Origin: Burkholderiaceae bacterium | Lineage (GTDB): Bacteria > Pseudomonadota > Gammaproteobacteria > Burkholderiales > Burkholderiaceae_C | NCBI GenBank assembly: GCA_019745555.1 | Contig: JAIESX010000020.1 | Coordinates: forward strand, 1 to 64,000 | DNA: 64,000 nucleotides | Direction of reading: 5' to 3' | Part shown: positions 1 to 64,000 of the stretch, piece after piece | How the letters are laid out: each line of letters starts with the position of its first letter | Numbering within the stretch: the stretch's first letter is position 1 | The notes under the pieces: model-generated | Told to the model about the DNA's origin: nothing | Database searches by the model: none | What the model saw: only the letters and a program-made list of their open reading frames with translations | Program-made: the position numbers and the translations under genes

Positions 1-125
1 GTGCCGCCGCCGGGCGGGAAGCCCACGAGGATCTTGACGGTGGAGGTGTCGGCCAGGGCCGGGCCGGCGACGAGCAGAGCGGCCGCGGCCAGGCCCAGGG
101 TGCGGCGCTTGAGGTTCATGAACAT
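1..125 (-). CDS. Bug-family tripartite tricarboxylate receptor, N-terminal fragment (cut by window edge)
   Basis: Only the first 41 codons lie in the window. They encode a signal peptide (basic MKRR-like start, alanine/leucine core, cleavage near ALA-D) followed by STVKILVGFPPGGGT. The VGFPPGG signature opens the mature part of Bug/TctC periplasmic receptors, which bind carboxylates for tripartite tricarboxylate transporters. Two ATGs six bases apart (125 and 119) are possible starts; a GGAG lies just upstream of the first. It follows lrgB on the same strand after a gap of about 70 bases, so it may be the last gene of the glycolate/lactate-type operon. The ligand cannot be judged from this fragment. 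Confidence 0.75.
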   Translation of the reverse strand, partial: MFMNLKRRTLGLAAAALLVAGPALADTSTVKILVGFPPGGG

Positions 126-192
126 GGGGTCACTCCGTGAGATGGGCAAAGGAAACAGCGGGCCATTCTGCACCAGCCGGCACGCCTGTCGC

Positions 193-918
193 TTACAGCC
201 AGCGGAACACCAGCGGGATCAGCAGCGAAGCCAGCACCACCTGCAGGCCCATGGCCAGGCCGGCGTAGGCGCCGGCATCAGCGTCGACCTGCAGGGCCCG
301 CGCCGCGCCGATGCCGTGCGAGGTCGTGCCCAGCGCAAAGCCGCGCGCCATCCAGCCCGCAGGCGTGGTGGGCACGCGCAGCAGGTCGAAGAGGTACTTG
401 CCGCTGAGCGCGCCGATCAGGCCCGTGAGCACGGCAAACACCGCGGCCAGCGCCGGGATGCCGCCGATCTTCTCGGCCACCCCCATGGCCACGGGCGCGG
501 TCACGGACTTGGTGGTCAGCGACTGCACCAGCTCGGTGGGCAAGCCGACGGCCAGGCCCAGGGCCCAGGCCGAGCCGGCCGCCGCAGCGCCGCCCACGAG
601 CGCGGCCAGCAGCAGCGGCAGCCAGCGCGCGCGCAGCTCCACGCGGCGCTGCCACAGCGGCCAGGCCAGCGCCACGACGGCGGGGCCGAGCAGGAAGTGG
701 ATGAACTGCGCGCCCGCGAAATAGGTCGGGTAGGGCACGCCCGTGATCAGCAGCACGCCGGCGATCAGCACCACGGTCCAGAGCACCGGATTGGCCCAGG
801 GCGCCTGGTTGCGCTGCAGATAGAAGGCCTGGGCCAGCACATAGACGGCCATCGTGGCCGTCAGGCCGAAGAGCGGCGTGCTCGAGAGGTAGACCCAGAG
901 TTCGACGAAGTTCTGCAT
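193..918 (-). CDS. lrgB: LrgB/CidB family membrane protein
   Basis: A 241-residue integral membrane protein with about six hydrophobic segments. The conserved LrgB core is visible: LTTKSVTAPVAMGVAEKIGG around residues 135-155 and a GTTSHGIGAARAL segment near residue 200. LrgB works with LrgA. Historically the pair was called antiholin-like, but bacterial LrgAB/PftAB pairs import pyruvate and the plant homologue PLGG1, an LrgA-LrgB fusion, exports glycolate and glycerate from plastids. The gene starts 4 bases after the lrgA stop and lies downstream of a glycolate/lactate oxidase gene, so transport of a small 2-hydroxy or 2-oxo acid is the better guess here. That role is inference. Confidence 0.9.
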   Translation of the reverse strand: MQNFVELWVYLSSTPLFGLTATMAVYVLAQAFYLQRNQAPWANPVLWTVVLIAGVLLITGVPYPTYFAGAQFIHFLLGPAVVALAWPLWQRRVELRARWLPLLLAALVGGAAAAGSAWALGLAVGLPTELVQSLTTKSVTAPVAMGVAEKIGGIPALAAVFAVLTGLIGALSGKYLFDLLRVPTTPAGWMARGFALGTTSHGIGAARALQVDADAGAYAGLAMGLQVVLASLLIPLVFRWL

Positions 919-922
919 GGCG

Positions 923-1270
923 CTATTTCTGTTCGGGCTTCATCAACGCGCGCAGCACCAGCGCGCTCACGCCCAGGCCGATCCAGGTCGAGAGGGCGAT
1001 GACGAGCAGCAGCCGCCCGCCGTACTCACCGAGCAGGCCCAGGTGCGTCATCACGCCCACGCCCACGGGCACGAAGAGCAGGGAGAGATGGCTCAGCAGA
1101 AAGTCGGCGCAGGCCGCCACCGGCGTGCGCACGGCCTCGATGTTCAGCGCCGCCAGCAGCAGCACCAGGCCGACGACGGGGCCGGGAAAGGGCAGGCGCA
1201 GCGCGTGGGCCAGCAGCTCGCCGGCGGATTGCAGGACCAGCAGCCAGGCAAATCCGCGCAGGGCTTGCAT
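923..1270 (-). CDS. lrgA: LrgA/CidA family membrane protein
   Basis: A 115-residue protein with four hydrophobic helices, the normal size for LrgA/CidA. The family motifs LPFPGPVVGLVLLL (residues about 26-39) and LFVPVGVGVM (about 65-74) are present. It is the small partner of LrgB. Its ATG lies 2 bases after the stop of the glcD-like gene upstream and its own stop is 4 bases before lrgB, so the three genes are almost certainly one transcript. Co-translation with an FAD-linked 2-hydroxyacid oxidase argues for a carboxylate transporter role rather than a lysis role. That reading rests on context. Confidence 0.9.
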   Translation of the reverse strand: MQALRGFAWLLVLQSAGELLAHALRLPFPGPVVGLVLLLAALNIEAVRTPVAACADFLLSHLSLLFVPVGVGVMTHLGLLGEYGGRLLLVIALSTWIGLGVSALVLRALMKPEQK

Positions 1271-1272
1271 GC

Positions 1273-2775
1273 TCAGAAGCGCGGCAGGTCCGGATGGCTG
1301 ATCTTGCCGCCACGCACCAGCATCTTGCCGTACTCGGCGCAGCGGTTATGCGTGGGGATGACCTTGCCCGGGTTGAGCGTGCCCTGCGGGTCGAAGGCGC
1401 GCTTCACGCCCAGCATCTGTGCGTTTTCCTCGGCGCTGAACTGCACGCACATGCTGTTGAGTTTTTCCACGCCCACGCCGTGCTCGCCCGTCACCGTGCC
1501 GCCCATGGCCACGCTGGTTTCCAGGATGTCGGCGCCGAAGAGCTCGCAGCGGTGCAGCTGGTCCTTGTCATTGGCATCGAAGAGGATCAGCGGGTGCAGG
1601 TTGCCGTCGCCCGCATGGAAGACGTTGAGGCACTTGAGACCGTACTTGCCTTCCATCTCCTGGATGGCCAGCAGGATGTCGGCCAGGCGCTTGCGCGGAA
1701 TGGTCGAGTCCATGCACATGTAGTCGGGCGCCATGCGGCCGCTGGCCGGGAAGGCGTTCTTGCGCCCGCTCCAGTAGCGCAGGCGCTCGGCCTCGTTCTT
1801 GCTGACGGCAATGGCGGTGGCGCCCGCCTTGCGCAGCACCTCGCTCATGCGGCCGATCTCCTCTTCCACCTCCTCGGGCGTGCCGTCGCTCTCGCACAGC
1901 AGGATGGCCGCGGCATTCAGGTCATAGCCGGCGTGCACAAAGTCTTCCACCGCGGCTGTCATGGGCTGGTCCATCATCTCCAGCCCGGCCGGGATGATGC
2001 CTGCGGCAATCACCGCCGCCACGGCGTCACCGGCCTTGCGCACGTCGTCGAAGCTGGCCATGATGCAGCGCGCGAGCTGCGGCTTGGGCACCAGCTTGAC
2101 GGTGACTTCCACCGTCACGGCCAGCATGCCCTCGGAGCCGATGAAGACGCTGAGCAGGTCGTAGCCCGGCACGTCCAGCGCCTCGCTGCCGAACTCGATG
2201 GGCTCGCCCGCCACGGTGTAGCCCCGGACCTTGAGCACGTTGTGCACCGTCAGGCCGTACTTGAGGCAGTGCACACCGCCCGAGTTCTCGGCCACATTGC
2301 CGCCGATGGTGCAGGCGATCTGGCTCGACGGGTCGGGCGCGTAATACATGCCATAGGGCGCAGCCGCCTCGCTGATGGCCAGGTTGCGCACGCCGGCCTG
2401 CACCACGGCCGTACGGCTCACGGGGTCGATCTTGAGAATCTGGTTGAACTTGGCCAGCGAGAGCGTCACGCCCATGGCATGGGGCATGGCGCCACCCGAG
2501 AGGCCGGTGCCCGCGCCGCGCGCCACCACGGGCACGCCGAGTGCGTGGCAGGCCTTGAGCACGGCCTGGACCTGGGCCTCGGTCTCGGGCAGGGCCACCA
2601 CCAGCGGGCGCTGGCGGTAGGCCGTGAGGCCGTCGCATTCGTAAGGCGTGGTGTCTTCGGCCTGCCAGAGCAGGGCGTGGGCCGGCAGCACGGCCGAGAG
2701 CGCGCGCACGATCTGGGCCTGGCGCTCGGCGCGCTGCAGGCTCTCGGCTTGCGTGGGGGTGGCGGGGGCATTCAT
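1273..2775 (-). CDS. glcD: FAD-linked oxidase, glycolate oxidase subunit GlcD / D-lactate dehydrogenase type
   Basis: A 500-residue flavoprotein of the vanillyl-alcohol-oxidase/PCMH fold. The FAD-binding half carries PVVARGAGTGLSGG near residue 85 and the IGGNVAENSGGVHCLKYG segment near residue 160. The FAD-oxidase C-terminal half has NVFHAGDGNLHPLI near residue 385 and the GEHGVGVEK motif near residue 435, as in GlcD and bacterial D-lactate dehydrogenases. It should oxidise glycolate or D-lactate and pass electrons to the quinone pool. No GlcE or GlcF follows; instead lrgA and lrgB do. The ATG is 57 bases from the divergent psd start, leaving a short shared promoter region. Glycolate versus D-lactate cannot be decided from sequence. 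Confidence 0.88.
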   Translation of the reverse strand: MNAPATPTQAESLQRAERQAQIVRALSAVLPAHALLWQAEDTTPYECDGLTAYRQRPLVVALPETEAQVQAVLKACHALGVPVVARGAGTGLSGGAMPHAMGVTLSLAKFNQILKIDPVSRTAVVQAGVRNLAISEAAAPYGMYYAPDPSSQIACTIGGNVAENSGGVHCLKYGLTVHNVLKVRGYTVAGEPIEFGSEALDVPGYDLLSVFIGSEGMLAVTVEVTVKLVPKPQLARCIMASFDDVRKAGDAVAAVIAAGIIPAGLEMMDQPMTAAVEDFVHAGYDLNAAAILLCESDGTPEEVEEEIGRMSEVLRKAGATAIAVSKNEAERLRYWSGRKNAFPASGRMAPDYMCMDSTIPRKRLADILLAIQEMEGKYGLKCLNVFHAGDGNLHPLILFDANDKDQLHRCELFGADILETSVAMGGTVTGEHGVGVEKLNSMCVQFSAEENAQMLGVKRAFDPQGTLNPGKVIPTHNRCAEYGKMLVRGGKISHPDLPRF

Positions 2776-2832
2776 GATCAGGCCATTTTAGGGATAATTC
2801 CCCGCTTCCTTACTCTGATTCAGGCGGTTTCC

Positions 2833-3681
2833 GTGTCCGATCGTCTTGCGGTGCTGCCGCAGTATCTGCTGCCCAAAAAGGCGCTGACCTCTTTCGCCGG
2901 CCTGGTGGCCGGTTCGCAGATGGGGGCCATCACCACGGGCATCATCCGCCGCTTCATCCGCCGCTACAACGTCAACATGGCCGAGGCGGCCAATCCGGAC
3001 CCTGCCAGCTACGCCAGCTTCAACGACTTCTTCACCCGCGCGCTGAAAGACGGTGCCCGCCCGCTGGCCGATGCCACCTGGGTCTGCCCGGTGGACGGCG
3101 CCATCAGCCAGTTCGGCCCGATCGAACGCGACCAGATCTTCCAGGCCAAGGGCCACCGCTACAGCACCACGGCCCTCGTCGGCGGTGACGCCACGCTGGC
3201 GGCCCAGTTCGACAACGGCCACTTCGCCACGCTGTATCTCAGCCCGCGCGACTACCACCGCATCCACATGCCCTGCAAAGGCACGCTCACGCGCATGATC
3301 TATGTGCCGGGCGAGCTGTTCTCGGTCAACCCCACCACGGCGCGCGGCGTGCCCGGCCTGTTCGCGCGCAACGAGCGCGTGGTCTGCGTCTTCGACACCG
3401 CTCATGGGCCGCTGGTGCTGGTGCTGGTGGGGGCCACCATCGTCGGCAGCATGGCCACGGTCTGGCACGGCGTGGTCAACCCGCCGCGCCGGCCTCAGGT
3501 GACCGAATGGCACTACCAGGGGCAGGGGATCACCCTCGAAAAAGGCGCCGAAATGGGCCGTTTCCTCCTCGGCTCCACCGTCGTGATGCTCTGGCCCCAG
3601 ACGTCCATGGGCTTCAACCCGGACTGGGCGCCCGCCCGCCCGATCCGGCTTGGTGAGAAAATGGCGCATTCACTGTCTTAA
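2833..3681 (+). CDS. psd: Phosphatidylserine decarboxylase proenzyme
   Basis: A 282-residue enzyme that makes phosphatidylethanolamine from phosphatidylserine at the inner membrane. The LGST self-cleavage motif is intact (FLLGSTVV near residue 250); its serine becomes the pyruvoyl cofactor of the small alpha chain. Other Psd landmarks are YASFNDFFTR near residue 60, PVDGAISQFG near residue 90 and SPRDYHRIHMP near residue 140. I chose the GTG start because it gives the usual Psd N-terminus SDRLAVLPQYLLPKKALT; the frame is open far upstream, but that part is antisense to glcD and has no Psd similarity. It is divergent from glcD. Confidence 0.93.
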   Translation: MSDRLAVLPQYLLPKKALTSFAGLVAGSQMGAITTGIIRRFIRRYNVNMAEAANPDPASYASFNDFFTRALKDGARPLADATWVCPVDGAISQFGPIERDQIFQAKGHRYSTTALVGGDATLAAQFDNGHFATLYLSPRDYHRIHMPCKGTLTRMIYVPGELFSVNPTTARGVPGLFARNERVVCVFDTAHGPLVLVLVGATIVGSMATVWHGVVNPPRRPQVTEWHYQGQGITLEKGAEMGRFLLGSTVVMLWPQTSMGFNPDWAPARPIRLGEKMAHSLS

Positions 3682-3692
3682 ACGGAGTTTTT

Positions 3693-4847
3693 ATGCCCGC
3701 ACTTTTGCCCAACGTGGACCCGGACGGCCTGCTCGAGTTCTCGGTGGTCTACACCGACCGAGCGCTCAACCACATGTCCAAGCGCTTCCAGGGTGTGATG
3801 CGGGACATCTCCGGCATCCTCAAAGAGGTCTACAAAGCCAAGTCCTCGGTGCTCGTGCCTGGCAGCGGCACCTTCGGCATGGAATCCGTGGCGCGCCAGT
3901 TCGCCACCGGCAAGAAGACCCTGGTCATCCGCAACGGCTGGTTCAGCTACCGCTGGACCCAGATCTTCGAGATGGGCAGCATCCCCGCCAGCTCCACCGT
4001 GCTCAAGGCGCGTCGCGTGGGCACCGGCTCGCAGGCCCAGTGGATCCCCTGCCCTGTGGAAGAGGTCGTGGCCGCGATCAAGGCCGAGAAGCCCGACGTG
4101 GTCTTCGCCCCGCACGTCGAGACCTCGGCAGGCATGGTCCTGCCCGACGACTACCTGAAGAAGGTCACCGACGCCGTCCATGAAGTGGGCGGCCTCTTCG
4201 TGCTGGACTGCATCGCCTCCGGCTGCCTCTGGGTCGACATGCAGGCCACGGGCGTGGACGTGCTGGTCAGCGCGCCCCAGAAGGGCTGGAGCGGCTCCCC
4301 GGCTTGCGCCATGGTCATGCTCAGCGAGCGCGCCCGCAAGGCCATCGACGGCACCACCAGCACCAGCTTTGCCGCCGATCTCAAGAAGTGGCTGCAGATC
4401 ATGGAAGCCTATGAAAGCGGCGGCCACATGTACCACACCACCATGCCCACCGACGCCCTGGCGCGTCTGGACCAGGTGATGCGTGAGACCAAGGAGTACG
4501 GTTTCGATAAGGTGCGCCAGGAGCAGATCACCCTGGGCAACAAGGTACGCGCGCTGATGGAGGCCCGCGGTTTCGTCAGCGTGGCCGCCGAGGGCTTCAA
4601 GGCCCCGGGCGTGGTCGTGAGCTACACCACCGACCCCGAGATCCAGAACAGCAAGAAGTTCCTGGCCCTGGGCCTGCAGACCGCCGCCGGCGTGCCCCTG
4701 CAGTGCGACGAGCCCGCAGATTTCAGCACCTTCCGCATCGGCCTCTTCGGCCTGGACAAGCTGCACAACCCGGACCGCAGCGTGGCCCAGCTGGCCGCCG
4801 CGCTGGACAAGCTTGGGTATGTGGAGAAGGTGGCGCAGGCGGCCTGA
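3693..4847 (+). CDS. Class V aminotransferase, alanine/serine-glyoxylate aminotransferase type
   Basis: A 384-residue PLP enzyme. VPGSGTFGMESVARQF near residue 56 is the phosphate-binding turn, VLDCIASGCLWVDMQ near residue 172 holds the cofactor aspartate, and SAPQKGWSG near residue 193 carries the Schiff-base lysine. A C-terminal FRIGLFG segment supplies the usual substrate arginine. The family transfers amino groups to glyoxylate or pyruvate. It begins 11 bases after psd behind an ACGGAG ribosome site, so the two may be co-transcribed. With the glycolate-oxidase operon next door, glyoxylate to glycine conversion is a sensible role, but the amino donor is unknown. A strong terminator follows directly. 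Confidence 0.85.
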   Translation: MPALLPNVDPDGLLEFSVVYTDRALNHMSKRFQGVMRDISGILKEVYKAKSSVLVPGSGTFGMESVARQFATGKKTLVIRNGWFSYRWTQIFEMGSIPASSTVLKARRVGTGSQAQWIPCPVEEVVAAIKAEKPDVVFAPHVETSAGMVLPDDYLKKVTDAVHEVGGLFVLDCIASGCLWVDMQATGVDVLVSAPQKGWSGSPACAMVMLSERARKAIDGTTSTSFAADLKKWLQIMEAYESGGHMYHTTMPTDALARLDQVMRETKEYGFDKVRQEQITLGNKVRALMEARGFVSVAAEGFKAPGVVVSYTTDPEIQNSKKFLALGLQTAAGVPLQCDEPADFSTFRIGLFGLDKLHNPDRSVAQLAAALDKLGYVEKVAQAA

Positions 4848-4871
4848 TCTTTTCAAGCTGCATCAAACAGG

Positions 4872-4906
4872 AAGCCCCGGGTTTCACGCCCCGGGGCTTT
4901 TTGTTT
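4872..4906 (+). terminator. Rho-independent terminator after the class V aminotransferase
   Basis: A perfect 9-base inverted repeat (AAGCCCCGG at 4872-4880, CCGGGGCTT at 4891-4899) with a 10-base loop is followed by a T-rich run. It closes the psd/aminotransferase transcript. The loop contains the stop codon of the convergent gene on the other strand, so the same hairpin lies at the 3' end of both transcripts. Confidence 0.9.
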
Positions 4907-5546
4907 TCCGCATCGCGCCGGAAAGCAAGACATTGCGAGCCTTGACGTTCGGAACGGCATCGAGCAAGGCTTGCGCGACAGCAGAAGCCGGAATAGGTTT
5001 GTAGTTGGCGGGGATAAGGAAACCCAGCACCCTGGCAATCCCCTCTCCGATCGCTTCGCCGGACCGCCTGGGCTGCCCCAGGACCTCCCGGTCGCCGGCC
5101 AGCAGTGAGGGGCGGGCGATGACGAGGCCCTCGAAGGGCAGCTGCGTCAGCGCGTCTTCCAGCTCGCCCTTGACGCGGTTGTAAAAAATCCTGGAACGGG
5201 CATCGGCGCCCATGGCGCTCACCAGGCCCACTTTCTTCACGCCAGCGGCGAGCGCGGCTTTGGCGACGTTGAGGTTGGCGTCGTAGTCGAGCGCGCGAAA
5301 GGCGCCCTGGCTGCCGGCGACCTTGATCGTGGTGCCGAGGGCCAGGTACAGCTCGTCGGCGGGCGGCAGCGGCGGCAGGGCGGCGAAGTCGACGATGTGG
5401 GTCACCAGCTTGGAGTGCCGCATGGCCGGCGCTCGGCGCCCCAGGCTGTGCACCGCGCTCACGCCGGGGTCGGCCAGCAGGCCCTGGAGGATGTGCTGGC
5501 CCACCAGACCGGTGGCGCCTGCAAGGATGACGGTGCGTTGGCTCAT
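4884..5546 (-). CDS. NAD(P)-binding oxidoreductase, atypical SDR (HTATIP2/TIP30-like)
   Basis: A 220-residue Rossmann protein. The dinucleotide motif GATGLVGQ sits at residues 10-17, LALGTTIKVAGSQGAFRALDYD is near residue 70, and YNRVKGELE near residue 122 contains the YxxxK pair of the SDR fold. The family comprises small NAD(P)-binding proteins of uncertain substrate, many annotated as epimerase or NAD(P)H-binding protein. The gene stands alone on the minus strand, converging on the aminotransferase; its TGA lies inside the loop of the shared terminator. I cannot name a substrate. Confidence 0.75.
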   Translation of the reverse strand: MSQRTVILAGATGLVGQHILQGLLADPGVSAVHSLGRRAPAMRHSKLVTHIVDFAALPPLPPADELYLALGTTIKVAGSQGAFRALDYDANLNVAKAALAAGVKKVGLVSAMGADARSRIFYNRVKGELEDALTQLPFEGLVIARPSLLAGDREVLGQPRRSGEAIGEGIARVLGFLIPANYKPIPASAVAQALLDAVPNVKARNVLLSGAMRKTKSPGA

Positions 5547-5599
5547 GCGCAGATTCTGCTCCCGCTGCTGTTCCTCGGGAAGCCTGGCGCCCGCGCATG

Positions 5600-5635
5600 A
5601 AAAAACCGCCGCGGCTCTGGCGAACCGGGGCGGTT
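5600..5635 (-). terminator. Rho-independent terminator after purU
   Basis: Read on the minus strand, AACCGCC pairs with GGCGGTT across an 18-base loop and is followed by six T residues. It lies 20 bases downstream of the purU stop and before the next minus-strand gene, so it ends the purU transcript. Confidence 0.8.
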
Positions 5636-5654
5636 GATCGGTGGCGTGAACAGC

Positions 5655-6503
5655 TTATTTGAAGATCACCGTCTTGTGCCCGTTGAGGATCACGCGGTGT
5701 TCGCTGTGCCATTTCACGGCGCGGGCCAGCACCTGGCTTTCGGTGTCGCGGCCGATGGCGGTCAGGTCTTCCACGGTCTTGCTGTGGTCTACGCGGGCCA
5801 CGTCCTGCTCGATGATGGGGCCTTCGTCGAGGTCGGCCGTCACGTAGTGGGCGGTGGCGCCGATGAGCTTCACGCCGCGGTCGTGCGCCTGGTAGTAGGG
5901 CTTGGCGCCCTTGAAGCTGGGCAGGAAGCTGTGGTGGATGTTGATGGCCTTGCCGCTGAGCTTGCGGCAGAGGTCGTCACTCAGCACCTGCATATAGCGC
6001 GCCAGCACCACGAGTTCGGCCCCTTCGGCCTGCACCACTTCGTACTGCTTGGCCTCGGCCTGGGGCTTGGTGGCGGCCGTCACCGGGATGTGGTGGAAGG
6101 GCACGTTGTAGCTCGCGGCCAGCTGGTAGAAGTCGCGGTGGTTGGAGACGATGGCGCGGATGTCGATGGGCAGCAGGCCGATCTTCCAGCGGAACAGCAG
6201 GTCGTTGAGGCAGTGGCCTTCCTTGCTGACGAAGAGCACGGTGCGCATGGCCTGGTCGGCGGGGTTCAGCGTCCACTGCATGTTGAAGGGCTCGGCGAAG
6301 AGCTTGAGCTGCACCTGCAGATCCTCGTACGTCACCTGACCGCAGGAGAACTGCACACGCATGAAGAACAGGCCGGTGGCGTGGTCGTTGTACTGGGCGG
6401 CTTCTTCGATGTTGCCGCCGCGCTCGAGCAGGAAACCGGAAACGGCGTGCACGAGGCCCAGGCGGTCCGGGCAGGAGAAGGTGAGGATATAGGCTTGGCT
6501 CAT
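5655..6503 (-). CDS. purU: Formyltetrahydrofolate deformylase
   Basis: A 282-residue protein with an N-terminal ACT domain (ILTFSCPDRLGLVHAVSGFL, residues about 5-25) and a C-terminal formyl-transferase fold. The catalytic triad of the fold is visible: Asn in INIHHSFLPSFKGAKPY near residue 215, the His just after it, and the Asp in TADLDEGPIIEQ near residue 250. PurU hydrolyses 10-formyl-THF to formate and THF, balancing the one-carbon pool; the ACT domain senses glycine/methionine in E. coli. The ATG giving MSQAYILTFSC was chosen because the longer open frame upstream overlaps the divergent aminotransferase. It is followed by its own terminator. Confidence 0.95.
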   Translation of the reverse strand: MSQAYILTFSCPDRLGLVHAVSGFLLERGGNIEEAAQYNDHATGLFFMRVQFSCGQVTYEDLQVQLKLFAEPFNMQWTLNPADQAMRTVLFVSKEGHCLNDLLFRWKIGLLPIDIRAIVSNHRDFYQLAASYNVPFHHIPVTAATKPQAEAKQYEVVQAEGAELVVLARYMQVLSDDLCRKLSGKAINIHHSFLPSFKGAKPYYQAHDRGVKLIGATAHYVTADLDEGPIIEQDVARVDHSKTVEDLTAIGRDTESQVLARAVKWHSEHRVILNGHKTVIFK

Positions 6504-6596
6504 GGAAACCCTTGTGGCAGGATGGGGTGATCTGGGACGCGTTCGCTCATGACGTTCGCGGCCCTCCATTGTCGCAATTTTCAGGAGACGGCTCGC

Positions 6597-7937
6597 ATGG
6601 CCCGCGCTGACATCCCGCTGCAGTCCCAGTGGCTGCCCTTCACGCCCAACCGCAGTTTCGCCCTCGATCCGCGCGTCTTCGTGGCCGCCGAGGGCATGCA
6701 CTTCACCACGCATGACGGCCGCCGGGTGCTGGACGGCATCTCCAGCCTCTGGTGCGTGGGCGCGGGCCACAAGCGGCGCGAGATCAACGCGGCCATCAAC
6801 CGCCAGCTGGAGACCCTGGACTACGCCACCGCCTTCCAGAGCGGCAACGACCGCTCCTTCGAGGCGGCTGAGCGCATCACGGCGCTGGCGCCGGGCGACC
6901 TGAACAAGGTGCTGTTCTGCAGCTCGGGCAGCGAGGCCGTGGACACGGCGCTCAAGGTGGCGCTGGCCTGGCACCGGGCACGCGGCCAGGCCCAGCGCAC
7001 CGTCTTCATCGGCCGCGAGCGTGGCTACCACGGCGTGGGCTTCGGCGGCATCAGCGTGGGCGGCATCCCGGCCAACCGCAAGACGTTTTCAGGCGCGCTG
7101 CTGCCACGCGTGGACCACCTGCGTTTCATCCACGACCCGGTCAAGCACGCCTATTACAACGGCGTGGAGCCGGTGTGGGACGAGGACCTGCTGCTGGAGC
7201 TGGAACAGCGCATCCTGCCCCTGCACGACCCGTCCAATGTGGCGGCGGTCATCGTCGAGCCCGTGGCGGGCAGTGCCGGCTGGTACGTGCCGCCCCAGGG
7301 CTATCTCAAGCGCCTGCGCGAGATCTGCGACCGCCACGGCATCCTGCTGATCTTCGACGAGGTCATCACCGGCTTCGGCCGCCTGGGCACGCCCTTCGGC
7401 GCCGATTACTACGGCGTGGTGCCGGACCTGCTGACCTTCGCCAAGTGCGTGACCAACGGCGTCATCCCCCTGGGCGGCGTGCTTTGCCGCCAGCACGTCT
7501 TCGACGGCGTGATGGACGCACACCGCGACAGCCCGGCGCACCAGATCGAGCTGTTCCACGGCTACACCTACTCGGGCCACCCCGTGGCCTGCGCCGCGGC
7601 CGTGGCCACGCTGGACCTGATGCGCGACGAAGACCTGTTCGCGCGCGCGGGCCGCATGGGCAAGGTGCTCGGTGATGTGGCCCATGCCACGCTCAAGGGC
7701 CTGCCGCATGTGGTGGGCATCCGCAGCCTGGGCCTGGCGACGGCGGTCGAGCTCGAAAGCCGACCGGGCCTGGTGGGCCAGCGCGCCTACGAGGTCTTCC
7801 TCGACTGCTTCAAACAGGGCGTGCTGGTGCGACCGGCCGGCGAGAACGTGGTGCTGGCGCCGGCCTATGTGGTCGAGACCGACCAGATCGCGCAGATTGT
7901 CGAGACCCTGGCCCGGGCTTTGCGCAGGCTGGCCTGA
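6597..7937 (+). CDS. Class III aminotransferase, beta-alanine (omega-amino acid)-pyruvate transaminase type
   Basis: A 446-residue PLP enzyme. The start is set by an AGGAG nine bases before the ATG; an in-frame ATG 48 bases upstream lacks such a site. Class III landmarks are SSLWCVGAGHKRREI near residue 50, FCSSGSEAVDTALK near residue 105, GERGYHG-like RERGYHGVGF near residue 140, IFDEVITGFGRLG near residue 255 with the cofactor aspartate, and TFAKCVTNGVIPLGG near residue 285 carrying the PLP lysine. The closest named family is the beta-alanine/omega-amino acid:pyruvate transaminases. It is divergent from purU and converges on cutA with 10 bases between stops. Confidence 0.85.
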   Translation: MARADIPLQSQWLPFTPNRSFALDPRVFVAAEGMHFTTHDGRRVLDGISSLWCVGAGHKRREINAAINRQLETLDYATAFQSGNDRSFEAAERITALAPGDLNKVLFCSSGSEAVDTALKVALAWHRARGQAQRTVFIGRERGYHGVGFGGISVGGIPANRKTFSGALLPRVDHLRFIHDPVKHAYYNGVEPVWDEDLLLELEQRILPLHDPSNVAAVIVEPVAGSAGWYVPPQGYLKRLREICDRHGILLIFDEVITGFGRLGTPFGADYYGVVPDLLTFAKCVTNGVIPLGGVLCRQHVFDGVMDAHRDSPAHQIELFHGYTYSGHPVACAAAVATLDLMRDEDLFARAGRMGKVLGDVAHATLKGLPHVVGIRSLGLATAVELESRPGLVGQRAYEVFLDCFKQGVLVRPAGENVVLAPAYVVETDQIAQIVETLARALRRLA

Positions 7938-7947
7938 GCGCTGAGTT

Positions 7948-8280
7948 TCAGGCCGCCCCGGTGTTGGTGTCCACCCAGGCGAGGTAGGTCGCGCTGCCTG
8001 CCGTGATGGGCAGGCAAATGATCTCGGGTGTGTCATAGGGATGGCGCTCGCGCAGCCAGGCTTCGAGCTGCGGGTAGAGCGCGCGACGCGTCTTGATGCT
8101 CAGCAGCCATTCGGGCTCGTCGTGCGCGCGCTCCTGCCAGACGTAGTAGCTGCGGATGGCCTGCACCTGCACGCAGGCCGCGAGCCGGGCCTGCACCAGG
8201 GCGCGGGCCAGCTCGGCGGCCTGGGCTTCGCTGGGCAGGGCGGTCTGCACCACGCAGTAATCAGACGTGTCGTCGCTCAT
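7948..8280 (-). CDS. cutA: CutA1 divalent-cation tolerance protein
   Basis: A 110-residue protein covering the whole CutA1 domain. Family features are ELARALVQARLAACVQV near residue 24, SYYVWQ near residue 45, EWLLSIKTR near residue 57 and HPYDTPEIICLPI near residue 80. CutA1 forms very stable trimers related to PII proteins; the historical link to copper tolerance is weak and its real function is not settled. It is a single gene, with its start 11 bases from the divergent membrane protein to the right. Confidence 0.93.
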   Translation of the reverse strand: MSDDTSDYCVVQTALPSEAQAAELARALVQARLAACVQVQAIRSYYVWQERAHDEPEWLLSIKTRRALYPQLEAWLRERHPYDTPEIICLPITAGSATYLAWVDTNTGAA

Positions 8281-8291
8281 GAAATCCTCCG

Positions 8292-9365
8292 GTGCGGCGA
8301 TACTACGCGCTCTTCATGTCTGCCCTCGCCCCTGTACGCATCGCGGCCACCTTGCTGCTGGCCCTGGCCGCCGCCCTGCTCTGTGTCTGGCTGCGCGTGC
8401 CGCTGCCCTGGTTCATCGGCCCGCTGCTGGCTACCGCCATCGCTACGATGCTGCGCGCGCCCACGCTGAGTTCTGCGCCGCTGCGCAATGCCGGCCAGTG
8501 CACTATCGGCCTGGCGCTGGGCCTGTACTTCACGCCGGTCATGGGTGCGCTGGTGCTCGGCCTGTGGTGGGCCGTGGTGCTGGGCATTCTGTGGGCGTTG
8601 CTGCTGGGCTGGCTCTTCGGCTTGTGGCTGCAGCGCACGCAGGCGCGGCACCTGCCCGGGCTCAACCGGGCCACGACCTGGTTTGCCGGTGCCATCGGTG
8701 CGGCCTCGGAGATGACGCTGCTGTCCGAACGCGCCGGCGCGCGCACCGACCTCGTGGCCGCGGCGCACAGCCTGCGCCTGCTCGTCGTGGCGGTGCTGAT
8801 TCCTTTCGGCATGCAGTTCGCCGGCGTGCAGGGGGTGGACCTGGCGCTCACCACCCCGCTGGCCTTCGATGCCATGGGCCTGGGCTTGCTGGTCCTGCTG
8901 GCGGGCGCGAGTGCGCTGGCGCTGGAGCGGCTGGGCTATGCCAATCCCTGGTTCCTCGGGCCCATGGTGCTGGCCATGGTGCTGACGCTGGCGGGCCTCG
9001 AACTCACGGGCATTCCGTCGGTGCTGTCCAATACCGCGCAGCTGCTGATCGGCGTCAGCCTGGGCGTGCGCTTCACGCCAGCCTTCGTGCACACGGCACC
9101 GCGCTGGCTGGCCGCCGTGGCCGTGGGTACGTTGGTCATGATTGTGCTGAGTGCGGGCTTCGGCTGGCTGCTCTCGCTGGGCACCGGCCTGCACCCGGCC
9201 ACGCTGCTGCTCGGTACCTCGCCCGGCGGCATTGCCGAGATGTCCATCACCGCCAAGGTGCTGCAGCTGGGCGCGCCCGTGGTGACGGTGTTCCAGATCT
9301 GCCGGCTGTTTGCCGTGCTGCTGCTGGTCGATCCGCTGTACCGCCGCTTGCACGCCCGGCGTTGA
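8292..9365 (+). CDS. AbrB-family membrane protein (COG3180 type)
   Basis: A 357-residue protein with about ten hydrophobic helices arranged as two repeats of the AbrB-duplication unit. Each repeat has a proline-rich opening (RVPLPWFIGPLLATAIATML near residue 27 and YANPWFLGPMVLAMVLTLAG near residue 217) and the second ends with LLLGTSPGGIAEMSITAKVL near residue 305. The family is often mislabelled ammonia monooxygenase; E. coli AbrB affects aidB expression and the transported substrate is unknown. The GTG at 8292 gives the longest reading; the ATG at 8316 is an equally plausible start because neither has a clear ribosome site. Confidence 0.8.
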   Translation: MRRYYALFMSALAPVRIAATLLLALAAALLCVWLRVPLPWFIGPLLATAIATMLRAPTLSSAPLRNAGQCTIGLALGLYFTPVMGALVLGLWWAVVLGILWALLLGWLFGLWLQRTQARHLPGLNRATTWFAGAIGAASEMTLLSERAGARTDLVAAAHSLRLLVVAVLIPFGMQFAGVQGVDLALTTPLAFDAMGLGLLVLLAGASALALERLGYANPWFLGPMVLAMVLTLAGLELTGIPSVLSNTAQLLIGVSLGVRFTPAFVHTAPRWLAAVAVGTLVMIVLSAGFGWLLSLGTGLHPATLLLGTSPGGIAEMSITAKVLQLGAPVVTVFQICRLFAVLLLVDPLYRRLHARR

Positions 9366-9386
9366 GGTCGCGGCCCGCGACCGCGC

Positions 9387-10541
9387 TCAGTGCCGGAAGC
9401 GGTTGTCGCGCGAATAGATCGCCAGGTCCACCAGCTTGAGGCCGGCATGGTCGCCCGGCTGGTAGAGCAGGCGCAGGCCGTTGACGTCGAGTGCACCAAC
9501 CTTGAGGATGCCCTGCACGAAACTTTCGCGTGTGGGGCTGGGGCCGGCCAGGCGCAGCGCGGCCACCAAGGCCTTGGCGGTCAGATAGCCTTCCAGGCTG
9601 CCGTAGGAGAAGTCCACGCCCGGCTTGTGCCGCCGGAAGGCCTCCTGGTACTCGCGCGTGAGTTCGGTCTTGCGCTCCCAGGGGCTGGGCACCACCTGGG
9701 CGAAGAGCATGCCGTGCGCCAGCTCGCCCAGGTGGCGGGCCAGCTGGGTGGATCCGGAGTTCACGCCCATAAAAGGCGTGGGGTTGCCCAGGGCGCGGGT
9801 CTGGCGGATCAGCTTTTCGTAGAGGCCGGCGCTGCCGTGGTTGATCACGCCGTGCAGATTGGCCGAGGCGATGCGGCCGGCCATGGCGCTCAGCTGGGCG
9901 TCGCTGATGTCAGACTTGAAGGGCAGGTCCAGCACCAGCTCCAGGCCCAGCTCCTGGCAAAGGCGCCTGAAGTTCTCCAGGTGCTGCAGGCCGACGTCGG
10001 AGTCGGCGCGGAAGAAGGCCACGCGCTTGCCGCCGGTGTTGCGGATGTACTCCAGCAGCACGCGGAACTCGTCCCGGTGCTCGGCGCGCACCGGGAAGAC
10101 CAGGGGCTGGTGCGGCCGGCGCAACGTGGGCGAGCCGGCCATGGGGCCGAAGAAGGGCACCTGCAGCTCGGCGCTGGCCTTCATTACCGCCGTGGAGGGG
10201 CCGCCCTCGATGGAGCCGAAGAGGATGAAGACCTTGTGCTGCTCGATCAGCGCGCGGGCATTGGCCTCGGCCTGGCTGCTCTTGTTGTCGTCGTCCAGGG
10301 TCTTGAGCACGATCTGGCGGCCGTTCACGCCGCCTCTGGCGTTGACGTCCTGCAGGTGGGCGTGGATGCCGTCCATCACGGCCGTACCGTACTCGTTCCT
10401 GCCGCCTTGCAGGGTGATGTTCTGCCCGATCAGGATCTGTTTGGTGCTCACGCCCTGGGCCAGGGCCAGACCGGTCGTGGCCAGCAGCGCCAGGCTGGTG
10501 AGGTGGCGGCACAGGGAGAGCGTCAGGTGGCGTGAGGTCAT
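9387..10541 (-). CDS. ABC transporter periplasmic ligand-binding protein, LivK/Peripla_BP_6 type (orphan)
   Basis: A 384-residue secreted protein. A signal peptide ends near residue 28 (TTGLALAQ-GV). The mature part begins KQILIGQNITLQGGRNEYG and continues with ARGGVNGRQIVLKTLDDD near residue 70, typical of type I binding proteins for branched-chain amino acids, amides or aromatic acids. The second lobe carries GVINHGSAGLYEKLIRQ near residue 235 and FSYGSLEGYLTAKALV near residue 320. No permease or ATPase gene is nearby, so it either serves a transporter elsewhere or a signalling system. The ligand is unknown. Confidence 0.85.
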   Translation of the reverse strand: MTSRHLTLSLCRHLTSLALLATTGLALAQGVSTKQILIGQNITLQGGRNEYGTAVMDGIHAHLQDVNARGGVNGRQIVLKTLDDDNKSSQAEANARALIEQHKVFILFGSIEGGPSTAVMKASAELQVPFFGPMAGSPTLRRPHQPLVFPVRAEHRDEFRVLLEYIRNTGGKRVAFFRADSDVGLQHLENFRRLCQELGLELVLDLPFKSDISDAQLSAMAGRIASANLHGVINHGSAGLYEKLIRQTRALGNPTPFMGVNSGSTQLARHLGELAHGMLFAQVVPSPWERKTELTREYQEAFRRHKPGVDFSYGSLEGYLTAKALVAALRLAGPSPTRESFVQGILKVGALDVNGLRLLYQPGDHAGLKLVDLAIYSRDNRFRH

Positions 10542-10605
10542 GGTGCGGTACCGGGTGGTTCTCTATGTTTTCCACGCTATCCAGAAACCCGGGCGCCGTC
10601 CTTGC

Positions 10606-10665
10606 ACTAAGTCACACACCGTGCACGCAGCGGATCGGGCAAGGCCGATCCGTCAACTAAGTCAC
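10606..10665. repeat. Direct repeats ACTAAGTCAC flanking a perfect hairpin
   Basis: ACTAAGTCAC occurs at 10606-10615 and again at 10656-10665, fifty bases apart. Between them lies an 8-base perfect inverted repeat, CGGATCGG (10631-10638) and CCGATCCG (10645-10652), with loop GCAAGG. There is no T run, so it is not a standard terminator. The element sits between the stop of the DUF3567 gene and the start of the ABC binding-protein gene, both minus strand. Confidence 0.6.
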
Positions 10666-10679
10666 GTCGCTGCTCTGAG

Positions 10680-10967
10680 TCAGTGCACGTGGATTGGCGT
10701 GTGGGCCAGTTCGGCGTACTGCGCCAGGGTGTCTTCCACCTCTTCCTGGCTGGGTGTCGTGCGCTGCCACTCGGCCAGCCGTTGCTGGAAGAGTTCGGCC
10801 CAGGAGCCGTCGAGGTAGAGCTCCTTGCCCGAGCGCTTGTCCACGATCTCGAAGCCGTGGCGCAGCAGCACCGGCTTGCCGGCCTGCGCATCCTCGGCCG
10901 TGCCGTCCTCGGCCAGGGCCAGCAGGTGGTTCACGATGAAGGTGTCGGAGTCGTAAAGCGTGTTCAT
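10680..10967 (-). CDS. DUF3567 family protein
   Basis: A small soluble protein of 95 residues. It starts MNTLYDSDTFIVNHLL and contains RHGFEIVDKRSGKELYLDGSW followed by EEVEDTLAQYAELAHTPI; this is the DUF3567 pattern, a family I know only from Burkholderiales and relatives, with no assigned function. An in-frame ATG nine codons upstream (10994) is possible, but homologues I recall begin at the LYDSD motif. It precedes the orphan ABC binding protein on the same strand; the two are separated by a hairpin with flanking direct repeats. Confidence 0.75.
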   Translation of the reverse strand: MNTLYDSDTFIVNHLLALAEDGTAEDAQAGKPVLLRHGFEIVDKRSGKELYLDGSWAELFQQRLAEWQRTTPSQEEVEDTLAQYAELAHTPIHVH

Positions 10968-11026
10968 GGGCGAGTCCAGGGTGACGCCCTGCATCTGGTG
11001 CCGCCCGCACCGATTTCAAGCCGGCC

Positions 11027-12028
11027 TCAGGGCGCCTCGCTGCTGCGCCACTGCTGGTCGATGTAGTCGCCGCTGGCCTGTGTGAGGCGGATGCGCGCGG
11101 GCAGCCAGTTCAGCGCCGGTGCCAGCCAGACCTCCACGCGCAGCTCGTCCTTGCCTTCGACCACGCGGCTGAGCTTGCGTGCGCGCACTTCGCCGCCGGC
11201 CAGGCTCAGGGTCTCTTCCTCGCCCACGACGAAACGCCAGAAATCGACGCTGTGCGGGCCGACCACCTGCAGCACCAGTTCGCTCGCCACAGGCTCGGCG
11301 GCGGAGCGGCTGGCCATCAGGCTGGCGAGCTGCACGAAGACGCTGAGCTGGTCCTGGGCGCCGGGCTGCAGCGCCGCATCCGGTGCACCGACGCTGAAGC
11401 GCGCCAGCGCCCGCTCGTGGTCCAGCTCGCTCACGCGCTCACGGCGTGAACGGTCGCTGAAGCGCAGCGCTTGCAGACCCGCGGGCGTGATGCGTCCGCG
11501 GCTGTGCTGCACGCGCGTGCCCAGCAGGAAGGCGCCCACCTCGAGCCGTGCCTCGTAGTCCCGGCCGTCATGGACCCAGAGCAGCTCGCCGCTGGCCTGG
11601 TAGGCCATGCTTTTGACCTCGCCCTGGATGCCGTACTTCAGGCGCATGGAGCCGGGGATGGTGGCGGGTGTCGGCTCGGGTTCGGCCGGTGGTGCCACAG
11701 GTTCAGGCTCGGCCTTGGCCACTGCAGGAGGCGCCTCGGGCGTCGTCACCGGCGCAGGGGCTTCGGTCACGGGTTCGGGCGGCGGCAACTCGGGCGGTAC
11801 GGGCGGCACGGGTAGCGACGCCGGGGCAGGGCGGGGGCGCCGGGGCTTTCTTGCGGCTTGGGGCGGCGTCGGCGCTGGCGGCGCGGCAGCGAGGGCGTAG
11901 ACCAGGGGCTGGGCGATGGTGCTGGTGTAAGGCGCCTGCACGCGCGGGCCGAACAGCGCCAGCAAAAGCAGATGCACGCCCAGGGCCAGCAGAGCGCACA
12001 GCAGCAGTCGACGCCAGGGGTGGGGCAT
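11027..12028 (-). CDS. DUF3108 domain protein with N-terminal anchor and proline-rich linker
   Basis: A 333-residue envelope protein. Residues about 8-28 form one hydrophobic anchor (LLLCALLALGVHLLLLALFG); residues about 48-125 are a Pro/Ala/Glu-rich low-complexity linker, which resembles the TonB periplasmic spacer; the rest is a DUF3108-type beta domain starting GSMRLKYGIQGEVKSMAYQASGELLW and ending near ARIRLTQASGDYIDQQ. DUF3108 proteins are periplasmic and their function is unknown. The stop of the upstream IclR gene is 2 bases before this ATG, so the two are co-transcribed or share an end. Confidence 0.8.
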   Translation of the reverse strand: MPHPWRRLLLCALLALGVHLLLLALFGPRVQAPYTSTIAQPLVYALAAAPPAPTPPQAARKPRRPRPAPASLPVPPVPPELPPPEPVTEAPAPVTTPEAPPAVAKAEPEPVAPPAEPEPTPATIPGSMRLKYGIQGEVKSMAYQASGELLWVHDGRDYEARLEVGAFLLGTRVQHSRGRITPAGLQALRFSDRSRRERVSELDHERALARFSVGAPDAALQPGAQDQLSVFVQLASLMASRSAAEPVASELVLQVVGPHSVDFWRFVVGEEETLSLAGGEVRARKLSRVVEGKDELRVEVWLAPALNWLPARIRLTQASGDYIDQQWRSSEAP

Positions 12029-12030
12029 GG

Positions 12031-12810
12031 TCAGTCGCTGTGGCCGAGGTCGCGCGAGAGCTGGCGTGCCGCCTGGCCCAGGGCCGTGGCCACGGCGCCG
12101 TCCCAGTCCGTGTCGAAGGTGGCGATCGAGCCCATGGCCACGATGCCCAGCACCAGATGGCCGTCGAAATCGAAGACCGGCGCACAGAAGCCGGCGATGC
12201 CGGGCAGCAGCGTGTCCACCACGCGCGCCAGACCACGCGCTCGCACATCGTCCAGCAGCGCCTTGAGTTCGGCCTGCGTGCGCGGCAGGTCCGTGCGGCC
12301 GAGTTGACGTGCGCGGGCGAGCTCGGCGCGCAGCAGCGGCGCGATGGCCTCGCGCGAGACATGGGCCGCGAAGCAGCGCCCGGTGGCCGAGGACAGCAGG
12401 GGCATGACGTCGCCCAGGCGCAGGTTCACGGTGACGGCCTCGGGCGACTCTTCCCAGTGCACGATGGTCGGGCCGTGGTTGCCCCAGACGGCCAGCGCTA
12501 GCGTGTGCCCGATCTGCGGCATCAGCGCGGGCAGGCGCTCACGCGCCAGCTTCACGGCATCGAGCCGCGTGATGGCCGCCAGGCCCATGCGCAGCGCGGC
12601 CGGGCCCAGGTCGTAGCGTGCGCTGGCCGCGTCCTGGCTCACCAGGCCCAGGCGCTGGAAGCTCACGAGGTAGCGGTGGGCCTTGGCCGCGCTCATGCTG
12701 GCGGCGGCGGCCAGGTCGCGCAGCATCAGCGGGCCGCGTGCACGTGCCAGTGCTTCCAGCAGGGCGTAGCCCACCTCGACGGACTGGATGCCTGCGCGTG
12801 TCTTGTCCAT
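12031..12810 (-). CDS. IclR-family transcriptional regulator
   Basis: A 259-residue regulator. The N-terminal winged helix (SVEVGYALLEALARARGPLMLRDLAAAASMSAAKAHRYL, residues 10-48, split here as two stretches) is followed by the IclR effector domain with TLALAVWGNHGPTIVHWEE near residue 113 and LLSSATGRCFAAHVS near residue 145. It is divergent from the FAH-family gene at 12884 with 73 bases between them, the usual arrangement for an IclR protein controlling a neighbouring catabolic gene. The effector is unknown. The next gene on its strand, a DUF3108 protein, starts 2 bases after its stop. Confidence 0.9.
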   Translation of the reverse strand: MDKTRAGIQSVEVGYALLEALARARGPLMLRDLAAAASMSAAKAHRYLVSFQRLGLVSQDAASARYDLGPAALRMGLAAITRLDAVKLARERLPALMPQIGHTLALAVWGNHGPTIVHWEESPEAVTVNLRLGDVMPLLSSATGRCFAAHVSREAIAPLLRAELARARQLGRTDLPRTQAELKALLDDVRARGLARVVDTLLPGIAGFCAPVFDFDGHLVLGIVAMGSIATFDTDWDGAVATALGQAARQLSRDLGHSD

Positions 12811-12883
12811 GGTGTAATAAAAGACTCTTGGTTTCGCCCGGCGAAACCGCCTGAACGATCAGCAAACACACACTCACACGTCG

Positions 12884-13894
12884 ATGAAGCTTGCCACCTA
12901 CAAGGACGGTTCGCGCGACGGCCAATTGGTCGTCGTCTCACGCGATCTGAGCACGGCGCATTATGCGACCGGCATCGCCCAGCACCTGCAGCAGGTGCTG
13001 GATGACTGGAACTTCCTCTCGCCCCAGCTGCAGGATCTCTACGTCACGCTCAACCAGGGCAAGGCGCGTCACGCCTTCCCCTTTGATCCCAAGATGTGCA
13101 TGGCGCCGCTGCCGCGCGCCTACCAGTGGGCCGACGGCTCGGCCTACATCAACCACGTCGAGCTGGTACGCCTGGCGCGCAAGTCCGAGGTGCCGGCCAG
13201 CTTCTACACCGACCCGCTGATGTACCAGGGCGGCAGCGATGACTTCCTCGGCCCCTGCGACGATGTGGTGTGTGTCAGCGAGACGCACGGCATCGACTTC
13301 GAGGCCGAGGTGGCCGTGGTCACGGCCGACGTGCCCATGGGCGCCGGCCCCGAGCAGGCCATCGACGGCATCCGCCTGCTCATGATCGCCAACGACGTGA
13401 GCCTGCGCAATCTCATCCCCGACGAGCTGGCCAAGGGCTTTGGCTTCCTGCAGAGCAAGCCCGCCACCGCCTTCGGTCCCGTGGCCGTCACACCCGATGA
13501 GCTGGGTGAGGCCTGGCAGGGCGGCCGTGTGCACCTCACGCTGCAGAGCGTGTGGAACGGCCGCACCGTGGGCATGTGCGAGGCCGGCGAGGAGATGACC
13601 TTCCACTTCGGCCAGCTGATCGCCCATCTGGCCAAGACGCGCAATGTGCGCGCCGGCAGCATCATCGGCTCGGGCACGGTGAGCAACCGCGCCACCGAGG
13701 TGAACGGCAGGAAGGAATGGAGCAAGGGCTACAGCTGCATCGCCGAGAAGCGCGCCATCGAGACCATCCTCGACGGCCAGCCCGTCACCGATTACATGAA
13801 GTTCGGCGACACCATCCGCATCGAGATGAAGGGCAAGGACGGCCAGTCCGTCTTCGGCGCCATCGAACAGAAGATCGCGTCGCTGGCTGGCTGA
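12884..13894 (+). CDS. Fumarylacetoacetate hydrolase family protein (long form)
   Basis: A 336-residue enzyme of the FAH superfamily. The metal-binding acidic residues lie in GIDFEAEVAVVTADV near residue 143, with a conserved NDVSLRNLIPDELAKGFGF segment near residue 177 and KPATAFGPVAVTPDELG near residue 200. SIIGSGTVSNR near residue 262 is the C-terminal active-site strand. Members hydrolyse C-C bonds of acylpyruvates or decarboxylate oxaloacetate; the closest annotated group is fumarylacetoacetase-like. It is divergent from an IclR regulator, which probably controls it. A strong hairpin terminator follows 20 bases after the stop. Confidence 0.88.
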   Translation: MKLATYKDGSRDGQLVVVSRDLSTAHYATGIAQHLQQVLDDWNFLSPQLQDLYVTLNQGKARHAFPFDPKMCMAPLPRAYQWADGSAYINHVELVRLARKSEVPASFYTDPLMYQGGSDDFLGPCDDVVCVSETHGIDFEAEVAVVTADVPMGAGPEQAIDGIRLLMIANDVSLRNLIPDELAKGFGFLQSKPATAFGPVAVTPDELGEAWQGGRVHLTLQSVWNGRTVGMCEAGEEMTFHFGQLIAHLAKTRNVRAGSIIGSGTVSNRATEVNGRKEWSKGYSCIAEKRAIETILDGQPVTDYMKFGDTIRIEMKGKDGQSVFGAIEQKIASLAG

Positions 13895-13914
13895 GCCACG
13901 CCGCTGCGGCAAGA

Positions 13915-13940
13915 AAAAGGCGCTCCGTGGAGCGCCTTTT
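13915..13940. terminator. Bidirectional rho-independent terminator
   Basis: AAAAGGCGCTCC and GGAGCGCCTTTT form a perfect 12-base inverted repeat around a two-base centre, flanked by A and T runs, so it can end transcripts from both sides: the FAH gene on the plus strand and the DksA/baeRF-like pair on the minus strand. Confidence 0.92.
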
Positions 13941-13962
13941 CTTCTTCTGCACGGACAGGCTC

Positions 13963-14367
13963 TCAGGCCTGGCCCTGCATGCGGTCGTACTTCAGGAAGT
14001 ACTGCCTGGCCATGGCCACGAGCTGGCCGTCGCTCGGGTGATCGCTGGAGATCACGTCCACGATGGCCTTGTCGATGTCCTTGTCGTGGCGCGCGCAATG
14101 GGCCTTGAACTCGTCCTTGGCCTGGGCCGGGCCCGTAACCAGGATCTCGTGCACGCCCTTGAGCGACTCGGCGATCGCGTGGTAGTACTCCTCGTCGCCG
14201 TTCTTCGGGCTGTGCGGGGTCTTGGGCAGGTCGCCCCGGCCCGGCGCACCGCCAGCCTTGTGGGTGCTGCGCGACTTGATCTTCTGCGCCGCGATGTGTT
14301 CACGGTCGAAAAGGATGACGTGGGCTTCGCTGCGGTCGAGCCAGACGATGGCGTGGAAGGTGCTCAT
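13963..14367 (-). CDS. Small baeRF / translational machinery-like protein
   Basis: A 134-residue soluble protein beginning MSTFHAIVWLDRSEAHVILF and containing HEILVTGPAQAKDEFKAHC and VISSDHPSDGQLVAMARQYF. Similar proteins in related genomes are labelled translational machinery protein and resemble the bacterial release-factor-like (eRF1/Pelota domain) group; I have no direct functional evidence. The ATG is chosen for its AGGAG ribosome site, against a longer frame running into the dksA-like gene. It lies 37 bases downstream of that gene, on the same strand, and is closed by the bidirectional terminator, so the two form a short stress-type operon. Confidence 0.65.
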   Translation of the reverse strand: MSTFHAIVWLDRSEAHVILFDREHIAAQKIKSRSTHKAGGAPGRGDLPKTPHSPKNGDEEYYHAIAESLKGVHEILVTGPAQAKDEFKAHCARHDKDIDKAIVDVISSDHPSDGQLVAMARQYFLKYDRMQGQA

Positions 14368-14404
14368 GCGGGGGGTCTCCTGGTTGGATCGATGAAATGA
14401 GGGG

Positions 14405-14773
14405 TCAGCGACGTGCGTGTTCCAGCCGGTCCTGGCAGACGATGCAACGCGGCGTCTCGGGGGCGGCCTGCAGGCGTGCGTCCGGAATCTCCGTGCCACA
14501 GTCGGTGCAGACACCGTAGTCGCCCGTCTCGATGCGCTGCAGCGCCGCGTCGATGGCGTCGAGCTCGGCGCTCTCACGCGCATCGAGCGTGAACTCCAGG
14601 CCTCGCTCGCTTTCCATCTGCGCGCGCGAGTCGGGCTCGCGTTCGCCGAAGTGGGCGGCCGAGGCCTCGGCGCGTCCGACCTGGCCGCCGCGCAGGCTGG
14701 CGAGCAGGCTCAGCAGGGTTGCGCGCTGCGCTTGCAGCTGCTGCTTGTAAGTTGCGGTGTTGCGGGTGCTCAT
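14405..14773 (-). CDS. DksA/TraR-family C4 zinc-finger protein
   Basis: A 122-residue protein with an N-terminal coiled-coil (LQAQRATLLSLLASLRG onwards) and a C-terminal zinc finger, CTDCG at residues about 88-92 and CIVC about 17 residues later. The finger has all four cysteines. DksA-type proteins enter the RNA polymerase secondary channel and modulate transcription; this short form is not the housekeeping DksA by length and context. An AGGAG precedes the ATG. An FNR-type box lies 50-63 bases upstream, suggesting induction at low oxygen. It leads a two-gene operon with the baeRF-like gene. Confidence 0.85.
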   Translation of the reverse strand: MSTRNTATYKQQLQAQRATLLSLLASLRGGQVGRAEASAAHFGEREPDSRAQMESERGLEFTLDARESAELDAIDAALQRIETGDYGVCTDCGTEIPDARLQAAPETPRCIVCQDRLEHARR

Positions 14774-14822
14774 GAGTGATCTCCTGACAGACCCATCATG
14801 CGCCTGCGGCCCGGGGTCGTCT

Positions 14823-14836
14823 TTGATGCAAGTCAA
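14823..14836. promoter_or_regulatory. FNR/ANR-type box upstream of the DksA-like gene
   Basis: TTGATGCAAGTCAA matches the FNR-family pattern TTGAT-N4-ATCAA with one mismatch. Reading leftwards, CATGAT at 14795-14800 could be a -10 element; that would put the centre of the box about 41 bases upstream of the start point, the standard class II activator position. It lies between the divergent dksA-like and DUF2946 genes, and the left-hand gene fits better by distance. Confidence 0.6.
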
Positions 14837-14891
14837 GCCGCGCAGCCGGCCGCCGCCAGCCCGTGCGCAGGGCTCGGCGATAATGCCGGCC

Positions 14892-15248
14892 ATGCAAGCC
14901 CTGCGCCACGCCCGTTTCCTCGCCCGCCTCGTGCTGGCCTGGTTCGTGCTGTCGCTGGGCGTGGCCATCGCCACGCCCCTGGTGCAGCCGCAGTCCCTGG
15001 AGCTGATCTGTGCCACGGGTGGCGCGATGAAGCTCATCGTCAAGAACGCCGACGGCACGGCGCAGGAACGCGGCCACACGCTGGACTGCCCCCTGTGCGC
15101 CACCGTGGCCGCACCGCTGCCGGTGCTCACGCCGGTGGTGTTCGCACCCTCGTCACTGGCCCACGCGCTGCAGCCCGTGGCCGCAGCTCATATCGCGGCC
15201 CGCACGGCGGCGCCGCTGCCGCCACGCGGCCCACCCACGCTCTCCTGA
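14892..15248 (+). CDS. DUF2946 family protein
   Basis: A 118-residue exported or membrane-anchored protein. A hydrophobic segment at residues about 12-28 (LVLAWFVLSLGVAIATP) acts as signal or anchor. Conserved features are ELICATGGAMKLIV near residue 39 and the cysteine pair in LDCPLC near residue 62. DUF2946 genes are regularly found beside copper-handling genes. Here a TonB receptor, YcnI and PCuAC genes follow on the same strand, so a role in copper uptake or delivery is likely. An ATG nine bases upstream (14883) is an alternative start. Confidence 0.75.
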   Translation: MQALRHARFLARLVLAWFVLSLGVAIATPLVQPQSLELICATGGAMKLIVKNADGTAQERGHTLDCPLCATVAAPLPVLTPVVFAPSSLAHALQPVAAAHIAARTAAPLPPRGPPTLS

Positions 15249-15322
15249 TCCATCCCGCACAGCCTGCCTGAGCGCCCGCGCGCAGGCCCGGCTGCCTGTT
15301 TCGATGTTTCCGGAGCGTTTCC

Positions 15323-17632
15323 ATGCGGAAGACCCGCCTGGCCTGGGCCCTGGCCCTGGCTTTTCCTGTGCCCCTGCTGGCACAGATCCATGCGCCGCCC
15401 GCGGCCGACCCGGCTGCTGCGCCGGTCCGATCCCTGGGGGTGGTCACCGTCCACAGTGGCCAGCCCACTTCCCTGCCCACGCAGATCCCCGCCACCATCG
15501 AGGGCGTGACGCGCGAGCAGATCGAAGAGACCGTCAACGCCACCGACAGCCCCGATGCGCTGAAGTACTTCCCCAGCCTGCTGGTGCGCAAGCGCTACAT
15601 CGGCGACTACAACCACGCCGTGCTCTCCAGCCGCGCCTCGGGCACGGGCAACAGCGCACGTTCGGCGGTCTATGCCGACGGCATCCTGCTTTCCAACTAC
15701 CTGGGCAACGGTGCCACGTATACGCCGCGCTGGGGCATGGTGAGCCCCGAGGAGATCGAGCGCGTCGACGTGATGTACGGCCCCTATTCGGCGGCCTATC
15801 CCGGCAACTCGGTCGGCGCTGTGGTGGATTACGTCACGCGCATGCCCAAGGCGTTCGAGGGAACGGCCGGCGTCTCGGTCTTCCGCCAGAACTTTAAGCT
15901 CTACGGCACCGACGCTTCCTATGGCGGCCAGCAGGCCAGTGCCTCGCTGGGCAACCGCAGCGGCGACTGGTCGTGGCGCCTGAGTCTGAACCGCACCGAC
16001 AGCACCGGTCAGCCGCTGGTGTTCGCCGTCACACCGGTAACTACCACGGGTGGCGCAGGCACCACGCCCGTCACGGGCGCGGTGCGCGCGCCCAACACCA
16101 CCAACGCCGACACCTGGGTCTGGGGCACCAACACCCAGTACCGCACCCGGCAGGACCAGGCCAAGATCAAGCTGGCCTACGACATCTCGTCGACCCTGCG
16201 CGCCAGCTACACCCTGGGCACCTGGATCAACGATGCCGAGGGAAACCCCCAGACTTATCTGCGCGATGCCTCGGGCAATCCGGTCTACAGCGGTGCAGTG
16301 CAGGTCAACGGCCAGAACTACAACCTCGCGACGAATACCTTCAACGCAACGCGTGAGCAGCTCATGCACGTGATGCACGGCCTCTCGCTCAAGAGCAACA
16401 CCCGGGGCGAGTGGGATTGGGAAGTGGCGGCCAGCCTCTACGACTACGCCAAAGACCAGCTGCGGCAGACCACTTCGTTCACGTCCGGTGCCAACTTCAG
16501 CAGTGGCGCAGGACGGCTGGTTGATCAGAACGGCACCGGCTGGACGACACTGGTGGCGCGCAGCACCTGGCGCCCGCAGGGCGTGAAGGGCGCGCACATC
16601 GTGGACTTCGGCGCCCAGCAGGACATCTACCGCCTGCGCATCCTCACCTCGACGATCACGGGCAACTGGGTCAGCGATGCCCCCGGCGCGGTCACCAGCG
16701 ATGTGGGCGGCGAGACCCGTACGCTGGCGCTCTACGCCCAGGACACCTGGACCTTCGCGCCGCGCTGGAAGACCGTGCTCGGTGCGCGCCTGGAGAACTG
16801 GAACGCGAACAGCGGCACCACCTACAACAGCAGCTCGACGCCGACGCGGGTGGACTATGCGAGCCGCCACGAGAACTACGTTTCGCCCAAGGCCTCGCTG
16901 GCTTACCAGTGGTCGGCCGACAAGGTATTCAAGCTCGCCAGCGGTCGTGCCGTGCGCATGCCCACGGTCTCCGAGCTCTATGGCGCCACCAGCAACGCCA
17001 CGCTGACCCTGATCAACGATCCGAACCTGCGCCCCGAAAAGTCCGTCACCACCGAGCTCACGCTCGAGCAGGACCTGGGCCATGGCCTGCTGCGCACCAC
17101 GCTGTTCCACGAGAACACGCGCGACGCGCTCTACAGCCAGCTCATCCCGGGCAGCACCACGACCAGCCGGGTGCAGAACGTCGACAAGATACGCACGGAC
17201 GGCATCGAGCTGGCCTACAGCGGCAGCGGCGTGTTCGTGCGTCGACTCGACCTGTCGGGCAGCCTGACCTACGCCGACTCACGTATCGTCAGCAACCCGG
17301 CCTTGCCCGCGAGCGAGGGCAAGTACCAGCCACGCGTACCGGTCTGGCGCGCCACGGCCCTGGCCAGCTACCGCTTCGATGAGCAGCAGAGCGGTTCGCT
17401 GGGCGTGCGCTACAGCGGCAAGCAGTATTCGCAGCTGACCAACAGCGATGTCAATGGTTTTGCCTACACGGGTGCCAGCGCCTATCTGGTGCTGGACCTG
17501 CGCTACCGCTACCGGCTCGCGTCCAGGACCGTAGCCTCGCTGGGCGTGGACAACCTCACCGACCGCAGCTACTGGAACTTCCATCCCTATCCGCAGCGCA
17601 CTTGGCTGGCGGATCTCAAACACAACTTCTGA
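15323..17632 (+). CDS. TonB-dependent outer-membrane receptor, probably for copper
   Basis: A 769-residue outer-membrane receptor. The signal peptide ends near residue 20 (VPLLAQ), the plug domain runs over residues about 55-165 with YADGILLSNYLG and the conserved IERVDVMYGPYSAAYPGNS, and the rest is a 22-strand barrel ending in a terminal phenylalanine (DLKHNF). It starts 74 bases after the DUF2946 gene and is followed after 10 bases by ycnI-like and PCuAC genes, all copper-linked families. It therefore probably imports copper or a copper complex, like OprC. No Fur box was seen in front of it. The ligand is inferred from neighbours only. Confidence 0.88.
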   Translation: MRKTRLAWALALAFPVPLLAQIHAPPAADPAAAPVRSLGVVTVHSGQPTSLPTQIPATIEGVTREQIEETVNATDSPDALKYFPSLLVRKRYIGDYNHAVLSSRASGTGNSARSAVYADGILLSNYLGNGATYTPRWGMVSPEEIERVDVMYGPYSAAYPGNSVGAVVDYVTRMPKAFEGTAGVSVFRQNFKLYGTDASYGGQQASASLGNRSGDWSWRLSLNRTDSTGQPLVFAVTPVTTTGGAGTTPVTGAVRAPNTTNADTWVWGTNTQYRTRQDQAKIKLAYDISSTLRASYTLGTWINDAEGNPQTYLRDASGNPVYSGAVQVNGQNYNLATNTFNATREQLMHVMHGLSLKSNTRGEWDWEVAASLYDYAKDQLRQTTSFTSGANFSSGAGRLVDQNGTGWTTLVARSTWRPQGVKGAHIVDFGAQQDIYRLRILTSTITGNWVSDAPGAVTSDVGGETRTLALYAQDTWTFAPRWKTVLGARLENWNANSGTTYNSSSTPTRVDYASRHENYVSPKASLAYQWSADKVFKLASGRAVRMPTVSELYGATSNATLTLINDPNLRPEKSVTTELTLEQDLGHGLLRTTLFHENTRDALYSQLIPGSTTTSRVQNVDKIRTDGIELAYSGSGVFVRRLDLSGSLTYADSRIVSNPALPASEGKYQPRVPVWRATALASYRFDEQQSGSLGVRYSGKQYSQLTNSDVNGFAYTGASAYLVLDLRYRYRLASRTVASLGVDNLTDRSYWNFHPYPQRTWLADLKHNF

Positions 17633-17642
17633 AAGACCTCGC

Positions 17643-18185
17643 ATGAAACTGAAGCAACTCTCTCTCGCTTGCGTGTGCGTGCTGGGCGCGTCCCTGGCCC
17701 AGGCCCACGTCGTGCTCGAAGAACCCGCCGCGCTGGCCGGCAGCAGCTACCGCGCATCCTTCCGTGTCGGTCACGGCTGTGCCGGCAGCCCCACCACCGG
17801 CATCCAGGTCTACCTGCCTGCCGGTGTGCGCGGTGCCAAGCCCATGCCCAAGGCGGGCTGGGCGCTGACGACGCGTCGTGCGCCCTTGGCCCAGCCCTAC
17901 GAAAGCCATGGCAAGACCGTGCGCGAGGACGTGGTTGAAATCAGCTGGACCGTGCAGAACCCGGCGCAGGCCCTGCCCGACGACTGGTACGAGGAGTTCG
18001 TGCTGCGCGCCACCCTGCCGGCCCAGGCCGGTGCGCTGTGGTTCCGCGTGCTGCAGACCTGCGCCAGCGGCCAGCTCGACTGGGCCGACATCCCGGCCCA
18101 GGGTACGTCCACGCGCGGCATGAAGACGCCGGCGGTTCTGCTCGAAGTGCTGCCCGGCGGCAGCGCCTCGGCCCATGCGCACTGA
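17643..18185 (+). CDS. YcnI-like copper-binding protein (DUF1775)
   Basis: A 180-residue secreted protein. After signal cleavage at AQA the mature chain begins with histidine (HVVLEEP), as in YcnI, where the N-terminal histidine and a conserved tryptophan help bind copper. Domain landmarks are FRVGHGCAGSPTTGIQVYLP near residue 40 and VEISWTVQNPAQALPDDWYEEF near residue 98. It has no C-terminal membrane anchor, unlike some Gram-positive forms. It begins 10 bases after the TonB receptor and is followed by the PCuAC gene, a common partner, so the two probably pass copper to each other in the periplasm. Confidence 0.88.
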   Translation: MKLKQLSLACVCVLGASLAQAHVVLEEPAALAGSSYRASFRVGHGCAGSPTTGIQVYLPAGVRGAKPMPKAGWALTTRRAPLAQPYESHGKTVREDVVEISWTVQNPAQALPDDWYEEFVLRATLPAQAGALWFRVLQTCASGQLDWADIPAQGTSTRGMKTPAVLLEVLPGGSASAHAH

Positions 18186-18227
18186 CACCCATCCCTCCCT
18201 CTATAGTTTTCACCACAGGAGTTCACC

Positions 18228-18698
18228 ATGATCCGCACATCCCTCGCCTTCTTTCTCGCTGCTTCCCTGATGGGCGCAGCGGCCCACGCCCAGACCGTCG
18301 AGGTCAAGGACGCCTGGGCCCGCAGCACCGTGCCCGGGCAGAAGGCCAGCGGCGCCTTCATGAAGCTCACCGCCAGGGAAGGCACGCGCCTGGTCGGCGC
18401 GTCCTCGCCCGTGGCCGGCGTGACCGAAGTGCACGAGATGAAGATGGAGGGCGACATCATGCGCATGCGCGCCATCGCCGGCCTGGATCTGCCCGCGGGC
18501 CAGACCGTGGAGCTCAAGCCCGGCGGCTACCACGTCATGCTGCTGGACCTCAAGACGGCCCTGCGCAAGGACAGCAGCATTCCGCTGACGCTGGTCTTCA
18601 AGGACGCCAAGGGCGTGGAGAGCAAGGTCGAGCTGTCACTGCCCGTGCTCGGCATGGCGCCGGGTTCCGCGGCGCACGGCGGCCACGGAAAGCACTGA
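18228..18698 (+). CDS. PCu(A)C periplasmic copper chaperone
   Basis: A 156-residue secreted protein with a signal peptide ending AHA-Q. The copper site of the family is complete: HEMKMEGDIMRM near residue 70 and YHVMLLDL near residue 103 supply the H...M...H.M ligands. A C-terminal His-rich tail (HGGHGKH) may bind further metal. PCuAC proteins carry Cu(I) to cytochrome oxidase assembly or to other periplasmic sites. An AGGAG ribosome site precedes the ATG. It is the last gene of the DUF2946/TonB receptor/YcnI cluster and converges on a GntR regulator 3 bases away. Confidence 0.92.
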   Translation: MIRTSLAFFLAASLMGAAAHAQTVEVKDAWARSTVPGQKASGAFMKLTAREGTRLVGASSPVAGVTEVHEMKMEGDIMRMRAIAGLDLPAGQTVELKPGGYHVMLLDLKTALRKDSSIPLTLVFKDAKGVESKVELSLPVLGMAPGSAAHGGHGKH

Positions 18699-18701
18699 AC
18701 C

Positions 18702-19373
18702 TCAATGCCCCAGCAGGTTGCGCTGCACATGCTCCAGGTGCGCGCGGGTGCAGGCCAGCGCGCGCTCCAGGTCGCGTTCGCGCAGCGCAGCCACCAGGGC
18801 GCGGTGTTCGCGCTGGTAGGCGGCGCGGCGCTCGGGCGTGACGCTGCGGCGCTTGAGCATGCCCCACTCGCCCTGGGTGCGGGCCTGGTTCATGAGCTTG
18901 AAGACCTGGGTGACAAAGCTGTTGTGCGCCGCCTCGGCGATCACCTCGTGCAGCATGCCGTCCCAGTGCTCGAAGTCCTCCAGGTTGCCCGCCTGTTCGG
19001 CGCGCTCGCAGCACTGCGTCATGCGCGCGAAGTCCGCAGGCGTGGCATTGCGCACCACCATCTCCACGATGGCCGGCTCCATGGCATGGCGCGCCTCCAT
19101 CAGCTCGGCCGGGCTCACGCCCGTGGTCGCCGTCGCCGGCTCCAGCGCCGGCAGCAGGCTGGCGATGCGCTCGCTCACATAGGTGCCGCTGCCCACGGTC
19201 TGCGTGATCAGGCCCGCATCCTTGAGCTGCCCCAGCACCCGCCGCACAGCCGAGCGGCCCAGGCCGTACTCGGCACAGAGGGCACGTTCGGTGGGGATGC
19301 GGTGGCCGGCGCGCCAGATGCCGGATTTGAGTTTGTCCAGCACGGTTTCGCGCAGCAGGGCAGAGGGGTCCAT
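18702..19373 (-). CDS. FadR-type GntR transcriptional regulator
   Basis: A 223-residue regulator with a GntR winged helix at residues 5-68 (RIPTERALCAEYGLGRSAVRRVL) and an all-helical FCD domain after residue 85 (ELMEARHAMEPAIVEM, HWDGMLHEVIAEAAHNSF). FCD proteins bind small carboxylates through a metal site. The gene is divergent from a FAH-family enzyme and a Bug receptor, and the region between contains several ACCAAG half-sites, one inverted pair straddling a TATAAT. It very probably represses that operon and itself until a ligand is present. Confidence 0.9.
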   Translation of the reverse strand: MDPSALLRETVLDKLKSGIWRAGHRIPTERALCAEYGLGRSAVRRVLGQLKDAGLITQTVGSGTYVSERIASLLPALEPATATTGVSPAELMEARHAMEPAIVEMVVRNATPADFARMTQCCERAEQAGNLEDFEHWDGMLHEVIAEAAHNSFVTQVFKLMNQARTQGEWGMLKRRSVTPERRAAYQREHRALVAALRERDLERALACTRAHLEHVQRNLLGH

Positions 19374-19417
19374 GATGAAAGCCGACAGATAAGGTGGTCG
19401 CGATCATAGCAAAGTGC

Positions 19418-19511
19418 TGACCAAGTCAGACCAATAGATCCGCCCGATAGGTGTTTTCCACGGCTTCCCTAGGAAATCTTGGTTCTATAATGCGCACCAA
19501 GATAAACCAAG
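19418..19511. promoter_or_regulatory. GntR operator region with ACCAAG sites around a -10 element
   Basis: A perfect 7-base inverted repeat, TCTTGGT (19477-19483) and ACCAAGA (19496-19502), encloses TATAAT (19486-19491), a consensus -10 for the FAH gene. Further ACCAAG copies lie at 19420-19425 and 19506-19511, and GACCAA is repeated directly at 19419-19424 and 19429-19434. TGGT/ACCA half-sites are typical of FadR-type GntR operators. Binding here would cover the -10 directly. The -35 is weak. Confidence 0.7.
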
Positions 19512-19545
19512 TGCAACCATTCAGGGTTGCTGTTCAGGAGTCCGC

Positions 19546-20427
19546 ATGAAGATCGCACGTGTGCAAAAAGACGGCCAGGTCCACCTGGCCCTGGTCGACG
19601 AGGCCAAGCAGGAAGTCGCCCTGGTGGGCGGCGACATCGCCAGACACCCCAATCCCGTGCTCGCCGTGATCGAGCAGGGCATCACGCCCGCGCAGCTGCA
19701 GGCCGCCGTGACCGCGCGCGTGCCTTCGGCCCAGGTCAAGTTCCTCGCGCCCTTCTCGGCCTTCCTGCGCAACCCCTTCGCCGTCGGCAAGAACTACCAC
19801 GACCACGCCATGGAGTTCGACAAGAGCGGCTTCAACGCCACCTCGGGCAAGGAGTCGGCCATCCCCGCCTGGCCGCAGATCTTCACCAAGGCCACGCTCA
19901 CGCTCAACGGCCCCACCGATCCCATCCGCTACAACCCGGCCCACACCCAGTCCGTGGACTACGAGGGCGAGATCGGCGTGGTGATCGGCAAGACCGCACG
20001 CAACGTCAAGAAGGCCGACGCCATGAACTACGTCTGGGGCTTCGTCGCCACCAACGACGTCACCGCGCGCGACCTGCAGAAGAACCACGCCCAGTGGTTC
20101 CTGGGCAAGTCGCTCGACGGCTTCTGCCCCATGGGCCCCTGGATCACCACCACGGACGAGGCGCCCACCGACATGACCATGCAGACCTGGGTCAACGGCG
20201 AGCAGCGCCAGAACGCCCACATCTCGCAGCTCATCTTCGACATCCCCACGCTGATCGAGCAGATGAGCGCGGCCATGACCCTGCTGCCCGGCGACCTCAT
20301 CCTCACCGGCACCTCGGTGGGCGTGGGCATCGGCTTCACCCCGCCGAAATTCCTCAAGCCCGGCGACCAGGTGCGCGTGGCCATCACCGGCCTGGGCGAA
20401 CTCAACAACCCCGTTGAAGCGATCTGA
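19546..20427 (+). CDS. Fumarylacetoacetate hydrolase family enzyme
   Basis: A 293-residue enzyme of the FAH superfamily. The metal ligands are visible in SVDYEGEIGVVIGK near residue 140 and NDVTARDLQKNHAQWFLGKS near residue 168, with GPWITTTDE near residue 197. Substrates in this group are acylpyruvates, 2-keto-3-deoxy sugar acids or similar. A strong TCAGGAG precedes the ATG. It heads an operon with the Bug receptor 29 bases downstream and is divergent from the GntR regulator, so the three form a carboxylate-responsive catabolic unit. Confidence 0.9.
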   Translation: MKIARVQKDGQVHLALVDEAKQEVALVGGDIARHPNPVLAVIEQGITPAQLQAAVTARVPSAQVKFLAPFSAFLRNPFAVGKNYHDHAMEFDKSGFNATSGKESAIPAWPQIFTKATLTLNGPTDPIRYNPAHTQSVDYEGEIGVVIGKTARNVKKADAMNYVWGFVATNDVTARDLQKNHAQWFLGKSLDGFCPMGPWITTTDEAPTDMTMQTWVNGEQRQNAHISQLIFDIPTLIEQMSAAMTLLPGDLILTGTSVGVGIGFTPPKFLKPGDQVRVAITGLGELNNPVEAI

Positions 20428-20456
20428 CCACAAGTCGAACCCAAGGAGACCACATC

Positions 20457-21440
20457 ATGACCCTGAGCCGTCTGTTCCTGCAACTGAGCGCCGCGGCCCT
20501 GACCGCTGCTGCCGCCGTCCTGCCCGCCGTCGCGCAGGACGCCTACCCCAGCAAGCCCGTCACCATGCTCGTGCCCTTCCCGCCCGGCGGTGTGGCTGAC
20601 ACCGTGGGCCGTCCCGTGGCCGAAGCCATGGCGCGCGCCCTGGGCCAGCCCATGGTGGTGGAGAACAAGGGTGGCGCCGGCGGTGGTATCGGCATGGCGC
20701 AAGTGGCCAAGTCCAAGGCCGACGGCTACTCCGTGCTGATGTCCCTGTCCTCCGTGGTCGTGCTGCCCGAGGCCGACAAGGTGCTCAAGCGCAACCCGCT
20801 CTACACCCTGGACCAGTTGAAGCCCATCGCCCGCTTCACCGCCGATCCCACGGCCCTGGTCGTGCGCGCCGACAGCCCCTGGAAGACCTACCAGGACTTC
20901 ATCAACCACGTGAAGAGCAAGCCGGGCAGCGTGACCTTCGGCTCCTCGGGCAACTACGGCACCATGCACGTGCCCATGGAGCAGCTCAAGGCCGCCACCA
21001 GCACCTTCATGCTGCACGTGCCCTACACCGGCGCAGGCCCGGCCGTCATGGCCCTGCTCGGCGGCCAGATCGACGCCCTGTCCACCGGTCCGTCCAGCGT
21101 GATGCAGCACGTGCGCGCCGGCAAGCTGCGTGTGCTCGCCCACTGGGGTGAGGGCCGCCTGGCTGCGCTGCCCGAAGTGCCCAGCCTCAAGGAACTCGGC
21201 GTGCCCGTGAGCTACTCGCAGTGGTCCGGCCTGTTCGTGCCCGCCGGCACGCCCGACGCCGCAGTGGCCAAGCTGCGTGCCGCCGCCAAGGCCGCCAGCG
21301 AAGACCCGCGCGCGCGCCAGTCCCTGGCCGCCGCCGGCACCTCCTTCATGTACCAGGACATGCCAGAGTTCGAGCGCTTCGTGCAGGCCGACGCCAAGGC
21401 CATGGCGGCCCTGGTGCAGCGCATCGGCCGCGTGGAATAA
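20457..21440 (+). CDS. Bug-family tripartite tricarboxylate receptor
   Basis: A 327-residue periplasmic protein. The signal peptide ends at AVA-QDAYP, then SKPVTMLVPFPPGGVADTVGRP carries the Bug signature. Two further family segments are ENKGGAGGGIGMAQVAKSKADGY (split, near residue 70) and FGSSGNYGTMHVPMEQLK near residue 161. Bug proteins bind carboxylates; many in Burkholderiales are orphans without TctA/TctB, as here. It is downstream of a FAH-family enzyme in one operon, so it likely binds that enzyme's substrate or a precursor. Confidence 0.92.
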   Translation: MTLSRLFLQLSAAALTAAAAVLPAVAQDAYPSKPVTMLVPFPPGGVADTVGRPVAEAMARALGQPMVVENKGGAGGGIGMAQVAKSKADGYSVLMSLSSVVVLPEADKVLKRNPLYTLDQLKPIARFTADPTALVVRADSPWKTYQDFINHVKSKPGSVTFGSSGNYGTMHVPMEQLKAATSTFMLHVPYTGAGPAVMALLGGQIDALSTGPSSVMQHVRAGKLRVLAHWGEGRLAALPEVPSLKELGVPVSYSQWSGLFVPAGTPDAAVAKLRAAAKAASEDPRARQSLAAAGTSFMYQDMPEFERFVQADAKAMAALVQRIGRVE

Positions 21441-21524
21441 GACACACCGTCTGCGTACCCTGAATCACCGGTCCGCCGCAAAAGGTCCTAAGATGGACCG
21501 CAGTCCGGACTTCGAGGAGGCAGG

Positions 21525-24110
21525 GTGCGCAGCAAGGGCGTTCGTTGGGGGGCGGCCGGCCTGATCGGCCTGCTGCTGGCCGCCGTATCGGCGGCCGAAC
21601 CGCGTGTGGTGCGCGTCGGCGTCTACGCCAACGAACCCAAGATCTATCTGAATGCCGCCGGTCGTGCCACCGGCATCTTCGGCGACCTGCTCGCCGAGAT
21701 CGCTCGACTCGAGGGCTGGACCCTCGAATTCCGCAGCTGCGACTGGCAGGCCTGCCTCGACGCGCTGGAGGACGGGCGCATCGACCTCATGCCCGATGTG
21801 GCCTACAACGCGTCGCGCGACGAGCGCTACGACTTCCACCAGGTGCCTGTCATGCACAGCTGGTCCCAGGTCTACCGCAACCCGGCCGTGCCGATCAGCT
21901 CCATCCTCGACCTGGATGGCAAGCGCGTGGCCGTGCTCGAAGGCTCCATCCAGGCCGGCCTCTTTGCCGAACTCGTCAGCAGCTTCGGCGTGCAGCCACG
22001 GCTGCAGCCCGTGTCCTCGCTCGACGAGGCCTTTCGCCGTGTCGCCACGGGCCAGGCCGACGCGGCCATCGCCAACCATTTCTTCGGCGGCCGCAACAGC
22101 CCGCGCTACCGGCTCGCTGAAACTCCCATCGTCTTCCAGCCCTCGCGCCTGCACTTCGCCACCGCCCAGGGACGCAACGCCGAACTGCTGGACGCGATCG
22201 ACCGCCATCTGCGCGGCTGGCAGCAGGACCCGCGCTCCATCTACGCCAGCGTCATCCGCCAGTGGGGCGGCCAGGTGCCCGAGGCCGTGGTACCGCGCGG
22301 CTTCTGGTGGGGGCTGGCCGCAGTGGCCACCCTCTTGCTGGGCTTTGTGCTGCTGGCCTGGCTGCTGCGCCGCCAGGTCGTGGCGCGCACGCGTGGCCTG
22401 CAGTCCGCGCACGAGGAGGTGGGGCGCTTCCGGGCCCTGTTCGACCAGTCGCCCCTGGCCGCGTGGATCGCCGGGCTCGACGGCCGCCTGGTCTACGCCA
22501 ACGCGCGCTGTGCCGCACTGCTGGGCCTGACGCCCGCGGAACTGCTGGGGCGGCGCTACCTCGAGCTCTACGACCCGGCCGGGCAGGCCGCGGCCGAGGA
22601 CTACTGGCGCAGCGTGCGCGAAGGTGCGCCTGGTGCGCCGCAGGAGCTGCCGCAGCTCACGGCCACCGGCGCGGCCCTGCCCATGCTCACCAGCGGCCTG
22701 CTGCTGCGCGATGCCCGGGGCCAGCCCGAGCTGCTGGCCTGCACCGCGGTGGACATCAGCGAGCGCAAGCAGGCGGAGGAGAGGATCCACCAGCTGGCCT
22801 TCTACGACGCGCTCACCGGCCTGGCCAACCGCCGCCTGCTCATGGACCATCTGCAGCATGCGCTGGCGGCCAGTGCGCGCCACGGCAGCCGCGGCGCGCT
22901 GATCTTCGTCGACCTGGATCACTTCAAGACCATCAACGACACCCTGGGCCACGGCGTGGGCGACCAGCTGCTGCGCGAGGTGGCCGCGCGCATCCGCTAC
23001 TGCGTGCGTCTGGGCGACACCGTGGCGCGCCTGGGCGGCGACGAGTTTGTCGTGCTCATCGAGGACCTGGACGAGACGACGGAGATCGCCGCCAGCCAGG
23101 CCGAGGGCGTGGGCCGCAAGATCATGACGGCGCTCAGCCAGCCCTATCGCCTGGGCGGCAGCCTGCAGCACAGCACGCCCAGCCTGGGCATCGCGCTGTT
23201 TGCCGGTGGCCAGGCCGATGGCGACGAGCTGCTGCGCCAGGCCGACCTGGCCATGTACCAGGCCAAGGCCGAGGGGCGCAACAGCCTGCGCTTCTTCGAC
23301 CCGCGCATGCAGACCGTGGTCAACGCGCGCGCCGCCCTGCAGGCCGATCTGCGCGAGGCCCTGCAGACCGGCCAGTTCTCGCTGCACATCCAGCCGCAGG
23401 TCAACCACACCGGCCGCATCACCGGTGGCGAAGCCCTGCTGCGCTGGCAGCACCCGGTGCGCGGCTTCGTGTCGCCCGCCGAATTCATCCCTGTGGCAGA
23501 GGAAAGCGGCCTGATGCACGAGATCGGCCTGTGGGTGCTGCAGCAGGCCACCCGCCTGCTGCTGGCCTGGGACGCGCAGCCGGCGCTGCGTGAGCTGACG
23601 CTGGCCATCAACGTCAGCGTGCAGCAGTTCCGCCACCCGGATTTCGTCAACCGCGTGCGCGAGACCCTGATGCGCAGCGGCGCCAATGCCAGCCGGCTCG
23701 AACTCGAGATCACCGAAAGCCTGCTGATGGACAACGTGGAGGAGGTGATCGCCAAGATGCAGACCCTGCGCGCCCAGGGCCTGCGCTTCGCGCTCGACGA
23801 CTTCGGCACCGGCTACTCCTCGCTGACCTACCTCAAGCGCCTGCCGCTGGACCAGCTCAAGATCGACGCCTCCTTCGTGCGCGACCTGCTGGCCGACGCC
23901 AACGACGCCGCCATCGTGCGCACCATCATCGCCCTGGCCGACAGCCTCGGACTGCAGGTCGTGGCCGAGGGCGTGGAGACCGAGGCCCAAAGACTGGCCC
24001 TGGCCGCGCTGGGCTGCCCGGCCTACCAGGGCTATCTCTGCAGCCGGCCCCTGCCCGTGGCCGGGTTCGAGGCCCTGCTTCAGCAGGCGCAGCCCGCCGC
24101 CTTGGAGTAA
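21525..24110 (+). CDS. Sensor with periplasmic SBP_bac_3, PAS, GGDEF and EAL domains
   Basis: An 861-residue cyclic-di-GMP protein. Domains in order: signal/anchor 1-23; a periplasmic solute-binding domain about 27-245 (VRVGVYANEPKIYLN, DLMPDVAYNASRDERYDF); one membrane helix about 260-281; a PAS domain about 295-410; GGDEF with motif at 504-508; EAL with motif at 636-638. Both catalytic motifs are canonical and an RxxD inhibition site (RLGD) lies five residues before GGDEF. It may therefore make or degrade c-di-GMP in response to a periplasmic amino-acid-like ligand. The GTG start has an ideal GAGGAGG five bases upstream. It follows the Bug operon but with an 84-base gap, so it is probably separate. 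Confidence 0.92.
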   Translation: MRSKGVRWGAAGLIGLLLAAVSAAEPRVVRVGVYANEPKIYLNAAGRATGIFGDLLAEIARLEGWTLEFRSCDWQACLDALEDGRIDLMPDVAYNASRDERYDFHQVPVMHSWSQVYRNPAVPISSILDLDGKRVAVLEGSIQAGLFAELVSSFGVQPRLQPVSSLDEAFRRVATGQADAAIANHFFGGRNSPRYRLAETPIVFQPSRLHFATAQGRNAELLDAIDRHLRGWQQDPRSIYASVIRQWGGQVPEAVVPRGFWWGLAAVATLLLGFVLLAWLLRRQVVARTRGLQSAHEEVGRFRALFDQSPLAAWIAGLDGRLVYANARCAALLGLTPAELLGRRYLELYDPAGQAAAEDYWRSVREGAPGAPQELPQLTATGAALPMLTSGLLLRDARGQPELLACTAVDISERKQAEERIHQLAFYDALTGLANRRLLMDHLQHALAASARHGSRGALIFVDLDHFKTINDTLGHGVGDQLLREVAARIRYCVRLGDTVARLGGDEFVVLIEDLDETTEIAASQAEGVGRKIMTALSQPYRLGGSLQHSTPSLGIALFAGGQADGDELLRQADLAMYQAKAEGRNSLRFFDPRMQTVVNARAALQADLREALQTGQFSLHIQPQVNHTGRITGGEALLRWQHPVRGFVSPAEFIPVAEESGLMHEIGLWVLQQATRLLLAWDAQPALRELTLAINVSVQQFRHPDFVNRVRETLMRSGANASRLELEITESLLMDNVEEVIAKMQTLRAQGLRFALDDFGTGYSSLTYLKRLPLDQLKIDASFVRDLLADANDAAIVRTIIALADSLGLQVVAEGVETEAQRLALAALGCPAYQGYLCSRPLPVAGFEALLQQAQPAALE

Positions 24111-24140
24111 GCTGGGGGCCGCGTGTACAGGAGCGGCTTC

Positions 24141-24635
24141 ATGGACCCCAAGCAGACCCCACCCAACGCCTTTGGCCCCTTCGTGCCGGGCTTCGATTTC
24201 CTGCAGAAGCTCGCCCAGGGCGGCAACGCTTCCTTCCAGCAATGGGTCGCGCCTACCATGGACCCCGAGGCGCTGGACAAGCGCATCGGCGAACTCCGCG
24301 CCGTGCACTTCTGGCTGGAGCAGAACACCGCCGCACTCAAGGCCACGCTGCAGGCGCTCGAGGTGCAGAAGATGACCCTGGCCACATTGCGCAGCATGAA
24401 TGCCGTGCCCGGCAAGGCCACGGGTGCCACCAAGGCAGCCGCCACCCCCGACCCCCTGCAGTACTGGAACGCGCTGACCCAGCAGTTCCAGACTATCGCC
24501 GCCAGCGCCATGCAGGAAGTGGCCGCGCGCGCGGCCGCCGCGCAGGCCGCCACCGCCGGCAAGACACCCCGCAGCACCACGGCCGACGCCGCACCGGCCA
24601 GGAAAGCCGCGCCGCGCCGCCGCAAGACGAGTTGA
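24141..24635 (+). CDS. phaM: PhaM-type polyhydroxyalkanoate granule regulatory protein
   Basis: A 164-residue protein. FGPFVPGFDFLQKLA near residue 11, QQWVAPTMDPEALDKRIGEL near residue 33 and HFWLEQNTAALKATLQALEVQKMTLATLRSMN (split, residues about 58-88) match PhaM. The C-terminal tail is Ala/Lys/Arg-rich (TAGKTPRST...RKAAPRRRKTS), as expected for the DNA-binding part. PhaM activates PHA synthase and tethers granules to the nucleoid, so the organism probably stores PHB. The ATG behind AGGAG is preferred over a GTG six codons upstream. It lies 30 bases after the GGDEF-EAL gene and 7 before the FIST gene. Confidence 0.88.
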   Translation: MDPKQTPPNAFGPFVPGFDFLQKLAQGGNASFQQWVAPTMDPEALDKRIGELRAVHFWLEQNTAALKATLQALEVQKMTLATLRSMNAVPGKATGATKAAATPDPLQYWNALTQQFQTIAASAMQEVAARAAAAQAATAGKTPRSTTADAAPARKAAPRRRKTS

Positions 24636-24642
24636 ACCCGAG

Positions 24643-25911
24643 ATGAACCGCTTCCCCCTGGCCCACGCCACCCATCCGCAATGGCGCATGGCGGCCGCCC
24701 TCGTGCTGGCGCAGCTGCGCGCCCAGCTGGCCCTGCCCGGCGCCGGCGCCTGTCCCACGCTGGCCCTGCTCTACATCACCGACCACTACGCCGCCGAGGC
24801 CGAGGCCATCCTCGCCCACCTCAGTGCCGAGCTGCCCGAGGTGACCGACTGGGCCGGCACCGTGGGCGTGGGCATCGCCGTCACGGGTGTCGAGTACTTC
24901 GACGAACCGGCGCTGGCCGTCATGCTCTGCGACATCCCGGCCGACCAGTACCGCGTCTATTCGGGCGTCGCGCCCCTGGGCCTGGGTTTCGAGGCGCAGA
25001 CCGCGCTGGTCCATGCCGACGGCCGCACGCCCGATCTTGCCGAACTCATCCACGAGATGGCCGCGCGCACCGACAGTGGCTACCTCTTCGGCGGCCTGGC
25101 CGCCAGCCGCGGCGAGACCGTGCAGTTCGCCCAGGGCGGCGACGGCTATATCCGCGGCCAGGGCCGCAGCAGCGGCGTCTTCCATGGCGGACTCAGCGGC
25201 GTGGCCTTCGGTGAAGGCGTGGCCATCGTCTCGCGCGTCACCCAGGGCGCCCTGCCCATCGCCGGCAGCCACCGCGTCACCGAAGCCGAGCGCAATGTGG
25301 TCTACCAGCTCGACGGCGAGCCCGCGCTGCAGGTGCTGCTGCGCGAACTCAAGGTCTCGCTCGACGAGCCCGAGTCCGCGCTCGCTGCCGTGCGCGCCAC
25401 GCTGGCCGGCCTGGTGCAGCCCGAAGACGCGGCGCGCGACGCCAGTGCCGGCGGCATCCGCCGCACCGGCAACTTCGGCAGCGACGTGCGCGTGCGCCAC
25501 ATCATCGGCCTGGACCCGCAGCGCGGCGGCGTGGCCCTGGCTGACATGGTGGAAGAGGGCATGCAGCTCGCCTTCTGCCAGCGCAACGCCCAGGCCGCGC
25601 GCGCCGACCTCATGCGCATCTGCGCCGAGATCCGCGAGGAGCTGGAGCCCGAGGAACTGCACCTGACCAGCGCCACCGCACCGGCGGCGCCGGAACCCGA
25701 GCCCGCGCGGGCGCGCCAGATCGCCGGCGCCATCTACGTCAGCTGCTCAGGCCGCGGCGGCCCGCACTTCGGCGCGCCCAGCGCCGAGCTGCAGATCGTG
25801 CGCCACGCGCTGGGTGATGTGCCGCTGATCGGCTACTTCGCCGGCGGCGAGATTGCGCGGCACCATGTGTATGGCTACACAGGGGTGCTGACGGTGTTTC
25901 TGGCGGATTGA
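24643..25911 (+). CDS. FIST domain signal-transduction protein
   Basis: A 422-residue soluble protein with FIST N and FIST C domains. FIST_N features include TVGVGIAVTGVEYFDEPALAVML near residue 77 (split) and GYLFGGLAASRGE near residue 147; FIST_C closes with GAIYVSCSGRGGPHFG near residue 365 and VPLIGYFAGGEIARHHVYGYTGVLTVF at the end (split). FIST domains are thought to sense small ligands such as amino acids and usually accompany signalling proteins; the GGDEF-EAL sensor two genes upstream fits that. It starts 7 bases after phaM, so all three may share a transcript. It converges on the XRE regulator. Confidence 0.88.
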   Translation: MNRFPLAHATHPQWRMAAALVLAQLRAQLALPGAGACPTLALLYITDHYAAEAEAILAHLSAELPEVTDWAGTVGVGIAVTGVEYFDEPALAVMLCDIPADQYRVYSGVAPLGLGFEAQTALVHADGRTPDLAELIHEMAARTDSGYLFGGLAASRGETVQFAQGGDGYIRGQGRSSGVFHGGLSGVAFGEGVAIVSRVTQGALPIAGSHRVTEAERNVVYQLDGEPALQVLLRELKVSLDEPESALAAVRATLAGLVQPEDAARDASAGGIRRTGNFGSDVRVRHIIGLDPQRGGVALADMVEEGMQLAFCQRNAQAARADLMRICAEIREELEPEELHLTSATAPAAPEPEPARARQIAGAIYVSCSGRGGPHFGAPSAELQIVRHALGDVPLIGYFAGGEIARHHVYGYTGVLTVFLAD

Positions 25912-25922
25912 GTTGTCTGCCT

Positions 25923-26654
25923 TCATCGCCGCAACGCCGAAAACGCCTCGAACTCCCAGCTGCGCATCGCCAGCACCAGCGTGTAGCCCTCGCGGTCTTT
26001 CTCGGGCAGCTTCTGGTCGGTCTGGTGCTGTTGCGCGAAGTCCTGGGCCACGCGCTGCAGGCGCTCCACGAAAGACGGTGCCAGGCTGCGCGCGATGCTG
26101 CCGTGCACCAGCAGCAGGCCTTCGCCATGGCCGTCGAAGCCGCCGCCGTAATAGTCCAGCAGCGCGTGCTCGCGGAAGAAGTCCATCACCGGGCCGTGCG
26201 GGCGCCAGCGGAAGGTCTTGGCCAGCTTGAGGCGGTAGCGGTTGAGCGGGCGCAGCTCGATGATGCCCAGGCGGTCGAGCTGGGCGAGGTATTTCACGCC
26301 CTCGGCTTCGGTGAGCCGGTAGGCCGCGGTGATCTGCTCCAGCGTCCACTGGCTCAGCACGCAGATGGCCACCAGCAAGAGCTTCTTGTCCGCCACCACG
26401 GCCTTCTCCTGCGCCTGGGTCAGCTCGGCCAGCAGGGGCTGGGCGTCGGCCACGCGGCGTGCGAGCTCGGCAAAGTCCAGCTTGAGCGCGCGACAGATGG
26501 CGTCGATGCGTGAGAGCGCCATGTCGCCCTTGGCCAGCATGCGCTTGACGCTGCTCTCGGCCATGTCCAGCTTTTGCGCCAGATCGGCATAGGTCATGTG
26601 CGCGGCCTTGAGCTCCTTCTTCAGGGCCAGGACGAGATCGGCGGTGGTACTCAT
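25923..26654 (-). CDS. XRE-family transcriptional regulator
   Basis: A 243-residue regulator. The N-terminal helix-turn-helix covers residues about 5-65 (MTYADLAQKLDMAESSVKRML). The C-terminal 170 residues contain AICVLSQWTLEQITAAYRLTEAEG near residue 105 (split) and FRWRPHGPVMDFFREHALLDYY near residue 150 (split); the function of this part is unknown. The start ATG gives MSTTADLVLALKKEL; the frame is open further up but the extra part runs through the operator. A perfect 19-base palindrome lies 31 bases upstream, and the same motif occurs in front of the YiaAB gene, so autoregulation and a wider regulon are likely. Confidence 0.82.
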   Translation of the reverse strand: MSTTADLVLALKKELKAAHMTYADLAQKLDMAESSVKRMLAKGDMALSRIDAICRALKLDFAELARRVADAQPLLAELTQAQEKAVVADKKLLLVAICVLSQWTLEQITAAYRLTEAEGVKYLAQLDRLGIIELRPLNRYRLKLAKTFRWRPHGPVMDFFREHALLDYYGGGFDGHGEGLLLVHGSIARSLAPSFVERLQRVAQDFAQQHQTDQKLPEKDREGYTLVLAMRSWEFEAFSALRR

Positions 26655-26684
26655 GTCGTGCTCACAAAGGCTGGAGGGGAGTTT

Positions 26685-26703
26685 GGTATCGATTATCGAT
26701 ACC
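26685..26703. promoter_or_regulatory. Perfect 19-base palindrome, probable operator of the XRE regulator
   Basis: GGTATCGATTATCGATACC reads the same on both strands except for its central base. It lies between the XRE regulator and the divergent ceramidase-like/acyltransferase gene. The core GTATCG-N5-CGATAC recurs at 31944-31960. Symmetry and position fit a dimeric regulator controlling its own promoter. Confidence 0.75.
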
Positions 26704-26718
26704 CCCGGTAGACAGCGA

Positions 26719-26736
26719 CATGAAAGTCGCATGAAA
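26719..26736. promoter_or_regulatory. Tandem 7-4-7 direct repeat, OmpR/PhoB-type site
   Basis: CATGAAA-GTCG-CATGAAA is an exact 7-base direct repeat with a 4-base linker, the 11-base period used by OmpR-family response regulators. It lies 61 bases before the start of the ceramidase-like/acyltransferase gene and just past the XRE palindrome. The regulator is not identifiable from sequence. Confidence 0.45.
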
Positions 26737-26796
26737 TGACCCCGTGGGCGATGCGTGCGCCCCACACTGCGCCGCATGCCCACTCACGGAGTCTTC

Positions 26797-29523
26797 ATGT
26801 CACTCACCCTGTCCCGTGCCGAAGCCCTGTTGCTCGGTGCCCTTGCCCTCCTGGCCCTGTGGGCCGGCTTCGGTCCATCGTTGGCCCAGGCCCCGCACAT
26901 CCATGACTACGCCGACCAGCGCGCCTGGCTGGGCCTGCCCTGTGCGCTCGACGTGCTGAGCAATCTGCCCTTTGCGCTCTTCGGCCTCTGGGGCCTGCGC
27001 GTGCTGGGTCGCGTACCCGCTGCGGCGCTGGACGGCACGCAGCGCGCCCTGGCCGCGCTCTTCTTCACGGGCCTGGTGCTCACGGCCTTGGCCTCGGGCT
27101 GGTACCACTGGCGGGCGGACGATGCGGGTCTGTTCATCGACCGCCTGGGCATGAGCTTCGCGTTTGCCGGCCTCTTGGGTCTGGCTGTGGCCAGCCGCAT
27201 CACGGCACGCGCCGGCGCCTGGACGGCGCCCGTGGTGCTGCTCTGGGGTGGGCTCGGTGCCTGGATCTGCTGGCGCAGCGGCAACCTGCTGCCCTGGGCC
27301 GTGCTGCAGGGCGCGGGGCTGGCGCTGCTGCTGGTCTTGTCGACGTTGCCAGTGCGCGGGGTAGCGGTGCGCTGGTGGCTCATCATCGTCATCTATGCCG
27401 CGGCCAAGCTCTGCGAGCTGGCGGACCACGTGATCTACGAGGCCACCGGACAGCTCATTTCGGGTCACAGTCTCAAGCACCTCGTGGCTGCAGTCGCCGC
27501 CTGGCCTGTCATCCGCGCGTTAAAGGCGCTGGGGCAGAATGCCGGCGAACAGAACAAATCAACGGAGGAGACTCTCTTGCGCGACTTTGACCAAGCCTGG
27601 CCTGAGGGGCAGAAGCCCGCGGCCCACGACGCCCATCCCAACCAGTTCGCCCTGCTCAAGCAACGCCGCTTCGCGCCCTTCTTCTGGACACAGTTCGCCG
27701 GCGCGGCCAACGACAACCTCTTCAAGTTCGCCTTCACCGTGATGGTGACCTACCAGCTCAGCGTGGGCTGGCTGCCGCCGGCGCTGGCGGGCCTGGTGAT
27801 CGGCGCGCTCTTCATCCTGCCCTTCGTGCTCTTCAGTGCCACCAGTGGGCAACTGAGCGACAAGTACAACAAGACGCGGCTGATGCGCTTCACCAAGGAC
27901 CTGGAGATCGCCATCATGCTGATCGCGGCCTGGGGCTTCGTCATGGGCCAGGTGGCCGTGCTGCTGGGCTGCATCTTCCTCATGGGCCTGCAGTCCACCA
28001 TCTTCGGCCCCGTCAAATACGCCTACCTGCCCGAGGTGCTGGGCGAGCGCGAGCTCACGGGCGGCAACGGCATGATCGAGATGGGCACCTTCGTGGCCAT
28101 CCTGCTGGGAAATGTGGTCGGCGGCCTGGTGGTGGCCATGCCCGAGGTGGGCCACCAGAACGTGGCCGTCGCCTGCGTGGCCCTGGCCATCGTGGGCCGC
28201 GTCACGGCGGCGCGCATCCCGCTGGTGCCGCCGGCCGACCCCGCGCTGAAGATCAACTGGAACCCCTTCACCGAAACCTGGCGCAACCTCAAGCTCGCGC
28301 ACGGCAACATCGTCGTCTTCCGCTCCCTGCTGGGTATCAGCTGGATGTGGTTCTTCGGCGCCGTCTTCCTGAGCCAGTTCCCCAGCTTCGCCAAGGAGGT
28401 GCTGCACGGCAACGAGCAGGTCGCGTCTTTCCTGCTGGTGGTGTTCTCCATCGGCATCGGCACGGGCTCGCTGCTGTGCGAGCTCATGAGCCGCCGCCAT
28501 GTGGAAATCGGCCTGGTGCCGCTGGGCGCCATCGGCATGAGTGTCTTCGCCGTCGACCTCTACTTCGCCTCGCGCAGCCTGCCCGATGCCGAGCTCATGG
28601 GCCTGGCCGCCTTCCTAGCCCAGCCCGCGCACTGGCGCATCATGGCCGACCTGCTGTTGCTGAGCCTGTTCGCCGGCCTCTACAGCGTGCCCATGTACGC
28701 GCTGATCCAGCTGCGCAGCCCGGCCACGCACCGCGCGCGCATCATCGCCGCCAACAACATCCTCAACGCCTTGTTCATGGTGGTCAGCGCCGTGCTGGCC
28801 GGCGCCATGCTGGCCCTGGGTTTCAGCGTGCCCCAGGTCTTCCTGGCCGTGGGCCTGGCCAACGCCGTGGTGGGCATCTACATCTTCCTGATGGTGCCGG
28901 AATACCTGTTGCGCTTCATCGCCTGGCTGCTCACGCACTTCATCTACCGCTTCAAGATCAAGGGCGACGAACACATTCCGACGCAGGGCCCGGCCATCCT
29001 GGCCTGCAACCACGTGAGCTTCATCGACCCGGTGCTGCTCATGGCCGCCAGCCCGCGGCCCATCCGCTTCATCATGGACCACCGCATCTTCAAGCTGCCG
29101 GTGCTGGGCTGGCTCTTCAAGCTGGCCAAGGCCATCCCCATCGCCCCCAAGAGCGAAGACCCGCAGGCCTACGAGGCTGCGCTCAAGGCTGCCGTCGAAG
29201 TGCTGAAAGACGGCGAGCTGCTCGCCATCTTCCCCGAAGGCGGCATCACCCGCGACGGCACGCTGCAGGAGTTCAAGGGCGGCATCATGAAGATCCTGGA
29301 GCAGCAGCCCGTGCCCGTGATCCCCATGGCGCTCACCAACCTCTGGGGCTCCTACTTCAGCCGCATCGAACTCGTGGGCGGCAAGCCGACGGCGATGAGC
29401 AAGCCTTTCCGGCGCGGGCTGTTCAATCGGGTGGGGTTGAATGTGGGGGCGCCGGTGGCCGCGAATGAAGTTCAGTTGGATGGGTTGAGGGAAGGAGTAG
29501 CTAAGTTGGCTCGTGACGTTTAG
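26797..29523 (+). CDS. Fusion: ceramidase-like membrane domain + MFS transporter + PlsC acyltransferase
   Basis: One uninterrupted frame of 908 residues. Residues 1-250 are a seven-helix protein resembling the alkaline ceramidase/CREST group, with WYHWRADDAGLFIDRLGMSF near residue 102 and ELADHVIYEATG near residue 207. After a polar linker comes an LplT-like MFS transporter (about 285-690; AGAANDNLFKFAFT, SDKYNKTRLMRFTKDLE). The last 200 residues are a PlsC acyltransferase with NHVSFID (HX4D) and FPEGGITRDG. The last two parts together resemble a lysophospholipid flip-and-reacylate module as in Aas/LplT. A GGAGGAG at 27564-27570 six bases before an in-frame TTG (27577) marks a likely second start, so two proteins may be made. 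The first start follows ACGGAG. Confidence 0.8.
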   Translation: MSLTLSRAEALLLGALALLALWAGFGPSLAQAPHIHDYADQRAWLGLPCALDVLSNLPFALFGLWGLRVLGRVPAAALDGTQRALAALFFTGLVLTALASGWYHWRADDAGLFIDRLGMSFAFAGLLGLAVASRITARAGAWTAPVVLLWGGLGAWICWRSGNLLPWAVLQGAGLALLLVLSTLPVRGVAVRWWLIIVIYAAAKLCELADHVIYEATGQLISGHSLKHLVAAVAAWPVIRALKALGQNAGEQNKSTEETLLRDFDQAWPEGQKPAAHDAHPNQFALLKQRRFAPFFWTQFAGAANDNLFKFAFTVMVTYQLSVGWLPPALAGLVIGALFILPFVLFSATSGQLSDKYNKTRLMRFTKDLEIAIMLIAAWGFVMGQVAVLLGCIFLMGLQSTIFGPVKYAYLPEVLGERELTGGNGMIEMGTFVAILLGNVVGGLVVAMPEVGHQNVAVACVALAIVGRVTAARIPLVPPADPALKINWNPFTETWRNLKLAHGNIVVFRSLLGISWMWFFGAVFLSQFPSFAKEVLHGNEQVASFLLVVFSIGIGTGSLLCELMSRRHVEIGLVPLGAIGMSVFAVDLYFASRSLPDAELMGLAAFLAQPAHWRIMADLLLLSLFAGLYSVPMYALIQLRSPATHRARIIAANNILNALFMVVSAVLAGAMLALGFSVPQVFLAVGLANAVVGIYIFLMVPEYLLRFIAWLLTHFIYRFKIKGDEHIPTQGPAILACNHVSFIDPVLLMAASPRPIRFIMDHRIFKLPVLGWLFKLAKAIPIAPKSEDPQAYEAALKAAVEVLKDGELLAIFPEGGITRDGTLQEFKGGIMKILEQQPVPVIPMALTNLWGSYFSRIELVGGKPTAMSKPFRRGLFNRVGLNVGAPVAANEVQLDGLREGVAKLARDV

Positions 29524-29564
29524 TAACGTTGGTCAGCTGGAAACGTTTGGCTCAAATTGGGGGA

Positions 29565-30260
29565 ATGATGACGAATAAGAAATGGATGTACTTGGCTCTG
29601 GTGGCAGTGATTGCCATCTCGCTATGTCTTGTCATCTTTGGCACTGGCGAGTTGATTAAAGAACTCGCCGGAGTACCCTTGGTGCTCGCGCTAACTGCTG
29701 CCCTTTTTCAGATCATCCGAGATCAAAGTGCCCATGAGCGAAGTGAAGTTCTGATGCGTTACCAGAATAGTTTCGCAATGGGGGCGACCTCACATATGGC
29801 CAATGTCGCTTTCGACAAACATGCCAAGTTTTGCGAAGAGTACATAAAAGAATCTTACGCAGCACTGCAAACGATATTTCGTGAGGGGCCAACACCAGAG
29901 GCGCTGAACCATGCATCAAATTTGGTAAGCATTCGGGCGAAATATGCGGTTTGGCTAACGACAGAAATTGAGAATCAGCTGCAGCCTTTTGAGGCGGCAT
30001 TCCGTCAAATGGGGGCAAGTGCTGGCTATGTTGCGGCAACTGTTGGAGAGCGTACCGCGACACAACGGAAAGAACATATTGACCGTATGTATAGGCTTTT
30101 GGCCCAACTATCCAGCCAAAAAGAATGGGATGGGGAGGAACTTACAGATGATCTAGCTATCGCGACCCAGATTCAACGGTTGCGATCGATTCTCGGCATC
30201 GATGAGCTCAGCAAGTTGCGTCAGTCTCTGCTGATGCGCGCGGTCAAGGAACTGAATTAG
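29565..30260 (+). CDS. Orphan two-helix membrane protein of lower GC
   Basis: A 231-residue protein I cannot name. Two hydrophobic helices lie at residues about 6-25 and 33-50, followed by a 175-residue helical cytoplasmic part with RYQNSFAMGATSHMANVAFD and ASNLVSIRAKYAVWLTTEIE. I recall similar uncharacterised proteins scattered in proteobacteria. Base composition is unlike the neighbours: two 60-base lines I counted (29761 and 29821) are 50% and 38% G+C. Codons such as AAA, TTT and ATA are common. It was probably acquired as a single gene. Two ATGs (29565, 29568) follow a GGGGGA. Confidence 0.7.
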   Translation: MMTNKKWMYLALVAVIAISLCLVIFGTGELIKELAGVPLVLALTAALFQIIRDQSAHERSEVLMRYQNSFAMGATSHMANVAFDKHAKFCEEYIKESYAALQTIFREGPTPEALNHASNLVSIRAKYAVWLTTEIENQLQPFEAAFRQMGASAGYVAATVGERTATQRKEHIDRMYRLLAQLSSQKEWDGEELTDDLAIATQIQRLRSILGIDELSKLRQSLLMRAVKELN

Positions 30261-30298
30261 TGAGGTAGGTGGTGGGGTTAAGTGACGAGGCGAAACCC

Positions 30299-30841
30299 AT
30301 GAACAAACTTCCCCTTAACCAAGCCTTCACCCTGCTCGAACCCGGCCCCGTGGTGCTCGTCACCACCCATGACGGGAAGCAGCCCAACATCATGACCATC
30401 TCCTGGACGATGGTGGTGGACTTCACGCCGGTGTTCGCTCTCACCACCGGGCCCTGGAACCATTCCTTTGCCGCGCTGCGCAAGACGAAAGAGTGCGTGA
30501 TCGCTATCCCTACGGTGGACCTGCTGGACCAGGTCGTCGGCATCGGCACCTGCTCGGGCGCCGACACGGACAAGTTCGAGAAATTCAGGCTCACGCCGGC
30601 CAAGGCCAGCCAGGTGAAGGCACCGTTGATCATGGAATGCCTGGCGAACATCGAGTGCAAGCTGATCGACTACAGCCGCAAGCACGGTGTCGTCTTCCTG
30701 CAGGGCGTGGCCGCCTGGGTGGACGCCACACGCAAGGAACGCCGCATGCTGCACGCCGTGGGCGACGGCACCTTCATCGCCGACGGCCGCAAGCTGGACC
30801 GGCGCCAGGCCATGCGCGCCAAGCTGCCGGCCGGCGTCTGA
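30299..30841 (+). CDS. Flavin reductase-like / flavoredoxin family protein
   Basis: A 180-residue FMN-binding split-barrel protein. PVVLVTTHDGKQPNIMTISWTMVVDFTP (split, residues about 17-45) is the flavin-binding start of flavoredoxins, and KECVIAIPTVDLLDQVVGIG and ECLANIECKLIDYSRKHG follow. Such proteins bind FMN and reduce flavins or act as small electron carriers. No oxygenase partner is adjacent. The ATG gives MNKLPLNQAF, the usual start; an earlier GTG extension adds only ten residues that overlap no ribosome site. It stands alone between the lower-GC gene and two small membrane proteins. Confidence 0.85.
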   Translation: MNKLPLNQAFTLLEPGPVVLVTTHDGKQPNIMTISWTMVVDFTPVFALTTGPWNHSFAALRKTKECVIAIPTVDLLDQVVGIGTCSGADTDKFEKFRLTPAKASQVKAPLIMECLANIECKLIDYSRKHGVVFLQGVAAWVDATRKERRMLHAVGDGTFIADGRKLDRRQAMRAKLPAGV

Positions 30842-31044
30842 GTGGCCAGTGGGGCGACAAGGCCGGGCGAACAAGCACTTGGCGAGATCTGTGACCACAG
30901 TGACAATGACCTTCAGCTGTCAATGCAGGTTGGGCGCATGAAAAGTTTGCATCTCTTCCGATGGCATGCGCTTGCCGCTTGCGGCTTGCCACAGACCGCA
31001 GCTGGCGAGTGGCATGGCGGTCTTTTTCGCTGGACAAGGCGCGC

Positions 31045-31461
31045 ATGATGAAAAGAGTCAATCCGGGGGCGGCCTTGCTTGCGGCCGTGATCATTACAGT
31101 CCTTGCTGCGCTTGCGTGGCCGGCCCTGTGGGGTATCGCATGCGATGCTCTGTCCGATGGGTCGATCGTTGTCGGCATACGTTCCCGCCCAGCCGGATTT
31201 GCATGGCACCACACCTACACGATCCATGCTTCGCCGGTGCTGTTCTCGCTGCATGTTGCTGCCTATCCTGCTCTCGCCGTCATGCTGTCGCTGTTTGCCG
31301 CAGTGACGTGGTTGACTCTGCTGCCACTGGCCATTCTCAGGCTGGTGTTCGTGAAAAGACTGTTGGTCATCATGGTTTTCGGAGGTGCTGCGGCAGGCGT
31401 CTATTGGCTTTTGGTTTTTTTCGGCTTGACGTTGATAGGCCTGGTGATAGCCCCACCTTAG
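31045..31461 (+). CDS. Small membrane protein of unknown function
   Basis: A 138-residue protein with a first helix at residues about 8-28 (LLAAVIITVLAALAWPALWG), an external loop of about 35 residues with WHHTYTIHASPVLF, and three closely spaced helices after residue 68. I recognise no family. Two ATGs (31045, 31048) follow a poor AAGG. The 200 bases between it and the flavin-reductase gene show no gene or clear promoter. The next membrane-protein gene begins 26 bases after its stop. Confidence 0.55.
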   Translation: MMKRVNPGAALLAAVIITVLAALAWPALWGIACDALSDGSIVVGIRSRPAGFAWHHTYTIHASPVLFSLHVAAYPALAVMLSLFAAVTWLTLLPLAILRLVFVKRLLVIMVFGGAAAGVYWLLVFFGLTLIGLVIAPP

Positions 31462-31487
31462 CGCCGCACCCGAAGGGCCCCACCATC

Positions 31488-31910
31488 ATGTTGCGATCTG
31501 GTCGTTTGCATTTCTTCCTCCTGGGCTTGGTCCCGCTGCTGAACGCGCTCGCCCTGCTGCTCTACGGCCTGCACCTGGCCACCAGCGGTTCGGGCGGGAC
31601 GGAGCGGGCCGTGCCGGTGCTGCTGGTGCTGGCCGCGGCGGGTGGGCTGGCTCTGGGCGTGGCGGTGGTCCGGCGCGGCCGAGACCTGGGGTCGGGTGCG
31701 CTGGCATCGTTGGCGGGCCTGGTGCTCAGCGCCGGCCTGGGCCCCATGGTCCTGCTGTATCTGGGCTACCTCTTGTTCAAGAACGGGCAGCCGGGGGACA
31801 ACGCCTTTGGCCCGCCCGCACCGGCCGCCACGCTGGCGGTCTGGCTCTGGTCTCTGGTGGCGCTGGTGCTGCCCTGGTTCATGGCCGTCATGGCGGCACG
31901 GCTGATGTAA
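31488..31910 (+). CDS. Small four-helix membrane protein of unknown function
   Basis: A 140-residue protein made of four hydrophobic helices (LHFFLLGLVPLLNALALLLYG at the start, split; AVPVLLVLAAAGGLALGVAVV; ALASLAGLVLSAGLGPMVLLY; WLWSLVALVLPWFMAVMAA). Between the third and fourth is KNGQPGDNAFGPPAP, which resembles the GxxGxNxYGPDP end motif of DUF805 proteins, but the rest does not match that family well enough for me to assign it. It starts 26 bases after the preceding small membrane gene and may be co-transcribed with it. Confidence 0.6.
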   Translation: MLRSGRLHFFLLGLVPLLNALALLLYGLHLATSGSGGTERAVPVLLVLAAAGGLALGVAVVRRGRDLGSGALASLAGLVLSAGLGPMVLLYLGYLLFKNGQPGDNAFGPPAPAATLAVWLWSLVALVLPWFMAVMAARLM

Positions 31911-31943
31911 GGCGGGCCGCTGGCCTGTCCCGACCAGCCAAAA

Positions 31944-32001
31944 GTATCGAAATCCGATACCAAAAATCCAAAGACGCGCCACTTGTATCGAAATCAGACT
32001 C
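31944..32001. promoter_or_regulatory. Second GTATCG-N5-CGATAC operator and a degenerate copy
   Basis: GTATCGAAATCCGATAC (31944-31960) has the same six-base arms and five-base spacing as the palindrome beside the XRE regulator. A second GTATCGAAATC at 31985-31995 has one intact arm only. The pair is spaced 41 bases apart, about four helical turns, and lies 60-117 bases before the YiaAB gene start. Confidence 0.7.
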
Positions 32002-32060
32002 CGGTTTGAGCACCGCCGCGCACACTGCGCGCCATGTTCAACAACCCCAAGGGGTCTTAC

Positions 32061-32522
32061 ATGCAAGTGCTCATCCACCGTGATTCCAAAGCCTGGTCGC
32101 TGCAGGTCTGGGTGTCCTTCCTGATCGCCGTCTTCCTCTGCGGCGTGGGCCTGGCCTGGCTGCCGGGTAAGGACCTGGACCGGGCCTTCATGGTCATGGG
32201 CTACTTCTTTTGTCTCTCGGCGGCCTTCGTGCTGGCCAAGTTCGTGCGTGACAACGAGAAGGCGCGTACCGAGGGCAAGGTGGCCGATTCGCCGATGTTC
32301 AAGTTCGTGGTCTGGATCGGCTTCTTCCTGGCCATGGCGCTCACGGGCTGGGGCCTGCTGCGCATGGAGATCAGCGAGACCTACAAGGCCTTCCTGGGCG
32401 TGAGCTGGCTCTACCTGATCACCACCACCTTCACGCTGGCCAAGACCCTGCGTGACGCGCACGAAGCCGACCTGGCCGAAGCCCGCCTCGAAGCCCGCCG
32501 TGCCGCAGCCCGTGGCGAGTGA
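32061..32522 (+). CDS. YiaAB two-helix domain membrane protein
   Basis: A 153-residue protein with four helices arranged as two YiaAB-type hairpins: WSLQVWVSFLIAVFLCGVGL with WLPGKDLDRAFMVMGYFFCL, then FKFVVWIGFFLAMALTGWGLL with SWLYLITTTFTLAKTLRDAHEAD (split). The charged tail is helical. The function of YiaA/YiaB proteins is unknown. I chose the ATG behind AAGGGG; an ATG nine codons earlier (32034) has no ribosome site. Two GTATCG operators upstream link it to the XRE regulator at 25923. Confidence 0.75.
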   Translation: MQVLIHRDSKAWSLQVWVSFLIAVFLCGVGLAWLPGKDLDRAFMVMGYFFCLSAAFVLAKFVRDNEKARTEGKVADSPMFKFVVWIGFFLAMALTGWGLLRMEISETYKAFLGVSWLYLITTTFTLAKTLRDAHEADLAEARLEARRAAARGE

Positions 32523-32548
32523 ATGACGCAAGACGTACAGGAGTCCTC

Positions 32549-32995
32549 ATGAAACAAGGTCTTGCATCCCTGGTGCTCGCCGCCTCCGTGGCCCTGGCCA
32601 GCCTGCCGGCCCGGGCGCACACCGAGGCCTCGGCCCTCAGCACCCTCTCGGCCCTGCCCATCGCCTCGGTGGTGGTGGCGGGCAGCGCGGTGGCCGCCAC
32701 CGTGGTCGTGATCCCCGTGGCCCTGTCCACTGCGGGTGCGGTGCTGGTGGTCAAGACCGTGGAGTCCACGGCGCGCGGCACAGTCTATGTGCTGGAGCGC
32801 GCCTCGGACGGCGCCACGGCCAGCATTGAGATCTCGGGCCGCGGCCTGGGCGCCTCGGCGGTGGGCGTGGGCACGGTGCTCACGGTCAGCGTCATTGGCG
32901 CGGGCGTGGTGCTCTCGGCGGCGGGCGAGGCCATCGCCTTCATCCCCAATGCGCTCGGCCGCGCTCTGCTGCACAACGAAAGGGTGACGCCATGA
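32549..32995 (+). CDS. Secreted/membrane Ala-Val-rich protein of unknown function
   Basis: A 148-residue protein. A signal peptide ends at ARA-HTEAS (residue about 24). The mature part has two very hydrophobic Gly/Ala/Val stretches, ASVVVAGSAVAATVVVIPVAL near residue 40 (split) and GASAVGVGTVLTVSVIGAGVVL near residue 104 (split), separated by a polar part with VYVLERASDGATASIEI. It could insert in the inner membrane. No family recognised. A strong CAGGAG ribosome site precedes it, and its stop overlaps the ATG of the DUF2145 gene, so the two are translationally coupled. Confidence 0.7.
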   Translation: MKQGLASLVLAASVALASLPARAHTEASALSTLSALPIASVVVAGSAVAATVVVIPVALSTAGAVLVVKTVESTARGTVYVLERASDGATASIEISGRGLGASAVGVGTVLTVSVIGAGVVLSAAGEAIAFIPNALGRALLHNERVTP

Positions 32996-33819
32996 ACATC
33001 GCACGCAAGTTCTGGGGCGGCCTGTGTGGCTTGGCGCTCTCGGCGCTGCTGCTCGTGAGTCCGGCCCACGCCGGCCGCAGCTGCGAACACCGGCCGCTGC
33101 AGGTCTGGACGCTGGAGCGCAGCCTCACGCTGGCCCAGCGCACCAGGGATGCGCTCGATGCCAGCGGCGCGCAGGTGGTGCTGCTGGCGCGCGCGGGGCA
33201 GGACCTGAGCAAGTACGGCCTGCGCTGGTCGCACCTGGGCCTGGCCTACAAGGCGCCGGCCCGCGCGGGCGAGGACGACGGGCGCGGCTATGTCTGGCGC
33301 GTGCTGCACAAGCTCAACCACTGCGGCACGCAGGAGGCCGCGCTCTACCGCCAGGGCCTGGGCGACTTTTTCCTCGACGATCTCTGGCGCCTGGAAGCCG
33401 CCTGGGTTGTCCCTCAGCGCGAGGTGCAGCTCAAGCTGCACGCCCTGCTGCTCGACGAGCGCAAGGCCAGGGCCCTGCACCACGCGCCCTACAACCTGGT
33501 GAGCTACCCCTGGAGCCGCAAGTACCAGCAGAGCAACCAGTGGGCCATCGAGACGCTGGCCGCCGCGATGGAGCCCAGCGTGTACTCGCGCGAACGCGCC
33601 CAGGAGTGGCTGCGTTTCCAGGGCTACGAGCCCACGGTGCTGCGGCTGGGGGCGTTCACGCGCCTGGGCGCGCGCGTGAGCGCGGCCAATGTGGCCTTCG
33701 ACGACCACCCGGGCGAGAAACGCTACAGCGACCGCATCGAGACCGTGACGGTGGACTCGGTCTTCGCCTGGCTGCAGCGCGCGGGGCTGGCGGGGGCGCC
33801 TGTCACCTTGCGTTACTGA
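32992..33819 (+). CDS. DUF2145 family secreted protein
   Basis: A 275-residue secreted protein with a signal peptide ending AHA-GRSCEH. Features of DUF2145 are QVVLLARAGQDLSKYGLRWSHLGLAYK near residue 60 (split), LHKLNHCGTQEAALYRQGLGDFFLDDL near residue 105 (split) and YNLVSYPWSRKYQQSNQWAIE near residue 165 (split). The SHLG/LNHCG/NQW pattern is reminiscent of NlpC/P60-like papain folds with a His and Cys, but a catalytic role is my inference. Its ATG overlaps the stop of the preceding gene (ATGA). Confidence 0.78.
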   Translation: MNIARKFWGGLCGLALSALLLVSPAHAGRSCEHRPLQVWTLERSLTLAQRTRDALDASGAQVVLLARAGQDLSKYGLRWSHLGLAYKAPARAGEDDGRGYVWRVLHKLNHCGTQEAALYRQGLGDFFLDDLWRLEAAWVVPQREVQLKLHALLLDERKARALHHAPYNLVSYPWSRKYQQSNQWAIETLAAAMEPSVYSRERAQEWLRFQGYEPTVLRLGAFTRLGARVSAANVAFDDHPGEKRYSDRIETVTVDSVFAWLQRAGLAGAPVTLRY

Positions 33820-33835
33820 TGCACAGGAGAGGCTC

Positions 33836-33877
33836 ATGCAGAATGCGCAGCACTTGAATCACACAGGGAGCAGATGA
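33836..33877 (+). CDS. Possible 13-residue upstream ORF coupled to the DUF4153 gene
   Basis: ATG at 33836 follows a good CAGGAGAGG and opens a reading frame of 13 codons, MQNAQHLNHTGSR, ending in a TGA that overlaps the ATG of the DUF4153 gene (ATGA). It is too short for homology. It may be a leader that loads ribosomes for translational coupling, since the DUF4153 ATG itself has GGGAG only a few bases upstream. It could equally be chance. Confidence 0.3.
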   Translation: MQNAQHLNHTGSR

Positions 33878-35607
33878 TGCCGTTCACCTGGATGTTTGCC
33901 CTCACGGGCGCCGTGCAGGGCTGGGCGCTCTGGGGCTTGTGGAAGCTCCATCTGAGCAAGACCTGGCCCGCCACCGAGCCCGTGCTCTACACCGGCCTGC
34001 TCTATGTGGCCCTGGCCCTGCCGCTGCTGGTCTATTGCACCCAGCAGGTGGAAGACCTCTCGCCCCGCGTGCGGCGGCTGGCGCTGCTGGGCTTTGGCCT
34101 GCTGTTTGCGGCCCTGGGGGCGGGCACGGCCTGGTCGGCCGGGGTGGATGTGCGCAGTCTGGACCTGCGTTTCCACGACACGCTGATCGCCGCAGTGCTG
34201 GGCTTCGTGCTGCTGGGCCTGTTCTGCGGCTTCGACTTCGAGGCGCGGCGCTGGCGTTACGAGCGCCTCTTCTATTACGCCTGGCGCAACGGCATCCTGC
34301 TGGTGACCGCCGGGGTGATGACGGGCATCTTCTGGGGCGTGCTCTGGGCCGGCGCGGCGCTGATGTCGCTGATCGGCGTGAAGTTCGTGCGCGAGCTGAT
34401 CACACAGTCCATCTTCGTCTTCACGGTCACGGGCCTGGTGGTGGCCGCTTCGGCGGGCCTGGGCCTGGTGCGCGCGGGCATGACGGAGACCATCCGCCGC
34501 TATGCCCTGTCCATCGCGGCCTGGCTGCTGCCCCTGGTGCTGTTCTTCGCGGTACTCTGGGCCGTGGCCCTGCCGTTCACGGGCCTGGAGCCGCTGTTCA
34601 AGACGCGTTATGCGGCCAAGCTCATGCTGGGTTTCATGGCACTGGCTGTGCTGTTTGCCAACTGCGCCTACCAGGACGGCGAGCACGAGGCCTATCCGGA
34701 CTGGCTGGCGCGTGCCCTGCAGGGCGCCTGGCTGGCCTTGCTCGTGGTGGTGGGGGTGGCCTGGTGGGCGCTGGGCCTGCGCGTGGCGCAGTACGGCTGG
34801 TCCGAGGACCGCTTGTGGGCGGCACTGGTCGCCACTCTCGCGGCGGTCTATGCCCTGGGCTATGCGCTGTCATGGCTGAAGCGCGAGCGCTGGATGGCGG
34901 CCATGGGCCGGACCAACATCGTCGCCGCGCTGCTGCTCTGCCTGGGCCTGCTGCTCTACGTGGCGCCGCCCACCCATGTGCGCAAGTTGGCCGTGGCCGC
35001 GCATCTGGCGCACGTGCAGCAGCAGAAGGCGGGTGCGGATGGCAAGGCGATCGAGCCTGACTGGAACTATCTGCGCTGGCAGTCCGGCCGCTATGGCCGC
35101 GAGGCCCTGCAGGCCATGGCCGCGGGCCAGGGTGTGCCCGCGGGCCAGGGCTGGGAGCGCAAGGCCGAGCGTCTGCTGGCCGAGACCAACCGCTACAACC
35201 CGCAGCCCCAGCAGCAGATGAACGCCGAAGAGCTGGCGCAGAAATTCCGTGTGTATCCCCAGGGGCGCGCGCTGCCCGACGGTTTCGTGCCCTTTATTCA
35301 GCAGGACAAGAGCTGGGAGTTGCGCCAGTGCCTGCAGAACGCAGCGGGCTGCGCCGTCTGGCTGGGCGATCTGGACGGCGATGCGCGCGAGGAGCTGCTC
35401 GTGTTTGCCAACGGCTGGAATGGCGCGGTCTACGTGCAGACCGGCCAGACCAGCGAGAGCTGGCGTCGCGCCGGCAGCTTCAATGTGCCCGGCGCCAGGG
35501 GCCGCTTCGACGCCGCCGAGCTGAACCGCGCACAGGTGGTGCCACCGCAGTGGCAGGATCTGGAGATCCAGGGGCGGCGGCTGCGGGTGCAGGTGGGGTC
35601 ACAATGA
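33874..35607 (+). CDS. DUF4153 multi-pass membrane protein with C-terminal calcium-loop domain
   Basis: A 577-residue protein. Residues 1-370 hold about ten helices of the DUF4153 type, with WRYERLFYYAWRNGILLV near residue 128 and SLDLRFHDTLIAAVLGFVLLG near residue 95 (split). After a last helix near 350-365 comes a periplasmic or cytoplasmic domain of about 200 residues that contains WLGDLDGDAREELLVF near residue 496; DLDGD is the calcium loop of VCBS/FG-GAP repeats. DUF4153 function is unknown. It is followed by a lipoprotein gene 10 bases on, so the two are likely one operon with the secreted genes upstream. Confidence 0.75.
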   Translation: MMPFTWMFALTGAVQGWALWGLWKLHLSKTWPATEPVLYTGLLYVALALPLLVYCTQQVEDLSPRVRRLALLGFGLLFAALGAGTAWSAGVDVRSLDLRFHDTLIAAVLGFVLLGLFCGFDFEARRWRYERLFYYAWRNGILLVTAGVMTGIFWGVLWAGAALMSLIGVKFVRELITQSIFVFTVTGLVVAASAGLGLVRAGMTETIRRYALSIAAWLLPLVLFFAVLWAVALPFTGLEPLFKTRYAAKLMLGFMALAVLFANCAYQDGEHEAYPDWLARALQGAWLALLVVVGVAWWALGLRVAQYGWSEDRLWAALVATLAAVYALGYALSWLKRERWMAAMGRTNIVAALLLCLGLLLYVAPPTHVRKLAVAAHLAHVQQQKAGADGKAIEPDWNYLRWQSGRYGREALQAMAAGQGVPAGQGWERKAERLLAETNRYNPQPQQQMNAEELAQKFRVYPQGRALPDGFVPFIQQDKSWELRQCLQNAAGCAVWLGDLDGDAREELLVFANGWNGAVYVQTGQTSESWRRAGSFNVPGARGRFDAAELNRAQVVPPQWQDLEIQGRRLRVQVGSQ

Positions 35608-35617
35608 GCAAAACCCT

Positions 35618-36427
35618 ATGAACAAGTATCTGCAAGTGTTGGTCGCGGTCTCATCCCTGCTGCTGGCTGGCTGTGAAACCGCGCCGCGCAGCGGTGCGCA
35701 AATCCACGCCCTTGTGACGCAGGTGGCCCGGGAGCGCAGCCAGCTGGACGGTACGTACCGCGATCTCCATGCAGCGTTGCGTTCCGGGGTCACGCGGGCC
35801 GATATCGCTGCAGGTCGGCTTGTTCGCGGCGAATGCGTGGAGATGGGGGAGGGCACCCGCGAACGCACGCGTTCGCGGGTGCTCACCATGCTGCTGCCGC
35901 CGGGCCAGGTGCTGCAGTTGCAAACCCTGGCCGACGCAGAGGAAGTCCGGGCCGACGGCGCCGGCCTGCACCTGCGCTTTCTCGCCGGCGGCGACGCGCT
36001 CGGACCCTCGGAGATGCGCCCCAGCGCTTTTGCCGGCGGCCGTGCCTACCCGCTGTGCCGACAGCCGGGAGCTACCGCCGCCCGCTGGCGTCTGCTGGTG
36101 ACCGGGGTGTACCAGGGCTGGGAGTTTGATTTCGCGGCGGCCGAACTCGCGCGCCAGGACCAGTTCAGCGATGCCGAAATGGCGGACGGGCGCGTGGCCC
36201 AGGTCAGCTGCCAGCTCAAGGTGCTGGATGGCTCGGACTGGTACGCGCCCGTCTGGTGGGCCCGCGTACCGCCCGGGCTGTCGCTGCAACCGGGCGAGGC
36301 GGTTCTGTTGCAGGCCGGGGCGGAAAACGGGTCCAAGGACACGGGGCCACTGGCCCAGGTGCTGGCGCGTGTTTCGCAGCCGGCGGGCGTGCCCGCTCCG
36401 GGCCGGGTGCTTTGCTATCAGCGCTGA
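35618..36427 (+). CDS. Lipoprotein of unknown function
   Basis: A 269-residue protein with a clear lipobox: LLLAGC ends at residue 19, so the mature N-terminus is lipid-modified cysteine followed by ETAP (no Asp at +2, hence probably outer-membrane destined). The mature part has two cysteine-containing beta-type segments (LVRGECVEMGEGT, AYPLCRQPG) and QVSCQLKVLDGSDWYAPVWWARVP near residue 196 (split). I do not recognise a family. It closes a run of uncharacterised envelope genes from 32061. No terminator hairpin with T run was seen after it. Confidence 0.65.
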   Translation: MNKYLQVLVAVSSLLLAGCETAPRSGAQIHALVTQVARERSQLDGTYRDLHAALRSGVTRADIAAGRLVRGECVEMGEGTRERTRSRVLTMLLPPGQVLQLQTLADAEEVRADGAGLHLRFLAGGDALGPSEMRPSAFAGGRAYPLCRQPGATAARWRLLVTGVYQGWEFDFAAAELARQDQFSDAEMADGRVAQVSCQLKVLDGSDWYAPVWWARVPPGLSLQPGEAVLLQAGAENGSKDTGPLAQVLARVSQPAGVPAPGRVLCYQR

Positions 36428-36563
36428 GTGGGGGCGCTTGGGCCGGCCCAGTTTTCTCCGCATCCACGATTCTTTACGGTTGCCGTTCCTCCGCCGGGTG
36501 CTCGATGGACGCGCCGTCCCCCCGTCCAAAAGCCTCTACCCCCCTCCCTTAAATAAACGTTAG

Positions 36564-36581
36564 TAGAAATCGTTCTCATTT
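36564..36581. promoter_or_regulatory. Fur box before the siderophore receptor
   Basis: Read on the minus strand, AAATGAGAACGATTTCTA resembles the Fur pattern built from AATGAT-like hexamers (AATGAG, AACGAT). It lies in an AT-rich patch 41 bases before the receptor start, and TATGAT at 36586-36591 could be the -10. Iron-replete repression is the expected effect. The 190-base gap holds nothing else I can identify. Confidence 0.7.
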
Positions 36582-36621
36582 AGAGTATGATCGCCTCCTT
36601 TCTTTTTTGGAGGGGATCGCG

Positions 36622-38790
36622 ATGTCGGGGTCGTACAAGGGGGTTGGGGGTTTCAGGAAGCATCAGCTGGCGCTGGCTGCGCTGACCGTGCTGTGTGCCG
36701 GTCTGGCACAGGCCCAGCAGCAGGAAGCCACGCTGGGCAGCGTGGAGGTGGTGGCGCCGGCCGTGTTCGGGGTGACCCAGAACCTGGGCGCGAAGGTGGG
36801 CGCGGGCGCTCTGGGTAATGTGACCCAGAAGGACACGCCGTTCTCCAGTGCCGTGGTCACGAACGAGCAGATCCTGGAGCAGGGCTCGCAGAAGCTCGGC
36901 GACCTGTTCATCCAGGACGCTTCGGTGTCCGACAACACCGGTGCCAACACCGCCTGGAGCACCTACCTCTCGGTGCGCGGTCTGGAGCTGGACTGGCAGA
37001 CCTCGTGGCGTCTGGACGGCAAACCCTTCCTCGCCTACTCGACGACGCTGCCTTACGAGCATTTCGAACAGATCGAGCTCTTCAAAGGCGCCTCGGGCTT
37101 CATGTACGGCTTCGGCGCACCGGGCGGCATCATCAACTATGTGAGCAAGAAGCCCACGGACACGCCGACGCGCAACGTGACCCTGGGCTACGCGAGCAGC
37201 AGCCTGCTGCGGGCCAACGCCGATCTGGGCGGGCGCGTGGGTGAAGGGGCCTTGGGCTACCGGCTGAACGTCACGCGCGAGGAAGGCAAGCCGGCCAACG
37301 GCGGCAGGCTGGAACGCAGCTCCATGCTGCTGGCCCTGGACGCCAGGCTCAGTGACCGCCTGAGCTGGGATCTGCAGACCTTGTACCAGGATCGACTGGC
37401 CAGGGACACCGAGCCTTCGATCCGTACCTCGGGCTGGTGGAACGGCACGGCCTACCAGTCCGTCTTCCCGGACGGCAGCGCCCTGCCCACGCCGATCAAG
37501 AACGACCAGACCCTGGTGGGACCGGGCAGCTATACCGACAACCGCTTCGCCCATGTCACCACGGGTCTCAAGTACGAGCTCAGCCCGGACTGGCAGGTCC
37601 AGACCAACCTCAGTCGCAGCTACAGCAAGACGCGCCGCAACGAGCAGGTGCTGCATCTGGAGAACTCGGCGGGGGACTACAACATCGCACGCGCCGACTC
37701 CGGCGAGCGCTACCAGTTCCAGTACGCGGACGTCATGGCCACCGGCAAGCTGCAGACCGGCACGGTGCGCCACAACATCGTGGCCGGGGTGTCCTGGCAG
37801 AAGCAGATGAACGACTGGAGCGATGCCAGCGTCTACACCACCAACTTCGGCACGGGCAACATCTACGAGCAGAACACCGTGGCCTACAACAGCGTGGGTT
37901 CGTTCGACGACCTGAAAGTACGCCGCGCCTCGGAGATCCTGCAGCGCAGCGCCTTCGTCAGCGACCGCCTCGAACTCAGCCCGACCTGGTCGGTGCTGGG
38001 CGGCCTGCGCTGGACGAACTACGAGCAGAACAGCCTCGCGGCTTCGGGCGCCGTGACCTCCAGCTATGAGAAGAAGGGCGTGCTGACCCCGACCGTGGCC
38101 GTGATGAACAAGCTCACGCCCGACACCATGGCCTACGCCAGCTATGTCGAATCGCTGCAGCAGGGCGCGATCGTCGGCACCAGCTACGTGAACGCACGCC
38201 AGGTGCTCGATCCGCTGGTCAGCAAGCAGTGGGAGCTGGGCCTGAAGAAGGACAGCGCGATGTGGTCCGGCACCGCGGCCCTGTTCCAGGTGGAAAAGGC
38301 GTCCGAGTACGCGAACGCCGCCAACGTCTACGTGCAGGACGGCAAGTCCGTCTATCAGGGCGTGGAGCTGGGCGGCACCGCGCGGCTGAACAAACAGTGG
38401 AGCGTGGGCAGCAGCCTGATGCTGCTGGACGCAGAGTACGTCGAGGGCAGCGGCACCAACAACGGCAAGCGGGTGGCCGGTGCGCCCGAACAGGTGCTGA
38501 CCGCGCAGGTGGCCTACCGCGTGCCGCAGGTGCAGGGTCTGCAGGTGCGTCTGGGCGCCAAGCACACGGGCGAGACGCCGCTGCGCGCCTCGAACCGCGT
38601 CACCGTGGACAGCTACACGCTGTTCAGCCTGGGCGCCACCTACGACACCACGGTGCAGGGCTACGCCACCACCTTCCGTGCCAACGTCAACAACCTGACC
38701 GACCGCAAGTACTGGATGTACCAGTACGCCGACTACATCAAGGCCGGCGATCCGCGCTCGATCAACCTGAGCGCCACGCTGCACTTCTGA
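36622..38790 (+). CDS. TonB-dependent siderophore receptor
   Basis: A 722-residue outer-membrane receptor. Signal peptide to about residue 28 (AGLAQAQ); plug domain about 60-170 with TYLSVRGLELDWQTSWRLDG, YEHFEQIELFKGASGFMYG and APGGIINYVSKKP, which is the siderophore-receptor variant of the plug; then a 22-strand barrel ending INLSATLHF. VEVVAPAVFGV near residue 37 is the TonB-box region. The ATG is preceded by GGAGGGG at six bases. A Fur box upstream and a PepSY membrane protein downstream form a standard ferric-siderophore uptake set. The siderophore is unknown. Confidence 0.93.
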   Translation: MSGSYKGVGGFRKHQLALAALTVLCAGLAQAQQQEATLGSVEVVAPAVFGVTQNLGAKVGAGALGNVTQKDTPFSSAVVTNEQILEQGSQKLGDLFIQDASVSDNTGANTAWSTYLSVRGLELDWQTSWRLDGKPFLAYSTTLPYEHFEQIELFKGASGFMYGFGAPGGIINYVSKKPTDTPTRNVTLGYASSSLLRANADLGGRVGEGALGYRLNVTREEGKPANGGRLERSSMLLALDARLSDRLSWDLQTLYQDRLARDTEPSIRTSGWWNGTAYQSVFPDGSALPTPIKNDQTLVGPGSYTDNRFAHVTTGLKYELSPDWQVQTNLSRSYSKTRRNEQVLHLENSAGDYNIARADSGERYQFQYADVMATGKLQTGTVRHNIVAGVSWQKQMNDWSDASVYTTNFGTGNIYEQNTVAYNSVGSFDDLKVRRASEILQRSAFVSDRLELSPTWSVLGGLRWTNYEQNSLAASGAVTSSYEKKGVLTPTVAVMNKLTPDTMAYASYVESLQQGAIVGTSYVNARQVLDPLVSKQWELGLKKDSAMWSGTAALFQVEKASEYANAANVYVQDGKSVYQGVELGGTARLNKQWSVGSSLMLLDAEYVEGSGTNNGKRVAGAPEQVLTAQVAYRVPQVQGLQVRLGAKHTGETPLRASNRVTVDSYTLFSLGATYDTTVQGYATTFRANVNNLTDRKYWMYQYADYIKAGDPRSINLSATLHF

Positions 38791-38870
38791 GCCTGCCCGC
38801 AAGACACGCGCCCGGGCACGTCGCGCCGCGAGGTGCGGCGTGCCCGACGCACTGGAAAAGAGGAAAGACG

Positions 38871-40031
38871 ATGAAAAGCCAGACGATACGTGCCTGGTCC
38901 TGGGTGCACAAATGGAGCAGCCTGGTCTGCACCGTCTTCATGCTGCTGCTGTGCCTGACGGGCCTGCCGCTGATCTTCCACCACGAGATCGAGCACTTCA
39001 GCGACGACGCGATCATCACCGAGGCCATGCCCGAGGACACGCCCCGCCACAATCTGGACGCGGTGGTGGCGCGGGCCCGGGAGCAGTTTCCCGGCAAGTA
39101 CGTGATGTACATGAGCCAGGAGGAGGACGACAAGACCTTCTGGTACGTCTCGCTGGCCAGCCGGCTGAGCGAGCGCGAGGTCTTCGACTTCGCCATCATC
39201 GACGCCCGCACCGGGGCCGCACTCAAGGCACCGGACTTCTACGCCGGCTTCATGTACTGGATGACGCGCCTGCACGTCGATCTCTTCATGGGCCTGCCGG
39301 GCATGCTCTTCCTGGGCTTCATGGGGCTGCTGTTGGTGGTTTCGATCGTCTCGGGCGTCGTGCTCTACGCGCCCTTCATGCAGAAGCTCGTCTATGGCCA
39401 GGTGCGCAAGGACAAGTCGCAGCGGGTGCGGTGGCTCGATCTGCACAACCTGCTCGGCATCACCACCCTGGCCTGGGCCCTGGTGGTGGGCCTGACCGGC
39501 GTGATCAACACGCTGGAAGAGCCCATCGTCAACCACTGGCGCGAGCACCACCTCCAGCCTCTGCTGGACGGCAGCGGCCAGGGCGAGCCGCCACCGCAGG
39601 AGAGCTTCGTCTCGCTCGACGCGGCCGTACGCCAGGCCGAGGCCGCGCACCCCGACATGACGCTGGGCTTCATCGCCTTCCCCGGCGTGCTGGGGGGCGC
39701 ACAGCAGCACTACACCATCTATCTGCAGGGCAGAACGCCGCTCACCTCCAAGGTCTACAACCCCGTCCTCGTCGATGTGCGCACCGGAGAGAGCGCGGGC
39801 ATGATCCCGCAGCCCTGGTACGTGCAGGCCCTGCACCTCTCGCAGCCGCTGCATTTCGGCGACTACGGTGGCATGCCCATGAAGATCCTCTGGGCCCTGC
39901 TGGACCTGCTCACCATCGTCGTGCTCGGCAGTGGGCTCTACCTGTGGCTGCGCAAGCCCGGCAGCAGCACCGTCAGCGCAGGCCGGCCCGTGGAGTCGGC
40001 CTCCAGCTCGCAACAGGTGGGCAACGCATGA
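38871..40031 (+). CDS. PepSY-associated inner-membrane protein (iron-regulated, PiuB type)
   Basis: A 386-residue protein with four helices. It opens RAWSWVHKWSSLVCTVFMLLLCLTGLPLIFHHEI (split), the usual PepSY_TM start with His in HKW and HHE; two more helices lie around residues 145-165 and 200-220 (LDLHNLLGITTLAWALVVGLTG, split), and the last near 350-370. Members are thought to reduce or release ferric iron from siderophores with bound haem or flavin in the periplasm. It begins 80 bases after the siderophore receptor behind GAGGAA, and its stop overlaps the start of the next small gene. Confidence 0.85.
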   Translation: MKSQTIRAWSWVHKWSSLVCTVFMLLLCLTGLPLIFHHEIEHFSDDAIITEAMPEDTPRHNLDAVVARAREQFPGKYVMYMSQEEDDKTFWYVSLASRLSEREVFDFAIIDARTGAALKAPDFYAGFMYWMTRLHVDLFMGLPGMLFLGFMGLLLVVSIVSGVVLYAPFMQKLVYGQVRKDKSQRVRWLDLHNLLGITTLAWALVVGLTGVINTLEEPIVNHWREHHLQPLLDGSGQGEPPPQESFVSLDAAVRQAEAAHPDMTLGFIAFPGVLGGAQQHYTIYLQGRTPLTSKVYNPVLVDVRTGESAGMIPQPWYVQALHLSQPLHFGDYGGMPMKILWALLDLLTIVVLGSGLYLWLRKPGSSTVSAGRPVESASSSQQVGNA

Positions 40032-40204
40032 GGGCATCCGAAGGGACGCCCGCGTCCCGCCCGGTCTGGCGCATCCCGCTGGTCCTGGCCGGGCTCACGG
40101 TGCTCGGCCTGGTCGCGGGTCTGCTCGGCGATGGCTGGCTCGACGCCCTGTCCTGGATGGGGCTGGGCATCCCAGCGCTGATCGGCTGCTGGAAATCCGT
40201 TTGA
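40028..40204 (+). CDS. Small membrane protein coupled to the PepSY gene
   Basis: A 58-residue protein with two hydrophobic segments (IPLVLAGLTVLGLVAGLLGD and LSWMGLGIPALIGCW). Its ATG overlaps the PepSY stop (ATGA), so it is translated by coupling. Tiny proteins of this kind, RVPLVLAGLTxxGLxxALxGDGxWDxLSW in type, regularly follow PepSY genes in siderophore loci; their role is unknown. It is the third gene of the Fur-boxed operon. Confidence 0.75.
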   Translation: MRASEGTPASRPVWRIPLVLAGLTVLGLVAGLLGDGWLDALSWMGLGIPALIGCWKSV

Positions 40205-40253
40205 AGCGCTGAGGGGATGGGGGCGAAACATGCCGCGCCGCTAGACTCGGGGC

Positions 40254-43142
40254 ATGTCCCTCTTGTTGCTTTTGCTCCTGCCTTTTGTCGGCAGCGTGGT
40301 CGCCGCGCTGTTGCCGACCAATGCGCGCAACCTTGAATCGCTCTGGGCCGCGCTCGTGGCCCTGGCGGTGGCCGTACCGCTGGCCCTGCTCTATCCGCAA
40401 GTGGCCGACGGTGCCGTGCTGACCGAACGCCTGGCCTGGCTGCCCGGGCTGGGCGTGGACCTCGTGGTGCGGCTCGACGGCTTTGCCTGGATGTTCGCCA
40501 TGCTGGTCAGCGCCATGGGCTTGCTGGTCATCGTCTACGCGCGCTACTACCTCTCGCCCGAGGACCCGGCCGCGCGCTTCTATTCCCTGCTGCTGGGTTT
40601 CATGGGCGCCATGCTGGGCGTGGTGGTCTCGGGCAACCTGATCCAGCTCGTGATCTTCTGGGAGCTGACCAGCGTCTTTTCCTTCCTGCTGATCGGCTAC
40701 TGGTACCACCGCAAGGACGCGCGCCGCGGTGCGCGCATGGCCTTCACCGTCACGGCCACGGGCGGCCTGGCGCTGCTGGGTGGCGTGCTGGTGCTGGGGC
40801 ATATCGTGGGCAGCTACGAGCTGGACGCCGTGCTGAAAGCCGGCGATGTGGTGCGGGCCCACGCGCTCTACCCGCTGGCCCTGGTGCTGGTGCTGCTGGG
40901 TGCGCTGACCAAGAGCGCGCAGTTCCCCTTCCACTTCTGGCTGCCGCGCGCCATGGCCGCGCCCACGCCGGTCTCGGCCTATCTGCATTCGGCCACCATG
41001 GTCAAGGCCGGCGTCTTCCTGCTCGCGCGCCTGTGGCCCGTGCTGGCGGGCACCGACGCCTGGTTCTGGATCGTGGGTGGCGCGGGCCTGACCACGCTGC
41101 TGCTTGGTGCCTACGTGGCCATGTTCCAGAACGACCTCAAGGGCCTGCTGGCCTATTCCACCATCAGCCACCTGGGGCTGATCACCCTGCTGCTGGGCCT
41201 CAACAGCGAGATGGCGGCGGTGGCGGCGGTCTTCCACATGATGAACCACGCGACCTTCAAGGCCTCGCTCTTCATGTCGGTGGGCATCATCGACCACGAG
41301 ACCGGCACGCGCGACATGCGCCGCCTCGACGGCCTCTACCGCGCCATGCCCATCACGGGCACGCTGGCCATCGTGGCCTGTGCGGCCATGGCCGGTGTGC
41401 CGCTGCTCAACGGCTTCCTGTCCAAGGAAATGTTCTTCTCCGAGACCGTCTTCGTCAGCGGCCAGCCCTGGCTCGAAGTCGGCCTGCCGCTGGCGGCCAC
41501 GGTGGCCGGCGTGTTTGCCGTGGTGTACTCGCTGCGCTTCGGGCACGACGTGTTCTTCGGCCCGGCCCCGCTCGACTGCCCGCGTCAGCCGCACGAGCCC
41601 GTGCACTGGATGCGCGTGCCGGTGGAGCTGCTGGTGCTGGCCTGCGTGGTCGTGGGCACGCTGCCGGCCTGGTCCATCGGGCCGCTGCTAGCCACGGCGG
41701 CCCAGCCCGTGGTCGGCGGCACGCTGCCCGAGTACAGCTTGGCGGTCTGGCACGGCTTCAACACGCCGCTGGTCATGAGCCTGGTGGCCACGGCCGGCGG
41801 CCTGGTGGTCTACCTGCTGTTTGCGCGGGCCTTCAAGGCGCGCCGCTCAAGCCTCGCGCCGCTGCTGGGCCTGGACGGCCAGCGCCTGTTCGAGGCCAAG
41901 CTGGCCTTCGTGAGTGCGGCCGCGGCCGCGCTGCGCCGCTGGACCGGCTCGCAGCGCCTGCAGCCGCAGATCGCGGCGCTGCTGGCCGTGAGCCTGGTGG
42001 CCGGTGTGGCCTCGGCCCTGATCGTGCCGCTGGCCTGGGGGGATCGCGCGCGCGTGCCGGTCACGCCCGAGTTCGTGCTGCTCTGGCTCATCGGCGGCGT
42101 CTGCGCCCTGGGCGCGGCCTGGCAGGCCAAGTTCCACCGCCTCGCCGCGCTGACCATGCTCAGCGTGGTGGGGCTGGCGCTGTGCATCACCTTCGCCTGG
42201 TTCTCCGCGCCCGATCTGGCGCTCACGCAGCTGGCCGTGGAGGTGGTGACCGTGGTGCTCTTCCTGCTGGGCCTGCGCTGGATGCCCAAGCGCGTCGAGG
42301 TAGACGACCCGCGCATCGAGCAGCGCGTGTTCTGGCGCCGCCGGCGTGACCTGGTGCTGGCCGTGCTGATCGGCGCGGGCCTCTCGGCCCTGTCCTACGC
42401 GCTGCTCACCCGCCAGGCGCCGTTGTCGATCTCGCCTTTCTTCATCGAGCAGGCCCTGCCCGCAGGCGGCGGCACCAATGTGGTCAACGTCATGCTGGTG
42501 GACTTCCGTGCGTTCGACACCCTGGGCGAGATCACGGTGCTGGGCATCGTCGGGCTCACGGTCTATGCGCTGCTGCGGCGCTTCCGCCCGCCGCAGGAAG
42601 CCATCGAGGTGCCCGAGCAGCAGCGCGTGGAGCACATCGGTGCCGACCTCTCGAAGTCCACGCATGGCGACGGCGTGCCGGACTACATGGGCGTGCCCGC
42701 CGTGCTGGTGCGCCTGCTGCTGCCCATCGCCTGGCTGTTCGCTTTCTACCTCTTCCTGCGCGGGCACAACGAGCCCGGCGGTGGCTTCGTCGCAGGCCTG
42801 GTGGTGGCCATTGCCTTCATCGCCCAGTACATGGTGGCCGGTACGCGCTGGGTCGAGGATCAGCTGCGCCTGCTGCCGCCGCGCTGGATCGCCGCCGGCC
42901 TGGGCGTGGCCCTGCTGACCGGCCTGGGCTCGCTGACGCTGGGCTACCCCTTCCTCACCACGCACACAGCCCACGTCACGCTGCCGCTGCTGGGCGAGAT
43001 CCATCTGCCCACGGCGGCGCTGTTCGACCTGGGGGTCTTCGCCGTGGTCGTGGGTTCCACGCTGCTGCTGCTGATCGCCATTGCCCACCAGTCGCTGCGC
43101 GCGCACCGCCAGGTCGAGGCCGAAGAAGGGGAGGGCCGCTGA
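40254..43142 (+). CDS. mrpA: Mrp Na+/H+ antiporter subunit A with fused subunit B (PhaAB type)
   Basis: A 962-residue membrane protein. Residues about 1-500 are the NuoL-like proton channel (FWELTSVFSFLLIGYWYHR, FPFHFWLPRAMAAPTPVSAYLHSATMVKAG (split), YSTISHLGLITLLLGLN); about 600-690 hold the MrpA C-terminal domain (LAVEVVTVVLFLLGLRWMP); residues about 800-945 are a complete MnhB domain (FLRGHNEPGGGFVAGLVVA). Fusion of A and B is normal for proteobacterial group 2 Mrp systems. The complex exchanges cytoplasmic Na+ (or K+) for H+. It is the first of six overlapping genes and probably sets the operon's promoter; the 49-base gap upstream has no obvious -35/-10. Confidence 0.95.
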   Translation: MSLLLLLLLPFVGSVVAALLPTNARNLESLWAALVALAVAVPLALLYPQVADGAVLTERLAWLPGLGVDLVVRLDGFAWMFAMLVSAMGLLVIVYARYYLSPEDPAARFYSLLLGFMGAMLGVVVSGNLIQLVIFWELTSVFSFLLIGYWYHRKDARRGARMAFTVTATGGLALLGGVLVLGHIVGSYELDAVLKAGDVVRAHALYPLALVLVLLGALTKSAQFPFHFWLPRAMAAPTPVSAYLHSATMVKAGVFLLARLWPVLAGTDAWFWIVGGAGLTTLLLGAYVAMFQNDLKGLLAYSTISHLGLITLLLGLNSEMAAVAAVFHMMNHATFKASLFMSVGIIDHETGTRDMRRLDGLYRAMPITGTLAIVACAAMAGVPLLNGFLSKEMFFSETVFVSGQPWLEVGLPLAATVAGVFAVVYSLRFGHDVFFGPAPLDCPRQPHEPVHWMRVPVELLVLACVVVGTLPAWSIGPLLATAAQPVVGGTLPEYSLAVWHGFNTPLVMSLVATAGGLVVYLLFARAFKARRSSLAPLLGLDGQRLFEAKLAFVSAAAAALRRWTGSQRLQPQIAALLAVSLVAGVASALIVPLAWGDRARVPVTPEFVLLWLIGGVCALGAAWQAKFHRLAALTMLSVVGLALCITFAWFSAPDLALTQLAVEVVTVVLFLLGLRWMPKRVEVDDPRIEQRVFWRRRRDLVLAVLIGAGLSALSYALLTRQAPLSISPFFIEQALPAGGGTNVVNVMLVDFRAFDTLGEITVLGIVGLTVYALLRRFRPPQEAIEVPEQQRVEHIGADLSKSTHGDGVPDYMGVPAVLVRLLLPIAWLFAFYLFLRGHNEPGGGFVAGLVVAIAFIAQYMVAGTRWVEDQLRLLPPRWIAAGLGVALLTGLGSLTLGYPFLTTHTAHVTLPLLGEIHLPTAALFDLGVFAVVVGSTLLLLIAIAHQSLRAHRQVEAEEGEGR

Positions 43143-43143
43143 G

Positions 43144-43488
43144 ATGGAAGTCGTGATCTCCCTCGCCATCGGCGTCATGGCCGGCTCGGGCGTCTGGCTG
43201 GTGCTGCGCCCGCGGACCTTCCAGGTGCTGATCGGCCTGTCGCTGCTGGCCTATGCCATCAACCTCTTCATCTTCAGCGTGGGCAGCCTGTCCCTCGACA
43301 AGGAACCCATCGTGCGCGCCGGTGTGCAGGCCACGCTGGAGAACTACACCGACCCGCTGCCGCAGTCGCTTGTGCTGACCGCCATCGTGATCGGCTTCGC
43401 CACCACGGCGCTCTTCCTCGTCGTGCTGCTGGCGCTGCGCGGCTTATCGGGCGGCGACCATGTGGATGGCCAGGAGGAACGGCCATGA
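43144..43488 (+). CDS. mrpC: Mrp antiporter subunit C
   Basis: A 114-residue NuoK-like subunit with three helices. The motifs LIGLSLLAYAINLFIF near residue 29 and DPLPQSLVLTAIVIGFATTALFLVV near residue 71 (split) are those of MnhC. It begins one base after the mrpA stop and ends overlapping mrpD by four bases, so all Mrp subunits are translated from one message at matched levels. Confidence 0.95.
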   Translation: MEVVISLAIGVMAGSGVWLVLRPRTFQVLIGLSLLAYAINLFIFSVGSLSLDKEPIVRAGVQATLENYTDPLPQSLVLTAIVIGFATTALFLVVLLALRGLSGGDHVDGQEERP

Positions 43489-45131
43489 CGGGCGGGCTCT
43501 CGCATCTGGTCGTCGCTCCCGTGCTGCTGCCGCTGGCCACGGCCGTGCTCATGCTGCTGCTGGGTGAAGGCCGACGCCAGATCAAGGCCGTCTTCAACCT
43601 GCTGTCCACGGTGGCCGGTCTGCTGCTCGCGTTGTACCTGCTCTGGCAGCTGCAGGCCCAGGGCCAGCCCGCGGCCTTCGGCATCTACCTGCCGGGCAAC
43701 TGGTCGGTGCCCTTCGGTATCGTGCTGGTGCTGGACCGGCTCTCGGCCCTGATGCTGGTGCTCACGGCCTGCGTGGGCCTGGCCTCGCTGCTCTATGCGC
43801 TGGCGCGCTGGCACCAGGCTGGCGTGTACTTCCATGTGCTGTTCCAGCTGCAGCTCATGGGACTGTACGGCGCCTTCCTCACGGCCGACCTGTTCAACCT
43901 CTTCGTCTTCTTCGAGGTGCTGCTGGCCGCCAGCTACGGCCTGCTGCTGCATGGCGGTGGCGCCGTGCGCGTGCGTGCGGGCCTGCACTACATCGCGGTC
44001 AACCTGGTGGCTTCGCTGCTCTTCCTGATCGGTGTGGCCGTGCTCTACGGCGTCACCGGCACGCTGAACATGGCCGACATCGCCGCCAAGCTGCCCCTGG
44101 TGCCGGCGGCGGACCGCGGTCTGCTGCACGCGGGCGCGGCCATCCTGGCCATCGCCTTCCTGGCCAAGGCCGCGCTGTGGCCGCTGAACTTCTGGCTGCC
44201 CGGCGCCTACGGTGCGGCCAGCGCGCCGGTGTCCGCGCTTTTCGCCATCCTCACCAAGGTCGGCGTCTATGCCGTGCTGCGCCTGTGGACGCTGTGCTTT
44301 CCGGCCGATGCCGGCAGTTCGGCGCTTTTCGGCAGTGGTGCCCTGGTCTGGGGCGGGGTGCTGACGCTGGCCTTCGGTGCCGTGGGCATGCTGGCCTCGC
44401 AGCAGCTGGGACGCTTCGCGGCCTACAGCGTGATCACCTCCTCGGGCACGCTGATCGCGGCCTTCGGCTTCGGTGCCCCGGTGCTGGCCGGCGGTGCGCT
44501 GTTCTACCTGGCCAGCTCCACGCTGGCCGCGGCGGCGCTCTTCCTGCTGGTGGAGCTGCTGGAGCGCGCACGCCAGGTCGAGCTTGGCCCCGACGCAATC
44601 GATACCGGACAGGACGCGCTGCCTTTCTTTGTCAACGCTGAGCCACCGCCGGGCACCAACCTCGACGACGAGGAAGAGGTGCTGATCGGCCGTGCCATCC
44701 CCGCCGCCCTGGCCTTCCTGGGCGTCACCTTCGCGGTCTGCGGCCTGGTGATCAGCGGCCTGCCGCCGTTCTCGGGCTTCGTGGCCAAGCTGGCCATGCT
44801 CACCGCCTTGCTCGATCTGCAGCGCCCGGCTGCCTGGGCGCTGTTCGCCCTGCTGCTGCTGTCGGGCCTGATGGCGGCCACGGCTCTGCTGCGCATCGGC
44901 ATGCGCCACTTCTGGACCGCCGAGGCCCGGCCCGCGCCGCGCCTGCGCGTGGTCGAGACCCTGCCCATCGGCCTGCTGCTGGCCGTGGGCCTGGCCCTGA
45001 TGCTGCGCGGCGAGGCGGCGCTGGACTACATGCGGCAGACCGCCTACACCCTGCACACCCCGGCGGCCTATATCGACGCCGTGTTCTCGGTGCGGCCACG
45101 GCCCTCGCCCGCGACAGGAGGGCAGCCATGA
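43485..45131 (+). CDS. mrpD: Mrp antiporter subunit D
   Basis: A 548-residue NuoM/N-like antiporter subunit with about fourteen helices. Features are LFNLFVFFEVLLAASYGLLLHG near residue 130 (split) with the conserved glutamate, FLAKAALWPLNFWLPGAYGAASAPVSALFAILTKVGVY near residue 224 (split) with the key lysines, and SGLPPFSGFVAKLAML near residue 423. A polar insert around residues 365-400 (DTGQDALPFFVNAEPPPGTNLDDEEE, split) is unusually long but common in proteobacterial MrpD. It overlaps mrpC and mrpE by four bases each. Confidence 0.95.
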   Translation: MTGGLSHLVVAPVLLPLATAVLMLLLGEGRRQIKAVFNLLSTVAGLLLALYLLWQLQAQGQPAAFGIYLPGNWSVPFGIVLVLDRLSALMLVLTACVGLASLLYALARWHQAGVYFHVLFQLQLMGLYGAFLTADLFNLFVFFEVLLAASYGLLLHGGGAVRVRAGLHYIAVNLVASLLFLIGVAVLYGVTGTLNMADIAAKLPLVPAADRGLLHAGAAILAIAFLAKAALWPLNFWLPGAYGAASAPVSALFAILTKVGVYAVLRLWTLCFPADAGSSALFGSGALVWGGVLTLAFGAVGMLASQQLGRFAAYSVITSSGTLIAAFGFGAPVLAGGALFYLASSTLAAAALFLLVELLERARQVELGPDAIDTGQDALPFFVNAEPPPGTNLDDEEEVLIGRAIPAALAFLGVTFAVCGLVISGLPPFSGFVAKLAMLTALLDLQRPAAWALFALLLLSGLMAATALLRIGMRHFWTAEARPAPRLRVVETLPIGLLLAVGLALMLRGEAALDYMRQTAYTLHTPAAYIDAVFSVRPRPSPATGGQP

Positions 45132-45616
45132 AACGCTGGTTCCCCGCGCCGCTGCTCTCGGCCGGCCTGTTCGCACTCTGGCTCATGCTCAGCCGCAGCC
45201 TGGGCGCAGGCACGGTGCTGCTCGGTCTGTTGCTGGCCTTCCTGCTGCCGCTGATGGCGCGCCCCCTGCGCCCCTCGGGACCGCCCGTGCGCAAGCCCCT
45301 GCTGCTGGCGCGCCTGATCCTGCGCGTGGGTCGTGACGTGGTGCGCTCGGGCGTGGAGGTGGCGCGCGGCGTGTTGCGCGCAAGCGCGCAGCCGCCGCGC
45401 GGTACGTTCGTCGTCGTGCCGCTGGAGCTGCGCAACGACCATGCCCTGGCCGCGCTGGCCATGATAACGGCCGTGATCCCGGGCACGGTCTGGTGCGAGC
45501 TCGCGCCCGACCGCAGCCGCCTGCTGCTGCACGTCTTCGACCTGGCCGACGAGGCCGCCTTCATCGCCCACTTCAAGGCGGATTACGAACACCCGCTCAA
45601 GGAGATCCTCGAATGA
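45128..45616 (+). CDS. mrpE: Mrp antiporter subunit E
   Basis: A 162-residue subunit: two N-terminal helices (FPAPLLSAGLFALWLMLS, LLGLLLAFLLPLM), then a cytoplasmic domain with ELRNDHALAALAMITAVIPGT near residue 101 (split) and HVFDLADEAAFIAHFKADYE near the end. MrpE stabilises the complex. It overlaps mrpD and mrpF by four bases each. Confidence 0.93.
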   Translation: MKRWFPAPLLSAGLFALWLMLSRSLGAGTVLLGLLLAFLLPLMARPLRPSGPPVRKPLLLARLILRVGRDVVRSGVEVARGVLRASAQPPRGTFVVVPLELRNDHALAALAMITAVIPGTVWCELAPDRSRLLLHVFDLADEAAFIAHFKADYEHPLKEILE

Positions 45617-45891
45617 GCCCCCTGCTGAGTCTGGCCATCACCATCACCCTCGGCCTCTATGCCGTGGCCATGGGGATCGGCCTCGTGCGCCTGATGCGCG
45701 GCCCCAGCGCCCAGGACCGCGTGCTGGCGCTGGACTTTCTCTACATCGTGGGCATGCTGGTCATGCTGGTGCTGGCCATCCGCTACGACAGCAGCATGTA
45801 CTTCGAAGGCGCCTTCCTCATGGTGCTGTTCGGCTTCGTCGGCTCGCTGGCCATGGCCAAGTTCCTCTTGCGTGGCGAGGTGATCGAATGA
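45613..45891 (+). CDS. mrpF: Mrp antiporter subunit F
   Basis: A 92-residue subunit with three helices. RLMRGPSAQDRVLALDFLY near residue 26 is the MnhF signature with the conserved aspartates, followed by GAFLMVLFGFVGSLAMAKFL. Bile-salt or cholate efflux has been linked to MrpF in Bacillus, but here it is most simply a structural subunit. It overlaps mrpE and mrpG. Confidence 0.94.
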   Translation: MSPLLSLAITITLGLYAVAMGIGLVRLMRGPSAQDRVLALDFLYIVGMLVMLVLAIRYDSSMYFEGAFLMVLFGFVGSLAMAKFLLRGEVIE

Positions 45892-46241
45892 TGGCGCCCT
45901 TCAGCGAGATCGTGGTGGCGCTGCTGCTGCTGGCCAGCGGCGCCGTGGTGCTGGCCGCGGCCCTGGGCCTGTGGCGTCTGCCGGACTTCTTCGCGCGCAT
46001 GCATGCCCCTGCGCTGGCTTCCACGCTGGCGGCCTGGATCGTGACGCTGGCCTCCATCGTGCATTTCTCGGCGCGCGCAGGCGAGCTCTCGCTGCACGTC
46101 TGGCTCATCATCATCATCCTGTCCATCACCGCGCCGGTCACCACCATCGTGCTGGCGCGCGCGGCGCTGTTCCGCCGCCGCCTGGCCGGCGACGACCTGC
46201 CGCCGCCGCTGAGTCAGGGCCAGGCGGGCGAGCAGCGCTGA
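45888..46241 (+). CDS. mrpG: Mrp antiporter subunit G
   Basis: A 117-residue subunit with three helices. ALGLWRLPDFFARMHAPALASTLA near residue 25 (split) is the MnhG motif and SITAPVTTIVLARAALF near residue 80 is the third helix. The C-terminus is a short polar tail. It is the last gene of the operon and converges on the P-type ATPase, with only 13 bases between stops and no clear terminator. Confidence 0.94.
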   Translation: MMAPFSEIVVALLLLASGAVVLAAALGLWRLPDFFARMHAPALASTLAAWIVTLASIVHFSARAGELSLHVWLIIIILSITAPVTTIVLARAALFRRRLAGDDLPPPLSQGQAGEQR

Positions 46242-46254
46242 GGTCACGGCCGCC

Positions 46255-48966
46255 TCATGCCGCGTGGCGCGCGCGCAGGGCGCGGCGTGCCACGAGCTTG
46301 CGCAGCTCCTCGGCCCACAGCACCAGGCTGGCCAGCGCCAACAAGGGCAGCAGCGAGACCAGGGGCAGCGGCTGGGTGTGGAACAGCGCGTTCATGAAGG
46401 GCGCATAAAGCACCAGGGCCTGCAGCAGCACCGACAGCGCGAGCCCGCCCAGCAGCCAGCGGTTGCGCAGCAGGCCCAGGCGCAGGGCCGATGCCGTGGA
46501 TGACTGGCAGTTCAGCACATTGAACCACTGGCACATGGCGAGGATGGTGAAGGTCTCGGTGCCCACCACAGGCATGGGCACGCCCTGACCCAGGCGCCAG
46601 GCGAACCAGCCGAAGGTCACGGCCGCGATCATCGGCGTCATCAGCGCCACGCGCAGCAGCAGGGCGCGGCCCAGCAGCCGGTCGTCGCGCGGCACGGGGC
46701 GGCGGCGCATCTCGTGCCCGTCCGGCGGGTCCATCACCAGGTTCACCGTCACCGTGCCCTCGGTCACGATGTTGATCCACAGGATCTGCACCGCCGCCAG
46801 CGGCAGCGGCAGGCCTGACAGCAGGGCCAGCAGCAGCACCACGACTTCGGCCATGGACGTGGCGAAGAGGTAGAGGATGACCTTCTTGAGGTTGCCGTAG
46901 ACCACGCGGCCCTGTTCCACGGCGCCGACGATGGTGGCGAAGTTGTCGTCGGTGATCACGATCTTGGCCGCGCTCTTGGCCACCTCGGTGCCCGTGATGC
47001 CCATGGCCACGCCCACGTCGGCGCGCGCCAGCGCGGGCGCGTCGTTGACGCCGTCGCCCGTCATGGCCACGGTGTGGCCCTGGGCCTGCAGGGCTTCGAC
47101 GATGCGCAGCTTCTGCGCCGGCTGCACACGTGCGAAGACAGCGATGCCGGGCAGCTCCTCGCGCAGCTCGGCCTCGTTCATGCGCTCGAGTTCGGGGCCG
47201 TCCACGGCCTCGTCGCCCGCGCGCGCGATGCCCAGCTCGCGCGCGATCGCCAGGCCCGTGAGCTTGTGGTCACCGGTCACCATGATGGGGTGGATGCCGG
47301 CAGCGCGGCACGCGGCCACGGCTACCTTGACCTCTTCGCGCGGCGGGTCGATCTGGCCGATCAGGCCCAGCAGCCGCACCCGCCCGGTCAGGGCCGCGAA
47401 ACCCGCGCTCTCGTCCAGCACGTCGTCGTCCACCTCGGCGAAGGCCAGCACACGCAAAGCCTGGGTGGCCATGGCCTCGGCCGCGGCGCGCGCGGCCTGC
47501 ACCAGCGCGGCATCGGCTGCCGGCAGCAGGCGCAGCACGGCCTCGGGCGCGCCCTTGATCAGCACGCGCCGCGGCGCATCCGCGTAGCGGTGGCGCGTGG
47601 CCATGAGCTTGGTGTCGGAGTCGAAGGGGATCTCGGCCTCGCGCGGGGCCTGCGTGCGCAGTGCGTCCAGGTCCAGCCCGGCCTTGACGGCCAGCACCAG
47701 CAGCGCGCCCTCGGTCGGATCGCCCAGCACGCTCCAGCTGCCGCGTTCGTCGTCGGGCGCGGCCAGACCGGCATCGTTGCACAGCGCGGCCGCGTGCAGC
47801 AGGGGCCGCAGGGCCGGGTCGCTGCGGTCCACGCTGCGGCCGTCCTCCTCCTGCAGGCGGCCCGACGGCGCATAGCCGATGCCGTCCACCGCGATGCGGC
47901 GATTGCCCGGCAGCCACAGGGTCACGGCCGTCATCTCGTTGCGCGTGAGGGTGCCCGTCTTGTCGCTGCAGATCACATCGGTCGAGCCCAGCGTCTCCAC
48001 GGCCGAGAGCCGGCGGATGATGGCGCCGCGCTCGGCCATGCGCTGCATGCCCACGGCCAGTGCAATGGTCATGGCCACCGGCAGGCCCTCGGGCACCATG
48101 GAGACCATCTGGCTGATGGCCACCATCAGCACCTGGTCCAGCGGCAGCGCGCGCCACAGGCCCAGCAGCACCACGAGCACGAAGAGGCCCAGCGCCGCGG
48201 CCACGAGCGCGCGGCCGAACTGCGCCAGACGCTGCTCCAGCGGCGTCTGCGGTTCCTCGGCGCCTTCGGTCAGGCCGGCGATGCGGCCGACCTCGGTGTG
48301 CACGCCCGTGCCCACCACCACGGCGCGTGCGCGCCCGGCGGTGGCATGGGTGCCCGAATAGACCATGCAGTGCCGGTCGGCCAGGCCCGTGGCCTCGGGC
48401 ACGGGCGCCAGCGACTTGCTCACCGGCACCGACTCGCCCGTGAGCGCGGCCTCGGCCAGCTGCAGCTGGGCTTCCTCGATCAGGCGCGCGTCGGCGGCCA
48501 CGGCGTCACCGGCGGCCAGCAGCAGCACATCGCCCGGCACCAGCGCGCGCGCCTCGATGACCTGCTCTTCGCCCGCGCGCAGCACACGCACATGCAGCGC
48601 GGCCAGGCGCCGCAGCGCGGCCATGGAGCGCTCGGCGCGGCCTTCCTGGAAGCTGCCGATCAAGGCATTGACCAGCACCACTGCCAGGATCACGAGGGCA
48701 TCGCCCTGGTGGCCCAGGGCCACGGCCAGCACCGCCGCGACGAAGAGGATGTAGATCAGCGGGCTCTTGAACTGGCGCACGAAGGTGCGCCAGAGGGGCT
48801 TGGGCGGCGGTTCGGGCAGGGCGTTCTCGCCGTGTGTGGCCCGGCGCTGCTGCACCGTGGCCTCGTCCAGTCCCCGGGCCGGGTCCACGTCCAGCCGGGC
48901 CAGGACCTCGGGCGCTTCAAGCGCATGCCAGTGCGGGGTGGTGTTCTTGTGGGGCTGGGTGGACAC
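46255..48966 (-). CDS. P2-type cation-transporting ATPase
   Basis: A 903-residue P-type ATPase. After the cation ATPase N-domain (HALEAPEVLARLDVDPARGL) come the actuator motif TGESVPVSK near residue 180, the membrane motif PEGLPVAMTIALAVG near residue 288, the phosphorylation site DKTGTLT at residue 335 and the hinge TGDGVNDAPALARADVG near residue 640, then the C-terminal cation domain with six helices. PEGLP and the overall layout place it with PMR1/SERCA-like P2A or P2-type pumps for Ca2+, Mn2+ or Na+/K+. I chose the GTG start with AAAGGAG nine bases upstream; an ATG ten codons earlier lacks a site. An FNR-type box lies 76-89 bases upstream. Confidence 0.9.
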   Translation of the reverse strand: MSTQPHKNTTPHWHALEAPEVLARLDVDPARGLDEATVQQRRATHGENALPEPPPKPLWRTFVRQFKSPLIYILFVAAVLAVALGHQGDALVILAVVLVNALIGSFQEGRAERSMAALRRLAALHVRVLRAGEEQVIEARALVPGDVLLLAAGDAVAADARLIEEAQLQLAEAALTGESVPVSKSLAPVPEATGLADRHCMVYSGTHATAGRARAVVVGTGVHTEVGRIAGLTEGAEEPQTPLEQRLAQFGRALVAAALGLFVLVVLLGLWRALPLDQVLMVAISQMVSMVPEGLPVAMTIALAVGMQRMAERGAIIRRLSAVETLGSTDVICSDKTGTLTRNEMTAVTLWLPGNRRIAVDGIGYAPSGRLQEEDGRSVDRSDPALRPLLHAAALCNDAGLAAPDDERGSWSVLGDPTEGALLVLAVKAGLDLDALRTQAPREAEIPFDSDTKLMATRHRYADAPRRVLIKGAPEAVLRLLPAADAALVQAARAAAEAMATQALRVLAFAEVDDDVLDESAGFAALTGRVRLLGLIGQIDPPREEVKVAVAACRAAGIHPIMVTGDHKLTGLAIARELGIARAGDEAVDGPELERMNEAELREELPGIAVFARVQPAQKLRIVEALQAQGHTVAMTGDGVNDAPALARADVGVAMGITGTEVAKSAAKIVITDDNFATIVGAVEQGRVVYGNLKKVILYLFATSMAEVVVLLLALLSGLPLPLAAVQILWINIVTEGTVTVNLVMDPPDGHEMRRRPVPRDDRLLGRALLLRVALMTPMIAAVTFGWFAWRLGQGVPMPVVGTETFTILAMCQWFNVLNCQSSTASALRLGLLRNRWLLGGLALSVLLQALVLYAPFMNALFHTQPLPLVSLLPLLALASLVLWAEELRKLVARRALRARHAA

Positions 48967-49041
48967 GCCGGACTCTCCTTTGAGTGGGTCACCCATTATG
49001 AAAACGGCCCGCGCTGTGGGGATTTGCGAATCGCCCCATGT

Positions 49042-49055
49042 TTGACACATGTCAA
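49042..49055. promoter_or_regulatory. FNR/FixK-type box between the ATPase and the Ca2+/Na+ exchanger
   Basis: TTGACACATGTCAA is a TTGAC-N4-GTCAA palindrome matching the CRP-FNR superfamily pattern TTGA-N6-TCAA. Reading leftwards, CATAAT at 48995-49000 is a possible -10; the box would then be centred about 60 bases upstream of the ATPase transcript, a class I activator position. On the right it lies 37 bases before the exchanger start. TTGACA could also be read as a -35, but no -10 follows at the right distance. Confidence 0.6.
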
Positions 49056-49091
49056 GCAACAGGCCGCGGGCGCGCCGCGACAATGCCCCGC

Positions 49092-50075
49092 ATGTCCCTG
49101 CACCCGGCGCTCATCTTCCTCGGCGGCCTCGTGATCCTCGTGCTCGGCGCGGAGCTGCTGCTGCGCGGCGCCACGCGCATCGCCGCCATGCTGGGCGTGC
49201 GCCCCATCCTGATCGGGCTCACCGTGGTCGCCATCGGCACCAGCACGCCCGAGCTGGCTGTGGGCCTGACCTCGGTGCGCGAGGGCATGGGCTCGCTCTC
49301 GGTGGGCAATATCGCGGGCGCCAACCTCTACATCATCCTTTTCCTGCTGGGCCTGAGCGCCTTGCTGCGCCCGCTGCCCCTGCATCTGCAGAGCGTGCGG
49401 CTGGATGTGCCAGTGATGATCGCCACCGCGCTGGCCCTGCTGCTGATGACGTTGGACGGCCAGCTCAGCCGCAACGAGGGCCTGCTGCTGCTGTGCGGCG
49501 CCGGGGTCTACCTCGTGCTGCTGGTGCGCCAGAGCCGGCGCGAGAGCGCGGCCATGAAACTCGAGTTCGCCGAGGAGTACAGCCGCGATGCCCTGAAGAC
49601 CGAAACCGGCCTCAAGCCCTGGCTGTGGAACCTGCTGCTGCTGGCCGTGGGCATTGCGCTGTGCGTGCTCGGTGCCAATCTGCTGGTGGCCGGGGCGGTC
49701 AGCATCGCGCGCCTCTTCGGCGTGCCCGAGGCGGTGATCGGCCTGACCATCGTGGCCTTCGGCACCAATGCACCCGAGGCCGCCACCACCCTGGTGGCCA
49801 CCTGGAAGAACGACCGCGACGTGGCCATCGGCAACCTCATCGGCAGCAGCATCACCAACATCCTCGTCATCCTGGGCCTGACCCTGGTGGCCTCGCCCGG
49901 CCCCATCAGCGTGGACCGCGGCCTGCTCTGGATCGACCTGCCGCTGGCGGCCCTCGTGGCCATCGTCTGCTATCCGGTGTTCCGCAGCGGGCAGCAGGTC
50001 TCGCGCCTCGAGGGCGGGCTCTTCGTCTCGGCCTATCTGCTCTATCTGGGGCTGCTGTTCTGGCTGCGGGCCTGA
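49092..50075 (+). CDS. Calcium/sodium antiporter, CaCA family (YrbG type)
   Basis: A 327-residue exchanger with ten helices and the two inverted alpha repeats of the family: VVAIGTSTPELAVGLTS near residue 39 and IVAFGTNAPEAATTLVA near residue 222, each with the ion-binding Glu; the GNIAGANLYIILF and GNLIGSSITNILVILG segments follow each repeat. It exchanges Ca2+ for Na+ or H+. The ATG at 49092 gives the usual MSLHPALIFLGG start; one at 49083 is possible. It is divergent from the P-type ATPase across an FNR-type box. Confidence 0.92.
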   Translation: MSLHPALIFLGGLVILVLGAELLLRGATRIAAMLGVRPILIGLTVVAIGTSTPELAVGLTSVREGMGSLSVGNIAGANLYIILFLLGLSALLRPLPLHLQSVRLDVPVMIATALALLLMTLDGQLSRNEGLLLLCGAGVYLVLLVRQSRRESAAMKLEFAEEYSRDALKTETGLKPWLWNLLLLAVGIALCVLGANLLVAGAVSIARLFGVPEAVIGLTIVAFGTNAPEAATTLVATWKNDRDVAIGNLIGSSITNILVILGLTLVASPGPISVDRGLLWIDLPLAALVAIVCYPVFRSGQQVSRLEGGLFVSAYLLYLGLLFWLRA

Positions 50076-50181
50076 GCGCGGGCGCGGGTCGGCCTGGCGA
50101 ACTTGCCCGCGCTGCGGGCCGGGGCAGCAAATTGGGTTATCTTCAAAGCTCCTTTCCACCATCCACCGCCGCTCCCGCCCC

Positions 50182-51888
50182 ATGCCGCACGACGTCAGCC
50201 TCATTGCCACCATTGCCGTGGGCTTCGGCCTGGCCATGGTGTTCGGTCTGATCGCGGTCCAGCTGCGCATGCCGCCGCTGGTGGGTTATCTGCTCGCGGG
50301 CATCATGATCGGCCCCTACACCCCGGGCTTCGTGGCCGACGTGGGCCTGGCCGGCCAGCTGGCCGAGATCGGCGTCATGCTGCTGATGTTCGGCGTGGGC
50401 CTGCACTTCTCGCTCAAGGACCTGCTGGCCGTGCGCCGCATCGCCGTGCCCGGCGCCATGGTGCAGATCGCGGTGGCCACGGTCATGGGCCTGGGGGTGT
50501 CCATGCTCTGGGGCTGGAGCCTGGGCGGTGCCCTGGTCTTCGGCCTGTGCCTCTCGGTTGCCAGCACCGTGGTGCTGCTGCGCGCTCTGGAGGCCAAGGG
50601 TCTGCTCAAGTCCATCAACGGCCAGATCGCCGTCGGCTGGCTGGTGGTGGAGGACCTGGTCATGGTGCTGGTGCTGGTGCTGCTGCCGGCACTGGCAGGT
50701 CTGCTGAGCTCGGCGGGTCAGCCGGCGACCGAGGTCGCCACGGCTTCCGACATCTGGGAGACCGTGGGCCTGACGCTGGCCAAGGTCACGGCCTTCATCG
50801 TGCTCATGCTGGTGGTGGGGCGGCGCGTGCTGCCCAAGGCCCTGTGGTGGGTGGCGCGCACGGGCTCGCAGGAACTGTTCACGCTGAGCATCGTGGCCGT
50901 GGCCCTGGGCGTGGCCTTCGGTGCGGCCAAGCTCTTCGACGTGTCCTTCGCGCTCGGTGCCTTCTTCGCCGGCATGATGATGCGCGAATCCGAGTTCAGC
51001 CATCGCGCGGCGGACGAGTCGCTGCCGCTGCGCGACGCCTTCGCCGTGCTCTTCTTCGTCTCGGTCGGCATGCTGTTCGACCCCATGGTCATCGTGCAGC
51101 AGCCCGTCAAGCTGCTGGCCGTGGTGGCCATCATCCTGCTGGGCAAGACGGTGGCCGCCGTGGCCCTGGTGCTGCTGTTCCGCTACCCGCTCAACACCGC
51201 GCTCACCGTGGGAGTGAGCCTGGCGCAGATCGGCGAGTTCTCCTTCATCCTGGCCGGCATGGGGGTGGCGCTCAACCTGATGCCGGTCGAGGGCCAGAGC
51301 CTGGTGCTGGCCGGCGCGCTGATCTCCATCGCGCTCAACGCCTCGCTGTTTGCCGCGGTCGAGCCGGCACGGCGCTGGATCCTGGCGCGTTCCGCGCTGG
51401 CGCGCAAGCTCGAGCAGCGCGACGACCCGCTGGCCGAGCTGCCCATGAGCACCGACCCCAAGCTGCTGAGCCGCCAGGTGGTGCTGGTGGGCTACGGCCG
51501 TGTCGGCCGTCGCATCGCGCAGGTGCTGCGTGAGCAGAGCATCCCCTATGTGGTGGCCGAGCAGAACCGCGAGATCGTCGATGCGCTGCGCAAGAAGGGC
51601 GTGCCCGCGGTCAGCGGTGACGCACAGACGCCCGAGGTGCTGATCCAGGCCCACGTGACGCGTGCGGCCATGCTGGTCATCGCCATCCCGGATGCGGTGG
51701 ACGTGCGCAACATGGTCGAGATCGCGCGCACGCTCAACCCCGAGATTCAGGTGGTGCTGCGCACCCACAATGAGGAAGAGGCCGAGCTGCTGCGCAAGGA
51801 AAGCCTGGGCGAGGTCTTCATCGGCGAGCACGAACTCGCGCGCGGCATGTCTGCGCACATCGTGCAACAGCTGGGCGGCAAGCCCTGA
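50182..51888 (+). CDS. CPA2 monovalent cation:proton antiporter, KefB/YbaL type with RCK domain
   Basis: A 568-residue protein. Residues about 1-390 form the CPA2 antiporter with GYLLAGIMIGPYTPGF near residue 36, INGQIAVGWLVVEDLVMVLV near residue 145 and LGAFFAGMMMRESEFSHR near residue 257. The C-terminal part is a TrkA-N/RCK domain with GYGRVGRRIAQVL at 437 and DAQTPEVLIQAHV near residue 480. YbaL and KefB extrude K+ in exchange for H+. It sits in the ion-homeostasis block and is followed after 10 bases by a universal stress protein. Confidence 0.92.
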   Translation: MPHDVSLIATIAVGFGLAMVFGLIAVQLRMPPLVGYLLAGIMIGPYTPGFVADVGLAGQLAEIGVMLLMFGVGLHFSLKDLLAVRRIAVPGAMVQIAVATVMGLGVSMLWGWSLGGALVFGLCLSVASTVVLLRALEAKGLLKSINGQIAVGWLVVEDLVMVLVLVLLPALAGLLSSAGQPATEVATASDIWETVGLTLAKVTAFIVLMLVVGRRVLPKALWWVARTGSQELFTLSIVAVALGVAFGAAKLFDVSFALGAFFAGMMMRESEFSHRAADESLPLRDAFAVLFFVSVGMLFDPMVIVQQPVKLLAVVAIILLGKTVAAVALVLLFRYPLNTALTVGVSLAQIGEFSFILAGMGVALNLMPVEGQSLVLAGALISIALNASLFAAVEPARRWILARSALARKLEQRDDPLAELPMSTDPKLLSRQVVLVGYGRVGRRIAQVLREQSIPYVVAEQNREIVDALRKKGVPAVSGDAQTPEVLIQAHVTRAAMLVIAIPDAVDVRNMVEIARTLNPEIQVVLRTHNEEEAELLRKESLGEVFIGEHELARGMSAHIVQQLGGKP

Positions 51889-51898
51889 AAGGAAGCAG

Positions 51899-52816
51899 AT
51901 GCGCAAGCTCCAACACATTCTCTCTGCCACCGATCTCTCGGCCAGCTCGCTGGAGGCCGTGGACCGCGGCTTCCTGCTGGCGGCCGAGCACGGCGCGCGC
52001 TACACCGTGCTGCACGCCCTGGGCCTGGACGCGCTGGCGCCGCTGCGCGCCCTGCTGGGTGGCCAGGCCGCCGGCGTCTCGGCGCGTCTCGTCGAGCAGG
52101 CGCAGGCCGAGCTCACCCAGGCCGTGGCCGAATCGGCCCAGGCCCATGGCCTGCAGCCGCAGCTGGTGGTGGAGGAGGGGCTGGTCACCGATGTGCTGCC
52201 GCGCAGCGCCACGGCGCGGGGTGCCGACCTGCTGCTGGTGGGCGCGCACGGCAGCGGCTTTCTGCAGCGCATGCTGCTGGGCTCCACCACCTCGCAGCTG
52301 CTGCGCAAGAGCCGCCAGCCCGTGCTGGTGGTCAAGCAGGAGCCGCGCCATGCCTACCGGCGTGCGCTCGTGCCGGTCGATTTCTCGGCTGCCTCGCGCG
52401 CCTGCGTCGAACTCGCGCGTACGGTTGCACCCCAGGCCGATCTGCTGCTGCTGCACGTCTTCGAGGTGCCCTTCGAAGGCAAGATGCAGTTCGCCGGCGT
52501 CGGTGCCGACGTGCTGCTGCAGTACCGCAGCGAGATGCGCGAGCGCTGCGTGCGCCAGCTGCACGAGCTGGCCGCCGCGGCCGGCCTGCAGCCCGAGGAC
52601 TACACCGGCGTGGTGCTGCACGGCGACGCCGTTCGCGAGGTCATCGTGCACGAGGAGCGCGACCACTGTGACCTCATCGTCATGGGCAAGCATGGCACCC
52701 ATGTGACCGAGGAACTGCTGCTGGGCAGCGTCACGCAGCGCGTGCTGGCCGAGTCGCAGAGCGACGTGCTCGTGGTCGTCGACCCGAAGGCCGCGCCCGT
52801 GCCCACGCTCGCCTGA
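51899..52816 (+). CDS. Tandem universal stress protein
   Basis: A 305-residue soluble protein made of two UspA domains. Both carry the complete ATP-binding motif G-x2-G-x9-G-S: GAHGSGFLQRMLLGS near residue 117 and GKHGTHVTEELLLGS near residue 263. Tandem UspA proteins are stress-induced and often sit beside ion transporters, whose activity they may tune. It begins 10 bases after the KefB-type gene behind AAAGGAAG, so the two are probably one operon. Confidence 0.92.
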   Translation: MRKLQHILSATDLSASSLEAVDRGFLLAAEHGARYTVLHALGLDALAPLRALLGGQAAGVSARLVEQAQAELTQAVAESAQAHGLQPQLVVEEGLVTDVLPRSATARGADLLLVGAHGSGFLQRMLLGSTTSQLLRKSRQPVLVVKQEPRHAYRRALVPVDFSAASRACVELARTVAPQADLLLLHVFEVPFEGKMQFAGVGADVLLQYRSEMRERCVRQLHELAAAAGLQPEDYTGVVLHGDAVREVIVHEERDHCDLIVMGKHGTHVTEELLLGSVTQRVLAESQSDVLVVVDPKAAPVPTLA

Positions 52817-52871
52817 GCAGGCCCTGGCCGCTCTGGGTAAGATGGCCGCACAACAACACAGGAGCGCTTCC

Positions 52872-54746
52872 ATGATCCCAGATCTGCCCCACTGGCGTTT
52901 CTTCCGTGCCGGCGGTTTTGACCAGGTCCGCCTGGACACCGCGGCCGAGCTGCTCAACATCGGTCAGCTCGACCAGAAGCTCTGGGTCGCGCTGTCCTGC
53001 CCCGTGCAGGGCATCGAGTTCGATGCGCGCACGCTGTCCTTCGTCGACAGCGACGGTGACGGCCAGGTCCGCGCGCCTGAGCTGATCGCCGCCGTGCAAT
53101 GGGCCGGCGAGCGCCTGCAGGACCCCGAGGTCCTGGTGGCCAGGCTGCCCGGCGTGCCGCTGGCCGCCATCCGCGCCGACGACGAGGAAGGCGCGGTCAT
53201 CGTCGCCGCGGCGCGCGAACTGCTCGCCGACCTGGGCAGCAGCGAAGACATGATCACGGTGGAGGCCGCGCGGGCCGCGCAGGCGCGCCACGCCCAGCGC
53301 GCCCTGGCCGCCTGGGAGGCTGCGGGCGCCAGCGCCCGTCCGCTGGGCGAGGCCACGGCCGTGGCCCATGCCGCTCTGGCCGAGGTGGCCGAGAAGGTGG
53401 AAGACTGGTTCGTGCGCTGCCGCCTCGCCGCCTATGACGAGCGCGCCGGCACGGCGCTCAACGCCGCCGACGCCACGCTGGCCGCGCTGGGAGCCGCCAC
53501 GCTCAGGACCGACACCGAGGGCGTGGCCGCCCTGCCGCTGGCGCGCGTGCACCCGGGTGCCGCGCTGCCACTGAGCTCCGGGCTCAACCCGGCCTGGGCC
53601 GCGCGCATGGCGGCGCTGCGCGATGCCGCGGTGCAGCCCCTGCTGGGCGAGCGCGCCCTGCTGACCGAGGCCGACTGGCAGACCGTCAAGGACAAGCTCG
53701 CGCCCTACGCGGCATGGCTCGCGGCCAAGCCCGACGTGGCGGCCGAAGGCGAGGGCATCCGCCAGCTGGAGAAGCTCGCGCATTACGTGCGCGACCTGCA
53801 GACCCTGGCCAACAACTTCGTCGCCTTCCGCGACTTCTACACGCGCCAGGGCAAGGCCAGCTTCCAGGTCGGCACTCTCTATCTGGACAGCCGCTCGGCC
53901 GAACTCTGCGTGGCCGTCAACGACGCCGGTCGCCACGCCGCGCTGGCCACGCTCGCGCGCATCTGCCTCGTGTACTGCGACTGCGTGCGTGGAAGCGAGA
54001 AGCTCAGCGTGGCTGCCGCCTTCACCGCAGGCGACTCCGACCAGCTCATGGTGGGCCGCAACGGCGTGTTCTACGACCGCCAGGGCCGTGACTGGAATGC
54101 CACCATCACCAAGATCGTCGAGCACCCCATCAGCCTGCGCCAGGCCTTCTGGTCGCCCTACAAGCGCCTGGCGCGCTTCGTCGGTGAGCAGCTGCAGAAG
54201 ATCGCGGCGAGCAAGGCCAAGGCCTCGGACGACAAGCTCACCGCCGCCGCGGTGGACAGCGGCAAGAAGGTGGGCACGGTGGCCGCCGCACCCGCCACGC
54301 CCCCGCCACCGCCCGCGCCCTTCGACGTGGCCAAGTTCGCCGGTATCTTTGCCGCCATCGGCCTGGCCCTGGGCGCCATCGGCTCGGCGCTGGCCGCCGT
54401 GCTCTCGGGCTTCTTCTCCCTGGTCTGGTGGCAGTGGCCCATCGCCATCGCCGGCCTGGTGCTCGTGATCTCGGGTCCGGCCGTCATCCTGGCCTGGTTC
54501 AAGCTGCGCAGCCGCAACCTGGGCCCCATCCTCGACGCCAATGGCTGGGCCATCAATGCGCGCGCCAAGATCAACATCCCCTTCGGCACCTCGCTGACCC
54601 AGCTGGCCCAGCTGCCGGCCCATGCCGAGCGCGCGCTCACCGATCCCTACGCCGAGAAGAAGAAGCCCTGGGGGCTTTATCTCCTCCTCGTGGCTGTCGC
54701 GCTCTTCGCGGCCTTTGCCTGGGTGTTGCGCGATCATTTCAGGTGA
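52872..54746 (+). CDS. EF-hand membrane protein of unknown function
   Basis: A 624-residue protein. Near the N-terminus a textbook EF-hand loop is present, DSDGDGQVRAPE at residues 59-70, with acidic residues at positions 1, 3, 5 and 12. A long Ala/Glu-rich helical region follows (about 90-300), then LYLDSRSAELCVAVNDAGRH and CVRGSEKLSVAAAF near residue 360. A proline-rich linker at about 475-485 leads to two or three helices (485-550) and a last helix at the C-terminus. It lies next to cation transporters and could sense calcium, but I know no function for this family. An ACAGGAG site fixes the start. Confidence 0.72.
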   Translation: MIPDLPHWRFFRAGGFDQVRLDTAAELLNIGQLDQKLWVALSCPVQGIEFDARTLSFVDSDGDGQVRAPELIAAVQWAGERLQDPEVLVARLPGVPLAAIRADDEEGAVIVAAARELLADLGSSEDMITVEAARAAQARHAQRALAAWEAAGASARPLGEATAVAHAALAEVAEKVEDWFVRCRLAAYDERAGTALNAADATLAALGAATLRTDTEGVAALPLARVHPGAALPLSSGLNPAWAARMAALRDAAVQPLLGERALLTEADWQTVKDKLAPYAAWLAAKPDVAAEGEGIRQLEKLAHYVRDLQTLANNFVAFRDFYTRQGKASFQVGTLYLDSRSAELCVAVNDAGRHAALATLARICLVYCDCVRGSEKLSVAAAFTAGDSDQLMVGRNGVFYDRQGRDWNATITKIVEHPISLRQAFWSPYKRLARFVGEQLQKIAASKAKASDDKLTAAAVDSGKKVGTVAAAPATPPPPPAPFDVAKFAGIFAAIGLALGAIGSALAAVLSGFFSLVWWQWPIAIAGLVLVISGPAVILAWFKLRSRNLGPILDANGWAINARAKINIPFGTSLTQLAQLPAHAERALTDPYAEKKKPWGLYLLLVAVALFAAFAWVLRDHFR

Positions 54747-54753
54747 CCCTGCG

Positions 54754-55539
54754 ATGAAGGACGGCTTGCGCGCGCTGGACGCCGCCCTGGAAGCGGTGCA
54801 CGCGCAGACCCGGACCCCGGGGCGCGGTCCGGTGTCCCTGGACACGCTGGCGCTGCCGCGCGGCCTGTCGGGGCTGGTGCTCGCACCCCACCCGGACGAC
54901 TTCGACGCCATCGCCATCACCCTGCGCCGCCTGCAGGCGCAGGGCATGCGCCTGCACCTCGCGGTGTGCACCACGGGTGCCAGCGGTGTGGAGACTGGCT
55001 ATGCCGGGGCGCAGACCGACGACGCCAAGGCCGCGCTGCGTGAGCGCGAGCAGGCGGCGAGCTGCGCCCTCTTCGGCCTGCCGGCGGCGCAGCTGACGTT
55101 CCTGCGTCTGCCGAACGACGAGGGTGGCAACCCGCGCCTCGACGAAGCTAACCAACTCATCATCCAGCATCTGCTCGCACAGCATCAACCCCACTGCGTC
55201 TTCTTGCCGCACGGCAACGACAGCAACGTGACCCACCAGCGCACCTATGCACTGATCGAGGCCGTGGCGCGGCAGATGCGCTACCCCTTGTGGGCCTGGC
55301 TGAACCAGGACGCCAAGACGCTGGCCATGCAGCAAGACCTGTACACGCCCTTTGATGAAGACGCCGCGCGTTGGAAGGCCGAGCTCTTGCGTTTTCATGC
55401 CTCCCAGCACCAGCGCAACCTCAACACCCGCGGCCATGGCTTCGACGCGCGCGTGCTGGGCCTCAACCAGAAGGCCGCCGCCGCGGCGCAGGCGGCCCAG
55501 CCTTACGCCGAATTGTTCGAGCTCCAGCGGCTCGACTGA
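54754..55539 (+). CDS. PIG-L family deacetylase
   Basis: A 261-residue zinc deacetylase. The metal motif PHPDDFDA lies near residue 48 and the second ligand histidine is in HGNDSNVTHQRTY near residue 160; between them FLRLPNDEGGNPRLDE is typical. PIG-L enzymes remove acetyl groups from N-acetylglucosamine-type substrates. Its ATG follows the EF-hand gene by 7 bases, so the two are probably co-transcribed. It ends just before the sigma-type promoter of the bufferin operon and is not part of it. Confidence 0.88.
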   Translation: MKDGLRALDAALEAVHAQTRTPGRGPVSLDTLALPRGLSGLVLAPHPDDFDAIAITLRRLQAQGMRLHLAVCTTGASGVETGYAGAQTDDAKAALREREQAASCALFGLPAAQLTFLRLPNDEGGNPRLDEANQLIIQHLLAQHQPHCVFLPHGNDSNVTHQRTYALIEAVARQMRYPLWAWLNQDAKTLAMQQDLYTPFDEDAARWKAELLRFHASQHQRNLNTRGHGFDARVLGLNQKAAAAAQAAQPYAELFELQRLD

Positions 55540-55553
55540 GCCCTGGGGCGCCC

Positions 55554-55579
55554 TGTAAGTTTTTCATCCCTGCGCCGAC
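55554..55579 (+). promoter_or_regulatory. Predicted ECF-sigma promoter of the bufferin operon
   Basis: TGTAAG (55554-55559) and CGAC (55576-55579) are 16 bases apart and the last part reads CCCTGCGCCGAC. The same two elements, 17 bases apart and with the same 12-base CCCTGCGCCGAC, precede the operon that encodes the ECF sigma factor (60130-60156). The distance to the bufA start is about 75 bases. Confidence 0.75.
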
Positions 55580-55653
55580 TGATGCTCAGGCCGGCTGTTG
55601 CCGGCCCGGGTGCCGCTGTCCGGCGGTGCCCCACCGAACGACTGGAGATGAGC

Positions 55654-55941
55654 ATGAAGAAATCAACCCTGGCCAACCTGGCCGCTGGCGCCACCCTGGC
55701 CCTCGGCAGCGCCCACGCTGCCACCGCCAACCCCTTTGAAGCCACCCGTCTGGACGCCGGCTACCAGCTGGCCCAGGCCGACAAGAAGAGTGACGCGAGC
55801 TGCGGCGGCAAGAAAGCCGATGCCAAGTGCGGCGCCGACAAGAAGGCCGACGACATGAAGGGCAGCGGCATGAAAGACAAGAAGATGGACGCCAGCTGCG
55901 GCGGCAAGAAGGGCGAAGCCTCCTGCGGCGCCAAGAAGTAA
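55654..55941 (+). CDS. bufA: BufA/HvfA-type bufferin precursor peptide
   Basis: A 95-residue secreted peptide. A signal peptide (MKKSTLANLAAGATLALGSA) ends near residue 23; ANPFEATRLDAGYQLAQADK follows, matching the start of HvfA/BufA2 peptides. The rest is Lys/Asp/Gly-rich with four cysteines at 50, 59, 82 and 91, each in the module [DE]-A-[SK]-C-G, close to the EGKCG motif of HvfA. Residues 47-64 and 79-95 are a duplication of the two-Cys unit. In HvfA and bufferins such cysteines are converted by the MNIO enzyme to copper-binding rings. The ATG at 55654 has GGAG six bases upstream; an ATG six bases earlier overlaps the site. Confidence 0.88.
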   Translation: MKKSTLANLAAGATLALGSAHAATANPFEATRLDAGYQLAQADKKSDASCGGKKADAKCGADKKADDMKGSGMKDKKMDASCGGKKGEASCGAKK

Positions 55942-55950
55942 GCTCTGCCA

Positions 55951-55970
55951 GCCAGCCTCGTGCTGCTGGC
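55951..55970 (+). other. Hairpin between bufA and the rest of the operon
   Basis: GCCAGC and GCTGGC form a 6-base perfect stem with an 8-base loop 10 bases after the bufA stop. No T run follows. A hairpin here could protect the bufA message or reduce read-through, giving more peptide than enzyme. Confidence 0.4.
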
Positions 55971-56036
55971 GTCCGGGGCGGTCGGGCTAGAAAGCTCGTC
56001 TGTCCCGGGCCTGTTGTTGGTCCCCAGGAGTCAACT

Positions 56037-56570
56037 ATGCCCCAATCCCTGATGCCCCGTCAGCCCGTGCCCGGGCTGGAAACCCCCACTCTCTCTGGCC
56101 GTGGCCTGTTCCTGCAGGCGGGCCGAGCACCGAAATTCACCTTGCTGGTTTTCTACCGCGGCTTTCACTGTCCCCAGTGCCGCGCCTATCTCAGTGAACT
56201 CAAGCGCCTGCTGCCAGAGTTCGTGCAACGCGGGGTGGAGGTGCTGGTGCTGTCTTCCGACACGCAGGAGCGCGCGCAGCGCGCGGCGAGTGAATGGGGC
56301 TTGGAGGGCCTCGATCTGGGTTATGGCCTGACGCTTGACGTCGCGCGCCGCTGGGGCCTGTATGTTTCTACCAGCCGGGGCCTGACCTCCACGGGTGTCG
56401 AGGAGCCGGCCCTGTTTTCCGAACCCGGGGTGTTTCTCCTCCGGCCCGATCTTACGTTGTACTGGGCTAGCGTCCAGACCATGCCCTTTGCACGCCCGCA
56501 GTTCAAGGACATGCTTGCCGCCATCGACTTTGTGGTGGCCAAGGACTACCCGGCGCGCGGAGAGGCCTGA
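56037..56570 (+). CDS. Peroxiredoxin-like (AhpC/TSA fold) protein in the bufferin operon
   Basis: A 177-residue cytoplasmic protein of the thioredoxin/AhpC-TSA fold. FYRGFHCPQCRAYLSELKRL near residue 39 contains a CxxC (45-48) where ordinary peroxiredoxins have a single peroxidatic cysteine. VLVLSSDTQERAQRAASEWGL near residue 72 (split) and ARRWGLYVSTSRGL follow the family. It has no signal peptide, so it works in the same compartment as the MNIO enzyme. CAGGAG precedes it, its stop overlaps the MNIO start by one base (TGATG), and it lies between precursor and enzyme. It could reduce the precursor's cysteines before modification or protect the iron centre. Confidence 0.8.
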   Translation: MPQSLMPRQPVPGLETPTLSGRGLFLQAGRAPKFTLLVFYRGFHCPQCRAYLSELKRLLPEFVQRGVEVLVLSSDTQERAQRAASEWGLEGLDLGYGLTLDVARRWGLYVSTSRGLTSTGVEEPALFSEPGVFLLRPDLTLYWASVQTMPFARPQFKDMLAAIDFVVAKDYPARGEA

Positions 56571-57421
56571 TGCCTGCGCAGCGGTCCCCCACGGGCGCCG
56601 GTCTGGGCTGGCGCCGTGAACTCATCACCGCGCTAGCCGCCGGCGTGCCGCCCGCGCTGCAGTTCTTCGAGCTTGCGCCCGAGAACTGGGCCGGTGCGGG
56701 GGGACGTTCGGCGCGTGAGTTGCGCGCCTGGACCGAACGCTACCCCTTCGTTTGCCACGGCCTCTCGCTCTCACTGGGTGGCCCGGGCCCGCTGGATGAG
56801 GACTGGCTGCGCCGCATCAAGGGCTTCATGCGCCAGCACGGCATGACGCTCTACACCGAACACCTGGCCTGGTGTGCCGACGAGCACCCGCTCTACGACC
56901 TGCTGCCCCTGCCGTTGAGCGAAGAAGCCGTGCACTGGACGGCCGCGCGCATCCGCCGTGTGCAGGATATCCTGGAGATGCGCATCGGCGTGGAGAACAC
57001 CTCCACCTATCTGCTGCCGCCGGGCACCGAACTCAGTGAAGCCGAGTTTGTGCGCGCCGTCGTGCAGGAGGCCGATTGCCTGCTGCACCTCGACGTCAAC
57101 AACCTCTACGTCAACAGCCACAACCACGGCTATGACGCGCACGCGGCGCTGCAGGCCCTGCCGCTGGAGCGCGCCTGCTACATCCACGTCGCCGGCCACG
57201 AGGCCGAGCCCGACGGTCTGCTGATCGACACCCACGGCGCGCCCGTGGTAGACCCCGTGTGGGAGCTGCTGGCCGCGGCCTATGCGCGCACCGGTGGCCA
57301 TGTGCCCACCTGCCTGGAGCGCGACTTCAACTTCCCCGGCCTGCCCGTGCTCGCCGCCGAGGTGGCGCAGATCGCGCACCTGCAGGCGGCCGCGCAGCCA
57401 GCCCACGAGGCGGTCGCATGA
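56570..57421 (+). CDS. bufB: MNIO-family (DUF692) multinuclear iron oxidase, BufB/HvfB type
   Basis: A 283-residue TIM-barrel enzyme. Conserved DUF692 elements appear in order: GLGWR near residue 11, ELAPENW near 34, FVCHGLSLSLGGPGPLD near 60, TLYTEHLAW near 92, VENTSTYL near 140, LHLDVNNLYVNSHNHG near 166, YIHVAGHE near 205 and IDTHG near 219. The His/Glu/Asp residues bind two or three irons. The family oxidises cysteines in precursor peptides to oxazolone-thioamide or thiooxazole groups. The short N-terminus starts directly at the barrel. It lies between the peroxiredoxin-like gene and the DUF2063 gene, each overlapping. Confidence 0.95.
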   Translation: MPAQRSPTGAGLGWRRELITALAAGVPPALQFFELAPENWAGAGGRSARELRAWTERYPFVCHGLSLSLGGPGPLDEDWLRRIKGFMRQHGMTLYTEHLAWCADEHPLYDLLPLPLSEEAVHWTAARIRRVQDILEMRIGVENTSTYLLPPGTELSEAEFVRAVVQEADCLLHLDVNNLYVNSHNHGYDAHAALQALPLERACYIHVAGHEAEPDGLLIDTHGAPVVDPVWELLAAAYARTGGHVPTCLERDFNFPGLPVLAAEVAQIAHLQAAAQPAHEAVA

Positions 57422-58161
57422 ACACAGCGCCTGCCTTGCACGACTTCCAGCGCAGCTTCGCGCGCCATCTGCGCGATTCGCGTGGTGAGCCCCGCCCGGC
57501 CGGCGTGCCCGCGCGGCCCGCGGCCGTCTATGCCGGCCTGCTGTTCAACAACCTCAGCAGCTTTCTGGACCGTTGCCTGCCCGTGTGCCGCAGCGTGCTG
57601 GGCGAGGCACGCTGGCGCCGCCTGCAGCGCCGCTACTGGCGCGAGGCCCGGCCCGATTCGCCCCTGCACCGCGACATCCCGCGCGACTTCGCGCGCTGGC
57701 TCGAAGCCGGTCGCGCGGCGAACCTGCCGCGCTGGCTGCCTGCACTCGCGCACTACGAATGGGCCGAGCTGGCCGTGGACCTGATGGATCCGCCACTGCC
57801 CGCGCATGACCCGGCGGGCGACCTCATGCGTGCGAGCGTGGTGCTCAACCCCGCGCACCTGAACCTGGCCTACGACTGGCCGGTGCAGCGCATCGGCCCG
57901 CAGTACCGTCCGCGCCGTCCCGAGCCCGCCTGGCTGCTGGTCTGGCGCGATGCGCAGGACACGGTGCAGTTCATGCAGCTCAACGCCGTGTCTTCGCGTC
58001 TGTTGGCGCTGCTGGCCACGCTGCCGCAAAGCGGTGAGTCGGCTTGCGCGCAACTGGCCGCCCAGCTGGGCCTGGCCGATGCGCGCAGCCTGCACGGCCA
58101 TGCCGCCGCACTGCTGACCCAGCTGCAGCAGCAGGGCGTGGTGCTTGGCACCCGGCCCTGA
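57418..58161 (+). CDS. bufC: DUF2063 precursor-recognition partner, BufC/HvfC type
   Basis: A 247-residue protein. LHDFQRSFARHLRDS at residues 7-21 and VYAGLLFNNLSSFLDRCLPVCRSVLG near residue 37 (split) are the DUF2063 helical domain; the second half (LNLAYDWPVQRIG, AWLLVWRDAQDTVQFMQLNAVSSRLLALL, split) resembles the RRE-like partner domain. HvfC-type proteins bind the precursor and present it to the MNIO enzyme. Its ATG overlaps the bufB stop by four bases. No DoxX-type membrane gene (bufD) follows; the operon ends here, converging on the sigma operon 15 bases away. Confidence 0.93.
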   Translation: MNTAPALHDFQRSFARHLRDSRGEPRPAGVPARPAAVYAGLLFNNLSSFLDRCLPVCRSVLGEARWRRLQRRYWREARPDSPLHRDIPRDFARWLEAGRAANLPRWLPALAHYEWAELAVDLMDPPLPAHDPAGDLMRASVVLNPAHLNLAYDWPVQRIGPQYRPRRPEPAWLLVWRDAQDTVQFMQLNAVSSRLLALLATLPQSGESACAQLAAQLGLADARSLHGHAAALLTQLQQQGVVLGTRP

Positions 58162-58176
58162 GCCGCGCTTTCTTCC

Positions 58177-58368
58177 TCAGGTCGGTGTGTCGTCGTCGCG
58201 GCGGAAATAGCCGCGGCTGGCCTGGCGCAGGAAATCGAGCTGCTTCTCGAAATTGCGGCAGCCCTGGCACATGGCCAGGTGCAGGCGCAGCGGCAGACGC
58301 TCGCGCAGCGCCAGCGGGCGGTCCTGCGCTTCGGAGAGCAGGCGGTTCACTTCCTTGCAGCTCAGCAT
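58177..58368 (-). CDS. Small zinc-type anti-sigma factor (ZAS)
   Basis: A 63-residue cytoplasmic protein. It begins MLSCKEVNRLLSEAQDRPL and carries HLAMCQGC around residues 31-38, the HxxxCxxC zinc motif of anti-sigma domains, then ends in a charged tail (YFRRDDDTPT) with no membrane helix. Its start overlaps the sigma factor stop by seven bases, so the pair is translationally coupled as usual for sigma and anti-sigma. Soluble ZAS proteins release their sigma factor when the zinc cysteines are oxidised or the metal is displaced. A longer frame upstream lies inside the sigma gene. Confidence 0.85.
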   Translation of the reverse strand: MLSCKEVNRLLSEAQDRPLALRERLPLRLHLAMCQGCRNFEKQLDFLRQASRGYFRRDDDTPT

Positions 58369-58940
58369 GGTGCTTCTCCCGGCGCGAACCAGCCGCGCTG
58401 CAGGCACAGGCGCAGCGCATTGCGCGCGCGGTGCAGGATGACGTTGCAGTTGCTCACGGTGATGCCCAGGGTCTGGCAGACCTCGGGTGTTTCGAAATCG
58501 AGGAACTCGCGCATCATGAAGACGCGCGCGGTGTTCTCGGGCAGGTGGTTGAGGCAGGCGTCGAACACATCCCAGAAATGCTGCTGGCGCAGGCAGGCCT
58601 CGGGGTCGCCCCAGCTCTGCGGGCGCGCCGTCGGCGTCCAGTGCCCGCTTTCGCGGAACAGGGTCTCGAAGGTCTGGTCCATGCTTTCCTCCTCGGCCGA
58701 AAATGCCGAGACATTGGTGCTGCGGCTCTGCATGCGGATCAGGTCCACGATCTTGTGCTTGAGGATGCCGAACACCCAGGTCTTCATGGCTGCCCGCCCG
58801 GCGAACTGCTGTGCGTTCTGCAGCGCGGCCAGCAGGGCTTCCTGCGCCACGTCCTCCGCTGCGGCGGCATCGCGCAGCTGTAGACGCGCAAAGCGCAGCA
58901 GGTCGGGGCGCAGGGCGGCTAGGGCGTCGTGGTCGGGCAT
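58362..58940 (-). CDS. ECF RNA polymerase sigma factor
   Basis: A 192-residue sigma-70 family protein with only regions 2 and 4. Region 2: DLLRFARLQLRDAAAAEDVAQEALLAAL (split) and TWVFGILKHKIVDLIR near residue 54. Region 4: LPENTARVFMMREFLDFETPEVCQTLGITVSNCNVILHRARNAL (split) with the helix-turn-helix. An insert of about 45 residues between them is longer than in minimal ECF factors. It is coupled to a 63-residue ZAS protein and lies next to the bufferin operon; both operons share a promoter type, so it is the likely regulator of each. The inducer is probably metal or thiol stress. Confidence 0.92.
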   Translation of the reverse strand: MPDHDALAALRPDLLRFARLQLRDAAAAEDVAQEALLAALQNAQQFAGRAAMKTWVFGILKHKIVDLIRMQSRSTNVSAFSAEEESMDQTFETLFRESGHWTPTARPQSWGDPEACLRQQHFWDVFDACLNHLPENTARVFMMREFLDFETPEVCQTLGITVSNCNVILHRARNALRLCLQRGWFAPGEAPC

Positions 58941-58947
58941 CCGGTCA

Positions 58948-59679
58948 TTAGAACAGAGTGGTCAGCCGCACCCAGGATTCGGGCAGCACATCAAGCACCT
59001 GTGCTTCGAGCCACTTGTCGGCGCCAGTGAGGATGGCCACACCGGCGGCCACGATCAGCAGGCCGAAGACCTTCTTCAGCGTCTCCGCGTGCGTCAGCAC
59101 CCAGCCGCGCGCGCGCACGAAGCCGCTGCGCGAGGCATAGGCTGCGACGACCAGGGGCACGGCCGCGCCCAGACCGAACAGGCCCAGGATGAAGGCGCCG
59201 CGCCCGGCCCCGCCCTCGCTGGCCACCAGCGTCATGGCCGAGGCCAGCAGCGGGCCCGAGCAGGGGCTCCACACCAGACCCAGCAGACCGCCGAGCGCCA
59301 GCGCGCCCAGCAGCGAACCGGCGTTGAGCCGGCTGCTCGCGGCCTGCGCGCTGCTGGCGATGGGCATCACAGCCTGCGTGAAGCGCTCGTTCAGCACGGG
59401 CACCAGCATCACCAGGCCGAAGGCGATCAGCATGGCCGCGCCCAGGGTGCGCACACTGTCGGCGTCCACCCCCAGCGCGGGGCCGAGCGCGCCCAGCAGC
59501 AGGCCGATGCCCGCGAACGAGGCCGTCATGCCCGCGCCCATGGCCAGCGGCGCCAGCGGGTTGGACTGCACGGCGCCGCCCAGCACCAGGGGCAGCAGCG
59601 GAAAGACGCAGGGCGAAAGCGTGGTCAGGCTGCCGGCCACCATGCTCAGGCCGAGATGGGAGAAGGTGATGTCGGTCAT
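58948..59679 (-). CDS. CcdA/DsbD-like membrane thiol-transfer protein
   Basis: A 243-residue protein with six helices. The two redox cysteines of the CcdA/DsbD family are present: LSPCVFPLLPLVLGG with Cys24 and VWSPCSGPLLAS with Cys140, in pseudo-symmetrical helices. Such proteins carry reducing equivalents from cytoplasmic thioredoxin to periplasmic thiol proteins. It starts 13 bases after the thioredoxin-fold gene and ends 7 before the sigma gene, so all four genes are one transcript. Its periplasmic client is probably the adjacent thioredoxin-fold protein, and perhaps the bufferin cysteines. Confidence 0.9.
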   Translation of the reverse strand: MTDITFSHLGLSMVAGSLTTLSPCVFPLLPLVLGGAVQSNPLAPLAMGAGMTASFAGIGLLLGALGPALGVDADSVRTLGAAMLIAFGLVMLVPVLNERFTQAVMPIASSAQAASSRLNAGSLLGALALGGLLGLVWSPCSGPLLASAMTLVASEGGAGRGAFILGLFGLGAAVPLVVAAYASRSGFVRARGWVLTHAETLKKVFGLLIVAAGVAILTGADKWLEAQVLDVLPESWVRLTTLF

Positions 59680-59692
59680 CGCGGGCTCCGGT

Positions 59693-60076
59693 TCAGAGGG
59701 CGGACTTCAGCGCATCACGCAGCACGGCGGCCTCGGTCTCGCCGCCGGAGCGGCGCGTTTCCTGGCTGCCGCGGTAGACGATGAGTGTGGACTGCGCGCG
59801 CACCTTGAGCGCGCGCTTGAGCTCACGCTCCTTGTCGTAGTTCACCACCAGCAGGGTCAGTGGCAGGCTGGAATCGCCCTTGAGGGACTGGAAGACCTTT
59901 TCCTGCGCGCGGCAGGTGGGGCACCAGTCGGCATGGAAATGCAGAGCCACGGGCCGGCCGGCCTGTTGTGCGGCTTGCAGCGCGGCGGGGCTGTAGGGCT
60001 GGATGTTGAGGGCCTGGGCGCTGCCGAGACTCAGCAGCAGGGCCAGCATGGCCAGGACATGGCGCAGGGATTTCAT
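59693..60076 (-). CDS. Secreted thioredoxin-fold protein
   Basis: A 127-residue protein with a signal peptide ending AQA-LNIQPYS (residues about 1-22). The active site WCPTC covers residues 51-55 in HFHADWCPTCRAQEKVF, and LKVRAQSTLIVYRG later carries a thioredoxin-type strand (no cis-proline motif clearly seen). It is small for a TlpA/DsbE protein. The ATG is preceded by CGGAG. It is the first gene of the operon with the CcdA-like protein, the sigma factor and the ZAS protein, and a TGTAAG/CGAC promoter lies about 55 bases upstream. An in-frame start 17 codons upstream lies in that leader. Confidence 0.85.
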   Translation of the reverse strand: MKSLRHVLAMLALLLSLGSAQALNIQPYSPAALQAAQQAGRPVALHFHADWCPTCRAQEKVFQSLKGDSSLPLTLLVVNYDKERELKRALKVRAQSTLIVYRGSQETRRSGGETEAAVLRDALKSAL

Positions 60077-60129
60077 GGACGGGTCTCCGTTGAGATACGG
60101 GGCCGACCACCGGCCCCGCCTGTCCATGG

Positions 60130-60156
60130 GTCGGCGCAGGGCGCCGATTTCTTACA
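60130..60156 (-). promoter_or_regulatory. Predicted ECF-sigma promoter of the thioredoxin/CcdA/sigma operon
   Basis: Read on the minus strand, TGTAAG (60156-60151) is followed after 17 bases by CGAC (60133-60130), and the last part reads CCCTGCGCCGAC, identical over 12 bases to the bufA promoter. It lies just after the tgt stop, so tgt does not need to be in the same transcript. The likely start point is about 45 bases before the thioredoxin-fold gene. Confidence 0.75.
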
Positions 60157-60163
60157 CCGGGGT

Positions 60164-62600
<2,437 letters not shown>

Positions 62601-62623
62601 CATTTGGAAAGAGGAGAGAAGGA

Positions 62624-63460
62624 ATGAACCGCGTCGAGCGCCACGCCAGCTTTGGCGGCCGCCAGGAAGTCTGGAAGCATCAGTCCCAGGTCTTGGGCTG
62701 CGAAATGAAGTTCGGCGTCTACCTGCCGCCGGCCGCCGTGGACGGGCAGAAATGCCCCGTGCTCTATTACCTGGCCGGCCTGACCTGCAACGAGCAGACC
62801 TTCATCACCAAGGCCGGTGCGCAGGAACACGCGGCCCGCTACGGTTTCATCCTCGTCGCCCCGGACACCAGCCCGCGCGGCCCCGGCGTGCCAAATGAAG
62901 ACACGTACGACCTGGGCGAAGGCGCAGGCTTCTACCTCAACGCCACCCAGGCCCCCTGGTCCCAGCACTACCGCATGGCCGACTACGTGGCCCAGGAACT
63001 GCCCGCGCTCATCGAGCAGAACTTTCCCGCCACCGACGCACGCGGCATCTTCGGCCACAGCATGGGCGGCCACGGCGCCCTCGTCACCGCCCTGCGCAAC
63101 CCCGGCCGCTACCGCAGCGTCTCGGCCTTTGCCCCCGTGGTCGCGCCCACGCAAGTGCCCTGGGGCCAGAAGGCCTTCACGGCCTATCTGGGCGCGGATG
63201 TGTCAGCGTGGAAGGAATGGGACGCGGTGGAACTGGTGGCCACGGCCAGCGAGCGCCTGCCCCTGCTCGTGGACCAGGGCGAAACCGATGAGTTTCTGCG
63301 CAAGCAGCTGCGGCCCGAGCTGCTGGAGGCGGCCTGTGCTGCGGCGGGCCACCCGCTGACGCTGCGCCGCCATGCGGGCTACGACCACAGCTATTACTTC
63401 ATCGCGAGCTTCATGGCGGACCACTTTGCGCATCATGCGCGGGGTCTGCAGACGGTCTAG
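62624..63460 (+). CDS. fghA: S-formylglutathione hydrolase
   Basis: A 278-residue alpha/beta hydrolase. YYLAGLTCNEQTFITKAG near residue 47 is the oxyanion region, the nucleophile serine is in IFGHSMGGHGAL near residue 147, and the aspartate and histidine are in LVDQGETDEF near residue 222 and YDHSYYFI near residue 257. It releases formate and glutathione, completing formaldehyde oxidation started by FrmA. A GAGGAGAGAAGG region before the ATG gives strong translation. It is the second gene of the operon. Confidence 0.96.
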   Translation: MNRVERHASFGGRQEVWKHQSQVLGCEMKFGVYLPPAAVDGQKCPVLYYLAGLTCNEQTFITKAGAQEHAARYGFILVAPDTSPRGPGVPNEDTYDLGEGAGFYLNATQAPWSQHYRMADYVAQELPALIEQNFPATDARGIFGHSMGGHGALVTALRNPGRYRSVSAFAPVVAPTQVPWGQKAFTAYLGADVSAWKEWDAVELVATASERLPLLVDQGETDEFLRKQLRPELLEAACAAAGHPLTLRRHAGYDHSYYFIASFMADHFAHHARGLQTV

Positions 63461-63518
63461 GGGAAACCTAGTGTGCGGACGGCGGCCACAGGTGGTTGTT
63501 GGCCCCGTTTTGCATGAG

Positions 63519-63541
63519 AGTCCCAAGACGAGTGTGGGACT
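63519..63541 (+). other. Hairpin after the formaldehyde operon, possible weak terminator
   Basis: AGTCCCA and TGGGACT form a 7-base perfect stem around a 9-base loop about 60 bases after the fghA stop. No T run follows, so it would be a weak or rho-assisted terminator at best. The rest of the 157-base gap shows no gene. Confidence 0.4.
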
Positions 63542-63617
63542 TCCGTCGTGACAGCCGGGCCTGAGTGACGGGATGCGCTTGAATCATGGTCTGTGCAGTT
63601 CTTGTCCTGAACTTTCC

Positions 63618-64000
63618 ATGCAGAAATACTTCCTGAAGGGGGGCCTTGTTGGCCTTGGCGTGATGCTCACCGCCACCTCTGGTGCTGCGGACCGGGCGGA
63701 GCGTGTGTCGGTCGAGTTGGAGCTGGGTGCCGCCCAGCTTCAAAAAAACGAGCTCCAGTCCCCCAACGATGCAAGCGCGACCCGCTTTGATCTGGCGCGT
63801 GTCCTGGGCACCAGCAGCACCCAGGGCACCGGGCGGGTCACCGTGAAAATTCCCACCGCCGGCGGCGACGAATGGCTCGCCGTCTACGCCCCGCTGACGT
63901 TCAGGGGCTCGGCAGCGCTGGGCCAGACCGTGGTCTACGAGGGCAGCAGTTTTGTGGGTGCGCCTCAGACCAGCGCTACTTACCGCTTCGATACCTATCG
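63618..64000 (+). CDS. Secreted protein of unknown function, N-terminal part (cut by window edge)
   Basis: An open frame runs from this ATG to the window end without a stop, 127 codons. It begins MQKYFLKGGLVGLGVMLTAT, a signal peptide ending near SGAA-DRAERV. The mature part, VSVELELGAAQLQKNELQSP followed by TRFDLARVLGTSSTQGTGRV and a beta-rich segment (WLAVYAPLTFRGSALGQTVVYEG, split), looks like the start of an outer-membrane beta-barrel facing strands with short turns. I cannot assign a family. There is no clear AGGAG upstream. Confidence 0.6.
   Translation, partial: MQKYFLKGGLVGLGVMLTATSGAADRAERVSVELELGAAQLQKNELQSPNDASATRFDLARVLGTSSTQGTGRVTVKIPTAGGDEWLAVYAPLTFRGSAALGQTVVYEGSSFVGAPQTSATYRFDTY

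Follow-up and report, generated by a model that had tools for sequence, protein, structure and literature searches.

Genes and families at the locus

The window, meaning the whole stretch of 64,000 nucleotides that was analysed, carries genes for a cysteine-rich precursor peptide, a redoxin, an MNIO maturase and its partner protein, with sigma and anti-sigma genes lying convergent to this operon on the opposite strand. The features are listed below by their positions in the window.

55554–55579, forward: promoter-like site TGTAAG-N16-CGAC, upstream of hvfA (strict match)
55648–55941, forward: hvfA-like precursor peptide, 97 codons, alternative start at 55654 (open reading frame and profile match)
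55792–55806, forward: hvfA module 1, DASCG
55819–55833, forward: hvfA module 2, DAKCG
55888–55902, forward: hvfA module 3, DASCG
55915–55929, forward: hvfA module 4, EASCG
56037–56570, forward: redoxin, AhpC/TSA fold, CPQC, 177 aa; its stop overlaps the hvfB start
56570–57421, forward: hvfB, MNIO (DUF692) RiPP maturase (NF003818, 371.5 bits, cut-off 360; PF05114)
57418–58161, forward: hvfC, DUF2063/RRE partner (NF050145, 254.6 bits, cut-off 142)
58177–58368, reverse: zf-HC2 anti-sigma factor, HX3CX2C (HLAMCQGC)
58362–58940, reverse: ECF sigma factor (TIGR02943, 257.1 bits, cut-off 162.2)
58948–59679, reverse: DsbD/CcdA-type transmembrane protein (PF02683, 60.1 bits, cut-off 27.1)
59693–60076, reverse: thioredoxin with an export signal judged by eye (PF00085, 42.7 bits, cut-off 23.5)
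60130–60156, reverse: second promoter-like site, upstream of trx-dsbD-sigma-antisigma

A preliminary description had presented the locus as a Bufferin/HvfABC-like operon in which a peptide gene is followed by complete DUF692 and DUF2063 genes, all overlapping or close. Both of these genes are indeed complete, and the three occur in that order; the peptide and MNIO genes, however, are not consecutive, since the redoxin gene lies between them and 628 nt therefore separate the two. The position given earlier as the start of the locus, 55554, belongs to a promoter-like site, of which it is the opening base; the first gene begins at 55648 (or at its alternative start, 55654). The redoxin gene, the most unusual part of the locus, had been overlooked, and the anti-sigma, sigma, dsbD and trx genes of the opposite strand had gone unmentioned. 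A DoxX/HvfX gene, present in many relatives, is absent beside hvfC in the window.

The HvfABC part of the earlier label held. The window MNIO scored above the cut-off of the HvfB equivalog family and its DUF2063/RRE partner above that of the HvfC family (both NCBIfam), and the operon includes a cysteine-rich precursor, predicted from its sequence to be secreted, which the redoxin gene separates from hvfB. We are almost certain that the operon is of the HvfABC (captophorin/oxazolin) type. The strict bufferin part of the label was rejected: the MNIO reached 251.1 bits with the BufB model, against a cut-off of 310, and the peptide matched neither DUF2282 nor any other Pfam or NCBIfam model. A methanobactin identity was likewise rejected (MbnB-type model, 25 bits against a cut-off of 325), and comparison with PHROGs gave no informative result.

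The precursor peptide and its modules

By eye, the N terminus of the precursor resembles a signal peptide. The precursor also has an NPF..GYQLA leader, and its four modules, of the form [DE]A[SK]CG, have cysteines spaced 9, 23 and 9 apart, all as first described. Its placement by profile, proposed at the outset as a check, succeeded. A profile built from 72 related precursors, the peptide itself not among them, gave it 65.2 bits (E 3.7e-19); the best of 600 shuffled controls reached 13.4 bits, and the next best of the window's 614 six-frame ORFs, outside the peptide's own frame, 7.0 bits.

The modules had also been said to differ in make-up and spacing from EGKCG peptides, and this difference proved measurable in a set of 73 precursors (78 loci were surveyed, of which L066, L188, L194, L198 and L211 yielded no precursor ORF by the rule applied). 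The window precursor is the sole one of the 73 in which EGKCG, DGKCG and EAKCG are all absent; it contains no literal EGKCG motif and thus falls outside the strict EGKCG-repeat (Buf_EGKCG/oxazolin) definition. It is one of seven without a tandem of spacing 5, and one of three in which Lys precedes at most a quarter of the cysteines. Among the 72 other precursors, [DE][AG]SCG was found in 16 and a Cys spacing of 9 in three. The window precursor is an outlier among related precursors. We also considered whether the Met/Lys/Asp stretch that separates modules 2 and 3 is a fused Met-rich peptide. This was rejected because the Met fraction is unexceptional (48th from lowest of 73) and linkers with Met are frequent, the latter among precursors of loci ordered by HvfB score, with three named records added, a sample that is not random.

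When given a tandem substrate with two repeats, FonBC modified it, with a mass loss of 8 Da over two sites (about 4 Da per cysteine), and it left a one-repeat substrate unmodified; it accepts Ala, Arg and Thr before Cys, Ser going unmentioned. If the window modules had drifted from those of a tandem EGKCG substrate, then the precursor might be modified only in part or never. We rate this as improbable. The missing EGKCG, DGKCG and EAKCG motifs and the one-repeat result with FonBC favor it, but Cys and Gly are retained in all four modules, FonBC tolerates several residues before Cys, and the tandem is also missing from the six other precursors and from the redoxin-type precursor of A. hydrophilus. 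Also against it, the presumed substrate-contact residues are present in HvfB, which carries Arg15, Arg16, Asp252 and Phe253 (128 HvfB rows compared, some loci entered twice). These are presumed equivalents of FonB residues, matched by motif and position rather than by an alignment to FonB; the fontiphorin paper ties the corresponding FonB residues to Lys-Cys substrates and catalysis (PMC13097082). Loss of the modules in relatives that keep the enzyme, named beforehand as a point against modification, was not seen in three same-genus relatives, all of which retain the enzyme and four Cys-Gly modules. The lack of a tandem in the window precursor, set beside the unmodified one-repeat substrate of FonBC, was counted against our main explanation as well.

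Judged from the sequence, at least two of the cysteines are probably modified, and modification of all four is the outcome we would expect, with less assurance. By analogy with HvfABC relatives, for which the literature describes 5-thiooxazole chemistry, copper binding, hypochlorite induction and a reductant need in vitro, the mature peptide would bind copper. With single spaced modules only, the window precursor offers a natural way to ask whether modification depends on tandem repeats.

A redoxin gene between precursor and maturase

The redoxin (AhpC-TSA, 52 bits, cut-off 26) has no signal peptide discernible by eye, and its stop codon overlaps the hvfB start codon as TGATG. The peroxiredoxin active-site motif is PxxxTxxC. 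Peroxiredoxins are the best PDB matches of the AlphaFold model (pLDDT 93.5), and a peroxidase role is therefore allowed; at the place of the motif, however, the protein has V38..G42..C45, with a CxxC (C45, C48) that is invariant in both redoxin alignments. The label of peroxiredoxin was not retained as it stands, the fold agreeing and the motif not.

The order hvfA-redoxin-hvfB was found at ten loci, namely the window and nine Azonexus/Dechloromonas-group genomes, each of the nine with an hvfA match upstream. The TGATG junction is present in 10/10, and the ten redoxins form one clade (SH-aLRT 96 in a quick tree against 42 other redoxins chosen from the retrieved loci) that bears its own signature residues. 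The wider redoxin family stands mostly apart from MNIO genes: all 26 redoxins of 57–64% identity lie away from any HvfB match of E ≤ 1e-80 (149 genomes searched), and among 19 other redoxin loci an MNIO gene occurs within about 1.5 kb only at G417. In G417 and G424 the redoxin lies beside ECF sigma genes.

The redoxin is absent from 77 of the 78 surveyed HvfB loci and from 42 of 51 related loci (HvfB matches from the window's genus and from a further genus together with its relatives, excluding G439, whose contig ends just inside hvfB). The three nearest HvfABC loci, of the same genus, also lack it. Since most HvfABC loci do without the redoxin, there is no general need for it. A one-off insertion, which the 77 loci and the same-genus relatives might suggest, was rejected on the ten-locus clade and its shared order; one of the searches behind this covered its best 80 matches.

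Could the operon then be an ordinary HvfABC operon, with the redoxin as a passenger that spread with it in a few lineages? Redoxin presence is patchy, with at least five changes on the HvfB+HvfC tree, four of them forced by well supported branches, and the two trees place the window differently: its redoxin groups with Azonexus-group genomes, and its HvfB and HvfC with same-genus loci without redoxin. Such a passenger is hard to square with the identical position and overlap in all ten loci and with the signature residues of the clade, and we consider it the least probable of the alternatives weighed here.

According to the available part of PMC13419390, HvfBC requires DTT in vitro so that the iron cofactor and both Cys thiols stay in a usable state, and no cellular reductant is named there. 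We tentatively propose, at a little under an even chance, that the redoxin is the dedicated reductant for modification by HvfB; as a conserved, HvfB-coupled protein it is a concrete candidate for the reductant left unnamed in that part of the paper. Alternatively, it may be a protective peroxiredoxin-like enzyme that clears peroxide or carries out general thiol repair under the same stress and is placed here for co-regulation. The predicted fold, and a wider family that lives mostly apart from MNIO genes and in part beside ECF sigma genes, agree with a protective role. If Cys45 held the peroxidatic place, though, the Thr and Pro of the motif would fall on Gly42 and Val38 (read without a residue alignment), and the CxxC is invariant. 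A general role also leaves unexplained the fixed site before hvfB, the overlap in every locus and the separate clade. We regard it as unlikely, yet as the strongest of the alternatives.

DoxX and Trx/DsbD genes were also counted near hvf loci. At 49 well covered loci (the 51 minus two with short downstream sequence), DoxX only was found at 28, Trx/DsbD only at 15, both at two and neither at four. The exclusion has a Fisher p of 2.6e-7 when kinship is ignored; independent pairs gave on average 3.8 opposite, 0 same and 3.2 ties (median p 0.125). Divergent DoxX copies may be missed because a single tblastn query was used. These counts are suggestive of DoxX and Trx/DsbD as strict alternatives. 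It is a doubtful further step that the redoxin is the missing HvfB reductant and that, in addition, HvfX/DoxX is interchangeable with Trx plus DsbD for periplasmic electron supply; if true, HvfX, still uncharacterised, gains a thiol-reducing role.

Promoter-like sites, mechanism and known systems

The strict site TGTAAG-N16-CGAC has three matches in the 2.99 Mb assembly (88.6% complete), and these precede hvfA, trx-dsbD-sigma-antisigma and msrP. The reversed control has eight matches, so the site is not over-represented; its placement, not its number, is telling. A looser form, TGTAA[GC]-N16/17-CG[AT]C, was searched for 200–800 bp before hvfB (1250 bp where the redoxin is present) and found at 43 of the 51 related loci, compared with 0/51 for the reversed pattern and a mean of 0.19 (highest 2) for shuffles. 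The regions examined for sites near msrP or ahead of other MNIO genes were selected from the list of sites and give a biased count.

The window site fits the Neisseria sigma-E consensus (GTMAGBWTT-N12/13-CGTCTAAH) in its −35 core and spacing and differs in the −10 by one base, CGAC for CGTC. The ECF sigma factor and the small zinc-type anti-sigma (HX3CX2C) are, by their sequences, of the Neisseria sigma-E/RpoE2 type, and promoter-like sites precede the hvf genes and also msrP, a methionine sulfoxide reductase gene, which predicts their joint regulation. In N. meningitidis, NMB2140-2145 and msrAB are under sigma-E control; in H. influenzae, the available part of PMC7907618 links RpoE2 and a 67-aa anti-sigma to doxX-hvfABC and msrAB under HOCl. 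We infer that the window sigma factor reads the promoter-like sites, and sigma control of the hvf operon is very probable. In the sister genome G013, a Met-rich secreted peptide lies behind the corresponding promoter. An MNIO search of G013 gave no match, and the peptide scored 11.9 bits with the MXKDX model (cut-off 41); its link to Met-rich peptides is therefore one of composition.

The explanation we favor for the whole, with some reserve, is a captophorin operon that is induced by stress and belongs to a subtype bearing a redoxin. The ECF sigma factor, paired with a zinc-type anti-sigma factor as in the Neisseria sigma-E and Haemophilus RpoE2 systems, would act at the 55554 promoter to turn on hvfA-redoxin-hvfB-hvfC. 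HvfA would be made in the cytoplasm and presented to HvfB by HvfC, and HvfB would oxidise the cysteines of all four Cys-Gly modules, with 5-thiooxazoles as the probable product. Translated together with HvfB, the redoxin would keep the HvfA thiols, and perhaps the HvfB iron, reduced, and HvfB could thus work under oxidative stress. The modified peptide would then be exported and bind copper. The common promoter-like site connects copper peptides with methionine-sulfoxide repair and, in the sister genome, with a Met-rich peptide at the corresponding place, which points to oxidant defence besides copper.

The locus resembles the captophorins (fontiphorin, oxazolin/HvfABC, gonophorin; PMC13097082, PMC13419390) in its HvfB-type MNIO, HvfC/PME1 partner, secreted Cys-Gly-repeat precursor and stress setting. 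It differs from them in the redoxin between precursor and MNIO and in lacking EGKCG/DGKCG/EAKCG, the spacing-5 tandem and a DoxX/HvfX beside hvfC. A search of article texts found no paper describing the hvfA-redoxin-hvfB-hvfC loci of the Azonexus/Dechloromonas group.

With the Neisseria sigma-E (rpoE/MseR, NMB2140-2145) and Haemophilus RpoE2/HrsE regulons (PMC2893595, PMC3240639, PMC7907618), the window shares an ECF sigma with its small zinc-type anti-sigma, the GTAAG −35 core, the −10 spacing and, as predicted members of the regulon, hvf genes together with a gene for methionine sulfoxide reductase. Unlike those regulons, it has msrP in place of msrAB in its genome, CGAC for CGTC, a regulation that is predicted, trx-dsbD co-oriented with sigma and lying upstream of it, and sigma genes convergent with hvf. 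The G013 peptide can be likened to the Met-rich peptides MrpX and BcrX that accompany MsrPQ in Azospira and Brucella (PMC8315932, in its available part), and msrP carries the promoter-like site; the likeness of the G013 peptide is in composition, in a genome without an MNIO match. Further close counterparts are the Azonexus/Dechloromonas-group loci (L228-L232, L367-L375), which share the gene order, the TGATG junction, the redoxin clade and the promoter-like site. They differ from the window in having doxX and/or trx/dsbD nearby on the same strand, and, of five precursors read from these loci, four keep the tandem modules that the window precursor lacks.

Make-up of the hvf operon

The operon in the window consists of the following genes:

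55648-55941, plus strand: peptide gene of 97 codons (hvfA-like)
56037-56570, plus strand: redoxin gene of 177 codons
56570-57421, plus strand: MNIO gene (hvfB), by the HvfB model
57418-58161, plus strand: DUF2063 gene (hvfC), by the HvfC model

The preliminary description had proposed a bufferin/HvfABC-like operon of peptide, MNIO and DUF2063 genes. All three are present, while the redoxin gene between peptide and MNIO had been missed. The MNIO gene overlaps both of its neighbours, the redoxin stop with its start (TGATG) and the DUF2063 start with its stop. The MNIO scored 371.5 bits against the HvfB model (cut-off 360) and the DUF2063 protein 254.6 bits against the HvfC model (cut-off 142). 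Since the MNIO fell below the BufB cut-off, as it did for the ApyH, ChrH and MbnB models, the HvfABC half of the proposal stood and the bufferin half, taken strictly, did not. The minus strand carries, convergent with the operon, a thioredoxin gene (export signal judged by eye), a gene for a membrane protein of the DsbD type, and the genes of an ECF sigma factor and a zf-HC2 anti-sigma factor. The assignment to the HvfABC type, as a redoxin-bearing variant with an outlying precursor, is well supported; the chemistry, the metal and the role of the redoxin are predictions.

Among 49 hvfABC loci, 28 had only DoxX, 15 only Trx/DsbD, two both and four neither. The rarity of joint occurrence (2/49) is suggestive of interchangeable roles for DoxX/HvfX and Trx-DsbD, and only suggestive because the Fisher p of 2.6e-7 became a median p of 0.125 when kinship was considered. 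On the P. aeruginosa plasmid pPALO11 (L106), genes for sigma, zf-HC2 anti-sigma, hvfA-like peptide, hvfB, hvfC and doxX run in the same direction. Elsewhere in the window, positions 28001-32000 have a G+C content of 61.6%, compared with about 66-72% in the rest, and hold small ORFs together with the end of a long ORF that looks MFS/acyltransferase-like (function judged by eye).

An outlying precursor peptide

Because Pfam, NCBIfam and PHROGs gave no match for the peptide, we built a profile from 72 precursors encoded upstream of related HvfB genes. The peptide scored 65.2 bits (E 3.7e-19; leader alone 29.6 bits, core alone 18.6 bits), and 62.9 bits when three same-genus peptides were also withheld. 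The best of 600 shuffles reached 13.4 bits in the first run and 13.5 in the second, and the top score among 614 window ORFs outside the peptide's own frame was 7.0 in the first run. The profile search proposed earlier thus places the peptide among MNIO precursors.

Inside this family the peptide is unusual. It is the sole precursor of 73 in which EGKCG, DGKCG and EAKCG are all absent. It is also one of seven precursors lacking a spacing-5 tandem, which bears out the earlier remark that its module spacing differs from that of EGKCG peptides, and one of three with at most a quarter of the cysteines after Lys. In three close relatives from the same genus that have the enzyme, four Cys-Gly modules are kept, the first two as the tandem DGKCGEAKCG; module loss, named in advance as a refutation, is therefore absent in those three. 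According to PMC13097082, FonBC, a studied relative, modified a two-repeat substrate but not a one-repeat one, and accepted Ala, Arg or Thr in front of Cys. The residues that this paper names as substrate contacts and proposed base have counterparts, matched by motif and position, in Arg15, Arg16, Asp252 and Phe253 of window HvfB.

The redoxin and its lineage

The AlphaFold model of the redoxin (mean pLDDT 93.5) resembles peroxiredoxins. However, a CxxC, invariant in the alignments, stands at what is presumably the position of the usual peroxiredoxin active-site motif. Given this CxxC, no visible export signal and co-translation with HvfB, we infer that the redoxin fits the role of HvfBC reductant. 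HvfBC required DTT, and a reductant matters for the Cys thiols and the iron cofactor, according to PMC13419390, which calls DoxX-like HvfX uncharacterised.

Of 399 genomes sampled from the order, 19 had a homologue at E ≤1e-20, and the hvf-operon setting was found only for the window redoxin. Of the 19 other redoxin loci, one (L107, in G417) had an MNIO gene no more than about 1.5 kb away; it belongs to an MNIO operon of a different kind, whose precursor is of the Cys-Lys type. In both L107 and L116 (G424), ECF sigma genes and a similar radical-SAM gene are found close to the redoxin, which is one of the wider family. Twelve other genomes among 369 of the class had homologues of 53-65% identity only, none with an MNIO gene nearby.

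We examined the best 80 homologues in GTDB contigs, with up to 5 kb around each. The top five share 75-76% identity with the window redoxin and come from the Azonexus/Dechloromonas group (one is titled only Betaproteobacteria); all had the order hvfA-redoxin-hvfB-hvfC. Three of the remaining 75 (L240, L262, L304) had a non-adjacent MNIO gene within that range; in L304 the redoxin is downstream of the MNIO, with a DoxX match in between. Among 149 relatives of the Dechloromonas genome G371, 35 had a homologue at E 1e-60. Nine of these, including the five best GTDB loci, were 75-78% identical, and all lay behind an hvfA match and ran into hvfB, one reaching its contig end just inside hvfB. The other 26 were 57-64% identical, and none had an HvfB match of E ≤1e-80 as its neighbour.

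The window redoxin and these nine formed one clade (SH-aLRT 96, against 42 chosen other redoxins) with signature residues, and all ten loci have the TGATG redoxin-hvfB junction. Since redoxin presence requires five changes on the tree of 51 HvfB+HvfC pairs, four of them forced by well supported branches, the redoxin was gained or lost repeatedly, each time at the same operon position. Literature searches, together with the main text consulted in PMC12452194, PMC13097082, PMC13419390 and PMC12538549, turned up no account of MNIO operons that include a redoxin, though the supplements may list such domains.

Promoter-like sites and a probable oxidant response

The pattern TGTAAG-N16/17-CGAC occurs three times in the 2.99-Mb assembly (88.6% complete) of the window organism, once about 75 bp upstream of hvfA, once 54 bp upstream of trx and once 25 bp upstream of a gene that exceeds the MsrP cut-off (475 vs 207 bits):

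L053:1551-2549; L113:6422-7417 (own genome, contig C50): msrP, site 25 bp upstream

Because the reversed control pattern was found eight times, the number of sites is not raised; it is their placement that is telling. Of 51 loci (L045-L047, L367-L414 without L371, and the window), 43 have a slightly looser site in the stretch 200-800 bp upstream of hvfB (to 1250 bp where a redoxin is present), compared with none for its reversed form and an average of 0.19 for shuffles. In regions picked from the site list, the site also precedes msrP in five relatives and, in L156-L161 (G016, G018, G014, G010, G020, G027), stands some hundreds of bases upstream of MNIO genes that are more distant (34-38% identity). 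Three HvfB loci (L069, L196, L197) have an MsrP-like gene on the upstream side of the MNIO gene, at most about 1.6 kb away.

Within the genus, 13 of 26 genomes, among them that of the window, have the sigma gene at E ≤1e-60. The slot bounded by the upstream genes on one side and the anti-sigma gene on the other is filled by hvfABC-doxX in G004, G009 and G025 and by hvfA-redoxin-hvfBC in the window; it is too small for a gene in G005, G010, G014, G016, G018, G020 and G023, and in G003 sigma is beside msrP instead. In the sister genome G013, where a protein search gave no MNIO match, the slot holds a different gene behind the corresponding promoter (42 of the first 60 positions, counted from the site on, are identical to the window):

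L150:8938-9167, minus strand: secreted Met-rich peptide

Its likeness to MXKDX peptides is one of composition alone (11.9 bits, cut-off 41); in other bacteria, such peptides act with MsrPQ in hypochlorite defence (PMC8315932). Just 5' of the window promoter lies a PIG-L/LmbE-like gene (54739-55539, by eye), present in G005, G013 and G020 and absent at that place in G009 and G025.

From these sites and the sigma links of Neisseria and Haemophilus, copper-peptide production in the window organism probably belongs to an oxidant response. In both genera the counterpart sigma factors are linked with methionine sulfoxide reductases and hvf-type genes (PMC3240639, PMC7907618), in Haemophilus under hypochlorite (PMC7907618). 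The window sites share the -35 core and spacing of the Neisseria sigma-E consensus as given in PMC2893595, but have CGAC rather than CGTC at -10.
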